The notes under the pieces were generated by a model. That model did not search any database, was not told the DNA's origin, and saw only the letters and a list, made by a program, of their open reading frames with translations. Of a stretch of DNA of 64,000 nucleotides, positions 1 through 64,000 are shown piece by piece. Positions within the stretch are counted from its first letter, which is position 1. Each line of letters starts with the position of its first letter. A program made the translations under genes and the position numbers. Origin of the DNA: Aigarchaeota archaeon (GTDB taxonomy: Archaea > Thermoproteota > Nitrososphaeria_A > Caldarchaeales > Wolframiiraptoraceae); assembly GCA_025059205.1 (NCBI GenBank), contig JANXDS010000001.1:140014-204013 (forward strand), given 5' to 3'.

Positions 1-3
1 GCA

Positions 4-273
4 ATGAATAAAGATAGAGTTGATGGTGTGTTGTTAAAAACTTGGTGGAGTAGGCAAGGTCTATGCGACATCTTGCTTGATTACATAATAAAAAATAGAA
101 TTGAGACAGTGCATGATTTTCTCTCGATAAATTATTCGGAAGCTATATGGCCTTTTCCAAGCAAAGTTAGGGAGCTTGGCATAAACTATTTCATGCATGA
201 TTATCCTGGATTAGGAAGCGGAAGTGACTTTTACAGAGGAAAAGATGTTTATAGGCTTATTCAAACTTTCTGA
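4..273 (+). CDS. Unrecognised protein at the window edge, possibly the C-terminus of a longer gene
   Basis: An open frame of 89 codons begins three bases into the window, so the first ATG may be internal to a longer gene. The product is rich in aromatic residues (paired Trp near residue 14, a WPFPSK segment near 49) and I do not recognise it. It ends eight bases before the likely ATG of the GIY-YIG gene, which suggests the two are co-transcribed. Nothing more can be said without upstream sequence. Confidence 0.4.
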   Translation: MNKDRVDGVLLKTWWSRQGLCDILLDYIIKNRIETVHDFLSINYSEAIWPFPSKVRELGINYFMHDYPGLGSGSDFYRGKDVYRLIQTF

Positions 274-280
274 AGATTTG

Positions 281-997
281 ATGGAAACGTCTGAGTTATG
301 CCGATGGTTACACGAGCAATTAGAGCAACTTCCTCTCATAAAGTTTCCTTTTAAATTAGAAATCTTGCCAGAAAATGGAATATACTTTTTCTATGAAGAC
401 GGAGAATTCTGGGGGCATGGTGGAGAAAAGTTAAGAATAGTTAGGGTGGGCACGCATAGGGATGGAAATTTCAGGAGTAGAATTAGGGAACATTTCCTTT
501 TGGACAAAGCATGGATGAATTTTGATGAAAGGAAACCAAAACCATCAGACAGAAGCATCTTTAGGAAAAATATTGGTAGGGCTTTGCTGAACATAGAAAG
601 AGACAATTACCTAAAAATTTGGGAGATTGATTTCACGGTCAGAAAGAACCAAGAACTATGGGGAGATAAAAGAGACGTAGAGAAAGAAAAGAAAATAGAA
701 GAGGCAATTACAAAAATTCTACGAGAAAGGTTTTCCTTCAGGTTTATAATTTTAGATCCCTATGTTGAGAGGATGGGAAGTAAAGGGCTTGAAAGCTCTT
801 TAATAGGGACTTTAGCACACTGTAAGTTATGCAAACCTTCTCCCAATTGGCTCGGAAAATACTCTCCCGTGCAGAAGATAAGGGAAGGCAAATTATGGTT
901 GGTGCAACATCTTAAATCTAACCCAATAAATGAGAAGGATAAAGAAATAATCATTAAAGCTGTCGAAGAAACAAAGAAGTGGCTGAAAATTACGTAA
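281..997 (+). CDS. GIY-YIG nuclease-like domain protein
   Basis: From the ATG at 281 the product has 238 residues. A GIY-YIG-type core is visible: GIYFFYE near residues 33-39, RIVRVG near 52-57, then a conserved Arg/His stretch (RSRIREH, about 65-71). This is followed by an SIFRKNIG segment and a C-terminal SSLIGTLAHC...SPNWLG segment, both of which I associate with a family of free-standing prokaryotic GIY-YIG proteins. GIY-YIG domains cleave DNA using Tyr, Arg and Glu, but the substrate here is unknown. In-frame GTG 224 and ATG 245 are alternative starts overlapping the upstream ORF; ATG 281 avoids overlap. Family call is fairly sure, function open. Confidence 0.65.
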   Translation: METSELCRWLHEQLEQLPLIKFPFKLEILPENGIYFFYEDGEFWGHGGEKLRIVRVGTHRDGNFRSRIREHFLLDKAWMNFDERKPKPSDRSIFRKNIGRALLNIERDNYLKIWEIDFTVRKNQELWGDKRDVEKEKKIEEAITKILRERFSFRFIILDPYVERMGSKGLESSLIGTLAHCKLCKPSPNWLGKYSPVQKIREGKLWLVQHLKSNPINEKDKEIIIKAVEETKKWLKIT

Positions 998-1016
998 TTT
1001 GACAATTTTATTTACA

Positions 1017-1295
1017 TTAATAGGTTGTTAAGATTATCGTAAACTCTTCCCGCGGGTAAATGAATATGAGGTATACAACGCGTTTTTCATGGTCGGGTTT
1101 GTGAGCAAGACGACAATCTCCAATACGATAGCGCCACATACCCTTCATGGAACCGCCCAGCGGTTTTTTGTATCGCCAATCAATTTTGTTGGGTTTCAGC
1201 TGAGCTGGGCAATTGCTTCTAAGACCCTCCCCCGAATTTTTTTATCGCTTATTTGAACCAAGGATTTTAAGAATGATGGGGTGAAAAGAAATCAA
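1017..1295 (-). pseudogene. Decayed RelE/ParE-type toxin gene
   Basis: Read on the minus strand, one frame shows a RelE-like fold signature: a start region WLISFHPIILKIL, then KKPLGGSMKGMWRYRIGDCR and a terminal VVYLIFIYPREE. In RelE toxins the equivalent is a KxLKGxxKGxWRxRVGDYR core. The frame is broken by a TAA at 1242-1244, 17 codons after a possible TTG start at 1295, and it ends at a TAA at 1017-1019. No partner antitoxin frame is evident upstream. I read this as a relic. Similarity was judged by eye only. Confidence 0.55.
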
Positions 1296-1362
1296 CCAGT
1301 CACCGCCTTTCTGGATATCTCCTGGCTGGCCTATCCCTAATTTATCTGAGAGTTCTGAACAA

Positions 1363-1372
1363 CGTTTATACG
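1363..1372 (+). promoter_or_regulatory. TATA box for the C/D box sRNA
   Basis: CGTTTATACG is centred about 27 bases upstream of the predicted 5' end of the sRNA (about 1394), the normal archaeal TATA-to-start distance. No coding gene on this strand follows. Confidence 0.5.
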
Positions 1373-1392
1373 TTAGGCGGCATATCTGAACT

Positions 1393-1457
1393 TTGCCCCG
1401 ATGAAGAGCCCAAAGCTCACACTGAATTCATGAAGAGCCATAGGGTCACTGAGGGGC
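1393..1457 (+). ncRNA. Probable C/D box guide sRNA
   Basis: The segment carries boxes in the order C (GATGA, 1400-1404), D' (CTGA, 1422-1425), C' (ATGA core, 1430-1433) and D (CTGA, 1449-1452), with guide spacers of 17 and 15 bases. CCCC at 1396-1399 and GGGG at 1453-1456 can form the terminal stem next to boxes C and D. Total size is about 60 nt, normal for archaeal 2'-O-methylation guides. A TATA box lies 27 bases upstream. Both guides appear complementary to one segment of 23S rRNA domain V (see findings). Weak points: the first two bases of box C are CC rather than RU, and the D'-C' gap is only one base. The 3' end overlaps the last codons of the convergent nuclease gene. Confidence 0.6.
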
Positions 1458-2201
1458 GGTCTCTTTCTTCTGTTGATCAAACAGCATCTTTAACGTAGAG
1501 CCGCCCCTCACTTTTATGCGTTCAAGATCGTATTTTATCTCCGGCAATCTTTCAATAAAATTTCTTAGAAGACCTACAGGTATTATCGCTACACCGCTTT
1601 CGATCCACTCGCTTGAGCCGTAGAGTGCTAATACTGCCGGAATTATCTCTACGATAACATCTCCTTCTCCAAACACGCTTGATAGGTATTCTGCAAACAT
1701 CCAGGCCCTTCTAAGCTGGTTCTTTGTTATGAGTGACAACCTCTTCCCGGCTAAAATAGCATTCCATCTCTTGCAATCAAGGAGCAAGACCATGGAATCT
1801 TTTGTGGCTAGTATGTCTATCTCGCATCTCTTCTTCGATAAACGTAATCTCAAGTTCTTCAAGATGTTAAATCCAAACTCGCCCAAAATTCTTGCAGAGA
1901 GAGCTTCAAAATCCTTCCAAGATACATGTCTAGCAAGAATTTCAGCAGGAGCGCCATTTTTTATGCACTCTAGAACGATGGATAACCTAACGTCACCGGT
2001 AACCTCAACCTCGTTTTCATTAAAGTCTTTACCAAGTAACCTAGAGACTATCTCGAATGCGACATCCTTTGAGACTATGCTTTGTTCAGCCAAGACGTCT
2101 ATAGTGGTTCTATTACCGTGCGGTGTGAGCTTAAGTAAGTTTTCAACCACTCTAGTGATTATTTCGGGTCTAATGTCAAGGTCAGATGAAAAGCTCCTCA
2201 T
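1446..2201 (-). CDS. HTH plus PDDEXK (Mrr-like) nuclease-fold protein
   Basis: The 251-residue product has a helical N-terminal part (about 1-75) that could be a winged helix, then a restriction-endonuclease-like domain. The catalytic pattern is visible as a Glu near 99, EID at 128-130 and LDCK at 141-144, the usual E...D...(D/E)xK arrangement for metal-dependent DNA cleavage. The start codon overlaps the end of cofE by 20 bases, so it is translated downstream of cofE, though the pairing has no obvious functional logic. Specificity is unknown; a DNA repair or processing role is as likely as restriction, since no methyltransferase partner is nearby. Confidence 0.6.
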   Translation of the reverse strand: MRSFSSDLDIRPEIITRVVENLLKLTPHGNRTTIDVLAEQSIVSKDVAFEIVSRLLGKDFNENEVEVTGDVRLSIVLECIKNGAPAEILARHVSWKDFEALSARILGEFGFNILKNLRLRLSKKRCEIDILATKDSMVLLLDCKRWNAILAGKRLSLITKNQLRRAWMFAEYLSSVFGEGDVIVEIIPAVLALYGSSEWIESGVAIIPVGLLRNFIERLPEIKYDLERIKVRGGSTLKMLFDQQKKETAPQ

Positions 2202-2943
2202 GTCTGTCCCTTAATATAACGGAAGCAGGTACTTCATCTCTTATGTAATTGTAACCCCTAATTATGGCTACGGGTACACCTTCAGCGGCCTGTCCTATCA
2301 CAAGTTCGGCGGCACTACATAATTCGTCTGCGACACACGTAATCTTTGAACGTAAAACCCTTCCGAAAAGATCCACCTCACCCCTTCTATCCCACAGTGG
2401 GTTTATACCGCTACAACCTATGGCCACGTTGATCAGACCTCTGCGGAATGGTCTGCCTTGTGTATCCGATATGATAACGGCAACTCGTGAACCCGTAAGT
2501 CTTTCTATCTTCTCTCTTATCCTTTTTGCCGATAAATCTGGGTCGTCTGGCAACGTGACTACGCTCTCGCTTTCGGATACGTTTGAAGCATCTACTCCTG
2601 CGTTAGCGCAAATAATCCCGTGCTTCGTTCTGGATATTATTATGCCGTTATGTATCCTCAGTATGCTCTTTGATTCTCTTAGTATGACCTCAACGTGCCT
2701 AGGATCCTTTCCAACCTCCTCAGCTATGCGTTTTGCCAGTTCGGAAGGCTCAACCTCTTCAAGCCGTATTATTTTTCCTTCGGCTCTAGCCACAACAACG
2801 TGGGTGATGATTATTATATCGTTATCTTTTATACCAACACCCATCTTTTTAGCGCTCTCTACTATTAAGCTAGCTAAATCGTCGCCGGGTTTAATAATAG
2901 GCATGCCTCTTATCCCTATGACCTCTATTATAGTGGCGCTCAA
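2182..2943 (-). CDS. cofE: Coenzyme F420-0:L-glutamate ligase
   Basis: CofE adds gamma-linked glutamates to F420-0 with GTP, completing the deazaflavin cofactor. The 253-residue length matches archaeal CofE. Recognisable family segments include the N-terminal PIIKPGDDLA, the NAGVDASN motif near residue 115, the SDTQGRPFRRG segment near 160 and WDRRGEVDLFGR near 185. An AT-rich TATA element around 2968-2980 sits about 27 bases before the ATG, so the mRNA is probably leaderless. Its presence implies F420-dependent redox chemistry in the cell. Confidence 0.95.
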   Translation of the reverse strand: MSATIIEVIGIRGMPIIKPGDDLASLIVESAKKMGVGIKDNDIIIITHVVVARAEGKIIRLEEVEPSELAKRIAEEVGKDPRHVEVILRESKSILRIHNGIIISRTKHGIICANAGVDASNVSESESVVTLPDDPDLSAKRIREKIERLTGSRVAVIISDTQGRPFRRGLINVAIGCSGINPLWDRRGEVDLFGRVLRSKITCVADELCSAAELVIGQAAEGVPVAIIRGYNYIRDEVPASVILRDRHEELFI

Positions 2944-2992
2944 CCCTGTTTATGCACTTCGTTAGTAAAATATAAATTAAGTTGTTGATGTA

Positions 2993-3292
2993 TTATGCGC
3001 CGAACTTCTCCAGTCTTTTCTTGGCCCTAATGGCAACGTCGGCTCCAAGCTTTATCTCTGGCTCGCCCGTCTCAGTAGTTTTCCGCTTAACGAATAGGCC
3101 GCATCTTCCGTCGGGAAGTAGTTTGACTTGTACACAACTTGCATAAGGACAACGGTAGCCCGTGCACACTCCGCCTACCCAATCACACGATGGAGGGTTC
3201 TGTTTATAGTTCAGGGACTTTTTAACACATCTAAAAAACCTACAAAGAGGGTTACAAACTGGAGTTGGCTCCCTACTAAAGGTTTGACTCAA
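2993..3292 (-). CDS. Small cysteine-rich protein of unknown function
   Basis: The 99-residue product contains eight cysteines within residues 13-64, with spacings compatible with one or two metal sites (zinc or Fe-S): CxxxCxxxxC near 13-22, then single Cys near 36, 43, 48, 53 and 64. The C-terminal third is charged and lacks Cys. I do not recognise a named family. It lies upstream of cofE in the same direction, separated by about 50 bases that contain the cofE promoter, so it is probably its own transcript. Confidence 0.6.
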   Translation of the reverse strand: MSQTFSREPTPVCNPLCRFFRCVKKSLNYKQNPPSCDWVGGVCTGYRCPYASCVQVKLLPDGRCGLFVKRKTTETGEPEIKLGADVAIRAKKRLEKFGA

Positions 3293-3390
3293 CCTTTACC
3301 CCCTACCCGTCGGCACAGCCGACAACAATTCTCAATCTTAATCAAAAACGTTGACATATTAATATTTTGGGACCTCTGCATTACAATAGT

Positions 3391-3403
3391 GTGCTGGTCT
3401 TAT
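3391..3403 (+). promoter_or_regulatory. TATA box of the m5C methyltransferase gene
   Basis: GTCTTATTTAAGG is centred about 30 bases before ATG 3432, favouring that ATG and an almost leaderless transcript over the in-frame GTG at 3420. Confidence 0.5.
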
Positions 3404-3431
3404 TTAAGGGCTTACGTTAGTGACATTAACT

Positions 3432-4805
3432 ATGATTGCTGAGAAACCAGGTCGGTGGTTGGTAGAAACGTCTCCAGAGATTCTAGGCGCCGCGCTAAAA
3501 GCTGTAGTACAGGCATACGCCAGGCATAGAGAGACACGACATTCTCTCAAATCATGTCTTTATGAGATTATACGTGAAAAAAAGTATCCTACAAAATCCG
3601 TAGAAATCGCAAGAAGAATGATCTGGGAACACGGGACGAAGAGAAATCTTTTAGCTAAAGTTGTCAATAAAGTATTAAAAGATGAGCCATTTTTACCTGA
3701 TAAGAGGATTCTTCTCGAACTTTTTGCCGACCAAGTGATCGTAAAAGGATGTAATAGGCTCGAGGCCGCAAAATTTGCCCAGGCGGCAAGGATCGCATTT
3801 GGGAAAGACTGGATGGCACCACTAGAGCCGTTACTCGGTAGATTATACGCCTTAAAGCTTGAGGATAGGATGATAGAAAGCAAAGACGAGCTAGAACACG
3901 TAAGTCTTATTTATGGGCACCCTAAATGGTTTGTTGAGTACGTCTTTAACGTTTTGGGTAAAGCAGAAGCCATCGAGCTGATGCGTGCTAGTAACGAAAA
4001 ACCACCGACCTATTTCGTTCTCAATAGGTTAAAAGCAACCGACGAAGAAATATTTAGAATACTCGAAAACGATGGGGTAGAGTTTGAAAGGGACAAGAGG
4101 GCGCCCTTACTTTACAGATTAATCTCGTCCAAGGCAATAAAGGATTTAGCAGCATACAAACGTGGACTTATAGCGGTTCAGGACTTTTCGAGCGTATTTG
4201 CTGTCATCTCCGCTCAACCAAAGAGCGGCATGAAACTTTTGGACATATGTGCAGCTCCTGGCATAAAAACCTCCTTATTTGCGATCTACACACAAAACAA
4301 AGCTAGGATCCTATCTATCGATTTGTCCCCGCATAGATTAAAGACCTATGTATCATATACACGACGCTTGGGAGTTGAGAGTGCGGATGCCGTCCTTTGT
4401 GATGCCACTAGAAATTTACCAACAAATCTAAGCGCTGACATAGTGATGCTTGACCCCCCATGCAGTTCTACCGGTCTATTTTGGCGTGAACCCTCTTACA
4501 GATGGGTTGTCAAGCCCAACACCATAAAGAAATTTTCAATTGTGCAGAAAAAAATGTTGAATAATGCGGCAAAATATGTAAAGCATAACGGTCTACTAAT
4601 ATATTGTACTTGTAGCATTACGCTCGAAGAAAATGAGGGTTTAATCAAGGAATTTTTGAATTCTAACCCCAACTTTCAACTCGAAGAAATTCCAACAAAA
4701 TCGGGATCCCCAGGACTTTTAGGATTAGAAAGATGCAGAAGGTTCTATCCACATCGCGATATGTGTAATGGTTTCTTCGTTGCGCACCTTAGAAAAGTAA
4801 GTTAA
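3432..4805 (+). CDS. RNA (cytosine-5) methyltransferase of the NOL1/NOP2/Sun (RsmB-like) family with NusB-like N-terminus
   Basis: The product transfers a methyl group from SAM to C5 of cytosine in RNA. The C-terminal half has the full signature: SAM loop LLDICAAPGIKT, motif IV DPPCSSTG (its Cys releases the product) and motif VI CTCS (catalytic nucleophile). The helical N-terminal 150 residues resemble the NusB-like domain of bacterial RsmB, and a PUA-like middle follows. Whether the target is rRNA or tRNA cannot be told. The start was set at ATG 3432 from TATA spacing; GTG 3420 is the alternative. A second, smaller NSUN enzyme is encoded at 8951-9898. Confidence 0.88.
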   Translation: MIAEKPGRWLVETSPEILGAALKAVVQAYARHRETRHSLKSCLYEIIREKKYPTKSVEIARRMIWEHGTKRNLLAKVVNKVLKDEPFLPDKRILLELFADQVIVKGCNRLEAAKFAQAARIAFGKDWMAPLEPLLGRLYALKLEDRMIESKDELEHVSLIYGHPKWFVEYVFNVLGKAEAIELMRASNEKPPTYFVLNRLKATDEEIFRILENDGVEFERDKRAPLLYRLISSKAIKDLAAYKRGLIAVQDFSSVFAVISAQPKSGMKLLDICAAPGIKTSLFAIYTQNKARILSIDLSPHRLKTYVSYTRRLGVESADAVLCDATRNLPTNLSADIVMLDPPCSSTGLFWREPSYRWVVKPNTIKKFSIVQKKMLNNAAKYVKHNGLLIYCTCSITLEENEGLIKEFLNSNPNFQLEEIPTKSGSPGLLGLERCRRFYPHRDMCNGFFVAHLRKVS

Positions 4806-4807
4806 TT

Positions 4808-5161
4808 CTATCCACACGGATACTCGATAGATATTGTGTATTGTTTACCGTTAAACGATATCTTAAACGACCCTTCATCAACCTTCGCAGACGTCTTTTC
4901 CTCTAAAATTGTTATTAACTTCTCAACCTCTTCAAGCGAAAGAACCGCTATGGCGGGACTAACGAAAAGCTCATAATACTCTAACGGATACCTCGAAGTT
5001 TTTTCCTGAAAGAAATCATTGGCCTCCTCGAATGTTTGTATGAGTCTCGGAAAAAAGTTAACAATTGACTGAGTTATATCTGGCCAACTTTGATCAGTAC
5101 ATTCTCTTCTTATCTTTACCCTAGCGGTGTCCGTTTTCATCGACTTTTTAATGCTACACAT
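4808..5161 (-). CDS. Hypothetical protein
   Basis: An unrecognised protein of about 117 residues (110 if the ATG at codon 8 is used). The middle is predicted mixed alpha/beta with an FFPRLIQTFEEAN helix, and the last third looks like two beta strands. It is convergent with the methyltransferase gene, ending two bases from its stop. An AT-rich stretch upstream (5180-5200) could hold its promoter. No function can be assigned. Confidence 0.55.
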   Translation of the reverse strand: MCSIKKSMKTDTARVKIRRECTDQSWPDITQSIVNFFPRLIQTFEEANDFFQEKTSRYPLEYYELFVSPAIAVLSLEEVEKLITILEEKTSAKVDEGSFKISFNGKQYTISIEYPCG

Positions 5162-5239
5162 CTGTCTCTATTGATGAAAAGAAATTTAAATTTAACTAAC
5201 ACTACGAAAAACTAAAGTTCAAGATAAGCTTGCACATGG

Positions 5240-5250
5240 TTTATAATTCT
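5240..5250 (+). promoter_or_regulatory. TATA box of the arginase-family gene
   Basis: GTTTATAATTC lies about 47 bases before ATG 5293, leaving a leader of about 20 bases that contains the GGAAGGTG ribosome-binding site directly before that ATG. Confidence 0.45.
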
Positions 5251-5292
5251 CCCTTATGATGAACCGGTTAAGATAACAGGGTGGAAGGTGCT

Positions 5293-6165
5293 ATGAATAG
5301 GCCCCTAATAACCAACTTGTACAGTAAGGAGGAATCGAACGTTATCGCCTTCGGTGTGATTTTGGGAAGAAAGGCCGCTGAATCTATCAATGCGATAAGG
5401 GACGCTAGCTGGTTTATCGAGACGTTTGACATAACATCTAAGAGGAACCTTCTCGAAAGGGCAAGGGTTTACGATATGGGTGACATAAAGTTAACGTCTT
5501 ACAACGATTTAGAGAACGTCACAAGGACAGCATATTCGATATTATCGGAAGGTAAGTTTCCCCTCATGCTTGGCGGTGGTCACCTTGCAACGTATTACGT
5601 ACTCAAGGCTATGCCAAATGACACAGTCTTGTTGGTTTTCGATGCGCACTGCGACCTACGAGAGAGTTACGTGGACGAGAAGATTATCGAGCTAGATTAC
5701 ATCAACGAAAATATTACGGTGGATAAAAGGTTGAACGATGCAACGTGGCTTAGATGGGCATCAGAAGAAGCGTTATTCAAGAAGGTTGCGGTTTTGGGTG
5801 TAAGGTCAGGCGATGAAGAACAACTAGTTTACGCAAGAAAGAAGGGCATATTCTTAATCACCTCAGAGAAGCTTTTATCACGAAATGGATTAAGTGCTGC
5901 AACCAGGACTATATCAGCCCTAACGAGAGGTAAGAAAGTGTACCTGTCCCTGGATATGGATGTGTTTGACCCCTCGATAGCGCCTGCCGTTGACCATCCG
6001 GAACCCCTCGGCATAGGCTTTAGAGAGTTTACGAAACTTATCAGAAGTATAAAGGGAAGGATAATTGGTTGCGACGTGGTTTGTTTACGCAAGATTCCGG
6101 ATGATGAAGTAACAGAATTTTTAGCCGCTAGGGCCATATTCGAGATACTGTCTTGTGTCACCTAA
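5293..6165 (+). CDS. Arginase/agmatinase/formiminoglutamase-family hydrolase
   Basis: A binuclear manganese ureohydrolase fold of 290 residues. Metal-ligand motifs are GGGH near residue 97, DAHCD near 117-121 and SLDMDVFDP near 219-227. The ATG at 5293 is chosen over the GTG at 5281 because GGAAGGTG sits two bases before it. After the last metal motif, agmatinases usually read GTGTPEPGG, but here it is AVDHPEPLG, so the substrate (agmatine, arginine, guanidino or formimino compound) is uncertain. Agmatine hydrolysis would feed archaeal polyamine synthesis, but no polyamine gene is adjacent. Confidence 0.85.
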   Translation: MNRPLITNLYSKEESNVIAFGVILGRKAAESINAIRDASWFIETFDITSKRNLLERARVYDMGDIKLTSYNDLENVTRTAYSILSEGKFPLMLGGGHLATYYVLKAMPNDTVLLVFDAHCDLRESYVDEKIIELDYINENITVDKRLNDATWLRWASEEALFKKVAVLGVRSGDEEQLVYARKKGIFLITSEKLLSRNGLSAATRTISALTRGKKVYLSLDMDVFDPSIAPAVDHPEPLGIGFREFTKLIRSIKGRIIGCDVVCLRKIPDDEVTEFLAARAIFEILSCVT

Positions 6166-6212
6166 CGAAACTTTTTTACGTATAAAGATAACCCTCCGAA
6201 AAAGGTGACGAT

Positions 6213-8483
6213 ATGGACAAAAGACTTCTAACGATAGTTGTAATTAGCCTGATAGTACGCCTGATCGTTGCGCCATTCTTCGGTCATCCTATAGACGTGT
6301 TCACTTGGTTGAAAGCAGGAGAGATGACAGCGTTCCATGGTATAAATGTCTATCAGGTTGAAGAGATACCAGATTATCCATGGGGCTTCTATGCTTATCC
6401 TCCGCTCTGGTTATACTGGATTTCACTATCATCGCTTTTATACGAATTTGCACAAGATCTGAACAAGTTTGCGCTTTTTGTGAAGTTGCCTATAATAATT
6501 TCCGACGTAATCATCGGACTCATCATTTATAGATTTATCATGCTATTCAGGGATGATAAGCGTCTAGCTATAAAAATTTCAGCTTTATGGTTACTAAACC
6601 CGCTCTCAATTTTTATCTCGTCAGTATGGGGTATGTTCGATTCTATCGCAGCCCTTTTCGGTTTTGCGTCTGTATATCATATGCTCAAGGGAAGATACAG
6701 AATAAGCGCATTCTTGTTGGGCATTGGTGCAAGTGTGAAGATTTTCCCAGGTCTACTAATCCTGCCGATGTTGTTCTATATTAAAAGAACTCAAGATGGT
6801 AACTTCAAGAAAAGAGCATTAGAGTACATTTTATACGCATACATAGTGCCAATCGTGTCTTCGATCCCTTTCCTCTACGATCCGGTTTCTTATTTCAATA
6901 AGCTCTTCTTTCATTTCAGTAATATAGGTCAGTTCACCTATTGGGTCGTGTTTTCTGGCTTTGTAGGTTCCAAGAGTTTGGGGTACTTAAGCACAGCGAT
7001 TTTCGTTGTCGCGCTCTTGCTGATATTTGTTAAAATTATAACCCATGAAACGTGTCCAAATGAAATGTTAATCAAAGGTTCGACGCTAACGCTATTGACG
7101 TTTCTTGCAACTTCAACTAAGGTAAATGTGCAATACGTAACTTGGGTCTTACCATTCCTACTGGTTTACGCTCTGTACTTTAATACAAAAGATTACAAGT
7201 TAAACCTACTCACGCTAAATATTAGCACATACGTCTTTCTCATCGGAAGCATAGGTTTATGCAACGGTTACGACTTAGCGTATATTGGGAATCTTACAAA
7301 TTTAGATTTTAAAGAAATCAATATATACGGTGCCATTGCTCTGGCGGCAGGAATATTCGGTTCTAGTAGGATAGTCGCTCTGCTCTTCGATCTATCAAAA
7401 CTACAAAGGATTAACCTAAGTATAGCAAAAAAGTGGACAGTCTTGGCCATTGTCATACTTTTCGTGGTAACTATAGCGACGTTTCCGACACCTGTTGGTA
7501 TCAGCACTCCAAGTTTACCAATAAGGGTTGGTGTGATAGAAAGTCTAGACTCAGCTTTTGTTTTAAAAGAGGGTTATGGTGTGGACGAGTTCTTAAACAA
7601 GTATAACGTAACTCACGTCGTTATACCTTTTAGCATAGATTTTATTAACACCTACAAAGGATACAACGAACGTGCACGTATAGCGGAGTACTCAAAGTTT
7701 AGGATATCGTCTTTCAGTTGGCCCCTTCGGGACTTAAAGTGTCTGGTTGACGAACTAAGGAAGAGGGACGTTTCTGTTATGTTAGGTGTGTATCTTGAAC
7801 CAGAAAAGTTGATCATACGTTATGGTGTGCATGGATATAGGTCTGCTTGGTTAAAGGAGCTCCATAAAGAAGTGCTGAATGAGTTTGAAACCATAGAATT
7901 CCAAAGAAGGTTAACACCAGACGGTGTATACGTTTTGTCTGAACAAACGTACGCGGAATACTTCACGTCGAAAGTGTTAGAAATCATCAACGACTTTAAC
8001 TTTGATGGTGTGTATCTATTAGACAATTTTAAATACGATAATAAAGCACGTTTTGAAAGCATCATGTATCTTTTGGATAAGCTTTCGCCCATATTGAAGA
8101 CGCACTCAAAACAAATAATGTTAGGAGACTTAGACGCTAGAGTGGAACCACAGTATGTAGAAACTCTTGCTAAGAATGTTGACTATTTAGTGATCAAAAC
8201 GTCATCATGGTTAAGTGTGCTTTATCATGACAATCTCGATAATGCTACATTTAACAATTATAAAAATTATCTACCTGAACTGTTGTCCTCACTACCACAT
8301 GGCGCAAAGTGTAAGGTGCTCTTTAGCATTGATGCCATGGACATCTCAGAGGGTTGGATGACTCCTGCCATACTCCTTCAAGAGGATATAGAAACATTAT
8401 CACAGTTTGGTATGATGAATGGATACGCGATATACCACACAAACAAATATCTGCCATATAAAATAACGTTCTCGAGTAAATGA
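6213..8483 (+). CDS. Multi-pass membrane glycosyltransferase (GT-C type) fused to an extracytoplasmic glycosidase-like domain
   Basis: A 756-residue protein in two halves. Residues 1 to about 430 contain roughly ten hydrophobic segments with a conserved acidic loop after the first helix (GHPIDVFTWLKAGE), the layout of polyprenyl-phosphate-sugar-dependent GT-C mannosyltransferases. Residues about 440-756 are soluble, with repeated beta-alpha units (VTHVVIPFSI, VSVMLGVYLEP, FDGVYLLDNFK) suggesting a TIM-barrel glycosidase-like domain outside the membrane. GGTGA lies five bases before the ATG and a TATA-like element is at 6178-6190. It probably acts in surface glycan or glycolipid assembly. The fusion is unusual. 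Confidence 0.65.
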   Translation: MDKRLLTIVVISLIVRLIVAPFFGHPIDVFTWLKAGEMTAFHGINVYQVEEIPDYPWGFYAYPPLWLYWISLSSLLYEFAQDLNKFALFVKLPIIISDVIIGLIIYRFIMLFRDDKRLAIKISALWLLNPLSIFISSVWGMFDSIAALFGFASVYHMLKGRYRISAFLLGIGASVKIFPGLLILPMLFYIKRTQDGNFKKRALEYILYAYIVPIVSSIPFLYDPVSYFNKLFFHFSNIGQFTYWVVFSGFVGSKSLGYLSTAIFVVALLLIFVKIITHETCPNEMLIKGSTLTLLTFLATSTKVNVQYVTWVLPFLLVYALYFNTKDYKLNLLTLNISTYVFLIGSIGLCNGYDLAYIGNLTNLDFKEINIYGAIALAAGIFGSSRIVALLFDLSKLQRINLSIAKKWTVLAIVILFVVTIATFPTPVGISTPSLPIRVGVIESLDSAFVLKEGYGVDEFLNKYNVTHVVIPFSIDFINTYKGYNERARIAEYSKFRISSFSWPLRDLKCLVDELRKRDVSVMLGVYLEPEKLIIRYGVHGYRSAWLKELHKEVLNEFETIEFQRRLTPDGVYVLSEQTYAEYFTSKVLEIINDFNFDGVYLLDNFKYDNKARFESIMYLLDKLSPILKTHSKQIMLGDLDARVEPQYVETLAKNVDYLVIKTSSWLSVLYHDNLDNATFNNYKNYLPELLSSLPHGAKCKVLFSIDAMDISEGWMTPAILLQEDIETLSQFGMMNGYAIYHTNKYLPYKITFSSK

Positions 8484-8489
8484 AGTTGT

Positions 8490-8954
8490 CTAGTTTTGCT
8501 CTTGTTGTAATCGTCTCCATTTAGGCACCTGAGGATAAACTTTCCCATTTACAGAAACTCGTCCGCATCCTAAACATAGGTGCTTATAAAATGCAACGAC
8601 ATACCTTGCTGCAATAAACCTATCGAGCTGTACCGGTGCCCCTTCCATCCAGAGTCTAGCTTGTTCTTCGGTCAATTCTATTCGGTTCTTCTTAATGCTA
8701 CTACAAAGGAGCTGCGACCCCTCGATCGAAAGTACGATATCCTGCCCCTCGACTTTTGCTACGTACAAACCCAGGGATTGTACGCCCCGCATTTTTTCTG
8801 CAACCTTTATAGTCTCATTCGTCGTTAACCTAATTTTCCTCTCGCCCGTTTGAATCAAAACTTTATCTGAAAAATCTTCAGCACCATAATTCCTCTCAAG
8901 CATTGCATGTAAAGCTGACTTTTTCGAAGAGTTTAGCAAAATTATCCTCTTCAT
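8490..8954 (-). CDS. PUA-domain RNA-binding protein
   Basis: 154 residues: an N-terminal alpha/beta part (1-70) followed by a PUA fold (about 75-150) recognisable by VEGQDIVLSIEGSQLL, APVQLDRFIAARYVVAFYK and the C-terminal KVYPQVPKWRR. The layout resembles NIP7 and other archaeal pre-PUA/PUA proteins that bind rRNA or tRNA. The start overlaps the stop of the NSUN methyltransferase gene (ATGA), so the two are translationally coupled. I infer that it helps the methyltransferase, or another modification enzyme, bind RNA. Confidence 0.7.
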   Translation of the reverse strand: MKRIILLNSSKKSALHAMLERNYGAEDFSDKVLIQTGERKIRLTTNETIKVAEKMRGVQSLGLYVAKVEGQDIVLSIEGSQLLCSSIKKNRIELTEEQARLWMEGAPVQLDRFIAARYVVAFYKHLCLGCGRVSVNGKVYPQVPKWRRLQQEQN

Positions 8955-9898
8955 AATTCATCACTACTTTCCTTCATTATCTTTGCAATAAAAAACCCCT
9001 CGGCTTCATGTTCATAAGGGTAAATCCTCACACAACGCTCAATTTCAGAATTAAACCTATTATGTTGCCATTCGAGAAGCCCTTTGTTCGTCTTTAACCC
9101 TTCTAACCTTATACTCTCCAAGCGTGCACCTGGTCTAATTGCGAGAAGACGGTCTATGACCCATTCGTTTTCCTGCGGACTAAGCGTACATGTAGCATAA
9201 ACCATCACGCCACCAACCTTCAAGCAATCAAAGCCGGATATAGCTAAACTGAGCTGGAGCTTAGATAATCGTTCAGAAGCTCGAAAACTCCAGTTTTTTG
9301 CAGCACTCCAGTCTTTACTTACTATGCCCAGCGATGTGCATGGTACGTCAACAAGAACTTTATCAAAAAATCCTTTAGCCCATAACGGGAACTTCCTTCC
9401 GTCTGTCTGTGTGATGACGCAGTTTATGACTCCACATCTCTGAACATTAGAAGAGAGTGCCCTTATCCTCTTAATGTTCACGTCGTTGGCGACTATTACG
9501 CCCTCTCCTTGCAAAGCTTGTGCTATCTGCGTAGTTTTGCTACCTGGGGCAGCACAAAGATCTAGAACTAGTTCTCCAGGTTTAGGTGATAGCACTTCAA
9601 CCGGTGCCATAGATACCGCACCTTGGACGTATATCAGGCCAAGCATGTGCTCAAGCGTGTTTGAGATGTTGACGTCGTTTATTATCCAATAGCCGTTTTT
9701 CGTCCAAGGTATCTTCTCAAGTTCTACACCTTTCTCATCTAGCATACATATTACATCTTCTTCTCTAGCCTTTAGTGTGTTGATCCTGATGGATTGTCGT
9801 AGCGGTTTTTGATAACTTTCTAGCAAATTTTCAACATCAACATCCGGTAGGGTATGCAGAAGGTTTTTGAGATCCTCGCTTATCTTGATAGTGCTCAA
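8951..9898 (-). CDS. RNA (cytosine-5) methyltransferase of the NSUN/Trm4 family
   Basis: A 315-residue enzyme with SAM loop VLDLCAAPGSKTTQ near residue 110, motif IV DVPCTSLG near 195 and motif VI ATCTLSP near 240, that is, both catalytic cysteines. Length and lack of a long N-terminus match archaeal Trm4/NSUN enzymes acting on tRNA or rRNA. Translation starts at TTG 9898, preceded by GGTGATGAACG. It is followed by an overlapping PUA gene and preceded at 28 bases by the DNA glycosylase gene, in the nurA-herA direction. Confidence 0.88.
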   Translation of the reverse strand: MSTIKISEDLKNLLHTLPDVDVENLLESYQKPLRQSIRINTLKAREEDVICMLDEKGVELEKIPWTKNGYWIINDVNISNTLEHMLGLIYVQGAVSMAPVEVLSPKPGELVLDLCAAPGSKTTQIAQALQGEGVIVANDVNIKRIRALSSNVQRCGVINCVITQTDGRKFPLWAKGFFDKVLVDVPCTSLGIVSKDWSAAKNWSFRASERLSKLQLSLAISGFDCLKVGGVMVYATCTLSPQENEWVIDRLLAIRPGARLESIRLEGLKTNKGLLEWQHNRFNSEIERCVRIYPYEHEAEGFFIAKIMKESSDEL

Positions 9899-9926
9899 CG
9901 TTCATCACCTAGTTCATCGCGTCTAC

Positions 9927-10550
9927 CTACTTGAATACTTCTCCCGTTTTGTCAGCCCACATAACGAGATCAAGAGCTTCAGGACTCATGCCCAAATCCT
10001 TAGCGAATTGTACAAACTTCTTTTCAAGTTTAAGATATGTTCTTTTCGTTAAAGCTTTTGGTACCTCTTCTATAATCCCAACCTCTTTCATACCTCTTAG
10101 TATGTGCCTGTCCAAAATCGCTAATCCTTCATAACCGACGTTCCTCAAAAAATGACTCGCCTCTTTATAACCTAAGCCCTTTATGTTTTTAATAAGCCGC
10201 TCTCTTGCCTCAAAAGCATTTGACGGTAGGTTTTTCAACGATTTCAAATACGCTCTCGCGGCAACTATGTATCCGGCTTTAGACTCAGGAAATCGAACAC
10301 CGTTTTTCTTCAGTATCGCGGCTATATCATCTTTGTTGCCATTGAGTAGTAAATTTTTCGCTCTCATACTTGATATCGCTGCGTCCGCAGCCCTCGCTCT
10401 AGTCTGAGGGGTGCACAGACAAAAGCAAAGTTCAGCAAACACATCTTCATCGCTTTTTTGTAGCATGTCCTTAAATTCCTTAAGCCTCTCTTCGATCTCT
10501 TTACGTTTTTCTTCGTAGATCTTCAGATACCTGCTGACGGTGTCGTTCAT
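9927..10550 (-). CDS. ogg: 8-oxoguanine DNA glycosylase/AP lyase, Ogg2 type
   Basis: A 207-residue helix-hairpin-helix glycosylase. The HhH with catalytic lysine reads NIKGLGYKEASHFLRNVGY (about 126-144), and the catalytic Asp is in ILDRHILR. The N-terminal ELCFCLCTPQTRA segment and C-terminal LDLVMWADKTGEVFK also match the archaeal Ogg2 group (Methanocaldococcus jannaschii type). It removes oxidised guanine and nicks the abasic site. Its ATG overlaps the HerA stop, so it is read from the nurA-herA transcript, linking base excision repair to end resection. Confidence 0.9.
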   Translation of the reverse strand: MNDTVSRYLKIYEEKRKEIEERLKEFKDMLQKSDEDVFAELCFCLCTPQTRARAADAAISSMRAKNLLLNGNKDDIAAILKKNGVRFPESKAGYIVAARAYLKSLKNLPSNAFEARERLIKNIKGLGYKEASHFLRNVGYEGLAILDRHILRGMKEVGIIEEVPKALTKRTYLKLEKKFVQFAKDLGMSPEALDLVMWADKTGEVFK

Positions 10551-12037
10551 GCTATCTGCTCTTTCTCCAATTTCGGTATATGTAGTTGCCTATCAAAAAG
10601 CTCAAAAAATAACCTAGTTTTGCCCATAGTCTCCACATCCACTTCTCTAACCTTGACCACGACGGGTATATCCCTAACCAAGTAGCCTATAAGTAAGCAG
10701 TAGCGCGGAGGTAGCGATGCCGCTATGGTCTTCACACTTTCAGAATCTATGCGTGATGTCTTTGCTATTGCCTCTAAATCAGCTTCGTTAGTGAAATTAA
10801 AAAGGATTATGTTGTCCGCTTGTCTGTATGTCGTTTCAGGTATCGAATCGGGTTGGTTTGTCACGAATATTGGTGATAGACCCAAGTGTCTCATTCTTGT
10901 AATCACATCGTCCCAGTAGGTGTCCCTTAAGTAAAGATGCGCCTCCTCGGCCACGAGAAATATAGGAGGTAACCTCCTTGCCTGCAGTAATTCGGTGAGC
11001 TTGCTAAGTAAGTATTCAACAACCATTCTCCTTGTCGAGGGCAGTAGGTCTCTGAGGTTTATCACGAGCATTTTACCACCGGCACGCTTGACGACTTCTT
11101 CAAAAGATATTACGCACCCTTCCTCATCTGTAATTATGCCCGTGGCCTCTATGGCCATGAGCCTACTCATTAACGCCTCCTTTACAGATTCGTGTAACTG
11201 CGTCCTTTGAATAACTTCTATCAAATCTCTGAGAGTAACTTTGCCCTTATTCTTCTTTATAGCATTCCATATCCTAAAGAATTCCCGACTACTGCTTGAT
11301 GGTGTATCGTAGACATGGATTAATATGTCCATAAAAGTTCTGAGACCGACGTCTTCAGTACTGACCCTGAAATTCCTGCCGGGCTCCAGCACTTCGTGCC
11401 GGAGAGCTATGTTGCTCTGACTTCCATCAACTCTCCTCTTAAGATTTACATACTCTCCGTTAATATCGAGCACTATAACCAAGGCCCCATACTCAACCAG
11501 TGTGGTTGATATCAGTTTCGTTATGTGGGACTTTCCAGTTTCTTTCTTGCCGGTTATTATAGTAAGTCTGCCGTCGAAGGATTCCGCGTCAACCCAGAAA
11601 TCCTCTTCTCCTACCATTCCGATATGGATTTTTCGCTTACCAGACAGCTTCATTATGCTCCTCAGTAAGTCGGCTTTTGCGACAGAGATGCTTGACTTAA
11701 ATCTTGAAGGAAGCCATGAGCTATTGTGTACAGTTCTATTCCCTTCAACGACGCACCTTATCTTACATCTTATAATTCTTGCCTCCTTTATCATCATGGT
11801 CAGCGAGCCTGCGTCAAACGGATCGAATATGTTTTCATGGTTCACGATTTCTAAAGAAACCTCTCGTAACATGTCTTCTAGTATACCGGGGATATCGGCA
11901 TAGTTTACGTCTATCACCTGAACAAGCATAAACTTGTCCCCTTCGCTTACTAGAAGATATTGGCCCTTCTCGACCACAACTTCTTGGGGAAATGCCAATA
12001 TATCTAACGTATCCCTTTGCTTGGAGAAAATCTTCAT
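10547..12037 (-). CDS. herA: HerA bipolar DNA helicase/translocase
   Basis: A 496-residue HerA/FtsK-superfamily ATPase. A beta-rich HAS-barrel (1-130) precedes the P-loop GKKETGKS (163-170). The Walker B region is PPIFLVAEEAHL, followed by a sensor (ILFNFTNEADL) and an arginine-rich C-terminus. Hexameric HerA works with NurA to resect double-strand breaks. The gene starts two bases after the nurA stop and overlaps the ogg start. Mre11 and Rad50 genes, often adjacent in archaea, are not in this window. Confidence 0.93.
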   Translation of the reverse strand: MKIFSKQRDTLDILAFPQEVVVEKGQYLLVSEGDKFMLVQVIDVNYADIPGILEDMLREVSLEIVNHENIFDPFDAGSLTMMIKEARIIRCKIRCVVEGNRTVHNSSWLPSRFKSSISVAKADLLRSIMKLSGKRKIHIGMVGEEDFWVDAESFDGRLTIITGKKETGKSHITKLISTTLVEYGALVIVLDINGEYVNLKRRVDGSQSNIALRHEVLEPGRNFRVSTEDVGLRTFMDILIHVYDTPSSSSREFFRIWNAIKKNKGKVTLRDLIEVIQRTQLHESVKEALMSRLMAIEATGIITDEEGCVISFEEVVKRAGGKMLVINLRDLLPSTRRMVVEYLLSKLTELLQARRLPPIFLVAEEAHLYLRDTYWDDVITRMRHLGLSPIFVTNQPDSIPETTYRQADNIILFNFTNEADLEAIAKTSRIDSESVKTIAASLPPRYCLLIGYLVRDIPVVVKVREVDVETMGKTRLFFELFDRQLHIPKLEKEQIA

Positions 12038-12039
12038 AC

Positions 12040-13089
12040 CTAATGACCATCCAACGGATTAAAAAGACTGCTTCTCACATCACACATTCCGAAAACGTCT
12101 ATGTTAAATTGTTGTTTCAGCAGCTTTTGCAACGCTAACACGTCTAACTTATTAAACGTACAGTAATTATGGGCTAACAGTAACGTCTCCGGATAGCCGT
12201 ATATCAGAGCATCGCTGCTGAGGAGGTTACCGATCGCATACAAGACATCATCTATTTCTCTTTCACTCACATCGAGCCTGTAAGGAAAGAAGATTCTGGA
12301 TAAATGGGATACGAGTATCCTACCGAGCTTATGGACCTTATTGGATGAGCATACGGCATCGCTTACGTCAATTACGCATGGGGGGTCTAGGTCTGGTACT
12401 AGCGACGTTATCCTAGTTCCCAGATAAGACAAACGTGTGGATTTCGAAAATGCAAGCACTACGTTGCCGTTTCTTTTAGCTTCGTTAAGTGTCTCACGTG
12501 TCAGCTGTAAAGAGTTATCCGCTGGACCAGCAGTCAGCGAACCGTCAAAAAGTAGTATCGAATCAGAAAACGTCGACGCTAACGAACGCTGGAGCCATTT
12601 TTCGAGCAGAGTACTGATGCTTCTATATATTGTCTCAAAGTTTTCGCTAAGCGGTTGACCGTCCGCGAGTTCTGACATAAAGGTGAATAAAGGTAAGTTA
12701 TCGTCAAAAGATACAAAAAAGATGATGGGGCCTATTATCCAAGACTCGATACCCCCAGATCTTTTTCTTCTTATCACGGAACCCCTCAGAGCGGCGAGAT
12801 AACCAAAAGGACCGTCGGCCAACCTTATGACTGAGGTATCGCAGGCAACCACGTCGCACACCTTACCAGAAGGTTTCAGTTTGTAAGTCCTAACTGAAGG
12901 TATTTTGTCCAAGTCTAAGATAACATCATGGCCAATATGGTGTCCAAACTCATCAATACTGACGATGGGTAAAGTTTTCCTTAGGTTCTCCATAGAACCT
13001 ATTCCTCTCTTAGAAAATGCTTTAAATACTTCTAAAAAGTTCTCAATAACGGGGGTCTCAGTGTCTATGAACGTGCTCATCCGCTCCAC
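12040..13089 (-). CDS. nurA: NurA 5'-3' nuclease
   Basis: 349 residues in the NurA family. The first acidic metal site is VVACDTSVIRLADGPFGYLAALRG near residues 80-103 (Asp in CDTS), the second is ILLFDGSL near 183, and a late His/Asp region follows. NurA digests DNA ends as a dimer docked on HerA. GTG 13089 gives a leaderless mRNA with the TATA element at 13116-13127; ATG 13080, preceded by GGTGGAG, is the alternative start. The gene heads a minus-strand series nurA-herA-ogg-NSUN-PUA. Confidence 0.88.
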   Translation of the reverse strand: MERMSTFIDTETPVIENFLEVFKAFSKRGIGSMENLRKTLPIVSIDEFGHHIGHDVILDLDKIPSVRTYKLKPSGKVCDVVACDTSVIRLADGPFGYLAALRGSVIRRKRSGGIESWIIGPIIFFVSFDDNLPLFTFMSELADGQPLSENFETIYRSISTLLEKWLQRSLASTFSDSILLFDGSLTAGPADNSLQLTRETLNEAKRNGNVVLAFSKSTRLSYLGTRITSLVPDLDPPCVIDVSDAVCSSNKVHKLGRILVSHLSRIFFPYRLDVSEREIDDVLYAIGNLLSSDALIYGYPETLLLAHNYCTFNKLDVLALQKLLKQQFNIDVFGMCDVRSSLFNPLDGH

Positions 13090-13115
13090 CGCTACTAACT
13101 TTATGAATTCATGTG

Positions 13116-13127
13116 CTTATAAATTTT
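13116..13127. promoter_or_regulatory. Shared near-palindromic TATA element between nurA and a wHTH gene
   Basis: CTTATAAATTTT reads as a usable TATA box on both strands. It is 29 bases from ATG 13150 on the plus strand and 32 bases from GTG 13089 on the minus strand. No other TATA candidate exists in this 60-base gap. Confidence 0.5.
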
Positions 13128-13149
13128 GCGCAATTTGGGTAATTTGATC

Positions 13150-13578
13150 ATGTCGCAAGAAAGAATAAAAGTCAAGATAACGATAGGGAAGGCGAACGTG
13201 GAGATAGAGGCACCTCCCGAACTGCTCGAGAAGTCTGTAAGGGACGTTATGGCAGCTCTTGGTGTTTCGGAGACATTAGAACCCGAATCTGAACCCCAAA
13301 AGCGTACAAGGTCCGTCGAGACATCCACGTGTAGGAGTTTGGTGGAAAGCATGCTTAACGAAGGTTGGTTTTCCACACCTAGACCACTCTCGGAAGTCGT
13401 GGCGGAATTGGCCAGGAGGGGGCACCATTACGACCCGACCGCCGTAGCTCACGTCCTGCTGGACATGGTAAGGGAAGGCAGCCTAGTTAGATTAGGCCGT
13501 CCTAGAAGGTACCTATACTTAGCACACTCGACAACGGCGGCGAAGTTAGAGGCCGAAGAAAGCGGGTCTAAAAACTAA
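13150..13578 (+). CDS. Small protein with N-terminal beta domain and C-terminal winged helix (paralogue 1)
   Basis: 142 residues. The N-terminus (about 5-35, VKITIGKANVEIEAPPELLEKSV...) resembles the N-termini of the two downstream minus-strand proteins at 13582 and 14076. The C-terminal 75 residues form a probable winged helix (WFSTPRPLSEVVAELARRG, then LVRLGRPRRYLYLA as the wing). It is divergent from nurA across one shared TATA element and likely leaderless. It may be a regulator or an accessory factor of the NurA-HerA system; no direct evidence. Confidence 0.65.
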   Translation: MSQERIKVKITIGKANVEIEAPPELLEKSVRDVMAALGVSETLEPESEPQKRTRSVETSTCRSLVESMLNEGWFSTPRPLSEVVAELARRGHHYDPTAVAHVLLDMVREGSLVRLGRPRRYLYLAHSTTAAKLEAEESGSKN

Positions 13579-13581
13579 TAG

Positions 13582-14073
13582 TTATTTTTTCTCGATCTTG
13601 CCCTCTACAAACTCCTTAATGCCTAGCGTCGTTATAACGTAGTCTCCTCTATCTAGCCGCCTGAGGTAGCCCTTCTGCAGGAGTATGCTTAGCTTTCCCG
13701 ATATGGTCTTCTCAGACTTGACTATGGTTTTCGCGAGCTCAGACGCATTTATAGACGGCGACTCTACCATACCTAACCCATGCTCAATATGCCTCTTTAT
13801 ACACAGAAGCATTATCGCCTCGGAAACCGACAATGTATTTAGAGGTTTAAGCAGAAAGATTCCTTCTGATTGGTTGTATGCCAAGTATTCCTTTAGCTTT
13901 TCAATTAATTCTTGAATACTCACGGAGTAGGTTATCCTACTCGCAAGCGAGTAGGATGGTATTGCCTTCTCCATAAAGGATACGATGCTTCTATAAACAT
14001 CATCGGGCCTCCCCTCAAAATCTGCCCGAACATCCTTGTACTGTACCGAGACCCTCATAATGTCCTCGCCCAT
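13582..14073 (-). CDS. Small protein with N-terminal beta domain and C-terminal winged helix (paralogue 2)
   Basis: 163 residues from ATG 14073. The GAGGAGGT ribosome-binding site lies six bases before this ATG and is built from the last codons of the upstream paralogue. The N-terminal MRVSVQYKDVRADFEGRPDD segment aligns by eye with the same part of paralogues 1 and 3. The C-terminal part has an HTH (INASELAKTIVKSEKTIS) and a wing (YLRRLDRGDYVITTLG). It is convergent with paralogue 1, with three bases between the stops. DNA binding is inferred. Confidence 0.65.
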   Translation of the reverse strand: MGEDIMRVSVQYKDVRADFEGRPDDVYRSIVSFMEKAIPSYSLASRITYSVSIQELIEKLKEYLAYNQSEGIFLLKPLNTLSVSEAIMLLCIKRHIEHGLGMVESPSINASELAKTIVKSEKTISGKLSILLQKGYLRRLDRGDYVITTLGIKEFVEGKIEKK

Positions 14074-14075
14074 GA

Positions 14076-14537
14076 TCATACCTCCTCTGTCAACACGTTG
14101 ACGGCAGATGTATTAAAAACATATCTTCCACCGTCAACCTTTATAACGAGACCTAACTTTCTCATTTCGCTTAGCCTAGCTCTAGTAACCCTTTCTTCTA
14201 AACCTGTGGCTATTGAGACCTCCTTAGGAGATAATGCGTCGTTCTCCAAAAGACCAAGCGCCTTGCCCACGTATGCGGCTGCAAGACATAGTAGTATTTT
14301 TTTCTTTGCCTCCACCTGGGCTGAGATGACGATCCTGCCGTTTACTATCTGAGCTTTCCCCGAAAGTAAGGACAGTATGTGAGAAACATCGACAGTTCCT
14401 AGAAACTTCTTTACTATCGAAATAGATGGATAAAGTTCTGAAAGATACTTGTTAACACTCATCCATACTTCCTCATAATTCCCGTCGAACTCGACGGAGA
14501 CATCATCATGTTGTATTTTTATCTTAAGGTTCTTCAC
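14076..14537 (-). CDS. Small protein with N-terminal beta domain and C-terminal winged helix (paralogue 3)
   Basis: About 153 residues from GTG 14537 (TTG 14546 is also possible). The longer frame from TTG 14600 is unlikely because it would translate through the TATA box at 14584-14594. The N-terminal KIKIQHDDVSVEFDGNYEEV segment matches paralogues 1 and 2. The C-terminus holds an HTH (LSPKEVSIATGLEERVTRA) and a wing (LGLVIKVDGGRYVF). It overlaps paralogue 2 by the ATGA arrangement, so the two are coupled and may form a heteromer. Confidence 0.65.
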   Translation of the reverse strand: MKNLKIKIQHDDVSVEFDGNYEEVWMSVNKYLSELYPSISIVKKFLGTVDVSHILSLLSGKAQIVNGRIVISAQVEAKKKILLCLAAAYVGKALGLLENDALSPKEVSIATGLEERVTRARLSEMRKLGLVIKVDGGRYVFNTSAVNVLTEEV

Positions 14538-14601
14538 ATTTTGCAAAGTCTTTAACCAATACAAATAGCAAGAAATACAAACATTAAAATTTATCGCCAA
14601 A

Positions 14602-16515
14602 TTATCTGTTAGACCCCTCGGATTTGAGCGCCTGAATTGCCTTTAGCAACATGCTATTTAGGAGTGCTCCATCAACCCTGCCCCTGTAATCTTTCATAAG
14701 TTCGCCCATCAGTTTAGCTGTGGCTCTCCTCTCATCAGTAAAAATTTCTTGCCTATGCTCTTTGACGAGTGCCCTAATCCTGTCCTCCACCTCTGAAATT
14801 GAAGGTGACCAGAGACCGAGCTCGTCTATAGCCTTGTCCACGTCCTGTTCTTTCTGCGCTACAGCTGTTAAGACATCCTTAGCAGCCTCTTTCGCGACCT
14901 TGCCGCATGACACGAGCTCAAAGAACCTCATCATATGTGTTTTAGTTATCTTCTCGACGTTGATTCCTTCCCTCCTTAAACTTCTGAGCAATTCCGTTAA
15001 CGTGGAAGCCACTACAGTAGGAAGTGCCCCAGTTTTCGATACGATTTCTTCAAAATCTTCAACCGTATCATGGTCTATAAGATCGTTTGCAAGTTGTTTG
15101 CTAAGCCCATACTTTTCCATGAGTTGTTGAGCTATCACGTCTAAAGTTGGTGGAAGTCTTGCCTTTAGATGCTCTATATATTCTTGTGAGATTATGATCG
15201 GTGGTATGTCGGTTTCTGGATACATTCTCGCCGAACCTGGTCTTGGTCTCATGTAAAAGGTCGTCCCATCAGGTCTCGCTGCCCTAGTTTCTTCGGGTAC
15301 TCCATCTAAGGCCTCAGCTGCTCTTTCTTTAACAACATCCATTGCATACAATGCCTTGTCTCTTTCAGCTGCCACTATTATAACGGCGTCCAGTTCTCCA
15401 GCACCAACAGCATCCCTAAGAGCCTTAACCTCTTCAACTGTTATTCCGTAGTTAGGGAGCTCATCAGTATGGAATATCCCTTCCACCTCGCTCCATGCCC
15501 TAACTCTTCCTGCGATCTCCGCACCAAGCCTTATGCCGGGCGAAGGTTGTAGGCCCAAAAGTCCAGCAAATCCCCTTAATTTTAATGCATACACGACACC
15601 ACCGGCCTCGAGTTGTCTTTTGATTATCTTGCTGGACGTTTTAGAGAATATGTGAGTGACCTCAACGGGGTTTGTATTCCAAATATCTTCCTTCTTAACA
15701 TTGCGTTTCAGCAATTCCTCTCTTATTCGTAAAAGATGCAGCTGTCGCTTAACCTCATTTTCTACGACCTTCTGAATAAGCTCAAGCTCTTGGACACCTT
15801 TTATCTCGACGGGCACTCCACCCTTAATTGATATGTTTAAGTCCTGCCTGACAGTCCCTATACCTCTCTTAACTTTTCCTGTCGCTCTTAAGATCCTTCC
15901 TATGGCATAAGCTACCTCCACCGCTTCTCCGGGCGATTCGATGACTGGCTCCGTCGAGACCTCTATCAACGGTATACCAAGTCTTGATAGGTCGTAATGA
16001 ACTTCGTCTTTTCCGACCTCTATTATCCTGGCAGCATCCTCTTCGAGAGTTATCGTCTGTATAGGTATGGTTTTATTCTTTACCCTTACTTGCCCCCCTA
16101 TGCCGATTATACATGTACGCTGAAACCCCGTCGTGTTAGAACCATCTATAACTATCTTGCGCATTACATGAACCTCATCAACCGGTTTTGAGTCGAGTAA
16201 AAGGGCGACTATTAGAGCCACCTCAAGAGCTTCGGGATTCAAGCTATGCGGCGGCTCTTCGTCCATTTCGACTAAACAAACATTCTTAGGGTTTGCATGG
16301 TAAACTATCGTCTTTCGTTTTCTTGATTCGAAGACCGCTGCCGCGTCTACCGTACCCAGTTCGCTCTGAACCTCTCTCAACTTTCTGATGAAGATTATGC
16401 TCTCACCGTCTTCGGTACCTTCTGTCGGACAATCGCAAAATAACTTTCTCTTTGTATCCAACTGCCTATGTATCTCCAGACCGACCTTTAACCCTATGCT
16501 GGAATAATCCTCCAT
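14602..16515 (-). CDS. gatE: Glutamyl-tRNA(Gln) amidotransferase subunit E
   Basis: GatE is the kinase/amidotransferase half of the archaeal GatDE complex, which converts Glu-tRNA(Gln) to Gln-tRNA(Gln). The N-terminus GLKVGLEIHRQL is the GatB/E hallmark. An AspRS-like GAD insertion lies at about 290-400, and the tail is a YqeY-like tRNA-binding helix bundle. About 637 residues, typical length. I chose ATG 16515 because it gives the family N-terminus; GTG 16524 overlaps the gatD stop. The start lies only a few bases from the end of gatD, so the two form one operon. Confidence 0.95.
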   Translation of the reverse strand: MEDYSSIGLKVGLEIHRQLDTKRKLFCDCPTEGTEDGESIIFIRKLREVQSELGTVDAAAVFESRKRKTIVYHANPKNVCLVEMDEEPPHSLNPEALEVALIVALLLDSKPVDEVHVMRKIVIDGSNTTGFQRTCIIGIGGQVRVKNKTIPIQTITLEEDAARIIEVGKDEVHYDLSRLGIPLIEVSTEPVIESPGEAVEVAYAIGRILRATGKVKRGIGTVRQDLNISIKGGVPVEIKGVQELELIQKVVENEVKRQLHLLRIREELLKRNVKKEDIWNTNPVEVTHIFSKTSSKIIKRQLEAGGVVYALKLRGFAGLLGLQPSPGIRLGAEIAGRVRAWSEVEGIFHTDELPNYGITVEEVKALRDAVGAGELDAVIIVAAERDKALYAMDVVKERAAEALDGVPEETRAARPDGTTFYMRPRPGSARMYPETDIPPIIISQEYIEHLKARLPPTLDVIAQQLMEKYGLSKQLANDLIDHDTVEDFEEIVSKTGALPTVVASTLTELLRSLRREGINVEKITKTHMMRFFELVSCGKVAKEAAKDVLTAVAQKEQDVDKAIDELGLWSPSISEVEDRIRALVKEHRQEIFTDERRATAKLMGELMKDYRGRVDGALLNSMLLKAIQALKSEGSNR

Positions 16516-16520
16516 AATTA

Positions 16521-17858
16521 TCACAAACCCGTGTTAGGTAAGCTTCTTGAGTAAATCTCTCCAGCAATATTCGTCAGCATGATTCTTTTAATTTCCTCTA
16601 ATTCGGCATTTTCGCCAAGATTGCCTAACGTCCACATGAGCTTAACGAGTGCGACTTCGGATAGCATGTCATCAAGCGGAACGACACCTGCTTTTAGTAA
16701 ATCTCTACCTGTATCGTATACGTTCATGTTAACCCTTCCAAACTTACATTGAGACGTCATGCCTACAAATATGCGTCTTTCTATCAACTCCTTTATAACT
16801 GGTACCCAGTTTGAGGATACGTGTCCCAGCCCCGTCCCCTCTATTATAAAACCTCTTATGCCCTTGTCGGCTAGAATGCTTAGTATATCAGGTTTCATGG
16901 AGGGAAAGAACTTGATAAGGAATGCTCTTTCATCAAACTTTGGTTTATAGACATAATTATTGGAGCCTCTTGGATTTAGATCATCAATCATGACTCTGAG
17001 CTCGCCATTCTGATAGTAAGCAATTGGTCCCGAGTTTACCGAGCGGAAAGCATCCCTGCTGCTTGTATGCAGCTTAACGACCCTAGTCCCCCTATGTAGG
17101 GCTATAACATCATCAGAGTGCCATTTATGCATAGCAACGACAACCTCACCGAAAGGTGCCTTAGCTGCCGTCGCGACGGCTGCAATCAGGTTGGTCGCGG
17201 CATCACTTGAAGGTCTGTCGGAAGACCTTTGTGCACCGACGAGAATTATCGGAATAGGTGGTTTCTGAAGAGCGAAGCTAAGCGCCGCTGCTGTATATCC
17301 CATAGTATCTGTACCGTGCGTTAAAACCACACCATCCATACCTTTACGAATGTGCCGGTCTACAGCCTCGGCCATCCCGACCCAATGCTGAACCTGAACG
17401 TTCTCGCTAAACACACTATATAGCACCTCGGTATCTATCTTTGCGATTTCTGCAAGTTCGGGAACTATCGCTAAAAGATCATCAGCGTCTAAGGCAGGTC
17501 TAACAGCACCGGTCCTGTATTCTATCCTGCTAGCTATCGTGCCGCCTGTACTGATTATGATAACGTTTGGAAGATTGCCAAGGATTTGTGGTTTGGGTGG
17601 TCGCGTAAACGTAGGCTTTGTTCCAGCAGAAATTTTAGATATGCTTGTATTTTCCGTCACTCTTATTCCTATGTTGTAACCGTTAGGTAGTTTCAGTGTT
17701 ATGTAGCTTGGGTCTGCCAACTCGTATCTGGCCATCAGAATACCTTGATACCTCCTGCCGTTTGATATCACTTCAACCTCATCTCCGATGCTTATGTTTT
17801 CCCGTTCTAGAAGTTTCCTTACAATACCTGAGTATCCTTGCAACTCTAATGCATTCAT
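16521..17858 (-). CDS. gatD: Glutamyl-tRNA(Gln) amidotransferase subunit D
   Basis: GatD is an L-asparaginase-like subunit that frees ammonia for GatE. The 445-residue product has an N-terminal beta-barrel (1-85), then STGGTIAS with the first catalytic Thr near 105 and THGTDTMGYT with the second Thr-Asp pair near 180, plus a catalytic Lys region further on. A CTTATAAG element just upstream (about 17879) is the likely promoter. Together with gatE it shows that this organism makes Gln-tRNA indirectly. Confidence 0.95.
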   Translation of the reverse strand: MNALELQGYSGIVRKLLERENISIGDEVEVISNGRRYQGILMARYELADPSYITLKLPNGYNIGIRVTENTSISKISAGTKPTFTRPPKPQILGNLPNVIIISTGGTIASRIEYRTGAVRPALDADDLLAIVPELAEIAKIDTEVLYSVFSENVQVQHWVGMAEAVDRHIRKGMDGVVLTHGTDTMGYTAAALSFALQKPPIPIILVGAQRSSDRPSSDAATNLIAAVATAAKAPFGEVVVAMHKWHSDDVIALHRGTRVVKLHTSSRDAFRSVNSGPIAYYQNGELRVMIDDLNPRGSNNYVYKPKFDERAFLIKFFPSMKPDILSILADKGIRGFIIEGTGLGHVSSNWVPVIKELIERRIFVGMTSQCKFGRVNMNVYDTGRDLLKAGVVPLDDMLSEVALVKLMWTLGNLGENAELEEIKRIMLTNIAGEIYSRSLPNTGL

Positions 17859-17917
17859 GCCATCCGACCACGTTCTACTTATAAGGCATTTTTTATTAAC
17901 TTATGCACTCCGAAAGT

Positions 17918-17930
17918 TTTTATAAGATAG
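17918..17930 (+). promoter_or_regulatory. TATA box of the aminotransferase gene
   Basis: GTTTTTATAAGAT is centred about 32 bases before ATG 17956, giving a very short leader. Confidence 0.5.
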
Positions 17931-17955
17931 GTTATCAGAGATTTTTGAGACGTAT

Positions 17956-19143
17956 ATGAAGAGAATATCTAGCAGGATTTATAAGATAACTCAGGAAGGT
18001 GCTTTTGCAGTTCTTGCAAAGGCAAAGGAAGTTGAGGCAAGGGGGAAGAACGTAATACATATGGAGATTGGTGAGCCGGATTTTGATACTCCGGAAAACA
18101 TAAAGAAGGCGGCTATGGAAGCCCTTGCGAGGGGCGCGACACATTATACGCCGACACCGGGTATACCAGAACTCAGAAAGGCTATCGCAGAGAAAGTCTC
18201 CGCTAACCTAGGTGTTAATGTTGATTGGAAGAACGTACTCGTGACGCTTGGTTGTAAAGAAGCAGTATTTGCATCAATCGCGTCGGTAGTGGACGAGGGC
18301 GATGAGGTGATATATCCAAATCCAGGTTATCCCGCGTACGAATCTATTACAGCATATGCAGGCGGAAAACCCGTGCCGTTAAGGTTAAGTGAAGAGAATG
18401 AATTTAGAATGACACCTGAAGAAGTTAATGAACTAACGACTGCTAAAACAAAGGCGATAATCATCAATTCGCCCCACAACCCCTGCGGCTCCGTCCTAAG
18501 AAAAGAGGACGTAAAAGGTATAGTGGAGATCGCGGAAGATAGAAACGCATTCGTGATATCTGACGAAATATACTATCCCATACTATTTGATGGATTGAAG
18601 CACTACTCGCCGCTGTCATTTACGAAAAAGGACAACGTGATATTAGTGGATGGTTTTTCAAAAAGGTATGCCATGACCGGTTGGAGACTCGGATATGCAG
18701 TGGTTCCTTCCGATCTAGTCGAGCCTATGATCAAGCTATTGAATAACATGACATCATGCCCAAATCAATTCGTCCAGTACGCTGGCATAGAGGCACTCAG
18801 AGGACCTCAGGACTCCGTGAAGCAGATGGTGAAAGCGTACGAAGAACGAAGGAATGCTGTAATGGAGAAGTTAAAGACGATAGAAGGCATTACGTATCTG
18901 AGACCACAGGGAGCGTTTTACGCGTTCATCAACGTCCAAAAGATCTTATCACGCGTTGGTATGAACTCTGAGCAACTTGTCACAAGGTTAATCGAGGATT
19001 ATGGTGTAGCCGTCCTTCACGGTTCGTCCATGGGCGCAAATGGTGAGGGCTTTATCAGGATTAGCTTTGCCAATTCTATCGAGAATCTGGTCGAAGGCAT
19101 ATCTAGACTCGAAAGAGCGTTTAGCGATATGTTAAAACGGTAG
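17956..19143 (+). CDS. Class I pyridoxal-phosphate aminotransferase (aspartate aminotransferase family)
   Basis: 395 residues of fold type I. Visible features are the IGEPDFDTP substrate loop (38-46), YPNPGYPAY (120-128), the NSPHNPCGS motif (171-179), the SDEIYY Asp that holds the PLP ring (202-207) and the Schiff-base lysine in DGFSKRYAMTGWR (K236). It moves amino groups between an amino acid and 2-oxoglutarate or another keto acid; substrate cannot be fixed from sequence. The 3' end overlaps the convergent methyltransferase gene by 12 bases. Confidence 0.92.
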   Translation: MKRISSRIYKITQEGAFAVLAKAKEVEARGKNVIHMEIGEPDFDTPENIKKAAMEALARGATHYTPTPGIPELRKAIAEKVSANLGVNVDWKNVLVTLGCKEAVFASIASVVDEGDEVIYPNPGYPAYESITAYAGGKPVPLRLSEENEFRMTPEEVNELTTAKTKAIIINSPHNPCGSVLRKEDVKGIVEIAEDRNAFVISDEIYYPILFDGLKHYSPLSFTKKDNVILVDGFSKRYAMTGWRLGYAVVPSDLVEPMIKLLNNMTSCPNQFVQYAGIEALRGPQDSVKQMVKAYEERRNAVMEKLKTIEGITYLRPQGAFYAFINVQKILSRVGMNSEQLVTRLIEDYGVAVLHGSSMGANGEGFIRISFANSIENLVEGISRLERAFSDMLKR

Positions 19144-19821
19144 CTTAGCCTCAAATACTACGGCTGTCCAACAAGGCCTCATATGCCTATCGTACACTAT
19201 ACTGGCGTTCGGTAGCCTGCTTATGTAATCCTCCAAACTTTTCAAAAGTTTGCTGAAGGGAACGACCGTGTAGCCTACGCACCTATAACTCATGCCCAGT
19301 TGGGCGAGCATCTTAGCCGTCACATCTATACCAATTATTGATATTGTCGGAATTAGTAGCCTGCCACCAGGTCTCAAATGATCTCTCGCACCCTTTAGGA
19401 TGGCATCCAAAACCGCTCTACCGTCTGGCCCCCCATATGTTTCCGGTTTTAAAGGTCTCGGTGAAGGTGTCATAGGCGGATTTGATATTATCACGTCAAA
19501 TCGTTCATACTCTACGGGCTCGTAGAGATTTCCTTGTCTAATTTCGATATTACGCACGTCGTTTAATTCAGCGTTAACTTTTGCTAATGCTACCGCGTCA
19601 GGCGATACATCCGTAGCCACACAATTTCCAGCACCGAGCTTAGATGCTACTATCGCCAAGAAGCCGCTACCCGTACCCAGGTCTAAAACACGCTCGCCGC
19701 CTCTTAGGGAGATGCAGTCGGCTAGCAACCTCGACACAACCAGTGGTCGGTAAACTCTTTTGTCCACGTAAAGTTTGACGGTTAAGTTACTAACCCTTAG
19801 AGTCGTTATTTTTCTATGCAT
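19132..19821 (-). CDS. SAM-dependent methyltransferase of the HemK/PrmC-like (MTS) group
   Basis: 229 residues with SAM loop VLDLGTGSGFLAI near 46-58, an acidic ribose site (ATDVSPDA near 70) and the substrate motif IISNPPMTPS near 110. NPPx is typical of enzymes that methylate exocyclic or amide nitrogens, such as release-factor glutamine methyltransferases. The usual NPPY has Met here. It could be the archaeal release-factor (aRF1) methylase or a relative. It is convergent with the aminotransferase gene. Confidence 0.78.
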   Translation of the reverse strand: MHRKITTLRVSNLTVKLYVDKRVYRPLVVSRLLADCISLRGGERVLDLGTGSGFLAIVASKLGAGNCVATDVSPDAVALAKVNAELNDVRNIEIRQGNLYEPVEYERFDVIISNPPMTPSPRPLKPETYGGPDGRAVLDAILKGARDHLRPGGRLLIPTISIIGIDVTAKMLAQLGMSYRCVGYTVVPFSKLLKSLEDYISRLPNASIVYDRHMRPCWTAVVFEAKLPF

Positions 19822-20039
19822 GTTTATTCAATTCGTGTTTGGTGTTAATTTTAAAGTTAAAATGCAACTCACAAGTGGACACGATATTACGAATACTGTT
19901 GCGCTCGACCCACCAGGATATGCGGTATATGTTGCGTGCTAGAATGTCATCTTTCCTACCGCGACAGATTTTAGTTCAGACATTTGTCGTAGTAAGCATG
20001 CCGAAGCGCATAATAACTGATAACATTCTTGAAATATCG

Positions 20040-20113
20040 TGGACCGGCGGGGATTTGAACCCCGGACCTCTCGGGTGCAAACCGAGTGCTCTTCCAGACT
20101 GAGCTACCGGCCC
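20040..20113 (-). tRNA. tRNA-Ala (anticodon UGC)
   Basis: A 74-base cloverleaf on the minus strand. The acceptor stem is GGGCCGG with CCGGTCC and carries G3-U70, the alanine identity pair. The anticodon stem CTCGG/CCGAG closes the loop TTTGCAC (anticodon TGC), and the T arm is CGGGG-TTCAAAT-CCCCG. The discriminator base is A, with no encoded CCA and no intron. An AT-rich TATA element (TTAATAAATAGG, about 20136-20147) lies 27 bases or so upstream. Confidence 0.96.
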
Positions 20114-20358
20114 CCGAATGGCTCTAAAGAATTACCTATTTATTAACTTACTAGAACGGCTAACAGAAAAGATAAACGTGTTCACAAACTTTCTTTAGGA
20201 GTGCATCTTGCCTCAGCCAGAACCTACGTTGGGTCTGGACTTATGCTTAATTATCCGAACAACTAAAGGATGAGAACGTAAAACAAAACCCTTATGCAAA
20301 GGGAACAGTTTAGAACCTATCAAAAAGTAATTAAAGAAGTCAAAACTTAAATAAGTTT

Positions 20359-21069
20359 ATGAAAATAAAAGTTATAGTGCCTGTTTCTACAGATTTTTGG
20401 AATGATCTAATAAGGGATGCCTACGAAAAGTATAAAGATCCCGGAACGAAAATCGATATAATAAATATTAAAAAGGGTCCAGAGTCTGTAGAACAGATAT
20501 ACGACGACTCTTGGTCGGCGCTTCCGACACTACTTGAGTTGGAGAAGGCCGAAAAGGAAGGATATGATGCGGCTATTATATACTGCTTCGGTGATCCCGC
20601 TCTCCTAGCCGCAAAAGAGGCTGTGAACATTCCCGTCGTCGGGTTATGCGAACCGAGCATACACCTCGCATCTATGTTGGGGAGAAGGTTCTCTATCATA
20701 GGAGTAGGAGGTAAGGCGGGATACGGTTTAATGATAGATAATGTTACACGTTATGGACTTTCACATAAGATGGCCTCGGTTAGATTAACGGATGTAAGGG
20801 TGCTCGACATTAGGAAAGAGTTTGATAAACTCGTCGAAATTTTGACCGAAGAAGGAAGGAAGGCCATTGAGGTCGATGGAGCAGATACGCTGGTTCTAGG
20901 ATGTGGAGGTCTGTTGAATATAGCAGATATACTACAGGAACGACTTGGAGTCCCGGTGATAGATCCGGGCATAACTGCCCTAAAGGTTGCTGAGTTGCTG
21001 GCAAAGCTTAAGTTAAAACAAAGTAAGATAGCTTACGTAAGCCCGTATCCTAAAAAGAGAATAGAATAA
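20359..21069 (+). CDS. Asp/Glu/hydantoin racemase-family protein
   Basis: 236 residues in the two-cysteine racemase superfamily. The paired catalytic cysteines are in IIYCFGDPAL (about 75) and LVLGCGGLLN (about 176). The EPSIHLASMLG segment resembles hydantoin racemases more than aspartate racemases. It would invert a stereocentre without cofactor. It sits at the border of an oligopeptide importer and two M29-like peptidases, so it may handle D-amino acids or cyclic amides taken in by that system. It is convergent with the opp genes and ends in a T-run. Confidence 0.82.
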   Translation: MKIKVIVPVSTDFWNDLIRDAYEKYKDPGTKIDIINIKKGPESVEQIYDDSWSALPTLLELEKAEKEGYDAAIIYCFGDPALLAAKEAVNIPVVGLCEPSIHLASMLGRRFSIIGVGGKAGYGLMIDNVTRYGLSHKMASVRLTDVRVLDIRKEFDKLVEILTEEGRKAIEVDGADTLVLGCGGLLNIADILQERLGVPVIDPGITALKVAELLAKLKLKQSKIAYVSPYPKKRIE

Positions 21070-21083
21070 ACCAACTCTCCTAA

Positions 21084-21096
21084 TTTTTTATTTTTT
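21084..21096 (+). terminator. T-run terminator after the racemase gene
   Basis: TTTTTTATTTTTT follows the racemase stop by about 15 bases, in the form of an archaeal U-tract terminator. It overlaps the last codons of the convergent ATPase gene. Confidence 0.4.
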
Positions 21097-22092
21097 CGAG
21101 TTATTGAGCAAGTGGCAGGCTACGTAATGTCCTTGTGAAACTTCATCAAGTGCAGGCTCTTGTTCGCTACAAATTTTCATAACGAACGGGCATCTGGTAC
21201 GGAATCTACATCCAGACGGTGGGTTAATTGCGCTCGGAATTTCTCCTCTGGGTTCTATATCTTTTGGTAATATTTTTGATTCTTCCTCAGATATTGTAGG
21301 AATGGATGACAACAACATCTGTGTGTATGGGTGGAGAGGGTTGCTAAAAAGTTCTTCGATAGAAGCTATTTCCATAATCTTCCCCAAGTACATAACGTTA
21401 GTTCTATGAGATATGTTCCTAACTACCGCTAAATCATGAGTGATCAAGATGTACGTTAAACTCTTGTTCTTCTGAATTTTTAGAAGTGTTTTTAATATTC
21501 TTGACTGAGCCGATACGTCAAGATTCGATGTCGATTCATCAAGTATCAAGCAAGTCGGATTTGTAGCAAGAGCACGTGCAATGGCTACGAGCTGTTTCTC
21601 CCCACCACCAAGCTCTCCCGGTAGCTTGAATAGATGATCTTCTGTCAATCCGACGTAGTCCATCAATTCCAACAACCTTTCAATTTTTTCGTATTTGTTC
21701 AAACCAGGGTTGTGTATGTCTATCGCTGTTTCTATAATGCTTTTGACCGTCTTCTTAGGATTAAGTGAAGTTGCTGGGTCTTGAAAAACTACTTGGATCT
21801 CTCTCCTTAACCATAGATCTCTTTTGACTAACGGTACGTTCCCTATTTCGTAACCTTTATACAATATAGATCCTGCATCTGCCGTATACCTGCCCAAAAT
21901 TACGTTTGCAACGGTCGTTTTTCCGGATCCCGATTCACCAACTAAAGCAAGAGTCTCCTCTCTATTAACGTCAAAACTCACACCATCAACAGCTCGAACT
22001 AATCCCTTCGGTGTATGGAAATACTTTTTCAGGTCTCTTATTTTTAGAAGTATCTGATTATCTAGTGTTTGTGTTCTGCTTTCAACACTCAT
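21088..22092 (-). CDS. oppF: Oligopeptide/dipeptide ABC transporter ATPase (OppF type)
   Basis: 334 residues from ATG 22092, preceded by GGAGGTTAAACGTG; an upstream in-frame start at 22119 would overlap oppD. Walker A is GESGSGKTT, the signature is LPGELGGGEKQLV (a variant of LSGGQ, with EL-GGGEKQ) and Walker B is CLILDEST. The C-terminal oligopeptide-transporter extension with CRFRTRCPF is present. It powers import together with OppD through OppB/OppC. Last gene of the minus-strand opp operon. Confidence 0.93.
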   Translation of the reverse strand: MSVESRTQTLDNQILLKIRDLKKYFHTPKGLVRAVDGVSFDVNREETLALVGESGSGKTTVANVILGRYTADAGSILYKGYEIGNVPLVKRDLWLRREIQVVFQDPATSLNPKKTVKSIIETAIDIHNPGLNKYEKIERLLELMDYVGLTEDHLFKLPGELGGGEKQLVAIARALATNPTCLILDESTSNLDVSAQSRILKTLLKIQKNKSLTYILITHDLAVVRNISHRTNVMYLGKIMEIASIEELFSNPLHPYTQMLLSSIPTISEEESKILPKDIEPRGEIPSAINPPSGCRFRTRCPFVMKICSEQEPALDEVSQGHYVACHLLNNSKK

Positions 22093-22097
22093 CACGT

Positions 22098-23081
22098 TTA
22101 ACCTCCGTAAAGATGACATGCAACATATCTATCTCTATCTTCTTTTATTAATGGAGGTTTAACACTTTTACATATTTCTTGATCACCAAAGGGGCATCTT
22201 GGATGAAATCTGCATCCAGATGGAGGGAATCTATAATCCACAGGGTTTCCTTTTATCCCCCATCCAAGCATACCACTTAAAATTTTGGGCGCATTATCTA
22301 TAAGCAATCGCGTATATGGATGTAGTGGATTTTCGAATAACTTGGAAGTCGGTGCTTCTTCAACAATATTTCCTCCGTAGATCACATAGACTTTATCAGT
22401 CATCTTTCGGACCATTCCTAATGCATGAGAGACCAACACCATGCTCAGTCCTTTCTTTTTAACGAGATCGCTTATCAGTTTCAGTATCTGGGCCTGTATA
22501 GTAACATCGATGTTTGTTGTAGGTTCATCCGCTAATAAGAGTTCGCTCGCTGAAGCTAGTGCCATAGCTATGACGACCCTTTGTCGCATTCCACCACTCA
22601 ACTCAAATGGGTAAGAGTTAAGAACTCTTTCTGAATCGGGTATCAGAGTATCACGAAGGAGGTCTAGTGCAATATTTTCAAGTTCCCGCTTTTTCATATC
22701 CGAGGTCTCGTAAGTATACTTGAGTATGTCCAACATCTGCTCCTTCACCTTAAAGAGTGGATTGAGGGCGGCAAGAGGATCTTGGAATATCATACCGATT
22801 TTTCTCCTTCTAATTTCAAGTAATTGATGTGCGTCACACTTTAACAAATCTATGCCTCTATACAATATTTCGCCACTGGTGATTTTTCCCTGAGGTGGTA
22901 AAACGCGTAGTATTGACTTGAGCAAAGTTGTTTTTCCGGCTCCTGATTCCCCTATCAATCCAACTTTTTCTCCTAATTTTACGTCTATAGATACACCATC
23001 TAACACATGATATACGTACCAGTAGCTCTTGTAGTTAACGCAAAGGTTTTTAACAGTAAGGAGAGCACCGTCTCCATGCAT
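22098..23081 (-). CDS. oppD: Oligopeptide/dipeptide ABC transporter ATPase (OppD type)
   Basis: 327 residues. Start set at ATG 23081: GGGTGA lies nine bases upstream and overlaps the oppC stop, whereas the longer frame from 23117 would run over oppC. Walker A GESGAGKTT, signature ELSGGMRQR, Walker B LLADEPTT and the C-terminal CRFHPRCPF metal or Fe-S-type Cys pair of OppD/F proteins are visible. It pairs with OppF as the ATPase dimer. Confidence 0.94.
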   Translation of the reverse strand: MHGDGALLTVKNLCVNYKSYWYVYHVLDGVSIDVKLGEKVGLIGESGAGKTTLLKSILRVLPPQGKITSGEILYRGIDLLKCDAHQLLEIRRRKIGMIFQDPLAALNPLFKVKEQMLDILKYTYETSDMKKRELENIALDLLRDTLIPDSERVLNSYPFELSGGMRQRVVIAMALASASELLLADEPTTNIDVTIQAQILKLISDLVKKKGLSMVLVSHALGMVRKMTDKVYVIYGGNIVEEAPTSKLFENPLHPYTRLLIDNAPKILSGMLGWGIKGNPVDYRFPPSGCRFHPRCPFGDQEICKSVKPPLIKEDRDRYVACHLYGG

Positions 23082-23085
23082 AGGT

Positions 23086-23985
23086 CTATTCACCCGCGAA
23101 TACTTCTCGAAGACCATCGCCGAATAAATTAAAGGCCATGACGAGTACGGCTATTCCCGTAGCAGGTCCAGTGATCATCCACCAGTAGCTAGGAAAGTAC
23201 ACCATATATTCTGAGATCATAGTCCCTAAGTCTGGTGTTGGTGGTTGTGCGCCCAATCCTAAAAAGCTTATGGCAGCGCCTATAAGGATGACCCATGCAG
23301 CGTCCAATGTACCCTTAGTCAAAATGGGTCCTAGAATATTGGGGAGAATCTCTTTAAACATTATGTCTCTGTCCCTTACCCCGAGTGCTCTGGCAGCCCA
23401 GACATATGGTTCGTCACGGATAGAACTCGTCATAGAATAAACCATTCTAGTGTACCAAGGCCACCACATAAGGGTGACTGCTATCATCGCGTTAACGATA
23501 TTGGGCTCCAGTATAGCGCAGATAGACAATGCGAGTATTAGTGGTGGGATAGATACGAACATGTCGGCAAATCTCAAGATTACATGTTCAGGCCATTTCG
23601 CTTTATAGTATCCAGCTATAAGCCCTAGTACCGTACCCACCGGCATGACTATGCTTATAACTATTCCTATCATAATAAAGGCGAGCCTAAACCCGAACAC
23701 GACTCTAGTGAAAATATCTCTTCCCAGATGGTCCGTCCCTAACAGATGCTCTATGCTTATGGGCTGAAATCTGTCTTTGAAATTTACGTATGTGCCTGAG
23801 TGTTCAGGATAAGGAGTGATGTACTCAGCAAAAACAGCCATTACCAACAATGCAGACAGTATGATAAGACCTGTGATCGCTAGTTTGCTCTTTTTAAATC
23901 TAAACCACGCTCTCTTAAGTCTCTCTTTTCTTACTTCCTTTTCCTTTTGCAATATTAGATTATAGTCTAGCTTTGCGGAACTCAT
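23086..23985 (-). CDS. oppC: Oligopeptide ABC transporter permease (OppC type)
   Basis: 299 residues with a cytoplasmic N-terminus, a first helix at about 37-55, the OppC-type extracytoplasmic loop (HLLGTDHLGRDIFTRVVFG) and five further helices. The EAA-like coupling loop is WAARALGVRDRDIMFKEILPN near residue 190. It forms the membrane channel with OppB. Its ATG overlaps the oppB stop (TAATG), consistent with translational coupling. Confidence 0.93.
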   Translation of the reverse strand: MSSAKLDYNLILQKEKEVRKERLKRAWFRFKKSKLAITGLIILSALLVMAVFAEYITPYPEHSGTYVNFKDRFQPISIEHLLGTDHLGRDIFTRVVFGFRLAFIMIGIVISIVMPVGTVLGLIAGYYKAKWPEHVILRFADMFVSIPPLILALSICAILEPNIVNAMIAVTLMWWPWYTRMVYSMTSSIRDEPYVWAARALGVRDRDIMFKEILPNILGPILTKGTLDAAWVILIGAAISFLGLGAQPPTPDLGTMISEYMVYFPSYWWMITGPATGIAVLVMAFNLFGDGLREVFAGE

Positions 23986-25019
23986 TATTGACCACCGCGT
24001 CTAATCCTTGGATCTACTATGGTTAGTATGATATCAATCACTAAATTTGTGATGATGTATATGATTCCTGCAACGAGCACGATTCCGACTATTCCATTTA
24101 AGTCCTTTCTAAGCATAGCCGTTATGCCAAATTTTGAGATACCCGGCCAGTTAAAGATCATTTCAACCATGAATGCGTTGGCGATCAGCGAAGCAACGTC
24201 TAAACCTATAACCGGTATCGTTGAAGATAATGACGGCCTTAAAGCGTATTTAAAGTAAACGTATCTATACGTTGGAAGACCGTGAGATAAGAATGTTATA
24301 ACGTAATCTTTGTTAATGTTCTCAACCATCGCTGATCTTAGAATACGTATCTCTTGTGCCATGGCTCCAAGCGCTAAAGCTAACGAAGGAAGGAATAGGT
24401 GCCATAAGGCATCTGCAAATGCTGTGAAGTTTCCAGTAATTAAAGCATCGACAGTCACTAATCCGGTGATCCTAGGAAGCCTTATGTCCGGTGATAACCT
24501 TTCGGTAGCCGGAAACCAGCCCAGGATGTAGCTGAAAATAAACTGTAGAATTAGCGCCCAGACAAAGGGCGGTATGCATATTCCGACGTAAGCAAAAACC
24601 CTTAATGCACCGTCTATTACCGAGCCCGGTTTGCTTCCGCTTATTGTGCCGAGAATTAGTGTGCCTGTTATTTGAATTATTGCTACGAACAACATGAGCT
24701 CTAACGTTGCTGGAAGGAAGTAAGCGATGTCTATCGACACCTCTCTAAACGAAGTAAGCGAGGTTCCCAGTTTTCCTTGGAAAAGGTTTACCAGCCAATA
24801 ATAGTATTGGACGTAAAGTGGTTTATCGAGATGAAGCATTTCCCTATACTTTTGAACGATTTCTTCGGGAGCCCTAGGACCAAGAGCCATTCTGGCAGGA
24901 TCCCCGGGCATTATTCTGGCAAGAGTAAATATTATTAGGGAGAGTCCTAACAGTGATATTAACGACAAAACTATTCTTTTAAGCGCTATGTTCTTTAATA
25001 CATTTGAATAGAGCTTCAT
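23985..25019 (-). CDS. oppB: Oligopeptide ABC transporter permease (OppB type)
   Basis: 344 residues, six predicted membrane helices, with the DppB/OppB N-terminal features: a helix at about 11-33, then RIMPGDPARMALGP and a long outer loop. The coupling loop includes LSHGLPTYRYVYFKYALRPS near 255. It starts about 70 bases downstream of the binding-protein gene in the same direction, so it is probably part of one transcript with it. Confidence 0.93.
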   Translation of the reverse strand: MKLYSNVLKNIALKRIVLSLISLLGLSLIIFTLARIMPGDPARMALGPRAPEEIVQKYREMLHLDKPLYVQYYYWLVNLFQGKLGTSLTSFREVSIDIAYFLPATLELMLFVAIIQITGTLILGTISGSKPGSVIDGALRVFAYVGICIPPFVWALILQFIFSYILGWFPATERLSPDIRLPRITGLVTVDALITGNFTAFADALWHLFLPSLALALGAMAQEIRILRSAMVENINKDYVITFLSHGLPTYRYVYFKYALRPSLSSTIPVIGLDVASLIANAFMVEMIFNWPGISKFGITAMLRKDLNGIVGIVLVAGIIYIITNLVIDIILTIVDPRIRRGGQ

Positions 25020-25088
25020 TTTTTCGTAAGTTATTAAAAGTGTTATTATTTAAATTCTTTTGCGAAAAATAAAAAATAAAAAGGATTT

Positions 25089-26774
25089 TTATGGTTTTCT
25101 CTCTGGGTATACGTTCATCTTCCAGTATTCTGTGTCCCAGCCGAAGACTCCTATAAGTCCCACTTCTGCAGATGGCCACTCTATGTATTTACTCTGGTAT
25201 GCCTTAAACCCTACGTAATCTCCGGCAAATATCGATGGATATAGGTAGAATATGTAGTGCTGCAACTCCGCTGACTTCTCGAGTCTCTCTTTCTCGTCAA
25301 TGATGCTTAAAACTTCCTCTATCCTTTTATCGAGTTCAGGTAAATCAAACCATTCGTTCTGATTCACCGTACCATGAGATGCTGAGTGCCATCGTAAATA
25401 CACCATGGATATGGCTTCTGGGTAATCAGCTGTTATCCACATAGGCTCTATATGGTTTGGAGTATCTGGGCGTGTCATAGCCTCCACAACCTTAAGCCAA
25501 GGTAACTTTACTACTCTAATCTTCAGACCTACCTTTTCTGCTGCATCGGCCAAAAGTAAGCCAACCCTATCTTCTCCCGGAACTTCAGCTCTCCAAGTCA
25601 ACGTTATTTCGTATTTATCCAATTCGCCCCAGTACTTGGACTTCTTCAACTCTTCTAACGCCTTATTGATATTGTATTCGACGGGCTCAGGGAATGATGT
25701 GAAGCCGATCATGTTTGAAGGCACGACACCTTTCGCTTCCCTATGTTGAGGTAGGATCTCAAGGAATGTCTTATAATCGAACAAGTAGAATAGCGCTTTT
25801 CTAACATGAACATCGTCCAATGGAGGCTTCCTGGTATTCATCATTAGGAAATACATGCCGTATAGAGGAAGTTTGGCTACATCTACTCCATCAATCTTAT
25901 CTAAGGCTTCGTATGCTTCCGGAGGAAGCCATACGGTCGAGATATCTAACTCCCTCTTTGCCATTAACGTGTGCGTAGTTGCAGGATCGATTATCGCGAC
26001 AACTTTCACGTTATCAGGAGCGCGTGGTGAAAACTTTCCCCACCAATTCTCATTCTTAGCGAGCATTACATGAGAACCTGGGACATATTCCGCGAGCATG
26101 TATGGCCCAGATCCTATGTCCATATGACCTTCCATAAGCCATTCTTTGCCGAAGTCTCCCCATTCTCCGTAAGGCCCTGGTTTTTTGATATGCTTCTTTA
26201 CCTCTTCACTGTCAACTACGTAAATGTAGCTGGCAAGGTATAGGAAGACACCACACGGTTTCTTAAGGCCTATATCGATTACGTACTTGTCTACGGCCTT
26301 TGTCTTGTCGAGATCTATCCACGGCACTAAAAGGTATCCCATACCTTCAGGCATCGTTACCATCCTCATTATACTGAATTCGACGTCCTTCGCCGTAAGC
26401 TCCCTGTTAGTATAATGGAACTTCACACCTTCTCTCAAATAGAATCTCCAAGTAACTTCATCCAGCCTCTCCCATTTCGTAGCTAGCCATGGAATAATCT
26501 TTACGGTTCCTTCTTTATACTCCATGCTAACCAACGTATCATAGACGTTATGTATGTAGGCTCTACCTGATTCATCGTGGGCTACGTGAGGATCCAAGTA
26601 GGGTAAGTTAGCAAAGGATACAACTATTAGTGATTTTACTGGAGTGGGTGTAGGTGTTGGCGTTGGTGTAGGTGTTGGCGTTGGTGGTGCGGCGAGATAC
26701 CACGCCGCTACAGCAATAACAGCTATGATGACCACGACTGCAATTATGGCCGCGACAACAGAACGCTTTACCAT
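25089..26774 (-). CDS. oppA: ABC transporter oligopeptide-binding protein (family 5 solute-binding protein)
   Basis: About 561 residues. An N-terminal hydrophobic anchor (residues 5-25) is followed by a threonine-proline repeat linker (about 30-44) and then the SBP family 5 fold (PYLDPHVAHDESGRAYIHNV, LATKWERLDEVTWRFYLREG). I chose ATG 26774 because AGGTGA lies six bases before it; the GTG at 26783 is part of that ribosome-binding site. The protein sits on the outer membrane face and hands peptides to OppBC. A TATA element AATTTATAAAC at about 26817-26827 gives a short leader. Confidence 0.93.
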   Translation of the reverse strand: MVKRSVVAAIIAVVVIIAVIAVAAWYLAAPPTPTPTPTPTPTPTPVKSLIVVSFANLPYLDPHVAHDESGRAYIHNVYDTLVSMEYKEGTVKIIPWLATKWERLDEVTWRFYLREGVKFHYTNRELTAKDVEFSIMRMVTMPEGMGYLLVPWIDLDKTKAVDKYVIDIGLKKPCGVFLYLASYIYVVDSEEVKKHIKKPGPYGEWGDFGKEWLMEGHMDIGSGPYMLAEYVPGSHVMLAKNENWWGKFSPRAPDNVKVVAIIDPATTHTLMAKRELDISTVWLPPEAYEALDKIDGVDVAKLPLYGMYFLMMNTRKPPLDDVHVRKALFYLFDYKTFLEILPQHREAKGVVPSNMIGFTSFPEPVEYNINKALEELKKSKYWGELDKYEITLTWRAEVPGEDRVGLLLADAAEKVGLKIRVVKLPWLKVVEAMTRPDTPNHIEPMWITADYPEAISMVYLRWHSASHGTVNQNEWFDLPELDKRIEEVLSIIDEKERLEKSAELQHYIFYLYPSIFAGDYVGFKAYQSKYIEWPSAEVGLIGVFGWDTEYWKMNVYPERKP

Positions 26775-26897
26775 TTTTTTCACCTGAAAGGTTTTATAGA
26801 CTTATACCGTCTTTATGTTTATAAATTTTTTGTATTAACTAAGTGTTTTAGATGGTGAACGTTTTTTGTAAAGCTAATTTTTAAGGGAAAGCAAAAA

Positions 26898-26909
26898 ATT
26901 TTAAATAGG
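26898..26909 (+). promoter_or_regulatory. TATA box of the first M29-like peptidase gene
   Basis: ATTTTAAATAGG is centred about 35 bases before ATG 26939, placing transcription start within a few bases of that codon. The opp TATA box lies on the other strand about 75 bases away, so this divergent pair has two separate promoters. Confidence 0.45.
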
Positions 26910-26938
26910 GTATAAAGATAAAAATTATTCGATGATAT

Positions 26939-27985
26939 ATGGTTGGAAGATACGAATATGAGTTAGGGAAGGCAGCTGATATTCTCGTTCGAGAACTTTT
27001 TAAGCTCAAGCCCGATGAAACGTTCATTATAACCGCGGACACCGAATCCGATCCAAGGGTCGTAGACGCAACAGCCAGGGCCGCACACTCCGTTGGAGCT
27101 AAACCAATGGTCATATGGTTGGCATCACCGTTAGGTGTCGGAAAAGCGGCCGATCCGATGCTACCCATAAAACCCCTGACGGCTGCGCTAAAAGAGGCCG
27201 ATGCATGGGTTGAATTTAACAACCAATGGTTGCTTTACTCTACGCCATGGGACATCGCCATGGAAGAGAACAAAAAGCTGAGGTATCTTTGCCTCGTCGG
27301 CATGGACGCAGACATGATGGTGCGGTGCATTGGAAGGGTTGACTTTCCTACTCTAAAGGAATTCCAGACAAAAGTAGTTGAGCTTACTAGAAAAGCCAAA
27401 AGGATGAGGATAACTACGCCGGCCGGAACCGACGTATCCTTTGAAAATGACCCGTCCAGGCCGATACTATTAGAGGTCGGTTACGCCGATACACCAGGAG
27501 CTCATTTCATGTCCGGTCAAATAGGTTGGTCCCCGATATTTGAAACGATCAACGGGATTATAGTGTTTGACGGTTCTCTCTCACCGCCACTAGGCTTGCT
27601 GAAAGAGCCCGTCAAGCTCCACGTGAGAGAGAGCAAGATTGTAAAGATAGAAGGAGGCAAAGAAGCGATCGAGTTTGAGGCATGGTTGAAGAGCTTTAAC
27701 GACCCGAATATGTTCTACATGGCGCACGTGTGTTATGGTTTTCATCCGAATGCAAAGCTAACCGGTGCAATACTCGAAGATGAAAGGGTTTGGGGATGCA
27801 CTGAGTGGGGAATCGGCAACGTAGGTCCTATGTTGGCACCACCAAAAGGCAGACCAGCAAAATCTCACACTGACGGAATATGTCTTAACTCTTCAGTATG
27901 GCTAGACGATGTTCAGCTACTCGACAAAGGTAAAGTAGTCCATCCCGAGCTCATAGAGCTGGCCAAGAAATTAGGTAAAGCATAA
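26939..27985 (+). CDS. M29-type aminopeptidase-like protein (first of two)
   Basis: 348 residues in the leucyl aminopeptidase (aminopeptidase T, M29) superfamily, which also includes the ring-cleaving dioxygenase NicX. A C-terminal HxD metal motif (SHTDG near residue 315) and a CTEWGIGNVGP segment near 290 are visible. The other M29 metal ligands are not obvious, so catalysis may differ. It is divergent from the oligopeptide importer and followed by a second relative, implying that it processes what the importer brings in. Confidence 0.72.
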   Translation: MVGRYEYELGKAADILVRELFKLKPDETFIITADTESDPRVVDATARAAHSVGAKPMVIWLASPLGVGKAADPMLPIKPLTAALKEADAWVEFNNQWLLYSTPWDIAMEENKKLRYLCLVGMDADMMVRCIGRVDFPTLKEFQTKVVELTRKAKRMRITTPAGTDVSFENDPSRPILLEVGYADTPGAHFMSGQIGWSPIFETINGIIVFDGSLSPPLGLLKEPVKLHVRESKIVKIEGGKEAIEFEAWLKSFNDPNMFYMAHVCYGFHPNAKLTGAILEDERVWGCTEWGIGNVGPMLAPPKGRPAKSHTDGICLNSSVWLDDVQLLDKGKVVHPELIELAKKLGKA

Positions 27986-27992
27986 ACCAAAA

Positions 27993-28010
27993 TTTTTAAT
28001 TCTTATTTTT
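27993..28010 (+). terminator. T-rich terminator between the two M29-like genes
   Basis: Three T-runs within 18 bases follow the stop of the first gene. The second gene begins soon after, with its own ribosome-binding site, so read-through is possible. Confidence 0.35.
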
Positions 28011-28028
28011 GTTTGTGTGGTGATATGT

Positions 28029-29069
28029 TTGATCGAAGTTGAGAAGATTGAGTTAGGCGTTGTTAACATGTTTAGAGTTAACATGGGAGTTAAGCCGGGC
28101 GAGAAGATACTGGTAGTTACAGATTTTCCAACGGCAGAAGAGTGGAGAACAAAACCGAGCAGTAAGCTTTTGGACGCGCTCAGAAGGTCAATTCTAGCTA
28201 AGATGGTGAGCGAGATCGCGACAAAGAACTTCCCCGAATGCACCGTTGAGTTTTTTGCATACCCGTCAGTCGGTAAACACGGAACCTATCCGGGAAGAGA
28301 TGTTGAAGAAAAGATGAAGGCTGCTGACGTCGTCGTCGCTATAACAACTTACTCGCTGACGCATACGGATGCGCGGGTAAACGCATGTAAAGCTGGTGCA
28401 AGGGTTGCAAGTATGCCGATGTTCTTACCTGAGATGTTTTATCCTGGTGGACCGATGGCTGCGGACTACCAGAAGATTGCCGAGGAAACAAAGAAGATCG
28501 CTAAGATGCTTAGCGAGGCAAAGAAAGTGAACATCAAAACGGAAACCGGCACAGACATAACGTTCAGCTTGGAAGGCAGAGAAGGAAAGGTAGACGCAGG
28601 TATGTTCAGAGAGAGGGGTTCATGGGGTAATTTACCTTCAGGGGAGGCCTACATAGCTCCAGTAGAGGGGACAGCCAATGGTAAAGTTGTAGTCGAAGCG
28701 GGATGGTACCCGGACCTAAAAGAAAACATGATTTTAACCTTTAAAAATGGTTACGTGATTGAAATTTCTGGTGGCGGTGAAGTAGGCAATAGGTTCCGTG
28801 ACCTTCTAGCCTTAGAAAAGAGCGAACAACCATACGTCTCAAGAAGAAATCTGGCCGAGCTTGGTATAGGAACGAACCCCTACGCAAAACGTCCGGACAA
28901 CGTGCTGGAGGCAGAAAAGATAAGGGGCACAGTTCACATAGCAATAGGCGATAACTCGCACATGGGCGGAAAGGTCGAGTCCGACATCCACGAAGATTTC
29001 ATAATACCGCGCCCGACATTAACGCTAGACGATAAACTTTTGATGAAAAACGGAGAATTACTAATCTAA
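28029..29069 (+). CDS. M29-type aminopeptidase-like protein (second of two)
   Basis: 346 residues from TTG 28029, which has GGTGA five bases upstream; in-frame GTG 28017 would give four more residues. The C-terminus carries the expected metal-site pattern: GDNSHMGG near residue 313 and SDIHEDF near 321, equivalent to the conserved His and HxD of M29 peptidases. It is only distantly similar to the gene before it. It probably acts in the cytoplasm on imported peptides or related amides. Confidence 0.75.
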   Translation: MIEVEKIELGVVNMFRVNMGVKPGEKILVVTDFPTAEEWRTKPSSKLLDALRRSILAKMVSEIATKNFPECTVEFFAYPSVGKHGTYPGRDVEEKMKAADVVVAITTYSLTHTDARVNACKAGARVASMPMFLPEMFYPGGPMAADYQKIAEETKKIAKMLSEAKKVNIKTETGTDITFSLEGREGKVDAGMFRERGSWGNLPSGEAYIAPVEGTANGKVVVEAGWYPDLKENMILTFKNGYVIEISGGGEVGNRFRDLLALEKSEQPYVSRRNLAELGIGTNPYAKRPDNVLEAEKIRGTVHIAIGDNSHMGGKVESDIHEDFIIPRPTLTLDDKLLMKNGELLI

Positions 29070-29080
29070 AACTAAAAAAG

Positions 29081-29094
29081 TTTATTTATTTTTT
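29081..29094 (+). terminator. T-run terminator between convergent genes
   Basis: TTTATTTATTTTTT lies 12 bases after the M29-like stop and runs to the end of the convergent RAM-domain gene. Confidence 0.4.
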
Positions 29095-29359
29095 AAACTT
29101 CTAAAATTTCACCGTTTCTTTTGTGTGTGTGAAGAACGATGGATGATGTAATAGCTTTTATGCCTTCTATTTTTAGTAAGTTTGTTTTTAAAACCTCCCT
29201 AAATTTTGAGATAGATTCCGTTGTCATTATCGCTATAACATCATAATCTCCACTGACCTCAAACACGTCGGTCACGTCATGTATGCTGTTTAATAGTTTG
29301 CAAACATTGTCGAGTTTGTTGGATTCCACGTAAATGTGAAGAATCACCGTGATCGTCAT
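29093..29359 (-). CDS. Stand-alone Lrp/AsnC ligand-binding (RAM) domain protein
   Basis: 88 residues covering only the RAM domain: ferredoxin-like strands and helices with the family core VFEVSGDYDVIAIM near 32-45 and a C-terminal SSIVLHTHK. It lacks the DNA-binding HTH of full Lrp proteins. Such small proteins bind amino acids and can form mixed oligomers with full-length Lrp members. It is divergent from an amino-acid permease gene, so a link to amino-acid uptake is plausible. Confidence 0.82.
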   Translation of the reverse strand: MTITVILHIYVESNKLDNVCKLLNSIHDVTDVFEVSGDYDVIAIMTTESISKFREVLKTNLLKIEGIKAITSSIVLHTHKRNGEILEV

Positions 29360-29399
29360 TTACGGTCAAAATCAAGCTGTAATATATCCTTATTAACAT

Positions 29400-29411
29400 T
29401 CTTTATAAATA
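29400..29411 (+). promoter_or_regulatory. TATA box of the amino-acid permease gene
   Basis: TCTTTATAAATA lies about 50 bases before TTG 29456. Transcription would begin near 29432, which rules out the longer in-frame starts at 29336 and beyond. Confidence 0.45.
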
Positions 29412-29455
29412 TCTTTATATTCATCCTATGTTTTCGAGACTTAGACTATTCGGAT

Positions 29456-31348
29456 TTGTCGGGAGAAAGAAGCAAAGCTATTACGTTAAAGAGAGATATC
29501 GGTTGGCTCGGGTCTTTTGCCATTGGTTATGGTGACGTAGGTGCGAATATATTCCTAGCTTTGGGTGTTGTATTCCTTTATGCAGCAGGTGCTGCACCGT
29601 TTGCCTTCTTGATTGCCGCCGTAGTCTACGTTCTCATTGGTCTGACGTACGCAGAGCTAAGTTCAGTGTATCCATATGCAGGAGGAAGCCAAGTCTTTGC
29701 CCTCAAAGGTTTCAACAGCTTACTCGGGTTTATGGCTGGTTGGGCGTTACTACTGGATTACTTGATCTGCGTATCGTTATTCTCTCTTGCAGCTGCTGGA
29801 TATCTTAAATTTCTCGTACCTGAGCTCTATGCAGTAAGTCTCAGAGGTCCGTTTAATCTAAACATATCTTCACTGGGTTTAGTAGCTGCGCTTCTAGTGT
29901 TATCCCTTTTATTTATTAACTACATTGGCATAAAATATTCTGCCAATTTCATAACTGCGCTAGTTGTGTTTGGTCTAATAGTTGAGACTATCATATTGTC
30001 GCTAGGTTTCGCATTAACGTTTAATCTAGAAACTTTGTTACACCAACTAAGCATTTTTGGAACACCTAATGTCTTACAAGAGGTGGAGTATTTCTTCTCC
30101 AACTCAATACAACTTAATAATTTTATCTATGGTATCACCGTGGCAATGGCCAGCTTTATTGGTATAGAGTCTATATCGCAAGCAGCAGAAGAAACGAGAA
30201 AACCGTACAGATGGATACCAAGAGCTACAAAACTTACCGTACTGGCAGTTCTTTTATCTGTACTTCTATTCGCGTTCTTGGCAGACGGCAGCGTGAGTTG
30301 GGAAACGATGGCAGCGTCCTACGAAAACTCCGTCGCAGTCTTAACTTCAAAATTTCCACTCATAGGTTCGTTTTTCTCGCTGATAGTCGCTATAACTGCC
30401 TTCATTCTCTGTTATGCTTCCGCTAATACGGGCATCATAGGTGTCTCGAGACTCACGGCCAGCATGGGTAAGTTTAGACTCATGCCTAGGTGGCTGTATC
30501 ATATACACCCGGTGTTTAGAACGCCCACAAGGACGCTACTCATTTTCGGTGGTATAGGCGCTATAATAGCGTTGGTAGGAGACATTCCCTTTGTGGTCAG
30601 CCTATACAACTTTGGCGGACTCCTAAGTTATACTATTCTAATGGCAAGTTTCATAAGACTTCGGATAATTGACCGTGATGTCTACCGTCCTTGGAAAGCA
30701 CCCTTAAACCTCAACCTCAAGATTAAGGATAAGGTTGTCGAACTGCCATTAATAGGGCTGATAGGACTGCCTGTAACATTTCTTTTATGGTTGCTTGTGA
30801 TAATCTTGCATCCGCATGGAAGGCTGTTTGGCTTTATTTGGATTACCATAGGACTGGCGTTGTATGCGTTCTACCGCAAATCTCACAAACTTCCGTTGAT
30901 AAGCGAAGAGGAAGGTTCATGGGTTATGCCATCATCCTATGTCATGGAGATAACGGTTTTAGTGGACCCGATGGAGGATTACGATGCAATCAAAAAGGCA
31001 GTACAACGCTCGTACGACAAAAGATATCGACTAAGACTCTTGAGCGTTATAAACCACATCGCGGAAAAAGAACCACATCTTAAGGAATTTCAGGTATCCG
31101 TGTTGAGCGACCTTGAAAAGTTAGCAAACGAACTCAGGAGAGAAGGGTACGATGTAACTTACGACGTGTTTGTTGGCAACCTCGAAGAAGCGATCAAACG
31201 AGAGATTTCTGTTTTTAATGTAGATTTCATAACGTACATAAAGCACTCTGTTAAAGAAACGTTGACGGGTAAACATCGTGAAGAAATCGTGAACAGACTG
31301 TCACAAGAATATCCTGGGCGAATTATGCTATTAAGAAGGATAGAGTAA
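29456..31348 (+). CDS. APC-superfamily amino-acid permease with C-terminal soluble domain
   Basis: About 630 residues from TTG 29456. The APC signature follows the start (LKRDIGWLGSFAIGYGDVGANIF), with about twelve membrane helices over residues 15-470, including YPYAGGSQVFALKG and GIESISQAAEETRKP. Residues about 480-630 are a soluble alpha/beta domain resembling a universal-stress-protein or similar regulatory fold (YVMEITVLVDP..., KAVQRSYDKRYRLRLLSV). Many archaeal permeases of this type carry such tails. Substrate is probably an amino acid. Confidence 0.83.
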   Translation: MSGERSKAITLKRDIGWLGSFAIGYGDVGANIFLALGVVFLYAAGAAPFAFLIAAVVYVLIGLTYAELSSVYPYAGGSQVFALKGFNSLLGFMAGWALLLDYLICVSLFSLAAAGYLKFLVPELYAVSLRGPFNLNISSLGLVAALLVLSLLFINYIGIKYSANFITALVVFGLIVETIILSLGFALTFNLETLLHQLSIFGTPNVLQEVEYFFSNSIQLNNFIYGITVAMASFIGIESISQAAEETRKPYRWIPRATKLTVLAVLLSVLLFAFLADGSVSWETMAASYENSVAVLTSKFPLIGSFFSLIVAITAFILCYASANTGIIGVSRLTASMGKFRLMPRWLYHIHPVFRTPTRTLLIFGGIGAIIALVGDIPFVVSLYNFGGLLSYTILMASFIRLRIIDRDVYRPWKAPLNLNLKIKDKVVELPLIGLIGLPVTFLLWLLVIILHPHGRLFGFIWITIGLALYAFYRKSHKLPLISEEEGSWVMPSSYVMEITVLVDPMEDYDAIKKAVQRSYDKRYRLRLLSVINHIAEKEPHLKEFQVSVLSDLEKLANELRREGYDVTYDVFVGNLEEAIKREISVFNVDFITYIKHSVKETLTGKHREEIVNRLSQEYPGRIMLLRRIE

Positions 31349-31762
31349 CAACTGGACAGGCTAGTAAGAGCACACTTTAGGCTCGAAGAAGAATCGCAGC
31401 CTGTGCTAAAATTGTCAATACGTGTATTAATCGTTGTTGATGGTCAGATCATCAGAAAAAGGACTTAAAGCGTTGTTGCAAAAATATTGAACAGAATAGG
31501 GGATGTGCCTCTATCCGAATGGACCAAGGCTATCAGAGAGCAAAAAGCACGACCAGGATGAAAGTTCATGGTAATGATAAACATAACAACCTTCGAGATA
31601 GCTATTTACGTGCTGTCTTTTACAATTACAGCAGGTGCGCAACATTGAGGTATTCGTGTTCTTTACGTTTAGAGCCCTCATATACCGGTTAAATGCAAGA
31701 ATTGATATACCTAACGAGCGAGGCCGGTACTGGTCGTGTTCATCGACCCGGCAAGCAACGCC
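31349..31762. other. Gene-free interval with fragmentary frames
   Basis: About 410 bases between the permease and a convergent regulator. Short frame pieces such as GDVPLSEWTKAIREQ (plus strand, near 31500-31545) look peptide-like but are soon broken by stops, so this may be a decayed gene. I see no tRNA, C/D box pair, CRISPR repeat or clear TATA-driven ORF here. Confidence 0.4.
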
Positions 31763-32125
31763 TCAATGATTATTTGCGTTTAATTTTCTTCTTTTATTTT
31801 TTAGCGTTTTGTACTCGTCCGATCTAATTGCTCTACATATCTCACAGACCATGTCATTTATGGACTCCTTTGAAGGATTGTTTTTCATTAGGGTGTTAGT
31901 TATGCGACTTATTAACTCACGAACAGTAGGATTCGTTCTCAATTTCCTTATCATTCTAGAACCGCGCTTCGCAGACAAGTACTGACTTATAGCTGATCTT
32001 GTAGTCCCAATAATCTTCGCTACCTCCGTTTGTGATAACGCATACTTCTTAATGAGCTCTTTAGCTATAAGCGCACGTATGGATGGCATCACATCGAGGA
32101 CAATTTTCTCGCACGGCGACCTCAA
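31763..32125 (-). CDS. Archaeal HTH transcriptional regulator (Cro/C1-type)
   Basis: 120 residues. The N-terminus PCEKIVLDVMPSIRALIAKEL is followed by an HTH (YALSQTEVAKIIGTTRSAISQYLSAKRG, residues about 29-56) and a CEIC pair near residue 95. This is the layout of a widespread archaeal regulator family (COG2522-like), in which the N-terminal Cys and the CxxC may bind metal. Its targets are unknown. It lies between the degenerate interval and the E1-like gene, in the same direction as the latter. Confidence 0.8.
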   Translation of the reverse strand: MRSPCEKIVLDVMPSIRALIAKELIKKYALSQTEVAKIIGTTRSAISQYLSAKRGSRMIRKLRTNPTVRELISRITNTLMKNNPSKESINDMVCEICRAIRSDEYKTLKNKRRKLNANNH

Positions 32126-32168
32126 TTTTAACTCTTCAGTTAATTAACTTAAGAAGATTAATATAAAT

Positions 32169-33251
32169 TTAGTCTTTAACTGGAGGTATGGCAAATTTTT
32201 CGACCAATTCTTCGTAGAGCTCCAAAACCGTCTCTACATCATAAATTCCAGAACCCGGCGCGACTTGGACTACAGTAACCCCATCTTTAAGGAAAGTTAT
32301 TGTGATGTCTTTCTTGTATTCGAACGTTATTCCTAACTTTGTCCTTTTCTTTGGAAGTATGCTGTGTTGTGAAAGTAGGCGCTCAACAGAATCCAAATCG
32401 ATCTTTGATGTGGTTGTTACCATGAATACGCCTCGACCGTCCCTTCCACAGACCCCGCTTACGACCTTCTCTTTAAGCGGCCTTAAGGCAACCTTGCCGC
32501 TTCCACATACAGGACAATCGGGCAACTTAGCGATATTGACAAAATCAAAGGACATCTTGTCAACGTCGATGTAAAGTAGGCGGTTTTTTAATAGCGGGTT
32601 CTTGTTAAGCAAAACCCTTATCGCTTCCGACAGCTGTGCACCGGATACCATGTCTATCAAAGGAGGGAAGACACCCACGGTAGCACATTTGGGAAGATCC
32701 TCGTCCTGAAGACCAGAATAAAAGCATTCGAGACAAGCCGTTTCGTTAGGTAAGATCGTGGAAACCACTCCAACGGTTTCTATTGCAGCAGCGAATATAT
32801 ACGGAATCTTAAGCTTCACGATCGCTCTATTTATTATGTACCGTGCTTCAACACTGTCAAGACCGTCGATTACTAAGTCAATACCTTCCAGCAAACTTTC
32901 AACGTTTTTTGAGGATATGTTAGCCGCTACGGCATCGACTTTCACGCCAGGATTTAAAGAGTTTATCCTTTCCTCTAAGACTTCGACCTTAGGCATGCCA
33001 ACAAAATCTTCCCCGTAAAACCTCTGCCTATGTAAATCCGATAAAGATACCACGTCTCTATCCACTATTCTAATGTAGCCTACGCCCATGGCCGCCAGCG
33101 TGATGGCAGCAGGCGAACCCAGCCCACCAGCTCCCATTATACAAACTCTGCTGGACCTCAGCTTCGTCTGACCAGCGTAACCGATATAATTGAGTACAAG
33201 TTGTCTCGAATATCTCTCCAACTCTTTATCGGTAAGTTCTTCTAACTTCAC
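32169..33251 (-). CDS. E1-like adenylyltransferase (ThiF/MoeB/UbaA family) with extra C-terminal domain
   Basis: 360 residues. The Rossmann ATP site is GAGGLGSPAA (41-50), followed by the RQRFYGEDFVG loop. A zinc site is formed by CLECF and CPVCG, and CATVGVFPPL near residue 190 holds the likely catalytic Cys. These enzymes adenylate the C-terminal Gly of ubiquitin-like sulfur carriers for tRNA thiolation or molybdopterin synthesis. Residues about 270-360 form an extra domain that is not a rhodanese. It is divergent from tusA and the desulfurase genes, fitting a sulfur-transfer role. Leaderless start at ATG 33251. Confidence 0.9.
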   Translation of the reverse strand: MKLEELTDKELERYSRQLVLNYIGYAGQTKLRSSRVCIMGAGGLGSPAAITLAAMGVGYIRIVDRDVVSLSDLHRQRFYGEDFVGMPKVEVLEERINSLNPGVKVDAVAANISSKNVESLLEGIDLVIDGLDSVEARYIINRAIVKLKIPYIFAAAIETVGVVSTILPNETACLECFYSGLQDEDLPKCATVGVFPPLIDMVSGAQLSEAIRVLLNKNPLLKNRLLYIDVDKMSFDFVNIAKLPDCPVCGSGKVALRPLKEKVVSGVCGRDGRGVFMVTTTSKIDLDSVERLLSQHSILPKKRTKLGITFEYKKDITITFLKDGVTVVQVAPGSGIYDVETVLELYEELVEKFAIPPVKD

Positions 33252-33271
33252 AGATGATGATAACGACGTTA

Positions 33272-33284
33272 ACTATATATAAAC
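33272..33284. promoter_or_regulatory. Shared palindromic TATA element between the E1-like and TusA genes
   Basis: ACTATATATAAAC contains an 8-bp self-complementary TATATATA. Its centre is about 27 bases from ATG 33251 (minus) and 22-28 bases from the ATG triplets at 33299-33307 (plus). Confidence 0.5.
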
Positions 33285-33298
33285 GCATCGCCAAATTA

Positions 33299-33553
33299 AT
33301 GATGATGGCTTCAAAACAGTATTTAGTCGTGGATGCCCGCTTCAAGTCTTGTCCCGGTCCTTTGATAAGCCTTATCGAAGCGGTCAAGAAAGCCAAACCT
33401 GGTCAAGTAATAAAATTACTTACAACCGATCCAACTTCGCCTAGAGATGTCAAGGAGTGGGCTAAGAGCACAACGCATAAGCTTTTAGAGATAAAAGAAA
33501 AAGAAAACGTTTATGAAATATATGTAGAAGTAGCGGATGATGGACTTGGCTAG
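33299..33553 (+). CDS. TusA-like sulfur-carrier protein
   Basis: 84 residues or slightly fewer; three consecutive ATG codons (33299, 33302, 33305) are possible leaderless starts. The TusA fold is shown by VVDARFKSCPGPLISLIEAV with the active Cys in a CPGP motif (CPxP in TusA), then LLTTDPTSPRDVKEWAKSTTH, typical of the family. It accepts persulfide sulfur on the Cys and passes it on. The stop overlaps the start region of the cysteine desulfurase gene, so the two are co-translated. Confidence 0.88.
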   Translation: MMMASKQYLVVDARFKSCPGPLISLIEAVKKAKPGQVIKLLTTDPTSPRDVKEWAKSTTHKLLEIKEKENVYEIYVEVADDGLG

Positions 33554-34778
33554 CGACGTTTATGTAGGTATAAGAGAATTATTGGAGGCGCACGGAAGAC
33601 CTGCCAGAGAAGTTTACCTAGATTCTGAAAATTCGGGCATGATTTTTCCTGAAGCTTTGAAGGCGATGGTCGACGCATACGAAGATCATTTTGCTGGTCA
33701 TCCGTCCATTACTCATAGACGTGGTTGGGAATCCTACGAGGCGCTGTACAAAACATCTTCGACCATAGCTAAATTCATAAACTGTGAACCTGACGAGCTA
33801 GCTTTCACACATAGCGGTACAGAAGCAAACAACTTAGCGATACTCGGATTGAATAAAGAAAGCGAAAGAAAAAAGATAATAGTTTCAGCGATAGAGCACT
33901 TAAGCGTAATCTTTCCTGCAGAACAACTCGAGAAGCAAGGTTACCGAGTAATCAAGGTGCCAGTAGATCGGGAAGGTTTTGTGAATTTGGAATTTCTAAT
34001 AAACAACGTAGACAAGGACACATTACTCGTGAGCGTTGGAGCGGTAAACCACGAAATAGGAACGATACAGGATTTGAGGGCTATCGTAGAGTCGGTTAAG
34101 GATAAGGATGAAAATATAATATTTCATACGGATGCTTGCGACGCCCTCGGAAGGATAAGCTTAGACGTTAAGAAGCTGAACGTGGACATGGCATCTTTCA
34201 GTAGCCATAAGGTATGCGGTCCTAAGGGTGCCGGAGCATTGTACATAAGAGATGGTGTCAAGATAGAACCGATTATACACGGTCAGCTGAGTACGCAGAA
34301 ATTATGGCCGGGATTAGAAAACGTACCAGCCATAGCTGGGTTTGGGAAAGCTGTCGAATTATTTGCTTCAAACTTCGATTTGTACGTAAATCATATGAAG
34401 GAGCTTAGGGACCTGCTCATCCAAGGCATTTTGTCAAATGTAGAGCATACGCTTCTGAACGGTCCTTTAGGGAACAAACGATCACCCGATAACGTTAACG
34501 TAAGCGTACTATACTGCGAGGGTGAAGCGTTGACCGTAGATCTTAGCCTTAATGGCATTTATGTATCTAGCGGAAGCGCATGCACCAGTCGTATTCTACA
34601 ACCCAGCCACGTATTGCTCGCGATAGGAAGGGAGTTTCATGAGGCGCATGGAAGCATTTTGATGAAGGTGGCCCCCCTCCACTCTCATGAGGATGTGCGT
34701 TATGTAGTGGAGAACGTCCCCCGCGTAGTACAAAGGTTAAGGTCTATAAGTCCTCTAAAACCTAAGGAGGTTGGATAA
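33537..34778 (+). CDS. Cysteine desulfurase (NifS/IscS/SufS family)
   Basis: 413 residues, PLP fold type I. HSGTEANNLAI marks the cofactor phosphate site near 90-100, SFSSHKVCGPKG holds the Schiff-base lysine, and SSGSACTSR carries the catalytic Cys on its mobile loop. It removes sulfur from cysteine as an enzyme persulfide. Its neighbours (TusA before, IscU after, E1-like divergent) make it the sulfur donor for both Fe-S clusters and thiolation. The N-terminal 25 residues are an extension before the usual VYLDSENSG start. Confidence 0.92.
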   Translation: MMDLASDVYVGIRELLEAHGRPAREVYLDSENSGMIFPEALKAMVDAYEDHFAGHPSITHRRGWESYEALYKTSSTIAKFINCEPDELAFTHSGTEANNLAILGLNKESERKKIIVSAIEHLSVIFPAEQLEKQGYRVIKVPVDREGFVNLEFLINNVDKDTLLVSVGAVNHEIGTIQDLRAIVESVKDKDENIIFHTDACDALGRISLDVKKLNVDMASFSSHKVCGPKGAGALYIRDGVKIEPIIHGQLSTQKLWPGLENVPAIAGFGKAVELFASNFDLYVNHMKELRDLLIQGILSNVEHTLLNGPLGNKRSPDNVNVSVLYCEGEALTVDLSLNGIYVSSGSACTSRILQPSHVLLAIGREFHEAHGSILMKVAPLHSHEDVRYVVENVPRVVQRLRSISPLKPKEVG

Positions 34779-34780
34779 GG

Positions 34781-35293
34781 ATGTCCGATAGAATTCCCCT
34801 ACCCTACACACCAAAAGTGCTTGAGCTTTTCAAAAACCCGAAAAATCTAGGAAAAATGGAGGACGCGAATGCCTCAGCGGTTGCAGGAAGTCTTGCATGT
34901 GGAGACATGATCGCTATATACCTCAAGATAGATGAAGATACGCAAACTATACTCAACGCCACCTTCGAGAGTTATGGGTGTGCAGCCAACATAGCCGCAT
35001 CGAGCATACTAACGGAGATGCTTAAGAATAAGAAGCTTGAGGATGCGTGGAAAATCTCGTGGAAGGACATATCGAACGAGCTTGGAGGGCTACCGGCCGT
35101 CAAGTACCATTGTGGTGTGATGGCAGTGGGCGCCTTCAGAAGGGCTGTCAGAGAGTACTTCAAGAATAAGAAAAAGCCGGAATGGATTCCGGAGGAGTTG
35201 ACGGCGGAAGAGAGACACGTCGTCGAAGAGGAAAAGCTTGTCGAGATACTATCTAAACGGATATCGTCCGGCTCTTTGCCGCCAACTTGCTAA
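34781..35293 (+). CDS. iscU: IscU/NifU-type iron-sulfur cluster scaffold
   Basis: 170 residues. The three cluster-binding cysteines are in SLACGDM (near 40), ESYGCAANIAASS (near 66) and KYHCGVMAVGAFRRA (near 111), and the Asp after the first Cys is kept. The C-terminal 45 residues are a charged helical extension beyond the usual scaffold length. It assembles Fe-S clusters with sulfur from the desulfurase encoded just upstream (two bases between genes). Confidence 0.92.
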   Translation: MSDRIPLPYTPKVLELFKNPKNLGKMEDANASAVAGSLACGDMIAIYLKIDEDTQTILNATFESYGCAANIAASSILTEMLKNKKLEDAWKISWKDISNELGGLPAVKYHCGVMAVGAFRRAVREYFKNKKKPEWIPEELTAEERHVVEEEKLVEILSKRISSGSLPPTC

Positions 35294-35391
35294 AAATCGT
35301 ACTAACCCATTAATTTTTGTGAAAGGTACGCGAAGCTAAAGAACGCCCTGATCACCATAAATATAATTATAATAATGATAATGAATAATGG

Positions 35392-35486
35392 CGCCGCGGG
35401 TCGGATTCGAACCGACGACCAACGGGTTAACAGCCTCAGCCCCCTTATATGAGGTCCGCTGCTCTACCGAGCTGAGCTACCGCGGC
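35392..35486 (-). tRNA. tRNA-Asn (anticodon GUU) with a 21-base intron
   Basis: Acceptor stem GCCGCGG/CCGCGGC, D arm TAGCTCAGCTCGGTAGAGCA, T arm GTCGG-TTCGAAT-CCGAC and discriminator G are all intact. The anticodon stem is interrupted. Removing 21 bases (35435-35455, or shifted by one) restores stem GCGGG/CCCGT around loop CTGTTAA with anticodon GTT and gives a 74-base mature tRNA. The intron contains CCTCA and TGAGG that pair, as in a bulge-helix-bulge substrate of the archaeal splicing endonuclease. The site falls near tRNA position 29/30 or 30/31, not the canonical 37/38. Confidence 0.88.
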
Positions 35487-35535
35487 TTAATCGTTAGAAT
35501 GTTATTAGGACGCTTTAAATTTTTAGTCAACTCTC

Positions 35536-37242
<1,707 letters not shown>

Positions 37243-37244
37243 TT

Positions 37245-37751
37245 ATGAACGTCGCTGACTACGGAGATCCTTTTGGCCAAAAAAGCTTAATAGTTAGGCA
37301 CTACCTAACATTTGTCGTGCCCAAGAATCTTAGCAGGGTTGAATCCTGTTATCTCAAGCGCATATACGTCTCAACGATCGAGGAGGGAAGACAGATTACA
37401 AGCGGTGACCTCGCTAAGATATTCAACGTCAAAATACCTTCGGCAATAGATGTTTTGAATAAATTAGAGAAGAAAATTTACATTAAGAAAGAAAAGTACG
37501 GATACATCACGCTGACCCAAGCAGGTTATAAGGTTGCTGTCGAATTACTGCATGCCCATAGGGTCTTTGAAGTTTTTCTTGTTAATAATCTCAAAATGAA
37601 GTCCAATGAGGCATGTAGGATAGCGGACTATGTCGATCACGTCCTTGATAAGGAGGTCGTAAGTAGACTTTGCGCGTACCTCAATAGACCTATGAAGTGC
37701 TGCCACAATCGTACGATAATCCACATAGGTTGTGAGGCGAGGAGTAGATGA
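37245..37751 (+). CDS. DtxR/MntR-type metal-dependent transcriptional regulator
   Basis: 168 residues. A winged helix (SGDLAKIFNVKIPSAIDVLNKLEKKIYIKKEKYGYITLT, about 51-89, quoted here only for its position) is followed by the dimerisation helices with metal-ligand candidates (ELLHAHRVFEVFL, EACRIADYVDHVLD). There is no SH3-like third domain. The stop overlaps the start of the metal-binding protein gene, so it most likely senses metal and represses its own operon with the three transporter genes that follow. Confidence 0.82.
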   Translation: MNVADYGDPFGQKSLIVRHYLTFVVPKNLSRVESCYLKRIYVSTIEEGRQITSGDLAKIFNVKIPSAIDVLNKLEKKIYIKKEKYGYITLTQAGYKVAVELLHAHRVFEVFLVNNLKMKSNEACRIADYVDHVLDKEVVSRLCAYLNRPMKCCHNRTIIHIGCEARSR

Positions 37752-38749
37752 ATATAAAACTACTATCTTTAACGTCTTTTGTGTTGTTCATGATTCTCAT
37801 TCCGGCACAGCTTGCCGTTAATGCAACAACAAAGCTAAGTGTCATAGTGTCTACACCTACGCTGGTGCCGTTAGTCAAGTCTGCAGCCGGAAATTACGTA
37901 GAAGTTAGCAGTGTAGTACCATTTGAACATGAGCCGCACGAGTACCAACTCGCACCCAAAGATTTAGAAAAAATATCCAACTCGGACATGCTAATCATCA
38001 CAGGACATTTCAAATGGGAGGAAGATCTTGCCTCGCTCATAGACCGCGGCAAAGTCTTGGACCTATACAAAGTTCTAGATGGAAAGCTGAAGTTGCTCAA
38101 CCTCCCTGATGGTGATGTAAACTTACATGAGTGGTGGCTTTCACCATATAACGCTAAGCTTGTCATAAACGAGATAGTGTACAAATTGGCAGAAATAGAC
38201 CGTTACAACGCCAAGGCTTATACGAGTCTTGCAGAAAAGTCCATAAGATCTATAGACAAGATTGTAGCTGAAGTGAATAGGACACTAGGCGAAAGGGGCC
38301 TTACGGGCGACGTCGCAATATGCTCGACACCAATCGAACAATACTTGATCGAAGAGTTTGGCTTACGTTGCTCGCTCATCCTAACAGAAGAAGAGTTAGT
38401 CGGCGTAAAGCCATTAATGCTTGAAAAGGCAAGGATGTCGCTCGCCGAAAACTCTCCCAAAGTACTCGTGTTAGCCGACATTAGCGAAGGTACTGCCGTA
38501 GCGGATGCTGTAAAGAAGCTTGCCGATGAGACTAACACACATCTTCTGAGGTTCTCTATAATCTCAAAAGATGACTGGGATTACGATGCGCTCCTAGCAT
38601 ACAACGCAGGTTTGATTACCAACATGCCCTATACACCTAAAGCGAGCTTTGGAACGGATGAGATCACGAGCATTTTGATCTCGATATTATCCGTCGTTGT
38701 AGTAATAGAGGCAATAATCATACTAAGGTTAAGGATGAGGAGACCATGA
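37748..38749 (+). CDS. Metal ABC transporter substrate-binding protein (ZnuA/TroA family)
   Basis: 333 residues. A signal/anchor helix (4-25) leads to the cluster A-I fold. Candidate ligands are in VPFEHEPHEYQL (near 58-69), NLHEWWLSP (near 124) and two acidic positions later. A second hydrophobic segment at about 308-327 would anchor the C-terminus, which is unusual. It binds Zn2+, Mn2+ or Fe2+ outside the cell. The overlap of four bases with both neighbours shows tight coupling. Which metal cannot be told by reading. Confidence 0.85.
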   Translation: MNIKLLSLTSFVLFMILIPAQLAVNATTKLSVIVSTPTLVPLVKSAAGNYVEVSSVVPFEHEPHEYQLAPKDLEKISNSDMLIITGHFKWEEDLASLIDRGKVLDLYKVLDGKLKLLNLPDGDVNLHEWWLSPYNAKLVINEIVYKLAEIDRYNAKAYTSLAEKSIRSIDKIVAEVNRTLGERGLTGDVAICSTPIEQYLIEEFGLRCSLILTEEELVGVKPLMLEKARMSLAENSPKVLVLADISEGTAVADAVKKLADETNTHLLRFSIISKDDWDYDALLAYNAGLITNMPYTPKASFGTDEITSILISILSVVVVIEAIIILRLRMRRP

Positions 38750-39522
38750 ACTCCGTTGAGGCTTTTAGCTTGACCGTTAGGCTGAATGGCTTCGAGGCTT
38801 TAAGCAACGTCACACTATCTTTGAATCATCCGACGTTTACGGCAATAATAGGGCCTAACGGTGCCGGTAAGACTACGTTACTCAAAACGATACTCGGGCT
38901 ACTAAAACCACAGAGCGGAAGCATCAGGGTAATGGGGTTAGATCCGACAAGAGAGTCAAAAAAAGTTAGGCTGATGATTGGCTACGTTCCGCAAAGGGAT
39001 AGGGTATCCTTCTTCGTACCTATAAAGGTCAAGGATGTGGTCATGATGTCAAGGCTGGTATGGAAAAGGCCGCCAAGGTGGATAACGGATCACGATGTGG
39101 TCGCCGTAAAGGAGGCTCTAAGGATCGTAGGGATCGAGGGTTTGTCGGATAGAAGGTTTGATGAGCTTAGCAGCGGACAGCAACAAAAGGTCCTTATAGC
39201 CAGGGCCATAGTTTCTGATCCCAAGCTACTGTTGCTTGATGAACCCTTCAACGGTGTTGACCTAACGAGTCAGCATGAGATAATGAATCTCATAAAAACT
39301 CTAAAAGAGAGCGGGGTCTCTATAATAATGGTCACACACGACGTGAGCGACGTCATCAACCTTATCGACAACCTGGTTCTACTATACAGAAGTGTTATAG
39401 CATCGGGGAAACCAGAAGACGTTCTGAAGGAGGAGGTCTTAAAAAAAGTATACGGCAACAGAATCAGCATTTACTCTAAAGAACCTTGTTTAATGTTCGT
39501 GCCGAGAGATTCACATGGTTGA
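38746..39522 (+). CDS. Metal ABC transporter ATPase (ZnuC/MntB type)
   Basis: 258 residues with Walker A GPNGAGKTT near 38, Q-loop VPQRD, signature LSSGQQQKV, Walker B LLLLDEPFNGVD and the H-loop VTHD. It drives the permease encoded directly downstream and overlaps it by eight bases. In operon with the regulator and binding protein. Confidence 0.92.
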   Translation: MNSVEAFSLTVRLNGFEALSNVTLSLNHPTFTAIIGPNGAGKTTLLKTILGLLKPQSGSIRVMGLDPTRESKKVRLMIGYVPQRDRVSFFVPIKVKDVVMMSRLVWKRPPRWITDHDVVAVKEALRIVGIEGLSDRRFDELSSGQQQKVLIARAIVSDPKLLLLDEPFNGVDLTSQHEIMNLIKTLKESGVSIIMVTHDVSDVINLIDNLVLLYRSVIASGKPEDVLKEEVLKKVYGNRISIYSKEPCLMFVPRDSHG

Positions 39523-40342
39523 CCTATTATCGCCTTTTTTGATAAAGTCTTACGTCGCCGTCCTACTCATGTCAGCTACATCCATAATCGGCTCTATCTC
39601 TGTGCTAAGGGGCGTTGCCTACATGCCTGCCGAAGCAGCTCACGCCGCGTTGGGCGGCGCAGCCCTAGGAATCCTGCTTGGTCATGTAGCCAACCTAACG
39701 ATAGACCCATACGTAGTCGCAACACTCTTCGCTAGCACCACGACGCTTTTTGCTGGTTATGTTGGGAGAAAAGGAGGTCCGGAGGCAATTGCGGCCGCGC
39801 TTGCCGGTGCATTAACGCTCGGTGTTTCCGTTTATGCATTCGTGAGACACGTTTTGCCTGCAAAGCTTAGAGTCGTTTTGGACGGTTATCTCGTGGGCGA
39901 TATCCTTCTGCTAGGAGACTCGGATATAGTCACGTTATCGATTCTGACTGTAGTATGCATGATCATATTTGCCATGTTTTACAACGAGATAATCTACGTG
40001 TGCTTCGACCCCGAAGGTGCCGAGGCCATGGGCGTGAACGTTTCATTCTATGATTTTATGATTTTCTTCTTGATAGGCCTAGCCGGTAGCGTAGCCACGA
40101 AGGTCGTAGGCACGCTCGTTGTTTATGCTCTCGTGATAGCGCCGGCCATAACTGCAAAAGAGCTATCGAGGAGCATCAACGGTGCACTAACCCTTACCGC
40201 GACTATCACGTTATTAGCTGGTTATGGTGGTTTAATGTTTTCCGTTATGTTCGACATACCGAGTAGCGGTTCCATAGCGATACTTGCGAGCGCTATTTAT
40301 GTCGGCACTATGCTAGCCAAGAGACTGGCTCCAAGGCGGTGA
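39515..40342 (+). CDS. Metal ABC transporter permease (ZnuB/MntC type)
   Basis: 275 residues, eight or nine hydrophobic segments. ABC-3 family marks are the early SVLRGVAYMPAEAAHAALGGAALG segment and the central loop DPEGAEAMGVNV that contacts the ATPase. Last gene of the four-gene metal uptake operon, 41 bases before tRNA-Ala(CGC). Confidence 0.92.
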   Translation: MVDLLSPFLIKSYVAVLLMSATSIIGSISVLRGVAYMPAEAAHAALGGAALGILLGHVANLTIDPYVVATLFASTTTLFAGYVGRKGGPEAIAAALAGALTLGVSVYAFVRHVLPAKLRVVLDGYLVGDILLLGDSDIVTLSILTVVCMIIFAMFYNEIIYVCFDPEGAEAMGVNVSFYDFMIFFLIGLAGSVATKVVGTLVVYALVIAPAITAKELSRSINGALTLTATITLLAGYGGLMFSVMFDIPSSGSIAILASAIYVGTMLAKRLAPRR

Positions 40343-40383
40343 AGGTATAATTACGGCTTTATTTACGAAAGATAAGGAGGAAC

Positions 40384-40455
40384 GGGCCGGTAGCGTAGCG
40401 GAAGCGCGCCCGCCTCGCACGCGGGAGGTCGCGGGTTCGAGTCCCGCCCGGTCCA
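40384..40455 (+). tRNA. tRNA-Ala (anticodon CGC)
   Basis: A 72-base cloverleaf: acceptor GGGCCGG/CCGGTCC again with G3-U70, D arm TAGCGTAGCGGAAGCGC, anticodon stem CCCGC/GCGGG around CTCGCAC (anticodon CGC), T arm GCGGG-TTCGAGT-CCCGC and discriminator A. No intron, no encoded CCA. Its stems are richer in G+C than the surrounding DNA. Confidence 0.96.
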
Positions 40456-40713
40456 ATAGTCAGCTCCCTACGTTCTTTTTAGAGACTTTTACGCCTGATG
40501 GTTCAGGGCTACTAACGTGCTAACCGTCCGTTGGAACATTTTCCGACGTTAAGTGCCTTTTAAGGACGTTGTAAAATTTTTAGGCCCTGGACATGACAGC
40601 AATTTCACCGTCGTTTCGTCATAAGTCTGAGGACGAACAGACTTCCAGGTATAAGTTTCTCACTAAATCAACCCAGACAAGAATCTCAGCGAGTTTTTAG
40701 GATTTTGTAGCTT
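40456..40713. other. Gene-free interval after tRNA-Ala(CGC)
   Basis: About 260 bases. I see no ORF with a start signal, no guide-RNA boxes in the right order and no repeat. It may hold the tRNA terminator and the 3' region of the convergent small gene. Confidence 0.4.
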
Positions 40714-40998
40714 TTAGCCCGTAGGTTTCTTGCTAACCAAGATCAGGTCTTTTTTATCTCCTATATGCCACTCTACAACATCAAAACCCATCTCGCTTAT
40801 CTTCATCTCAACGTCTTCCCAATCCTCTGAGTGTGAAGGCACCTTTACCGTTTCGATACACTCTGCACGCCCCCTCAGTTCTGCATCTTTGAGATACTCG
40901 TCTACGCTCGCTACGGGTCTTGGTAATTGGAGCACCTTCAGCTCCAACTTATCAACATGGTCAAACTCTATAATGTGCGCGCTTTTCTTTTGAGCCAT
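40714..40998 (-). CDS. Hypothetical small protein
   Basis: 94 residues from ATG 40998 (a longer frame from 41049 would cross the promoter). The sequence predicts a small alpha/beta fold: a first strand with HIIEFDHVDKLELKVL, an acidic middle (EDWEDVEMKISEMGFDVVEWHIG) and a final strand LILVSKK. I do not recognise a family. The element at 41021-41033 is about 27 bases upstream, so the mRNA is leaderless. Confidence 0.6.
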   Translation of the reverse strand: MAQKKSAHIIEFDHVDKLELKVLQLPRPVASVDEYLKDAELRGRAECIETVKVPSHSEDWEDVEMKISEMGFDVVEWHIGDKKDLILVSKKPTG

Positions 40999-41020
40999 CA
41001 GTAAAAAAATACATTGTAGT

Positions 41021-41033
41021 GCTTTAATATATC
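41021..41033. promoter_or_regulatory. TATA element between two small divergent genes
   Basis: GCTTTAATATATC can be read as TATA on both strands. Minus: about 27 bases before ATG 40998. Plus: transcription start near 41054, 17 bases before ATG 41071 and just ahead of its ribosome-binding site. Confidence 0.45.
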
Positions 41034-41070
41034 TTTTTTTCTTATACAAAAATAAAAAAGAGGAGGTATT

Positions 41071-41142
41071 ATGTTCGGTGGCTATTTAGCCGTTTGTCTA
41101 TTTGACGATAAGCTAGTTCGTGAAACTCCAGGAATAAATTAA
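41071..41142 (+). CDS. Candidate 23-residue microprotein with strong ribosome-binding site
   Basis: ATG 41071 opens 23 codons ending TAA at 41140-41142 (first residues MFGGYLAVCLFDD). It is preceded by GAGGAGGT four bases upstream, one of the strongest ribosome-binding sites in the window, and by a TATA element about 44 bases upstream. A T-rich tract TTTGTTGTTTTT follows directly at 41144-41155. All parts of an expression unit are thus present around a very short frame. Function unknown; it could be a regulatory peptide or leader. Confidence 0.4.
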   Translation: MFGGYLAVCLFDDKLVRETPGIN

Positions 41143-41143
41143 A

Positions 41144-41155
41144 TTTGTTGTTTTT
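41144..41155 (+). terminator. T-rich tract after the microprotein frame
   Basis: TTTGTTGTTTTT begins one base after the 23-codon frame and would serve as a U-tract terminator. Confidence 0.35.
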
Positions 41156-41220
41156 AATATAAGTTCATGAGTTAACGTTGTCAACGTCAAGCGCTTTTAT
41201 TTGTATTACTAACTTTATAC

Positions 41221-41955
41221 TTAGCGGTAAAGGTTACGTAACGAGCTTACAAGCGATGGCACGTCTTGCTTGAGTGAGAGGACGAACGGCATACTCTCCT
41301 GTTTTGCCAGCGTTATGGCCAGCTCGTCCACATCCTCAGGCTTCGTAGGCCCGTGGATTACTATCATCCTCGGCTTTATCGGATATATCTTCACGGCAAT
41401 TAGTGGCGAACGACCTCTGCTAACACCTACGAAGACCAGTGCCCTCATTGAGTTCGCGCCGAACAACCTCAAGAAGTCGCTTGCATCCATGATCTTTATT
41501 GCATTTAAGCTGTCCACGACGGTATACCCATATATCGGCTGGTCTTGGTTCTCCATACCGGCCAAGATTACCCCCTCTACAGCTTCGGTAACTTCTTTAA
41601 CAGATTTTGCCTCAGGAAACTCCGCGATGTCTAAGATAACACTACTTAGGTCCTTAGCTACCGCTGTGAACTTCTTTATATGAGCTCCACCCCTCTTGGA
41701 ATCTATCTCTATTAATGCCGTGACGAACTTTCTAAGGAAGATGGTTCCTGGTGATTTTCTTCGATTATTTTCATAGTCGTTTAAAACCGATGGTGCTATG
41801 CCCATATGCCTAGCCAGCTCACTTTGACTAAGCTCGAACAGAAGCCTCCATTTCTTCATAACGTCTCCGGGAGTTTTGGAGAGTATTATTTCACCGGCTA
41901 TCTTGTTCATTAAGGCTTCTTCTGCTGCTCCATACGCGTCAGTAGAACTACCCAT
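41221..41955 (-). CDS. Cro/C1-type HTH transcriptional regulator with C-terminal sensor-like domain
   Basis: 244 residues. The HTH (LSQSELARHMGIAPSVLNDYE, about residues 42-62) is followed by a linker and a C-terminal alpha/beta domain (about 95-244, with VEGVILAGMENQDQPIYGYTVVDS and MRALVFVGVSRGRSPLIAVK). This matches a conserved archaeal regulator family (COG1709-like). It is divergent from the internally duplicated protein at 42018 across an AT-rich palindrome, so it may control that gene and itself. Ligand unknown. Confidence 0.75.
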   Translation of the reverse strand: MGSSTDAYGAAEEALMNKIAGEIILSKTPGDVMKKWRLLFELSQSELARHMGIAPSVLNDYENNRRKSPGTIFLRKFVTALIEIDSKRGGAHIKKFTAVAKDLSSVILDIAEFPEAKSVKEVTEAVEGVILAGMENQDQPIYGYTVVDSLNAIKIMDASDFLRLFGANSMRALVFVGVSRGRSPLIAVKIYPIKPRMIVIHGPTKPEDVDELAITLAKQESMPFVLSLKQDVPSLVSSLRNLYR

Positions 41956-41970
41956 TTTCGTATTATGGTT

Positions 41971-41995
41971 CTATAACCTAATATTAATATTATAG
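41971..41995. promoter_or_regulatory. AT-rich palindrome, likely shared TATA/operator for a divergent pair
   Basis: AATATTAATATT (41980-41991) is a perfect 12-bp palindrome, flanked by CTATAA (41971-41976) and TTATAG (41990-41995). It lies about 30 bases from both start codons (ATG 41955 minus, ATG 42018 plus). The arrangement fits a common promoter that the HTH regulator could occlude. Confidence 0.5.
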
Positions 41996-42017
41996 CCTAA
42001 AATTAAGGCAATGTAGG

Positions 42018-42752
42018 ATGGGAAAGAAAAGCACACGAGTGAAGAAGGTTAAACCACCTGTAGCGATAGAAGTCTCAGACATTTTAAACCTAGCTAGGCT
42101 AGCCATGAGTAGGGTTGACGTTCAGCCATTGTTCTGGCACTTCAAGTGGAAAAATCAACCGATACTAGGTTACCTTTCATCCATACCGTATTGGTACGGA
42201 AACTTGCCAATCTTTGCGTACACAAAACTCAACTATGAATTGAAAAGCTACATAGCATACATGAGTGTCGAGAAAGAGGAGGTCTTACTGACCGACAACA
42301 ACGACGATAGTCGGTATATGTATGGCGCAATTATTGAAACAGAGGACGAGCCTCCATTCATCACAGAAGCCCTTTCTGGACGTAACAAGCTGAAAGATAA
42401 GCCGGTGCTCATAAAAGCAGGAAACTTAAACTCTCTAATCAGGATGTTAATCATATTGTCGGATACAAACTCTTCACCACCCCTATGGTACTTTGAGTTC
42501 AAGGGCAAGCATGTACTGGGTCTTATAGCTCCGTTCTTTGACTATTACGATGCCAACGCTTTACCGGTTTTCTTCTACGTAGAAAGCGATACGAAGCCTC
42601 CAGCATCTTTCATAAGGTACATTTCACTCAAATCCGGAGAGGAAATCTCATACGTTCCGTACATAAGCGATATGAAGTACTTCTACGGCAGGATAGTAAA
42701 CGTTAAGTCGATGCCATTCTTCACTGGAACGAGTTTGGAGTACCGTAAGTAA
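42018..42752 (+). CDS. Unknown protein built of two tandem copies of one domain
   Basis: 244 residues. After a basic N-terminus, two related units of about 100 residues follow: residues about 20-120 and 135-240. Shared blocks are QPLFWHFKWKNQPILGYLSS versus PPLWYFEFKGKHVLGLIAPF, LPIFAYTK versus LPVFFYVE, SYIAYMSVEKEE versus RYISLKSGEE, and RYMYGAIIETEDEPPF versus KYFYGRIVNVKSMPFF. I do not recognise the domain. The aromatic-rich strands suggest a ligand- or protein-binding beta fold. It is divergent from an HTH regulator. Confidence 0.7.
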   Translation: MGKKSTRVKKVKPPVAIEVSDILNLARLAMSRVDVQPLFWHFKWKNQPILGYLSSIPYWYGNLPIFAYTKLNYELKSYIAYMSVEKEEVLLTDNNDDSRYMYGAIIETEDEPPFITEALSGRNKLKDKPVLIKAGNLNSLIRMLIILSDTNSSPPLWYFEFKGKHVLGLIAPFFDYYDANALPVFFYVESDTKPPASFIRYISLKSGEEISYVPYISDMKYFYGRIVNVKSMPFFTGTSLEYRK

Positions 42753-42949
42753 TTTTTACAAACCTTTAACACATTGAACTCAATACTTCTCAAATGTTTT
42801 AGAAGTTTTCACGTACCGAATACATGGTTTTCGTCGTTAAGAGGCGGGTTTAGGAAAAATCCTGCGAATGTCAAAGCTTTAGTCCGAATACTACGTTAAA
42901 ATTTATTAGATGGCTAAGTTAGCCGTTGTTTCTGGAGTGTGAGTATTGT

Positions 42950-44611
42950 ATGGCTTCAGCTGAAGTAGGCGTAGCACAACCAGTCATAATTCTAAAAGAG
43001 GGAACGCAAAGGTCTAGGGGTAAGGATGCACAATCATCAAACATCATGGTTGCGAAAATTATAGCAGAAAGTATGAGGTCGTCACTTGGACCAAGAGGAA
43101 TGGATAAGATGTTGGTCGACAGTTTTGGAGACGTCGTCATAACGAACGATGGTGCTACGATACTCAAGGAGATGGACGTTGAGCATCCCGTGGCCAAAAT
43201 GCTCGTCGAAGTAGCCAAGGCGCAGGATTCTGAGGTCGGTGATGGAACAACCACAGCCGTTGTCTTAGCAGGCGAGCTCCTTGCTAAAGCTGAGGAACTG
43301 ATCGAGAAAGAAGTGCATCCAAGCGTGATAATCGAAGGGTATCGTAAAGCAGCCGTAAAAGCCCTCGAAGTACTTGATGAGATAAGCTACCCGGTAAGCC
43401 CGAACGATAAGGAGATGCTGATCAAGGTCGCTAAGACATCGATAGCCAGCAAACTCGTATCCGAAGAAGCGGACTACCTGTCGAACTTGGCGGTAGACGC
43501 CGTGCTAAAGATTGCCGAGAAGGTTGACGGAAAATGGCACGTCGACTTAGACGACATCCTGCTCGTTAAGAAGAGCGGTCAGTCATTACGTGACACGAAG
43601 CTCATCGAAGGGATAGTCCTAGACAAGGAAGTAGTCCATCCAGATATGCCGAAACTCGTTAGGAATGCAAAGATAGCCATACTTGACGCGCCCTTAGAGA
43701 TCGAGAAGACAGAGTTTGACGCAAAGCTCCACATCGAAACACCAGAACAGATGAAGGCTTTCATGAGACAGGAAGAGGAAATGCTAAGGGAGATGGTCAA
43801 CAAGATAATATCAGTCGGTGCAAACGTCGTTATCTGTCAGAAAGGCATCGACGACTTAGCGCAGTACTTCCTTGCAAAGGCAGGCATATTAGCGGTACGC
43901 AGGGTTAAGAAGTCCGACATGGACAAGCTCGCTAAGGCAACAAACGGCCGAGTCATTTCGAGAATCGATGACCTAACGCCCGAAGATCTAGGAAAGGCGG
44001 CCATCGTCGAGGAGAGACGCGTGGGCGAAGACAAGATGGTCTTTATCGAAGGATGCGAGAACCCGAAGTCTATAAGCATACTCATCAGGGGAGGTACGCA
44101 GAGGATAGTCGATGAGGCTGAGCGCTCACTAAAGGATGCGATAAATGCCGTCAAAGACGTCATAGTTGAGGGTAAAGTGGTAGCAGGCGGTGGCGCTCCC
44201 GAGATAGAGCTTGCCATGAGGCTCCGTGACTATGCGAACACTTTGGCCGGTAAGGAGCAGTTGGCCGTGAACAAGTTTGCCGAGGCTTTAGAGATAGTTC
44301 CTTCGCAGCTTGCCGAAAATGCCGGCATGGATCCAATAGAGACTATAGTTAACTTGACTAGTGAACACAAGAAGGGCAACAAGTGGGCCGGTGTTGACGT
44401 GTTTAACGCTAAGATATCAGATATGTTCAAGCGCGACGTCATAGATCCGCTGCTCGTGAAGAAGCAGACGATAAAGTCTGCAGTCGAAGCCGCCTCGATG
44501 ATACTTAAGATAGACGATATAATTGCTGCATCAAGATTGGAAGAGAAAGCTCCAAAGACTGGAAAGGAAGAAGGAAAAGTTGGAGAAGGAGAAGAAGGAT
44601 CTTTCGATTGA
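42950..44611 (+). CDS. Thermosome subunit (group II chaperonin)
   Basis: About 553 residues from ATG 42950, which gives the normal N-terminus ([19 protein letters not shown]). Equatorial ATP-site motifs are [10 protein letters not shown] and [15 protein letters not shown], and the later [12 protein letters not shown] is typical of the CCT/thermosome family. It folds proteins in a two-ring complex. The acidic, Gly-rich tail ends GEEGSFD. Only one subunit gene is in the window; paralogues may lie elsewhere. rpoK begins inside its last codons. Confidence 0.96.
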
Positions 44612-44843
44612 GTACAGAGGATTAACGAGGTACGAGAAAGCTAGAATAATCGGTGGGAGGGCACTCCAGCTTTCGCTTGGTGCCTTCCCACTCGTAGCGA
44701 CGAAGCCTGGCGATACTGTGATAGACATTGCGAAGCGAGAACTCGAAGCAGGTGTCTTGCCGATCATAATCAGACGGAAAAGGCCTGACGGCTCTTATGT
44801 TGATATTCACCTGCAAGATTTGCTTGAAAAACAAACCGTTTAA
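44580..44843 (+). CDS. rpoK: DNA-directed RNA polymerase subunit K (Rpb6/omega homologue)
   Basis: The conserved core [21 protein letters not shown] and C-terminal [20 protein letters not shown] identify RpoK, which stabilises assembly of the polymerase clamp. No ATG or GTG is in frame near the core. TTG 44580, after a GGAAGAAGGAAAAG purine tract, gives 87 residues; an ATT at 44607 next to the thermosome stop is another option. The gene therefore overlaps the 3' end of the thermosome gene by about 30 bases in a different frame. Confidence 0.85.
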
Positions 44844-44894
44844 TTTCTTTCTTAAAATCATTAGGATAAATTACTCGAATGTTTTTGACGTCAA

Positions 44895-44909
44895 CTCTTA
44901 TAAGAAATG
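44895..44909 (+). promoter_or_regulatory. TATA box of the DUF763 gene
   Basis: CTCTTATAAGAAATG is about 55 bases before ATG 44958. A GGTGATG ribosome-binding site lies in the leader, eight bases before the ATG. Confidence 0.45.
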
Positions 44910-44957
44910 ATCGATTCTCCGTAAATTACGCGCACGATCTCCAGGTGATGCCGAGAG

Positions 44958-46055
44958 ATGTATCGTGCAGGGATAAGAGAGCTTGAGGCGTCGTACAAAA
45001 AGCAATCATGTTACTACTACAAAATCGCAAGGTCCATTATCCAAAGCGTTACAAAGGCTTTCATAGACAATCACAGCCCGTCTAAGTTCATACGAATTTT
45101 AGCAAGCCCTTTGTGTTTTGATCTTTTGACGGTAATTGCTGAATTGGAAGAGCTGGGTAGCGGGTCTACCACGATCACTGGTGCCATACTGAAGGACGTA
45201 CTCACGCCTGCTGATGGTGTAATAATATTGGGTGGAAAGAGTATCGCTAGATTCGATGTTCCTAACGAGCTTGATAGTGTTGCCGCAGAGCTTGGCCTCA
45301 CGAACGAAGAGGTTGAACGCTTAAAGTATTGTAGCCGAATGGTGGCAAAGGTTGACGAGGCAGCCATACAGGATGGTTTCCGATTATACCACCACATGAT
45401 GGCCGTGTCGTATGATGGACTTTGGGCCGTCGTTCAACAGGGAATCAACCCAATAACCTGCAAGGCCAGAAGATACCATTGGTTCTCCGGCAAAGTTAAA
45501 AGCTTTGTAGAAGAACCACACGAGGGCATAGTCAGCCAAGAAAAGTCGAAACTTGTCTTGGATATGACCGCGAAGGAGAGCCATGAAGCGAGGCGTGCAT
45601 CGATCGACCTCATAGTACACGATTTCAAAAAATTGAAGCACATGTACGGCATCGCTCGACAAAGAACACAAACAAATCTTTCATTATGGTTTGATTCGCC
45701 CAGGGTCGAGAGCTTCATCGAGCTACCGCTCAGGATAAACTGGAAGCTAATTATGAGTATCAATTCAAACCCACCTTCAAACTATGAAGGTTTGCTAGCG
45801 ATAAAGGGCGTAGGACCGGAGACCGTAAGGTTCCTCGCTTTTGGTTGTAGATGGTTGTACGGCATAGTACCAAGCATGAACGATCCTGCTATAATTTTAG
45901 ACAATTATGCTGATTACATGTTAAGCAAAGAAGAAGAAAATATGGTTTATGATATAATTTCAGCGGTAAAGTTATCTAAACTTCCGACCGAATTAAAAAA
46001 TCGAGTGCTCCATAAAATAAATGCATGGTTAATTCAAAATGGGTTTAACTTCTAG
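44958..46055 (+). CDS. DUF763 family protein with helix-hairpin-helix motif
   Basis: 365 residues. The family block DGFRLYHHMMAVSYDGLWAVVQQGINPITCKARRYHW (given by position, about 139-175) is diagnostic of DUF763 (COG1415), a conserved archaeal and bacterial family of unknown biochemistry. A helix-hairpin-helix GLLAIKGVGPETVRFLAF near 275-292 suggests nucleic-acid binding, and His/Asp-rich stretches suggest a nuclease or glycosylase. The N-terminal 45 residues are less typical. It stands alone between rpoK and the convergent inositol gene. Confidence 0.85.
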   Translation: MYRAGIRELEASYKKQSCYYYKIARSIIQSVTKAFIDNHSPSKFIRILASPLCFDLLTVIAELEELGSGSTTITGAILKDVLTPADGVIILGGKSIARFDVPNELDSVAAELGLTNEEVERLKYCSRMVAKVDEAAIQDGFRLYHHMMAVSYDGLWAVVQQGINPITCKARRYHWFSGKVKSFVEEPHEGIVSQEKSKLVLDMTAKESHEARRASIDLIVHDFKKLKHMYGIARQRTQTNLSLWFDSPRVESFIELPLRINWKLIMSINSNPPSNYEGLLAIKGVGPETVRFLAFGCRWLYGIVPSMNDPAIILDNYADYMLSKEEENMVYDIISAVKLSKLPTELKNRVLHKINAWLIQNGFNF

Positions 46056-46061
46056 CTTTGT

Positions 46062-47132
46062 TTATGCGCCCTTTATGAACTCTTCCACCATTTCCCTCGC
46101 GACTTCGTCCGGGTACTGGACAGGCGGAGACTTCATGAAGTATGCCGATGGACCTATCAGTGCACCGGCTATGCCCCTGTCCATCGCTATCTTCACACAG
46201 CGTATAGCGTCTATAGCGACACCCGCCGAGTTGGGCGAATCCCAAACCTCGAGCTTCAACTCTATGTTAAGGGGCGCGTTACCAAAAGATTTTCCCTCTA
46301 TTCTGATGTAAGCCCACTTTCTATCCAAAAGCCATGGAACGTAATCGCTGGGTCCGATGTGCACATTCTGCTCACCTATGTCATAAGGTACGAGTGACGT
46401 GACTGCCTGCGTTTTGGATATCTTCTTGGACGCTAACCTTTCCCTCTCGAGCATGTTCAAGAAGTCCGTGTTTCCACCAACGTTTAGCTGCATTATCCTC
46501 TCGACCTTCACGCCCCTGTCTATAAATAACTTCACCAGAACTCTGTTGACGATAGTGGCGCCCACCTGAGATTTGATGTCGTCCCCTATAATGGGTACGC
46601 CTCTCTTCTCGAATATCTTCTGCCAACGGGGCTCTCTGGCTATAAAGACCGGTATAGCGTTGACGAAACCGCAACCTGCCGCAAGTGCCTGCTCAACGTA
46701 CCACTTAGTAGCGAACTCGCTTCCCACCGGTAGGAAGTTTATGACGACGTCGACCTTGTTGCTTTTCAGAACGTCAGCAACATCGACCGTGGGAGAGGGG
46801 TGTTTTTCGATTATTTCAGAGAGGTACTTCCCTAGACCGTCATGCGTCATACCCCTCATCACCTCGACGCCGAGCTTCGGAACGTCCGCAAACTTTAAGG
46901 TATTATTTGGCGGAGCAAATATCGCCTCGGATAGGTCCTTCCCTACCTTGTTCTTGTCTATATCAAAGGCCGCCGCGAACTCTATATCGGAAACGTGATA
47001 ACCTCCGAGCCTTACGTGCATGAGCCCGGGCACAAACTCGTTATCGTCCGCGTTTTTATAGAATTCCACACCTTGTACAAGCGCGGACGCACAGTTGCCT
47101 ACACCGATTATGCCTACCCTGATCTTACCCAT
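46062..47132 (-). CDS. ino1: Myo-inositol-1-phosphate synthase, archaeal type
   Basis: 356 residues. The NAD site is [16 protein letters not shown] (6-21), and the catalytic region has [20 protein letters not shown] near 198 and [12 protein letters not shown] near 230. The enzyme converts glucose 6-phosphate to inositol 1-phosphate, a precursor of archaeal inositol phospholipids and of compatible solutes such as di-myo-inositol phosphate in hyperthermophiles. It is convergent with the DUF763 gene and downstream of a PadR regulator gene, which may control it. Confidence 0.94.
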
Positions 47133-47162
47133 ACTACTTCACCGGAATTTTATAGTTATAAA

Positions 47163-47504
47163 CTACTGTATTAAATCTTTTTTCTCGGAAAAGAGTTGGA
47201 CACGGAGATTATCCAGGAATTCTTTGGCTTTTTCGAGGAGTTCCTCACCTTTTTTCGTTATCCTGTAGTACGTCCTGGGCGGTCCTGTCTCGCTCGGGAC
47301 GGTTTGGGACACTGTTATAAGCCCCTCCTTCTGCAACATGTAGATCACTACATAACACGTAACCTTTCCGGGCTTAAACCCAAACCTCTTCTCAATCATC
47401 CTCTCAACCTCGTAGCCGTAGAGGGGGCCCTCTTTTAGTAGGCTGAGTATATAAAGCCAAAGGTTTTCCTTCGTTAACTTTCGAACAAGGCGCTCAAATG
47501 CCAT
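47163..47504 (-). CDS. PadR-family transcriptional regulator
   Basis: 113 residues. The winged helix shows the PadR signature (LYILSLLKEGPLYGYEVERMI, then GKVTCYVVIYMLQKEGLI and a wing with GPPRTYYRITKKGEE), and the C-terminal helix is short. PadR proteins are usually repressors sensing small molecules. It lies 31 bases upstream of ino1 on the same strand, suggesting co-transcription. Confidence 0.86.
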   Translation of the reverse strand: MAFERLVRKLTKENLWLYILSLLKEGPLYGYEVERMIEKRFGFKPGKVTCYVVIYMLQKEGLITVSQTVPSETGPPRTYYRITKKGEELLEKAKEFLDNLRVQLFSEKKDLIQ

Positions 47505-47599
47505 ACCGATCTATAGGAGATAGCAGCTCTTTTTAAATAAGAACGTTTTGTCAAACATGTTAATATCAAACCATCATTCTATCTAGCCAGGATGCGGAC

Positions 47600-48382
47600 T
47601 TGACGGATATCAGTGATCTGAAGGCCGTAATCCTAGACTTGGACGGTTGCGTGTACATAGGCGAAAGGCCGGTCGAGGGTGCGGCCGATACCATCGAAAA
47701 GTTAAGGCAGATGGGTTACCGCATATTGTTCCTAACGAATAACTCAACACTTTCGACCGAGGGTTATTTCAACAAGCTCAACCGGATGGGTATATGGGTT
47801 AAAAAAGAGGAAATACTGACCTCGGGTATGGCGACCGCGAAGTATATTTACGAGGTTTATGGACCGTCCAAGATACTTGCCATGACGGAAGAAGGCTTCG
47901 TCGAGGAAGCTGACCGGATGGGTCACGTCGTCGTACCTTTTGAACGCTTCCAAGAAGCAGACGTAGTCGTGGCCGGATTGGATCGTAAATTTAATTATCA
48001 AAAGTTAAGAGCGGCTGCTAGAGCAATAATGTCCGGTGCGAAGTTTATCGCTACAAACGAGGACAGAACGATTCCGACGGAGACGGGACTAGATCCAGGT
48101 GCGGGCTCCATCGTAGCAGCGATTAAGGTCGCTACAGGTGTCGAGCCTGTGGTCGTAGGAAAACCCTCTAAAATTATAATTAACATGGCACTCGAGATGC
48201 TAAACGTCAAGAACTACGAGACGATACTAGTCGGTGATAGGATAGAAACAGACATTAAAGCAGCAGCATCTGTAGGTATGCGTAGCGTACTTATCTCAAA
48301 CATAGAACCCGTCGAATATCCAAGACCAGACTTTGTGATAAATAGCATAACTTTACTGCCGAAGATTCTGTCACGAAGATAG
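47600..48382 (+). CDS. HAD-superfamily hydrolase, NagD/phosphoglycolate phosphatase type
   Basis: 260 residues from TTG 47600, the only plausible start. HAD motifs are VILDLDGCVY (nucleophile Asp near 11), FLTNNST (near 45), the Lys region VGKPSK (near 190) and ILVGDRIETDI (near 212). The C2-type cap between motifs II and III places it with NagD, 4-nitrophenylphosphatase and archaeal phosphatases. Natural substrate unknown. The 3' end overlaps the convergent Lrp gene by 12 bases. Confidence 0.88.
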   Translation: MTDISDLKAVILDLDGCVYIGERPVEGAADTIEKLRQMGYRILFLTNNSTLSTEGYFNKLNRMGIWVKKEEILTSGMATAKYIYEVYGPSKILAMTEEGFVEEADRMGHVVVPFERFQEADVVVAGLDRKFNYQKLRAAARAIMSGAKFIATNEDRTIPTETGLDPGAGSIVAAIKVATGVEPVVVGKPSKIIINMALEMLNVKNYETILVGDRIETDIKAAASVGMRSVLISNIEPVEYPRPDFVINSITLLPKILSRR

Positions 48383-48847
48383 GGTGCTAAAGACGTACAC
48401 GTTTGGGCTTTCCTTTAACGTTCGCAGGACAACCCTTGTCTCGGTCGAGACCACGCCTTCCATTTTCCCTATTTCGTCGAGTATTTTTGCGAGAGCCTCC
48501 CTATCCTTTACCCTTAGCTTAAGCAAGCAATAGTAATCCCCTGTCACGTCGTGAACTTCCTGCACCTCAGGAAAGGAGACCAAAGCCTCCAACACTTTGT
48601 CGTACAGGTGCGGTTGAGCCTTCACCGCAACAAAGGCCGTCATCGTCTTCCCTATCTTACTTTCGTCAATTATGGCCTGGAACTTTTTTATGTAGCCTTG
48701 CTTGATTAGTTTTTTTACTCTGCTGTAGACTGCGGCCTCGCTTATGCCCAACCTCTTGGCTATCTCAGAGTAAGATGCTCTGCCGTTTTCCTGGAGTATG
48801 TTGAGAATCATCACGTCCTTTTCGTCCAATCCAGCTTTCATGATCAT
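48371..48847 (-). CDS. Lrp/AsnC-family transcriptional regulator
   Basis: About 158 residues. HTH: LDEKDVMILNILQENGRAS and YSEIAKRLGISEAAVYSRVKKL (about 7-47). RAM domain: residues 65-145 with VQEVHDVTGDYYCLLKLRV. ATG 48847 or 48841 fits the TATA-like CTTAATATC at about 48863-48872. It probably binds an amino acid. It is divergent from the HDAC-like gene, with separate promoters about 80 bases apart. Confidence 0.9.
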   Translation of the reverse strand: MIMKAGLDEKDVMILNILQENGRASYSEIAKRLGISEAAVYSRVKKLIKQGYIKKFQAIIDESKIGKTMTAFVAVKAQPHLYDKVLEALVSFPEVQEVHDVTGDYYCLLKLRVKDREALAKILDEIGKMEGVVSTETRVVLRTLKESPNVYVFSTLSS

Positions 48848-48896
48848 CCACAATTAGCGTTTTGGAGATATTAAGATTACTGATTACTGGTTATGT

Positions 48897-48910
48897 TTAT
48901 ATTTATATAA
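48897..48910 (+). promoter_or_regulatory. TATA box of the HDAC-like gene
   Basis: TTATATTTATATAA is centred 28-30 bases before ATG 48933, supporting a leaderless start there rather than TTG 48924. Confidence 0.5.
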
Positions 48911-48932
48911 AAACTAGCAGAGATTGGCAACT

Positions 48933-49889
48933 ATGTCTACCATGGTGGCTTTGGTTAAGGGTCCTGAGCTTTTAAAATACAGCTTTCCGGCACCACATCC
49001 GATGAATTCCCGCAGAATCGAGAGCTTCTACAAAAAGGTGGAAGCCTTGCCAAAGGATATGCTGAGCGCATTAAAGTTTGTTGCACCCAAAATGGCGACG
49101 ACAGAAGAGATAGCGCTATTTCATGACGTTGAATATATAGAGTTTGTAAAGAAAAAATCTATAGAAGGGAGAGGATACCTAGACTCTGGCGATACACCAT
49201 CCTTTCCCGGAATATTTGAGGCGGCTTGTTACGTCGTCGGTTCAACACTCGAGCTATGCAGGCTCATCCTTTCAGGAAGCGTAAAGAGGGGATTTAACCC
49301 TATGGGCGGACTTCACCATGCGCGGAGGTCAGCGGCCTCGGGCTTTTGCGTCTTTAACGATCCTGCAGTAGCCATAATGTACTTGCTTAAGGTGGCGAGC
49401 CTCGAGTCTGTCGCGTACGTAGATATAGACGCCCATCACGGAGATGGTGTTTGTTACGAGTTTTACGACGATAAGAGAGTAGTGTTTGCAGACATACACC
49501 AAGACGGTAAGACGCTCTATCCGGGCACCGGCTTTAGGCATGAAAGGGGAAGTGGTGAGGGTGAAGGCTTAAAGTTGAACATACCTTTACCGCCAGGCTC
49601 GGGCGATGAGGAGTTTAAGGTGTCTATGCTCGAAGTAAAGGATTTTCTGATGATGCACGACTTCGACCTTGTGCTCTTCCAATGTGGCGCTGATGGCATA
49701 ATGGGGGATCCAATTACCGATCTGAGCTACACAGCCGACTCGCATAAATTCGCTGCCGAGATTTTATGCGACGTCGCAAACAAGAAATGCGGAGGCAGGA
49801 TACTCGCAATGGGTGGTGGCGGTTACAATCCAGAAAACACAGCGGAGGCATGGACGAACGTCGTGAAGGTTTTCATCGAAAAGCCTTAG
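48933..49889 (+). CDS. Histone deacetylase/acetylpolyamine amidohydrolase-like protein
   Basis: About 318 residues of arginase-deacetylase fold. Zinc and charge-relay motifs are GGLHHARRSAASGFC (near 127-141), YVDIDAHHGDGVCYEF (near 165-180), a second metal Asp in LVLFQCGADGIMGDP and the catalytic Tyr in MGGGGYNPE near 295. It removes acetyl groups from lysine or small amines. Targets in archaea could be chromatin proteins (Alba) or acetylpolyamines; the sequence does not decide. Confidence 0.88.
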   Translation: MSTMVALVKGPELLKYSFPAPHPMNSRRIESFYKKVEALPKDMLSALKFVAPKMATTEEIALFHDVEYIEFVKKKSIEGRGYLDSGDTPSFPGIFEAACYVVGSTLELCRLILSGSVKRGFNPMGGLHHARRSAASGFCVFNDPAVAIMYLLKVASLESVAYVDIDAHHGDGVCYEFYDDKRVVFADIHQDGKTLYPGTGFRHERGSGEGEGLKLNIPLPPGSGDEEFKVSMLEVKDFLMMHDFDLVLFQCGADGIMGDPITDLSYTADSHKFAAEILCDVANKKCGGRILAMGGGGYNPENTAEAWTNVVKVFIEKP

Positions 49890-50452
49890 TCCAAAACGAA
49901 CCTCATAACCTGCCGGGCTATCAGCTTGGAGAGTTTTACAGGCTCTGGTATACGGCCATGCAACGTGAATTTATCCAGCAATCTCTTACCAGAATCAAGT
50001 TCAATGCCTAAGCATCTTATGAACACGGTGTACCCTGTCCAGAGTCTTACGGCATGTCTTGCGCCGTTCCTCTCGTAAACCTCCACCCTAACCTGCCAGT
50101 CGTCAGGGAAATTTTTTATGAAGTATTCCCTTATTCCTTCGGATTCTTCGTAAGTAACGCAGACCAACGGCAAACCAATCGCATCGTACACTTTGTTGAG
50201 GTCTATCACGTTGTACCAGCTTATCACACAGCCGCTCAGAAGGATAGCGTTTATGTCCGTCCTACCTAGTTTCTCGTAAAGCGATATGACGGCCTCCGTT
50301 GCATCCATACCTCCTACAGTACATTTAGTTATTGCCAGACCGTCTACTATGAAGTCGCCCCTCATCACCACGCCCGCTATTATGGAATTTTTGTTAAGCG
50401 ACCTATCGAAGCTCTCGGCTATTCCAAGCACACGAATTGCAGGCTTGTCCAA
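49886..50452 (-). CDS. DUF99 family protein (endonuclease V-like fold)
   Basis: 188 residues starting at TTG 50452 with GAGGTTAAGG before it. The family marks are the N-terminal IRVLGIAESFDR, VVMRGDFIVDGLAI near 30, ILLSGCVISWYNVIDL near 70 and a late GRIPEPVKLSKLIA. DUF99 (COG1628) is related to endonuclease V in fold, but its activity is not established. It is 12 bases downstream of the nucleotidyltransferase gene and overlaps the HDAC-like gene end by four bases. Confidence 0.85.
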   Translation of the reverse strand: MDKPAIRVLGIAESFDRSLNKNSIIAGVVMRGDFIVDGLAITKCTVGGMDATEAVISLYEKLGRTDINAILLSGCVISWYNVIDLNKVYDAIGLPLVCVTYEESEGIREYFIKNFPDDWQVRVEVYERNGARHAVRLWTGYTVFIRCLGIELDSGKRLLDKFTLHGRIPEPVKLSKLIARQVMRFVLD

Positions 50453-50464
50453 CCTTAACCTCAG

Positions 50465-51640
50465 TTAGCTACCCTCCTGCCAGTAGACCTCACCGGGCTC
50501 TAACACGGTCCCGGCAGGAACCTTGCTATAGGGTGAGATGATCGCACCGAACTCCCTCCTACCAGTATCGATTAGCCCGCCCGCGACCATGACCTTTATG
50601 GTCTCGTGCCCGGACGTCCTGTATCGTGTCGTACATCCAGCACCGAGCGCGGCTCCCTCGCCGACGACCGAGTGGAGTATCGCAGAGCCCTCACCAATCG
50701 TAACGTTCTCCAAGATAAGCGAATTACCCAACATAGCACCATCGCCGACAGAGGTGCCATCCAAAACTACGGTGTATGGCAAAACCGACGAACCTTTGCC
50801 CAACTTTACGTTCCCGCCCAGGAAGCAAGGGCCAAAGAGTTTTGCACCGTTCTCGGTCTCAATGCAAATGCCGGGCCGTAGGAACCTACCCTCCGCTGGC
50901 AGATAGTCGCGTTTGTTTGACAGGTATTCCAGGAACGCGGCATTGGCATCCAACAGGTCCCACGCCCTCCCTATATCAAACCATAGACTCCCTTTCATCT
51001 TTAGGACGTGTATTCTGTAACCTTCTTCGACGAGTAGGTTCAGTATGTCCGTCAACTCGTACTCGCCCCTAGCCGACGGTTTAATCCTAGAGAAGTACTC
51101 AATGGACTCTGATGGAAGTATGTAAGCGCCCGCGTTCACGTACGCATCAAGAAGCCTTTCCGTAGGTTTCTCTATTACGCGTTCCAGCATACCATCCTTC
51201 TCTTTCAGCATACCGAAACTGCTTGCGTCCCTGACCATCACGGCCAGCATGACACCGTCGCAATTACGTTCGCCAAAGGAAGAAAGTAACTCCTTCACGA
51301 CGTCTTCAGTTATCGTTATGTCGCCGTAGATTACGATGAAGGAATCTTCGCCCTCCAGGAAATCTTTACAAGCATAAAGCGCGTGGGCCGTGCCCAGCAA
51401 CTCCTTCTGCGGAATAAAAGTTATGTCCATCGGCAGCCGTTCTTTTGCAACCGCGCGCCTGATAGATTCGTCCATGTAAGCGACAGTTATGCCAACCTCC
51501 CTTATCCCGTTTCCGAGAAGAGCCTCGAGCACCCTAATCAGCACAGGTTTATCGACGAGCGGTAGTAGGTGCTTAGGCCTGAAGCTCGTTAGAGGTCTTA
51601 ATCTTTTGCCTAGGCCTGCGGCAAAAACTACGGCCTTCAA
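50465..51640 (-). CDS. Sugar-phosphate nucleotidyltransferase with left-handed beta-helix (GlmU-like)
   Basis: 391 residues from TTG 51640. The N-terminal nucleotidyltransferase domain begins FAAGLGKRLRPLTSFRPKHLLPL, with VIYGDITI and VNAGAYIL as metal and sugar sites. Residues about 250-391 form hexapeptide repeats (LGGNVKLGKGSSVLPYTVV). Archaeal relatives make UDP-GlcNAc, UDP-Glc or dTDP-Glc, sometimes with acetyltransferase activity. The C-terminal helix has the GlmU-like pattern, but substrate is not fixed by sequence. Confidence 0.87.
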   Translation of the reverse strand: MKAVVFAAGLGKRLRPLTSFRPKHLLPLVDKPVLIRVLEALLGNGIREVGITVAYMDESIRRAVAKERLPMDITFIPQKELLGTAHALYACKDFLEGEDSFIVIYGDITITEDVVKELLSSFGERNCDGVMLAVMVRDASSFGMLKEKDGMLERVIEKPTERLLDAYVNAGAYILPSESIEYFSRIKPSARGEYELTDILNLLVEEGYRIHVLKMKGSLWFDIGRAWDLLDANAAFLEYLSNKRDYLPAEGRFLRPGICIETENGAKLFGPCFLGGNVKLGKGSSVLPYTVVLDGTSVGDGAMLGNSLILENVTIGEGSAILHSVVGEGAALGAGCTTRYRTSGHETIKVMVAGGLIDTGRREFGAIISPYSKVPAGTVLEPGEVYWQEGS

Positions 51641-51701
51641 TCGCCTTTACCAAACCTACGTCGTTTTAAAAGATATTAAGCTTTAGTCCAAACTTGCTGA
51701 C

Positions 51702-52739
51702 ATGAGTATAACTCTCGTAGGCCTCGGCCTTGGTCCTAAGCGCTACATAACAGAGGCAGCACTAGACATCATCAGAGCGTCAGACGTGGTGTTCCTCGAC
51801 ACGTATACCGGCCCCCTCCCTAGGGAAACTGTAGAATTTCTGCGCACGATCAGCAAGCGTCTGGTCCTGGCTGACCGCCATATGCTGGAGGATGGTGTAG
51901 AAGCCGTTCTGTCGGAGGCCACTAGAAAAGAGGTGATCATAGCGGTCCAGGGCGACCCGCTCATAGCAACGACGCACGTTTCAATATTGCTCGAGGCACG
52001 CAAGCGCGGAATCCCATGCAAGATAGTTAACGGCATATCTTCCTACTCGGTAGCGGTAAGTCTATCAGGCCTTCAGGCTTACAAATTTGGCAGGACCGTT
52101 ACGTTGCCGGCTGAGGGGGATATTGAGCATGCAAAGTCTGTTTACGAAAGCATCTTGGAGAACATGTCCAGAGGTCTACACACGCTCGTCTTCCTAGACA
52201 CCAGGAACGGTGGATTGACGGTACCCGCCGCCCTCAGTCGTTTGAGAGAATTGGAGGACCTGTTCAAGAAAGGCTTAGTATCTGACGATAGGCTTGTCAT
52301 AGCCCTTGCAAGGCTGGGCTACGAGGATGAGTTCATAAAGGCCGGAAGGGTTGCGGAGCTGATTACGACAAATTTTCCAGAACCTCCGCACATGTTGATA
52401 TTCCCGGGTAAGCTGCATTTTTTAGAACGTGAAGCGCTCGTGAGACTTCTCGGCGCTCCCCGCGAATGCGTAGACGCCCACGAACCGGTAAGCTATGAAT
52501 TAGACAGGGTGAAGCGCTACATAGATGCCTGCGAGAGGGTTTTATCTAAGTTGAACTCTTTGAGGGTGGAGGCGAAAGTTAACGACGTGCTAAACGTTGC
52601 CGAAAGCTACCTAGAGGACTCAAAATATTTCCTGAAATCGGGAGACCTCTTCGATTCATTATCTGCGATTTCGTATTGTGAAGGGCTACTCGATGCTCTG
52701 AGGATGATGGGTCACGTCGAATTCGATTGGAGGTCGTAG
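51702..52739 (+). CDS. dphB: Diphthine synthase fused to a DUF357 domain
   Basis: 345 residues. Residues 1 to about 262 are DphB, the SAM-dependent methyltransferase that builds diphthamide on elongation factor 2: LVGLGLGPKRYITEAAL, VVFLDTYTG, AVQGDPLIATTH and PHMLIFPGKLHFLE. Residues about 270-345 match DUF357, a helical hairpin domain (VAESYLEDSKYFLKSGDLFDSLSAISYCEGLLDAL, given by position 300-334). In other archaea these are usually separate proteins. The end overlaps the convergent topoisomerase gene by 28 bases. Confidence 0.92.
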   Translation: MSITLVGLGLGPKRYITEAALDIIRASDVVFLDTYTGPLPRETVEFLRTISKRLVLADRHMLEDGVEAVLSEATRKEVIIAVQGDPLIATTHVSILLEARKRGIPCKIVNGISSYSVAVSLSGLQAYKFGRTVTLPAEGDIEHAKSVYESILENMSRGLHTLVFLDTRNGGLTVPAALSRLRELEDLFKKGLVSDDRLVIALARLGYEDEFIKAGRVAELITTNFPEPPHMLIFPGKLHFLEREALVRLLGAPRECVDAHEPVSYELDRVKRYIDACERVLSKLNSLRVEAKVNDVLNVAESYLEDSKYFLKSGDLFDSLSAISYCEGLLDALRMMGHVEFDWRS

Positions 52740-54496
52740 TTTGTCCTCCTATAGTTTGTCGGCTTAAGCGCTCCGGCTAGGGTCTCGGATATGCGTCTTA
52801 TGTTCGCCTCGCATACCCTGTACAGTTCCTCGTAGACTTTCAGGGCATGCTCGAGGCACTCGTCGTAGGTCTTAGTTCCTCTGTTAACCATTTCCATGAA
52901 TTCCTCCACGAATTTTCTTGTATCGGGCGTAACGAGCCTTTCGTCTACGCCGGACAAAGCCTCGACGAGCCTCATGCCGAGTTCTGTCGGGTAAAAACTC
53001 TTGCCCCTCTTCACGGCGTAGCCCCTCTCTACCACTATCTTTGGATACTCGGCACGTGTAGCATCTGTTCCTATGCCATTCTTCTCCATGAGCTCAAGTA
53101 ACGCCGATTCCGTAAGCCTTGGTGGAGGTCTGGTTTTTTCTTCCTTCAACTCTGACTTAACAACCTCCAATACTTCACCAGGCGATAGTTTGGGTATAGG
53201 AGCATCCTTTGACATGAAGTACCCAAATACCTTAAAGAATCCTTTCTGGGTAATGACGGCACCCGATGCCTTAGTGACAGCGTCTCCTACGCTTATCTCT
53301 GCCGAGCTTTCCCTCAACTCAGCATCGTCAAACAACACGTTCGCGGCAAACCTCCTCGCTATGTATTCCCAGACAGTTTGCTTAAGCGATCCGTCTTTAG
53401 GATAAGGCTTTATGGGGTATATCGGAGGATGCGCACCGTCGTCCTTTCTTCCGTTGAACGGTTCGATTCGTATCTTTTCTAGGTCTCCAAGTAGCTCGGA
53501 TAGGTAGGACTGCGCTAGAGCCTTGATGGGTTCTTTGAAGTCAAAGTCGTGTCCGAATCTATTGGTCTCGGTTCTTGGGTAAGAACAGTAACCTTCAGCA
53601 TAAAGCTCCTCTGCCACCGAGAGCAGTGTGGCCGCTGAGATGCCCGTTATCTTCGTTAAGTCTTTGAGTAGCGTATCGGTATCGAGGGGTAAAGGTCTAC
53701 GAATCGTCTTTTGCCTCTCATCGTAGGACAGTACACGTCCAGTCTTTTGTCCATAGACGCTTTTCCAAATAGTCTTGGCCCTCTCAACGTCTTTCATGTT
53801 TTCGCTTTTAGCCTCAAACTCCTCACCATCCTTCGTCCTGAACTTTATCCTAATGTACCAGAACGGCTCAGGCTTGAAGGATATTATTTCTTTCTCCCGA
53901 TTAACGATGAAGCCCAGAGTGGGCGACTGGCAGGAGCCCCAGGATATGAGTCTGACTTTTTGGTGCTTTCTCGTTTCTTTTGTAAGTAGCCTTGTGAAGG
54001 CCGCCCCTGTTACTAGGTCAAAGTGCTGCCTGAGCATGGCCTTCATGACCCAATTCATGTTTAATGAGTCCTCGAGGTTGTTCCATGCTCTCCAAAGCTC
54101 GCCCGGGTTCGTCGAGTTAAACCTCATTCGTTTGTATGGCGCTTGGTTACCCCTGTTTGCCCTATAGATTGAAAGTATCTCATAACCGATCAACTCGCCC
54201 TCCGAGTCGTTGTCGGTCGCTATGATGAGCACCCCGTCTTTTTTGAAAGCCTTCTCAAGCTCTTTGTAAGACCTCTCATCTGAGACGACGTTCCTAAACT
54301 TTCTGACCGAAAAGAGCTTGGACGGATCCGTGTTGTTCCATTCATAACCTTCGGGGAAATCCGTGTTCAACACGTGTCCCCTAACAGAAGTGACATAAGC
54401 GTTTACGCCTCTGCTCTTCAGCACCCTGGCTATGCTCCTTGCAACGCTCGGCTTCTCCGCCACGACTATGTAGAGATACGTTTTGTCTTCGCTCAC
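52712..54496 (-). CDS. topA: Type IA DNA topoisomerase
   Basis: 594 residues from GTG 54496. The TOPRIM domain shows VVAEKPSVAR and ATDNDSEGE (94-100), and the active tyrosine is Y306 in CSYPRTETNRFG. The four-domain toroid is complete, ending after a KFVEEFMEMVNRG segment, with no C-terminal zinc fingers, as in archaeal topoisomerase III-like enzymes. It relaxes negative supercoils and decatenates DNA. Confidence 0.95.
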   Translation of the reverse strand: MSEDKTYLYIVVAEKPSVARSIARVLKSRGVNAYVTSVRGHVLNTDFPEGYEWNNTDPSKLFSVRKFRNVVSDERSYKELEKAFKKDGVLIIATDNDSEGELIGYEILSIYRANRGNQAPYKRMRFNSTNPGELWRAWNNLEDSLNMNWVMKAMLRQHFDLVTGAAFTRLLTKETRKHQKVRLISWGSCQSPTLGFIVNREKEIISFKPEPFWYIRIKFRTKDGEEFEAKSENMKDVERAKTIWKSVYGQKTGRVLSYDERQKTIRRPLPLDTDTLLKDLTKITGISAATLLSVAEELYAEGYCSYPRTETNRFGHDFDFKEPIKALAQSYLSELLGDLEKIRIEPFNGRKDDGAHPPIYPIKPYPKDGSLKQTVWEYIARRFAANVLFDDAELRESSAEISVGDAVTKASGAVITQKGFFKVFGYFMSKDAPIPKLSPGEVLEVVKSELKEEKTRPPPRLTESALLELMEKNGIGTDATRAEYPKIVVERGYAVKRGKSFYPTELGMRLVEALSGVDERLVTPDTRKFVEEFMEMVNRGTKTYDECLEHALKVYEELYRVCEANIRRISETLAGALKPTNYRRTNYDLQSNST

Positions 54497-54575
54497 ACAA
54501 ATCCGACCCTATCGACATGAATGCACGAATTCTTTACTTTATTACGTTTATGTTCATACATCGTAAAGTTCTACA

Positions 54576-54588
54576 CAAGAAATAAATA
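54576..54588 (+). promoter_or_regulatory. TATA box of the cupin gene
   Basis: AGAAATAAATACC is centred about 31 bases before ATG 54613, implying a leaderless or nearly leaderless mRNA. Confidence 0.45.
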
Positions 54589-54612
54589 CCTACGAAATCT
54601 ACAATACAATCC

Positions 54613-54978
54613 ATGAGTGGAAGGAGCGAGTCGTGCTATAGATGGGCCGACATCCCGGAGGATAAGTTAAAACCTGACATAAGCAGGAGAGCAATACATG
54701 GAGAAAATCTGACGATTAGCATGTTCACCCTCAAGAAAGGAGCAAAGGTTGATTCGCATAAGCATATTAACGAGCAGATGAGTTACGTTCTGTCCGGAGC
54801 TGTCAAGTTCATCATGCCGGATGGAAAGGAACATGTAGTGTCGCAAGGGATGGTGATACATTTTCCACCCAATGTTGAGCATGCTGCCCTAGCGTTAGAA
54901 GACTCGGTTGTTATAGATGTCTTTAGTCCTCCGAGAGAAGACTGGAAAAAAGGCGCTGACCAATACCTAAGAAAATAA
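54613..54978 (+). CDS. Small cupin-domain protein
   Basis: 121 residues, a single cupin barrel. Metal-site motifs are VDSHKHINEQMSYVLSG (His, His, Glu at about 51-58) and HFPPNVEHAAL (His near 97). Single-domain cupins bind Fe, Zn or Mn and act as isomerases, dioxygenases or sensors; no function can be picked here. It precedes the FAD synthase gene by about 65 bases. Confidence 0.82.
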   Translation: MSGRSESCYRWADIPEDKLKPDISRRAIHGENLTISMFTLKKGAKVDSHKHINEQMSYVLSGAVKFIMPDGKEHVVSQGMVIHFPPNVEHAALALEDSVVIDVFSPPREDWKKGADQYLRK

Positions 54979-55043
54979 AATGTTTAAAAAAGTGTTGTCC
55001 GTCTTATCAAAAATAATGGGCGACGTCTTTGAAGGTCGACATC

Positions 55044-55505
55044 ATGCGAAAGAAAACAGTCTTGGCATCTGGTGCGTTCGACATCCTTCATCCCGGTCAC
55101 GTAAAATTTTTGGAAGAAGCGAAGCGTGCAGGTGGTAAAAGCTCGAAGCTCATAGTGATAGTTGCCAGGAATAAGACCATCAAAGAAAACAAGGGAAGGG
55201 ACGCGATATTCAGTGAGAAGGCTAGGCTTTCCATGGTTCAGGCATTAAAGCCCGTGGACAAGGCTGTCTTGGGACACAGACCATTCTCCTTCGAAAAGGT
55301 GGTCAAAAAGTATAAGCCGGATATCGTGGTCTTTGGTTACGACCAAAATTGGCTCATGGAACGATTCAAAGAGTTATGCCGAAGAAAGGGATGGAACATC
55401 AAGGTTAAGGTATTAAAGAAGTATAACCTTGGAAGCCTTAACAGTAGCTCGGACGTAATAAAGAAGATAAAAAAGCTTCAGATAATCAAAAGAAAATCAG
55501 GATGA
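55044..55505 (+). CDS. ribL: FAD synthase/cytidylyltransferase-family enzyme (RibL-like)
   Basis: 153 residues from ATG 55044 (TTG 55029 would add five). The nucleotidyltransferase motifs are VLASGAFDILHPGHVKFLEEA (HxGH near 17-20) and a C-terminal segment with NSSSDVIKKI in place of the usual ISTTEII. The length and the KENKGRDAIFSEKARL segment match archaeal RibL, which joins FMN and an adenylyl group. Glycerol-3-phosphate cytidylyltransferase is a possible alternative. Confidence 0.82.
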   Translation: MRKKTVLASGAFDILHPGHVKFLEEAKRAGGKSSKLIVIVARNKTIKENKGRDAIFSEKARLSMVQALKPVDKAVLGHRPFSFEKVVKKYKPDIVVFGYDQNWLMERFKELCRRKGWNIKVKVLKKYNLGSLNSSSDVIKKIKKLQIIKRKSG

Positions 55506-55674
55506 TGCCTGCGATTATTAACAACACCACCATAAATACCATCAACCCGCTCGCAATTGAGAGAACGAAAGAAGGTGTTATGAGCCAGTAGAGTAATAGG
55601 AAACCAAAGATGAGTATGATCGCTCCAAGAATTTTCGACCATATTTTAACCAGATACGACTTAATGGTGCTCAT
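55486..55674 (-). CDS. Small membrane protein
   Basis: 62 residues forming two hydrophobic helices (about 13-34 and 38-61) joined by a short loop, with a basic N-terminus (YLVKIWSKILG) that should stay inside. It is convergent with the FAD synthase gene and overlaps its end by 20 bases. A GTAAATATAATTC element about 45 bases upstream could be its promoter. Function unknown. Confidence 0.6.
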   Translation of the reverse strand: MSTIKSYLVKIWSKILGAIILIFGFLLLYWLITPSFVLSIASGLMVFMVVLLIIAGIILIFF

Positions 55675-55855
55675 ACCTTTTCGCTATCTTGTGCCACTGA
55701 GAATTATATTTACGTTTGCGCGAGTTGGTAGAATTTGTAGGCAAGATATTATGAGATTTGATAAACGGATACTCTCGATGTGATATTCCTTCTCAGATTT
55801 CTAAGAAGGGCTAAATACTTCGCCGAACGATGTGGTTTCCGAAGGTAGATAATAA

Positions 55856-56488
55856 ATGAAAATACCAGGAATAACGAGAAAAAAGGATGAGGAGGTAAGG
55901 GTAATAGGAGTACCCGATATGGGCTTTGCCAGAGATAGACTCATGGACGTTATTACGCAGCTTAAGATCCAGGCAGAGAAGCTGAACAGAACGTCCCAGA
56001 GACTCGCAGCAAGGGGTAAGGAACTTTTCGAGATGTGCGTAAGGGCAGAGCAGGAGAGGGACAAGGGTAGGGCGACGATATACGCTAACGAAATAGCTCA
56101 GCTCAGGAAGATATCGCGTACGATACTGAAGAGCCAGCTTTCATTGGAGAAGGTAATCCTAAGGCTTGAGACCGTGAAGGAATTCGGAGACGTCATGAAC
56201 GTCATAGGTCCGGCGACGAGCATAATAAGACAAGTGCAGTCAGAGATTTCCGGTTTGGTCCCGGAGGTTGCCTACAATCTGAGACAAGTTGACGAGACGT
56301 TAGAGAGCATAATCGCCGAAGTTGGAAGCGTAACGGGTGCATCTGTCCAAGTGATGGTGAGCGACAGCGAAGCACAAAGGATACTCGAAGAGGCTGCCGA
56401 GATAGCAGCACAGCGTACAAAGATCACGTTTCCCGACTTACCAGAAGGTTACAGACACCTAGAGACGTCGACCGAGCCGAAGCAGTAA
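55856..56488 (+). CDS. cdvB: ESCRT-III-like cell-division protein (CdvB family)
   Basis: 210 residues, Snf7 fold: a basic first helix (ITRKKDEE, then GFARDRLMDVITQLKIQ), long helices two to five rich in Leu/Arg, and an acidic C-terminal part. Near residue 195 is FPDLPEGY, similar to the MIM2 pattern bound by the MIT domain of the Vps4-like ATPase CdvC. A winged-helix C-terminus (the CdvA-binding part of some CdvB proteins) is absent, so it resembles the CdvB1/B2 paralogues. It forms membrane-constricting filaments. cdvA and cdvC are not in this window. Confidence 0.9.
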   Translation: MKIPGITRKKDEEVRVIGVPDMGFARDRLMDVITQLKIQAEKLNRTSQRLAARGKELFEMCVRAEQERDKGRATIYANEIAQLRKISRTILKSQLSLEKVILRLETVKEFGDVMNVIGPATSIIRQVQSEISGLVPEVAYNLRQVDETLESIIAEVGSVTGASVQVMVSDSEAQRILEEAAEIAAQRTKITFPDLPEGYRHLETSTEPKQ

Positions 56489-56681
56489 AACTCAATACCT
56501 ACCGCATCGACGTTCCGATAATCCACTAATATTAAACCTAGTCATTGATTTATTTTTTGATACTACGTGTCGTTTCTGGTGACGTCCAAGACCCTTAACT
56601 CAAACTTATAAATAATGCTGTAACGTCTACGCCGATCATCCTAAGTATTATTCAGAGATTGTAGCAAAAATATGCGTGTGG

Positions 56682-57086
56682 TTATTTTCTTTTTAGTTGA
56701 ACAAGCTCGTACAGGACACCGTGAAGGTGTTTTGGGTTTACAAATGCTATGAACATGCCCAAGACGTCGCTTACTGGCTCCTCGCCCACGAATGACATTC
56801 CAAGTTTCCTTAACCTATCAACTTCTTCCTTTATATTGTCAACCTCCACGCCGATATGATGCAAGCCTTCTCCTTTCTCCTCAAGCGATCTATAAATGTC
56901 AGAATCAGTAGATAGGGGTTGCAAAAGTTCGACTATCACGTCATCAAACTTTATCCACACGAGTTTCAGCCTGCCTTCGTCTATTACATGTTCTCCAATC
57001 AAAGAACCGTTCAGCAATCCTAAGAAAGTTTCTTTTGCACGATCGGCATCCTTTACGAGTATGCTGATATGATGCAGCCTTACCAT
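56682..57086 (-). CDS. Glyoxalase-fold protein, probable methylmalonyl-CoA epimerase
   Basis: 134 residues of the vicinal oxygen chelate fold in two halves. Metal ligands appear at VRLHHISILV (His near 5), GLHHIGVEV (His near 76) and VLYELVQ (Glu near 127), the pattern of methylmalonyl-CoA epimerases. It would interconvert the R and S forms of methylmalonyl-CoA, but the mutase is not nearby, so the substrate remains an inference. Confidence 0.8.
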   Translation of the reverse strand: MVRLHHISILVKDADRAKETFLGLLNGSLIGEHVIDEGRLKLVWIKFDDVIVELLQPLSTDSDIYRSLEEKGEGLHHIGVEVDNIKEEVDRLRKLGMSFVGEEPVSDVLGMFIAFVNPKHLHGVLYELVQLKRK

Positions 57087-57134
57087 GTTACATCATGTTT
57101 GGAGAATACGTATTAAGTGTTACGCTGACCGCAG

Positions 57135-57989
57135 CTAATGATGGTGCGAGAATACCCTGCTCAGCTCTTCGTAGTCTTCCAGACTCATCGACCAACCTAC
57201 AGATCCTGCATTTTCTCTGACATGCTCGAGCTTTATGGCTTTTGGTATCGCTATAACGCTCGGCCTCCTTACAACCCAGTTTAGGGCTACTTGAGATGGT
57301 GTCTTTCTATACTTGTCTGCTAAACTTTGCAGAGTATCCGCTTTGTACTTCTCTAGGTACCTCCTAGGTTCCGAGAGCTTACCACGTCCAAGCGGACTGT
57401 ACGCTATCACTGTGATTTTCTCTTTCTCACAAAATGGTAGCAGTTCGCGCTCTATGCTTCTCTCTAGTAGACTATACTCGACTTGGTTCGACACTATCTC
57501 CTCCCTAGCGAGCGATGCCATGGCCTCCTCCATCTCGCTTACCGAAAAGTTGCTGACGCCTATGAACCTCACAAGACCGTCCTTGACGAGCCTCTCCATA
57601 GCTCTCATGGTCTCCCTGATGGGTATCCTCGGGTTTGGCCAGTGAATCTGGTAGAGGTCTATGACCTTGACGTTAAGCCTGCTTAGGCTCGCCTTTGCCG
57701 ACTTTATAACTGACTCGTAGGACAGATGCTCCGGAGATACCTTCGTCGCCACGAAGACCTCGACATTCGAACCCGCTATCGCTCTTCCCACGACTTCTTC
57801 GGAATGTCCCGCACCGTACGCCTCAGCCGTGTCGATCAACGTCATGCCCAGTTCTATTCCAAGCTTAAGGGCCGCTATTGCTTCAGCGTCCCTGCCCTCA
57901 TCCCTGGTGTAGAACCCTCCTATGCCCCAGGTCCCTTGACCCAGGACTGGAACCTTCCAACCGGTCTTGCCCAGCTCCCTGTGTTCCAC
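57135..57989 (-). CDS. Aldo/keto reductase
   Basis: 284 residues, TIM barrel. The catalytic tetrad is visible: Asp in LIDTAEAYG (near 53), Tyr at 58, Lys in FVATKVSP (near 82) and His in QIHWPNP (near 115). NADPH-binding segments lie near the C-terminus (VIAIPKAIKLEHVREN). It starts at GTG 57989 with GAGGTATAGGC before it. It lies downstream of the hairpin at 58029-58075 that follows rpl10. Substrate unknown. Confidence 0.9.
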   Translation of the reverse strand: MEHRELGKTGWKVPVLGQGTWGIGGFYTRDEGRDAEAIAALKLGIELGMTLIDTAEAYGAGHSEEVVGRAIAGSNVEVFVATKVSPEHLSYESVIKSAKASLSRLNVKVIDLYQIHWPNPRIPIRETMRAMERLVKDGLVRFIGVSNFSVSEMEEAMASLAREEIVSNQVEYSLLERSIERELLPFCEKEKITVIAYSPLGRGKLSEPRRYLEKYKADTLQSLADKYRKTPSQVALNWVVRRPSVIAIPKAIKLEHVRENAGSVGWSMSLEDYEELSRVFSHHH

Positions 57990-58028
57990 GCCTATACCTC
58001 AGATATGGTGGGATTTCTAGATTTCTGA

Positions 58029-58075
58029 ATTAGTTCAGCATGGAGGAAAAAATTTTTTCACGATGCTGAACTAAT
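58029..58075 (-). repeat. Nested inverted repeat after the ribosomal protein operon
   Basis: ATTAGTTCAGCAT (58029-58041) and ATGCTGAACTAAT (58063-58075) form a perfect 13-bp inverted repeat. The 21-base loop holds a second perfect 14-bp palindrome GAAAAAATTTTTTC (58046-58059). On the minus strand this follows the rpl10 stop by about 45 bases and could be a terminator or RNA processing site, or an operator for the aldo/keto reductase gene. Confidence 0.6.
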
Positions 58076-58119
58076 CGCGGTGGTACGCGATACCTCTAGT
58101 ACTGTGGTCGTATCGTCCT

Positions 58120-58983
58120 CTACTGAACCTTGGCCGCGGATTGTAGCGAAAGTGCTTCTACATGAGCCTTTCTGAGGAGATACGGGAGCGTATCTTTCGT
58201 TATATACGACGCCTCTATGGCAACGGCAAGTGCTTTCATGTAGGCGAGCGCTATGATGTGCGCCAAAGTTTCTCTGGTTACGTAGCCTACGTTCACGGCA
58301 AAGTTGAATGCATCCTTTACCGCCGACGCTATATCTTGCTTCACCTTGTCTAAATCTATGATTAACTCATCACCGGAGTAAATCCTACCTCCTTCGTAAG
58401 CCGCCTTGATGTTTATCCCCTTCAACACGGCCTTTATGTCTAACTTCATTAGAAGGCTAGCCAGGGCTGAAGATATCACGTCGCCCTTCTTCGCTACAAG
58501 TGTATCTTTAGCTATCCATATGCTGCCGCCATCTATCCTCGTCGGTATCCTCATCTTACCCAGCTCGCTCAGTATAGGGCCTGGCGGTATGCCCGTGTTG
58601 CACTCTGGAATTATAACGTCAACGTCAGCCTTTTCACCCGACTTCGCATGCATAAGCACTTTATTCTTTTGCAATATGAGTGCGAGCTTAAACGCCGATA
58701 GGTTGGTGAATATGAAACCGATGGGTCCAGTCTTATCTTCCACGAGGTTTTTTATTTGTGGCATGTTGGCTTTCTCAGCCGCTTTTACGAATAGTGTTTT
58801 CTTAGTTATCTTAAATACGCTATCTTGCCTAAGCTTTGCCCTAAGCTCATGTAGGACGCTTGCCCTTGCGCCCGTAAGCTCGAACACGGCGATCGTTGGA
58901 TGCTTTTCTATATACTCCACAAGTTCGGCTAACTCGCGCTCCTTCCAAGCCTTGCCAGCCCTTTTCTTCAAGACTAAAGCCAA
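58120..58983 (-). CDS. rpl10: Large-subunit ribosomal protein L10 (P0)
   Basis: 287 residues from TTG 58983 with GGTGAG before it. The rRNA-binding N-domain (ERELAELVEYIEKHPTIAVFELTG) and the inserted domain II with TGIPPGPILSELGKMRIPT are present, as is the helical spine that binds L12 dimers. The familiar acidic tail ending in a GLFG-like motif is missing; the protein ends SLQSAAKVQ. It anchors the stalk on 23S rRNA. Last gene of the ribosomal series; rpl12, which often follows, is absent. Confidence 0.95.
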   Translation of the reverse strand: MALVLKKRAGKAWKERELAELVEYIEKHPTIAVFELTGARASVLHELRAKLRQDSVFKITKKTLFVKAAEKANMPQIKNLVEDKTGPIGFIFTNLSAFKLALILQKNKVLMHAKSGEKADVDVIIPECNTGIPPGPILSELGKMRIPTRIDGGSIWIAKDTLVAKKGDVISSALASLLMKLDIKAVLKGINIKAAYEGGRIYSGDELIIDLDKVKQDIASAVKDAFNFAVNVGYVTRETLAHIIALAYMKALAVAIEASYITKDTLPYLLRKAHVEALSLQSAAKVQ

Positions 58984-59028
58984 GTTATCTCACCAGCCCC
59001 CAACATACCGGCCTAACATGCTTCTCAC

Positions 59029-59700
59029 CTACTTCTCCTCGATTTCAACCTTTACGGGCTCTCCCATGGTTTTTTTGACGTAGATGGATGCCAGGTTCCT
59101 GAATCTTTTCTCCAACTTTTCCACTATTCTGCTGATCACGGCCTCCGCATTTTCGGCCAGAGCCCTAGAGTCCATGCTTTCTATTCCAATACTGCAGCCG
59201 AGAGTCGGTCCTTTTCTCAACCTGAGGGTTACACTCCTCGAATACTTTTCTACGAACTTCTCGAGTTCCGTGCCTGGAGGTATGGGGATGGGCGCCTTCC
59301 CCTTCGCACCGAGCGCTGCGCCAAGCGCCTTCGCCGCTATGCTCATCATGGACGGGTCGACGAGAAAGTAGTCATAACTTCTCGCAAGCTTCTTTGCCAT
59401 CTTCTTGTTACCTACTATAGCTTCCAAGTCTTCTTTTCCTAAAACCTTGTCCACGAGCGGTATCCTTTCTGCCCTAAGCGCTAGGTCACCAGATGCTATC
59501 ACGCATATCCTTCTCTTTTTTCCAAGACCGTGCGGAAGTTCGATGGTTTCCGTAAACCTGTTTTCAGGTTTTGAGAGGTCCACGTCTTTGATGTTCAGGA
59601 TTAGCTCAACCGATTGGACGAACTTTCTGGCGGGTGACTTCTTCGCCGCTTCTATTGCATCCAACAGCCTTGACGATATGGTTCTTAACAAGTTAACCAC
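59029..59700 (-). CDS. rpl1: Large-subunit ribosomal protein L1
   Basis: 223 residues starting at GTG 59700, overlapping the rpl11 end by eight bases. Family segments: NRFTETIELPHGLGKKRRICV, DYFLVDPSMMSIAAKALG and the C-terminal Lys/Arg-rich strand IYVKKTMGEPVKVEIEEK. L1 binds the 23S stalk and in archaea often represses its own operon mRNA by binding a copy of the rRNA site. Confidence 0.96.
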   Translation of the reverse strand: MVNLLRTISSRLLDAIEAAKKSPARKFVQSVELILNIKDVDLSKPENRFTETIELPHGLGKKRRICVIASGDLALRAERIPLVDKVLGKEDLEAIVGNKKMAKKLARSYDYFLVDPSMMSIAAKALGAALGAKGKAPIPIPPGTELEKFVEKYSRSVTLRLRKGPTLGCSIGIESMDSRALAENAEAVISRIVEKLEKRFRNLASIYVKKTMGEPVKVEIEEK

Positions 59701-60175
59701 CTAACCTGCTATCGTAAAGACCTGAATCTATATCTTTAAGGACTTGTTTAGGCTCTTTGCCGTCGACCTTTATCCCCATACTCACGCACGTACCAACAAC
59801 CTGCTTCAAGGCTGCTTTTAAGGTCTTGGCACGTAAGTCGGACATCTTTATCTTTGCTATCTTAATGGCAGAATCTATCGATATGTTGCCGATGTACTCT
59901 TTGCCAGGATTACCCGAACCTTTCCCGACTGCCGCCTCCTTTACTATTAAGGCCGCAACCGTTGGTGTTCCTACCTTAACCGAAAATTCCTTTGTATCTG
60001 TGTTAACAGTTATCTCGACTGGAACGCGCATGCCCATGAACTCTGCAGTAACCTCGTTTATCTTTTCCACAACCATGAGTACGTTCAACCCAAGCGGTCC
60101 TAAGGATGAACCTATGGGAGGCCCTGCCGTGGCCTTGCCTCCTTCTATGATGAACTTGAAGTGTTTTTCGGGCAT
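59693..60175 (-). CDS. rpl11: Large-subunit ribosomal protein L11
   Basis: 160 residues. The N-domain has the proline-rich GKATAGPPIGSSLGPLGLN, and the rRNA-binding C-domain has GKEYIGNISIDSAIKIAKIKMSDL and the VGTCVSMGIKVDG helix. It sits at the GTPase centre with L10. It starts two bases after the spt5 stop. Confidence 0.97.
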   Translation of the reverse strand: MPEKHFKFIIEGGKATAGPPIGSSLGPLGLNVLMVVEKINEVTAEFMGMRVPVEITVNTDTKEFSVKVGTPTVAALIVKEAAVGKGSGNPGKEYIGNISIDSAIKIAKIKMSDLRAKTLKAALKQVVGTCVSMGIKVDGKEPKQVLKDIDSGLYDSRLGG

Positions 60176-60177
60176 GC

Positions 60178-60645
60178 CTAACTCACACCCCCTCCTTTCT
60201 GTGAAGAAAGTATTCTTATTTGGTCAGCTGACACCGATATCGGCAGGGGGAATGCTGCCTCCGACAACTCAACAGTAACCTCCTTCTTGGCCTTATCGAC
60301 CCTTATGACTTTGCCAGTTATCCCTTTCAGCGGGCCTGCGGTTATCTCGACTGTGTCGCCTTCCGAAAGCATGTCTATTACGGGTTTCTCGACCAGGTGG
60401 TTAGATATTTCCTTTATATCTATTGGAATAGCAGGTCTACTCTTTACGTGTCTGATCCCTTGTAGGAGAGCGTTTATCACTTCCTTGTTCTTTGCTTCAA
60501 CAAAGATGTAACCCTTGATATCTGGGAGCGTTAGGATAGAGGCTACCTCGGCGTTCTCGCCCCTTATCCTGCCCTCCAGTATTCTGGCTACATTTCTCTC
60601 TTGTCCTACCGTCGTCTTTATTGCGAACAGCTTATACTTCTCCAC
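60178..60645 (-). CDS. spt5: Transcription elongation factor Spt5 (NusG)
   Basis: 155 residues from GTG 60645, with GAGGT six bases before it (TTG 60651 is the alternative). The NGN domain spans about 1-90 (FAIKTTVGQERNVARIL, IKGYIFVEA) and the KOW domain is EGDTVEITAGPLKGITGKVIRVDKAKKEV. Archaeal Spt5 binds the polymerase clamp with Spt4 and raises processivity. It lies in the classic secE-spt5-rpl11-rpl1-rpl10 order. Confidence 0.95.
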   Translation of the reverse strand: MEKYKLFAIKTTVGQERNVARILEGRIRGENAEVASILTLPDIKGYIFVEAKNKEVINALLQGIRHVKSRPAIPIDIKEISNHLVEKPVIDMLSEGDTVEITAGPLKGITGKVIRVDKAKKEVTVELSEAAFPLPISVSADQIRILSSQKGGGVS

Positions 60646-60714
60646 ACTCAAACCTCAGCATCTCCGAGCCTTAATGCACGTCGGACTTTTAATTACCTCC
60701 TTTAACCAAGCCGT

Positions 60715-60725
60715 CCTTAAATATC
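60715..60725 (-). promoter_or_regulatory. TATA box ahead of spt5
   Basis: On the minus strand GATATTTAAGG lies between secE and spt5, about 75 bases before GTG 60645. It could add transcription to the ribosomal genes independent of secE. Confidence 0.3.
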
Positions 60726-60755
60726 TATTTTTTGCCTACCTAATGTCCTTTGATG

Positions 60756-60926
60756 TTAGATCGTCTGGAGGGCTAGGGCCACAAACCTTACTATAAAGGC
60801 GATCACGCCTAGCAAGACTATGCCCAGGAACGTGATCTTTAAAGCTGTTATAAACTCGGCCCTAGTGGGCTTCTTAGCCACTTTCATGAGTGTCTTTACA
60901 GATTTAAAGAACTCGATAAGCTTCAT
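60756..60926 (-). CDS. secE: Protein translocase SecE/Sec61-gamma subunit
   Basis: A 56-residue protein that is easy to overlook because of its size. It has an amphipathic first helix (MKLIEFFKSVKTLMKVAKKP), the conserved TRAEFITALKITFLG and one membrane helix (GIVLLGVIAFIVRFVALAL). It clamps SecY in the membrane. Position directly upstream of spt5 is conserved across archaea and supports the call. Confidence 0.94.
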   Translation of the reverse strand: MKLIEFFKSVKTLMKVAKKPTRAEFITALKITFLGIVLLGVIAFIVRFVALALQTI

Positions 60927-60944
60927 GTTTTTCACCGGTCTTCT

Positions 60945-61478
60945 CTATAACGTACGATATATCTTTTTTCTAAAAGATTTTCCTACCTCGTAAAGATAGA
61001 GCCTGTGGAGCCTTCCATCCTCCGCGGAGACTTTGCTCACGAAGACTAACGGCTCCCATCCTGGGACCGAAAAGTCATGGGTGATGATCTTCGCTCCGGG
61101 TTTGGAGTAAAGCTCAAGCTTCGGCTTTAGGATTCTTAAAGCGTCGCTTGTCAAGTATAACGTTATGACGTCTGCCGGGCTAACGTCAAACTTGAACAAA
61201 TCTCCTCTTACTATTCTGAAGTTCCTGATGCCCTTTTCTATTAACTTGTTATAGGCATAGCTCGCCAGTAGAGGGTTAGACTCCACACCTACGACGGAAC
61301 ACTCGTAGTTGCTAGCCGCTTCTACTAATATCCTTCCATCGCCGCAGCCCAGGTCGACGAGAATCTGCCCTTCTTTAGGACTCACGAGCTCTAGCATTAA
61401 CTTAACCACATCGACCGGTGATGGATAAAACGGTATCTTCAGAGAAGCGCTCTTTTTGGAAATATGCGAATAGGACAT
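60945..61478 (-). CDS. Small SAM-dependent methyltransferase, likely archaeal protein-lysine methyltransferase (aKMT-like)
   Basis: 177 residues. The pattern PFYPSPVDVVKLMLELV, VDLGCGDGRILVEAA, VVGVESNP and the late KPGAKIITHDFSVPGWEP resembles, from memory, the crenarchaeal aKMT enzyme that methylates lysines of many cytoplasmic proteins. The lack of a separate substrate domain also fits. It is located 18 bases upstream of secE in the translation/secretion series, so ribosomal or chromatin proteins are possible substrates. Confidence 0.72.
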   Translation of the reverse strand: MSYSHISKKSASLKIPFYPSPVDVVKLMLELVSPKEGQILVDLGCGDGRILVEAASNYECSVVGVESNPLLASYAYNKLIEKGIRNFRIVRGDLFKFDVSPADVITLYLTSDALRILKPKLELYSKPGAKIITHDFSVPGWEPLVFVSKVSAEDGRLHRLYLYEVGKSFRKKIYRTL

Positions 61479-61510
61479 AATCCGCGTATAATTGAACGGG
61501 AGTACCTGGA

Positions 61511-62443
61511 TTAAAATTTTCTTCCATCCCCAAGCAGATACAACAACAGAGCAGCCTCAGTATATAGTCTGTTAGCAGCCTGTTGCCAAACTACTGACCT
61601 TTCACCGTCGATCACAGACGCCTCTACCTCCTCCCCTCTATGTGCAGGCAAGCAGTGCATGAATATCGCATCCGGCTTAGCTAGGGACATCAACTTTTCC
61701 GTCACTTTGTACTTCGGATAAAAAACCTTCAACCTTCTTTCCCTCTCGTCCTCTTGACCCATGGAAACGAATACGTCGGTGTAGATAACGTCAGCACCCC
61801 TCACAGCATCCTCTGGGTTTTCCGTCAGCTCTATCGAACTCCCAGACTTCTTTGCCCACTCCCTAGCTTGCGTTATTACTATTTCTGACGGCTGATACTC
61901 CTTGGGTGATGCCACCGATATTCTGACACCAAGTAGCGAACATGCTTGGATAAGAGAATTACAAACGTTATTTCCATCACCGACATAAGCGACTTTCACA
62001 TCATGTATGTTGCCCTTTAACTCCTTGATGGTCATGACGTCGGCGAGTGCTTGACAAGGATGGAATTTATCGCTTAAGGCATTGATTACTGGAACCGAGC
62101 TATATTTTACCATCTCGGAAAGCGTCTCATGTTTGTAGACTCTTGCAACGACAGCATCCACATAGGCTGATAGAACGCGCATGGTATCGCTTAACGGTTC
62201 TCCTCTGCTCAGTTGCATTTCGTTAACGTTGAGCGGTATGCTTTCACCACCAAGTTTCGTTATTGCAACTTGGAATGATACTCTAGTCCTAGTAGATGGT
62301 TTTTCAAAAATCAAAACCACAGACTTGCCAGATAGTGGTTTGTTGTCGGGATATCCTTTCTTCTTAAAATTTATAGCCATGTCTATCATGTAAAGTATCT
62401 CTTCTGCAGCGTATCCCTCAAAGTCCAAAAAATGTCTAACCAT
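61511..62443 (-). CDS. argF: Ornithine carbamoyltransferase
   Basis: 310 residues. Carbamoyl-phosphate site PSTRTRVSF (near 50-58), HPCQALAD (near 129-136) and ornithine-site HCLPAHRGEEV (near 261-271) are all intact, and the domain linkage has the normal length. It makes citrulline for arginine synthesis. A TATA-like CGCTTAAATATTG (62466-62478) lies about 28 bases before the ATG, so the mRNA is probably leaderless. Other arginine genes are not in the window. Confidence 0.96.
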   Translation of the reverse strand: MVRHFLDFEGYAAEEILYMIDMAINFKKKGYPDNKPLSGKSVVLIFEKPSTRTRVSFQVAITKLGGESIPLNVNEMQLSRGEPLSDTMRVLSAYVDAVVARVYKHETLSEMVKYSSVPVINALSDKFHPCQALADVMTIKELKGNIHDVKVAYVGDGNNVCNSLIQACSLLGVRISVASPKEYQPSEIVITQAREWAKKSGSSIELTENPEDAVRGADVIYTDVFVSMGQEDERERRLKVFYPKYKVTEKLMSLAKPDAIFMHCLPAHRGEEVEASVIDGERSVVWQQAANRLYTEAALLLYLLGDGRKF

Positions 62444-62547
62444 GTCCCAAAATCGTATTACACATCAATATTTAAGCGTACTAACTAGTGATACACCGGT
62501 AACCTTATCTTAATTATCGTCTACAGTGTAACGTGACATAGGGGGCG

Positions 62548-64000
62548 ATTCTTATATCTGTCGATGAGGAAGGTAGGACACTTGATAGGATATTGGAAGC
62601 ATTGGCATCGCCCATAAGGATTGAGATGCTTAAGCAGCTCTCAAAACAAGATATGAACTACACAGAATTAATACGCTCGGTAGGTATGAACCCGCAGAAG
62701 GATGCAGGAAAATTTTCTTACCACTTAAAGAAGTTATTTAGTTCAAAACTAATAAGAATTAACGAGAAGACAAAACTTTACGAGCTTTCACACAGCGGCA
62801 GGATAACGCTTGAAGCAATAGAACAAGTAAAGAGGAAACTAGCCGGCTCAGATTTGCTAATCGTCCGACGTAGTGAATGCTCGATAGAGCCATTCGATAA
62901 AAATAAGATAGTGAATGCTTTGGTTAAGGAAGCAGGAATGCCAGCAAAGCTTGCTCACAAAATTGCGTGCATTGTTGAAGAAAAGCTTCTTGACCTTAGA
63001 ATAGATTATCTCTCCGCTCCTTTAATCAGGGAGCTTGTAAATTCCGTTTTGATAGACCAGGGTTTGGAGAAGTATAGGCACAAATTAACAAGAGTAGGGA
63101 TGCCAATTTACGACGTCACCCAGACAATCAAGAATGCATCAAAGCAAGGTGGAACAAACATTGTCGTGAAGACTGCGGCAAACTCGGTTTTAAAGGAGTA
63201 CGTCTTACTTAATGTGCTACCAAGAAACGTAGCCGATGCTCACCTTTCTGGGACAATAGACATTTGCTTTCTAGAATCATGGGCCACCTCAGTTTACGGT
63301 AAGGTATACGATGTGAATATGCTAAATAAAGCTGAAAGTAATGTAGACGTATGCGAGACGCTTACAGCAAGTATCATGGAAGATATATTTGCCGTGGAGA
63401 AGGAGTTCATTCTTCATAATCTTGAAGACGTTATAGCTAACAAAAAATTATTAAAACAGATTACCTCGGCACTCCTAAAAATCTCCTCTTTGAGAACATT
63501 TGAAGAGCATAAATTTGTTATCAACATCGCTGAGGACCTGGAATATATGAAAGACTTTATGGAGGCTTTTGACAAACATCAAAAGAATAACGTTTCCATC
63601 GTGGTAGGTAAAGATTTAATCGAAAAGGTGTCCGCGCATTACGTTTCCAAGGACAGTCTTGAGCTAATATTCACAAATAGTTCTAAATCAGAGGTCTTGG
63701 CTAGTAATGGATACAAAGTCTCCATTAAGGATTCAGAAAACTTTCAGCGTTTTCTATGCGGTGTGGCTGCAGTTAACGTGCCAAGGTTGGCGCTACAATG
63801 TGCGGGTAGCGAAGAAGAATTCATGGAGTCTTTGAGGAGGACGGTACAACTCGTCATAACAGCCTTCATAAAGAAGATGAATCTAACAAATACGCTTTAT
63901 GGGGATGTAAACATCAAACACCACTTCGTAATATCGCCATGCGGCATGTTCGAAGCAATAAAGTGTTTAACGGGAGAGTATCCGACCAGTGGTTCTTCGG
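62548..64000 (+). CDS. Fusion of ArsR-like HTH, ATP-cone and NrdD-like reductase domain (cut by window end)
   Basis: An open frame runs from the TAG at 62539-62541 to the end of the window, about 484 codons. Residues about 12-90 are an ArsR-type winged helix (RILEALASPIRIEMLKQL). Residues about 105-195 are an ATP-cone, the nucleotide-sensing domain of ribonucleotide reductases (IVRRSECSIEPFDKNKI... and LIRELVNSVLIDQGLEKYR). From about 205 it resembles class III reductase NrdD (SVLKEYVLLNVLPRNVADAH, GVAAVNVPRLAL, CGMFEAIKCLTGEYP). The glycyl-radical site would lie beyond the window. No ATG or GTG precedes the HTH: candidates are ATT 62548 after GGGGGCG, or TTG 62593. Confidence 0.75.
   Translation, partial: MLISVDEEGRTLDRILEALASPIRIEMLKQLSKQDMNYTELIRSVGMNPQKDAGKFSYHLKKLFSSKLIRINEKTKLYELSHSGRITLEAIEQVKRKLAGSDLLIVRRSECSIEPFDKNKIVNALVKEAGMPAKLAHKIACIVEEKLLDLRIDYLSAPLIRELVNSVLIDQGLEKYRHKLTRVGMPIYDVTQTIKNASKQGGTNIVVKTAANSVLKEYVLLNVLPRNVADAHLSGTIDICFLESWATSVYGKVYDVNMLNKAESNVDVCETLTASIMEDIFAVEKEFILHNLEDVIANKKLLKQITSALLKISSLRTFEEHKFVINIAEDLEYMKDFMEAFDKHQKNNVSIVVGKDLIEKVSAHYVSKDSLELIFTNSSKSEVLASNGYKVSIKDSENFQRFLCGVAAVNVPRLALQCAGSEEEFMESLRRTVQLVITAFIKKMNLTNTLYGDVNIKHHFVISPCGMFEAIKCLTGEYPTSGSS

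Follow-up and report, generated by a model that had tools for sequence, protein, structure and literature searches.

We analyzed a cluster of small winged-helix (wHTH) genes in a draft genome of 1.19 Mb; among named organisms, its nearest kin are Candidatus Terraquivivens (Aigarchaeota). Coordinates refer to the window, the whole 64,000-nt stretch of DNA that was analyzed. The open reading frames of the three wHTH proteins to which the initial annotation had drawn attention, here termed A, B and C, were all present. On the minus strand the order is gatD (16521..17858), gatE (14602..16524), C (14076..14600) and B (13582..14079). A (13150..13578), encoded on the plus strand, converges on B, with 3 bp between their ends, and is divergent from nurA (12040..13089) and herA (10547..12037), which are again on the minus strand; a DNA-glycosylase-like gene (9927-10550) comes after nurA-herA. 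gatD is a context gene, and gatE is the upstream neighbour of C, an adjacency retained in some lineages only. The coupling of B and C by an ATGA overlap, also noticed at the outset, was seen at 14076-14079, and it is not retained in every congener.

Between A and nurA there is just one clear TATA box, TATAAAT at 13118..13124, which is apparently common to both genes, in agreement with the initial annotation. Directly downstream of it, on the plus strand, lies an operator-like element, TTGCGCAATTTGGGTAATTTGATCATG (13126..13152), in which three half-palindromic units of the WTGNNYAW type follow one another every 9 bp. The start candidates were ATG 13150 for A, with the in-frame TTG 13126 less likely, and GTG 13089 or ATG 13080 for nurA. 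For C, translation probably begins downstream of the listed TTG at 14600, near 14540, where relatives start.

Kinship and structure of the wHTH proteins

Protein A (142 aa) consists of an N-terminal beta-beta-alpha segment, a variable linker and a C-terminal wHTH with a near-invariant recognition-helix region (T97, A98, H101, L103, L104, D105, V107 and R108). B (about 161-165 aa) has a beta-beta-alpha segment followed by a long helix, a beta-hairpin and a wHTH, and its recognition-helix region was not near-invariant. C is an ancient paralogue of B; a search with B retrieved it from their own genome (E=1.6e-9, 19% identity), and the two are homologous over their whole length. Because BLAST found no similarity between A and B, profiles were needed for that comparison. 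HHalign aligned 39 N-terminal columns of A in register with those of B/C, with a probability of 96.4 for the N-terminal parts and 93.2 at full length, whereas 200 column-permuted B profiles reached at most 19.6 and a reversed profile 1.8. The kinship of the three N-termini, suspected at first from a residue pattern, thus held in the profile comparison. Structure prediction agreed: the AlphaFold models of B (mean pLDDT 85; E8-14, E17-23, H25-39) and of A (mean pLDDT 75, with an N-terminus that is moderately confident only; E6-12, E15-21, H26-36) have the same N-terminal beta-beta-alpha order, and each has a C-terminal winged helix.

No curated family in Pfam, NCBIfam or PADLOC matched A, B or C above its own cut-off. 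Scores against the Pfam MarR/HTH families stayed below the gathering cut-offs (18.3 versus 24.6 for B, 17.1 versus 25 for A and 15.4 versus 27 for C), and PDB searches by sequence and by fold returned generic wHTH matches only, with no solved structure matching by fold at E<=0.001 (best E=3.5e-3 for B and 9.9e-3 for A). The wHTH of B is weakly similar to those of Csa3/CARF-wHTH regulators and of CooA/CRP, but the alignment is limited to this C-terminal part, and B carries neither a CARF nor a cyclic-nucleotide domain. A CARF reading was accordingly dropped, the N-terminus of B being beta-beta-alpha, as was a kleisin/kite-like (SMC partner) reading, for which a second wHTH is lacking.

In the tree, B of the window fell into a clade of 24 members (100/100) and C into one of 17 (97/94), and both of these clades extend over the order. 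A third paralogue formed a 31-member clade in other lineages. The expansion, which the initial annotation had taken to be local, is therefore ancient and not confined to this genome. In several relatives, gatE has next to it a fourth member of the group that shares this N-terminal segment. We also noted tandem wHTH genes of 125 and 134 aa at L192:2841-3629, beside a small heat-shock-like gene, whose kinship with B covers its C-terminal two thirds and which have no N-terminal segment.

The shared promoter of A and nurA

Alignment of the A-nurA intergenic regions gave TATAAATGTTGCKCAAnnTGnnCAAnATG, that is, the TATA box and then WTGNNCAW units at 9 bp. Conservation of the element TATAAATGTTGCKCAAnnTGnnCAA extends across Aigarchaeota, Bathyarchaeota and ammonia oxidisers, and the element is present in nearly all named loci that have both genes. 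Across the window and 46 named Aigarchaeota/Bathyarchaeota loci, TATA+TTG[CT][GT]CA had 44 matches on the A strand and one elsewhere. The expression TATAAATNTTGYKCA matched once in the 1.19-Mb genome, at the A-nurA promoter. When TATWAATNTTGYKCA was searched in 250 genomes, the A-nurA promoter was matched in most Caldarchaeales and in the ammonia-oxidiser-like genomes G211 and G236, with scattered background matches elsewhere; within Caldarchaeales nearly all matches were at this promoter. A fixed expression was matched in 37 of 48 divergent A-nurA loci versus none of 18 A-like genes in other positions. Among the 11 unmatched divergent loci, variants were recognized by eye in several (L081, L090, L091, L094) and none was clear in L082 and L087.

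The distance from the element to the start codon of A is 32, 33 or about 80-100 nt, depending on the lineage, which argues for conservation at the level of DNA and led us to reject a coding reading of the element as MLRN/MLRK N-terminal extensions of A. The element is kept without B in the sample search (G012, G014, G205), and with B/C elsewhere in the f5 lineages; since it persists without an adjacent B, it tracks A.

Loci that lack A have a different repeat, ACGTTACGT, at the promoter of a B-B-nurA-herA operon. In seven such loci ACGTT(W)ACGT gave 13 matches, all of them at most 130 bp upstream of the first B and none elsewhere. These repeats sit beside the TATA box of the operon (L089, L093, L169, L170, L173, L174, L175), and we regard them as a candidate for a second, different operator at the equivalent position. 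The two patterns were derived from aligned promoters and then tested on the same data, and are thus partly post hoc, so that the weight rests on the specificity counts and not on the discovery of the patterns.

The arrangement at A, divergent from nurA with a conserved element in the shared promoter and a single match in the genome, is that of divergent autoregulators of the MarR, ArsR and PadR type, in which a small wHTH protein is divergent from its target operon and an operator, here a predicted one, overlaps the shared promoter. Unlike those proteins, A and B carry the extra N-terminal beta-beta-alpha segment and remain below the Pfam cut-offs.

Distribution of the genes and the accessory NurA-HerA pair

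The genome holds three nurA-herA pairs, of which the pair in the window is one. A nurA-herA-mre11-rad50 cluster, with mre11 and rad50 named from their sequences, lies on another contig (C5, L190), and neither gene was found beside nurA-herA in the window. The description of the neighbours as end-resection genes did not stand up in this respect, the canonical mre11-rad50-linked pair being elsewhere. Both proteins nevertheless belong to their families. NurA3 scored 24.7 bits against PF09376 (cut-off 21), and in 24 relatives D84, S86, D182, Y299 and H307 were invariant and E163 was at least 90% conserved, so that the catalytic-type residues (D84, E163, D182, Y299, H307) are kept in this divergent NurA-family nuclease. 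HerA3, a HerA/FtsK-type ATPase, scored 54.6 bits against PF01935 (cut-off 23.2), and its residues of Walker A (G168, K169, S170) and Walker B (E364, E365) are invariant. It reached none of the NCBIfam HerA equivalogs for repair, anti-phage functions or CedD (best 46.5 bits versus 800), and it is 19% identical to the mre11-linked HerA. The window pair thus shares with archaeal HerA-NurA of the mre11-rad50 operon the nuclease and ATPase families, the adjacency of herA and nurA and the catalytic and Walker residues; it differs in having no adjacent mre11 or rad50 and in its linkage to wHTH proteins, and by its sequence it is a separate, divergent subfamily.

A second accessory nurA-herA pair is present in the same genome on contig C4 (L191:10581-13967), with an endonuclease III-like gene beside it that parallels the glycosylase-like gene at the window pair. 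In PADLOC, HerA3 had a better match to mad8 (E=4.5e-18) than to the models of defence HerA.

The A/B family and the window-type NurA occurred together in 76 genomes of a 250-genome phylum sample, the A/B family alone in 11, NurA alone in 2 and neither in 161. These counts were assembled by hand from listed matches at thresholds of about 1e-15 to 1e-20, with the borderline genomes G050, G064 and G085 scored positive by position, and a Fisher test on them treats the genomes without correction for shared ancestry. B-family genes stood beside nurA-herA, meaning within four genes of nurA or herA, in 23 of 25 family-level lineages, versus near gatDE in only about 9; the proximity to nurA-herA thus recurs in other genomes. 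Wherever both genes were called in a named locus, A and nurA were divergently oriented, and the sample had 48 such loci, spread over 15 family-level lineages. In lineages without A (L089, L093, L169, L170, L173-L175), the genes B-B-(B)-nurA-herA all point the same way. An A-like gene at L182:8915-9403, in a Nitrosopumilus-like genome, lies away from any window-type nurA and is possibly an orphan of the module.

In at least 4 of the 11 genomes with only the A/B family, the NurA between A or B and herA belongs to a different subfamily (PF09376, E 1e-13 to 1e-23). In these loci (L091:11566-12714, L094:7349-8467, L167:7971-9152 and L168:11302-12369) it stands where the window-type NurA would otherwise be, with herA and the wHTH genes as neighbours. 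From this shared position, NurA appears to have been displaced in situ while herA and the wHTH genes were retained.

A proposed self-regulated module and the alternatives

We consider that the locus is probably a self-regulated third NurA-HerA module, with A as a putative dedicated autoregulator and B and C as ancient paralogous partners or co-regulators. A would bind the tandem WTGNNCAW units that directly adjoin the one TATA box of the A-nurA intergenic region. As the units lie between the TATA box and the transcription start of A, bound A should block its own transcription. Archaeal activators usually sit upstream of TATA/BRE, and since the units occupy that place when viewed toward nurA, binding should activate or tune nurA-herA. 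B, C and the further paralogues would probably work together with A or with NurA3-HerA3, either as co-regulators or as subunits that bind DNA, and the common beta-beta-alpha segment may serve for pairing. Recognition of the element by A, the direction of control, the pairing of the proteins and the kind of DNA that the module would process are inferred. Of the undescribed partner or regulator of NurA-HerA envisaged at the outset, the regulator half is the better supported, and it is so for A, because the operator-like element in the A/nurA promoter is deeply conserved. The role of B and C is less certain than that of A because of their adjacency to gatE in some lineages and their distance from nurA-herA in others.

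It stands to reason to ask whether A, B and C are instead structural subunits of a NurA3-HerA3 complex, acting as DNA-end or site-specific adaptors, with the element as a loading or recognition site. Co-directional B-B-nurA-herA operons in A-less lineages, the retention of the wHTH genes when NurA was exchanged, and the ancient, separately maintained paralogues, which suggest non-redundant parts, would fit such a complex. However, the element occurs once per genome and is always fixed beside the TATA box, as an operator should be and a genome-wide loading site should not, and we hold this explanation to be unlikely. It is similarly doubtful that B and C control unrelated targets as ordinary transcription factors and were kept near gatDE and nurA-herA through gene-order conservation, with only A functionally linked. 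Their position next to gatE here and in some other lineages, and far from nurA-herA in the f5 lineages, is consistent with that idea, but B-family genes are beside nurA-herA in far more lineages than beside gatDE, the A/B family co-occurs with NurA3 across the phylum, and B-type genes head the nurA-herA operons where A is absent.

As to function, the module might be an anti-virus or DNA-uptake system in which the wHTH regulators restrain a potentially toxic nuclease-translocase. HerA3 weakly matches defence HerA and mad8 models, and tight self-regulation of a nuclease recalls the control of restriction systems. Unlike mobile defence loci, however, the module is inherited vertically, in one copy and in a fixed chromosomal neighbourhood over class-level distance; other defence genes are absent nearby, and NurA, A and C have no strong match to a defence model. 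We therefore think a defence or uptake system quite improbable, and because of the vertical, single-copy inheritance we favour a role in repair or maintenance. A broader version of the proposal, to which we give only tentative credence, is that of a class-spanning accessory NurA-HerA machine whose wHTH set doubles as ancient single-site-operator regulators and DNA-recognition subunits, and whose NurA was swapped in several lineages.

HerA-NurA has been treated as a resection machine linked to Mre11-Rad50, with its activation and regulation called unresolved (PMC7690668, PMC12977600). A known transcriptional control of herA-nurA, that of the Sulfolobales herA operon by TFB3, is cited in PMC9905601. 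TFB3 is a TFB paralogue that controls several damage-response operons, whereas here a dedicated wHTH protein and a single promoter element would be involved. In the literature on HerA/NurA with wHTH proteins, Aigarchaeota or autoregulation, a scope outside which many subscription papers fell, we found no description of the wHTH proteins, the element or the module, and the conserved DNA element in the promoter shared by A and nurA is new here.

An extra NurA-HerA pair, separate from the Mre11-Rad50 operon, is present in many archaea, and how HerA-NurA is directed to DNA and restrained on it is poorly understood. The locus names candidate regulators or partners together with a precise DNA site, and cultivable relatives, the ammonia oxidisers, may carry genes of the module. 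For a regulatory site in archaea, an operator that can still be recognised in Aigarchaeota, Bathyarchaeota and ammonia oxidisers alike would be of unusual age.
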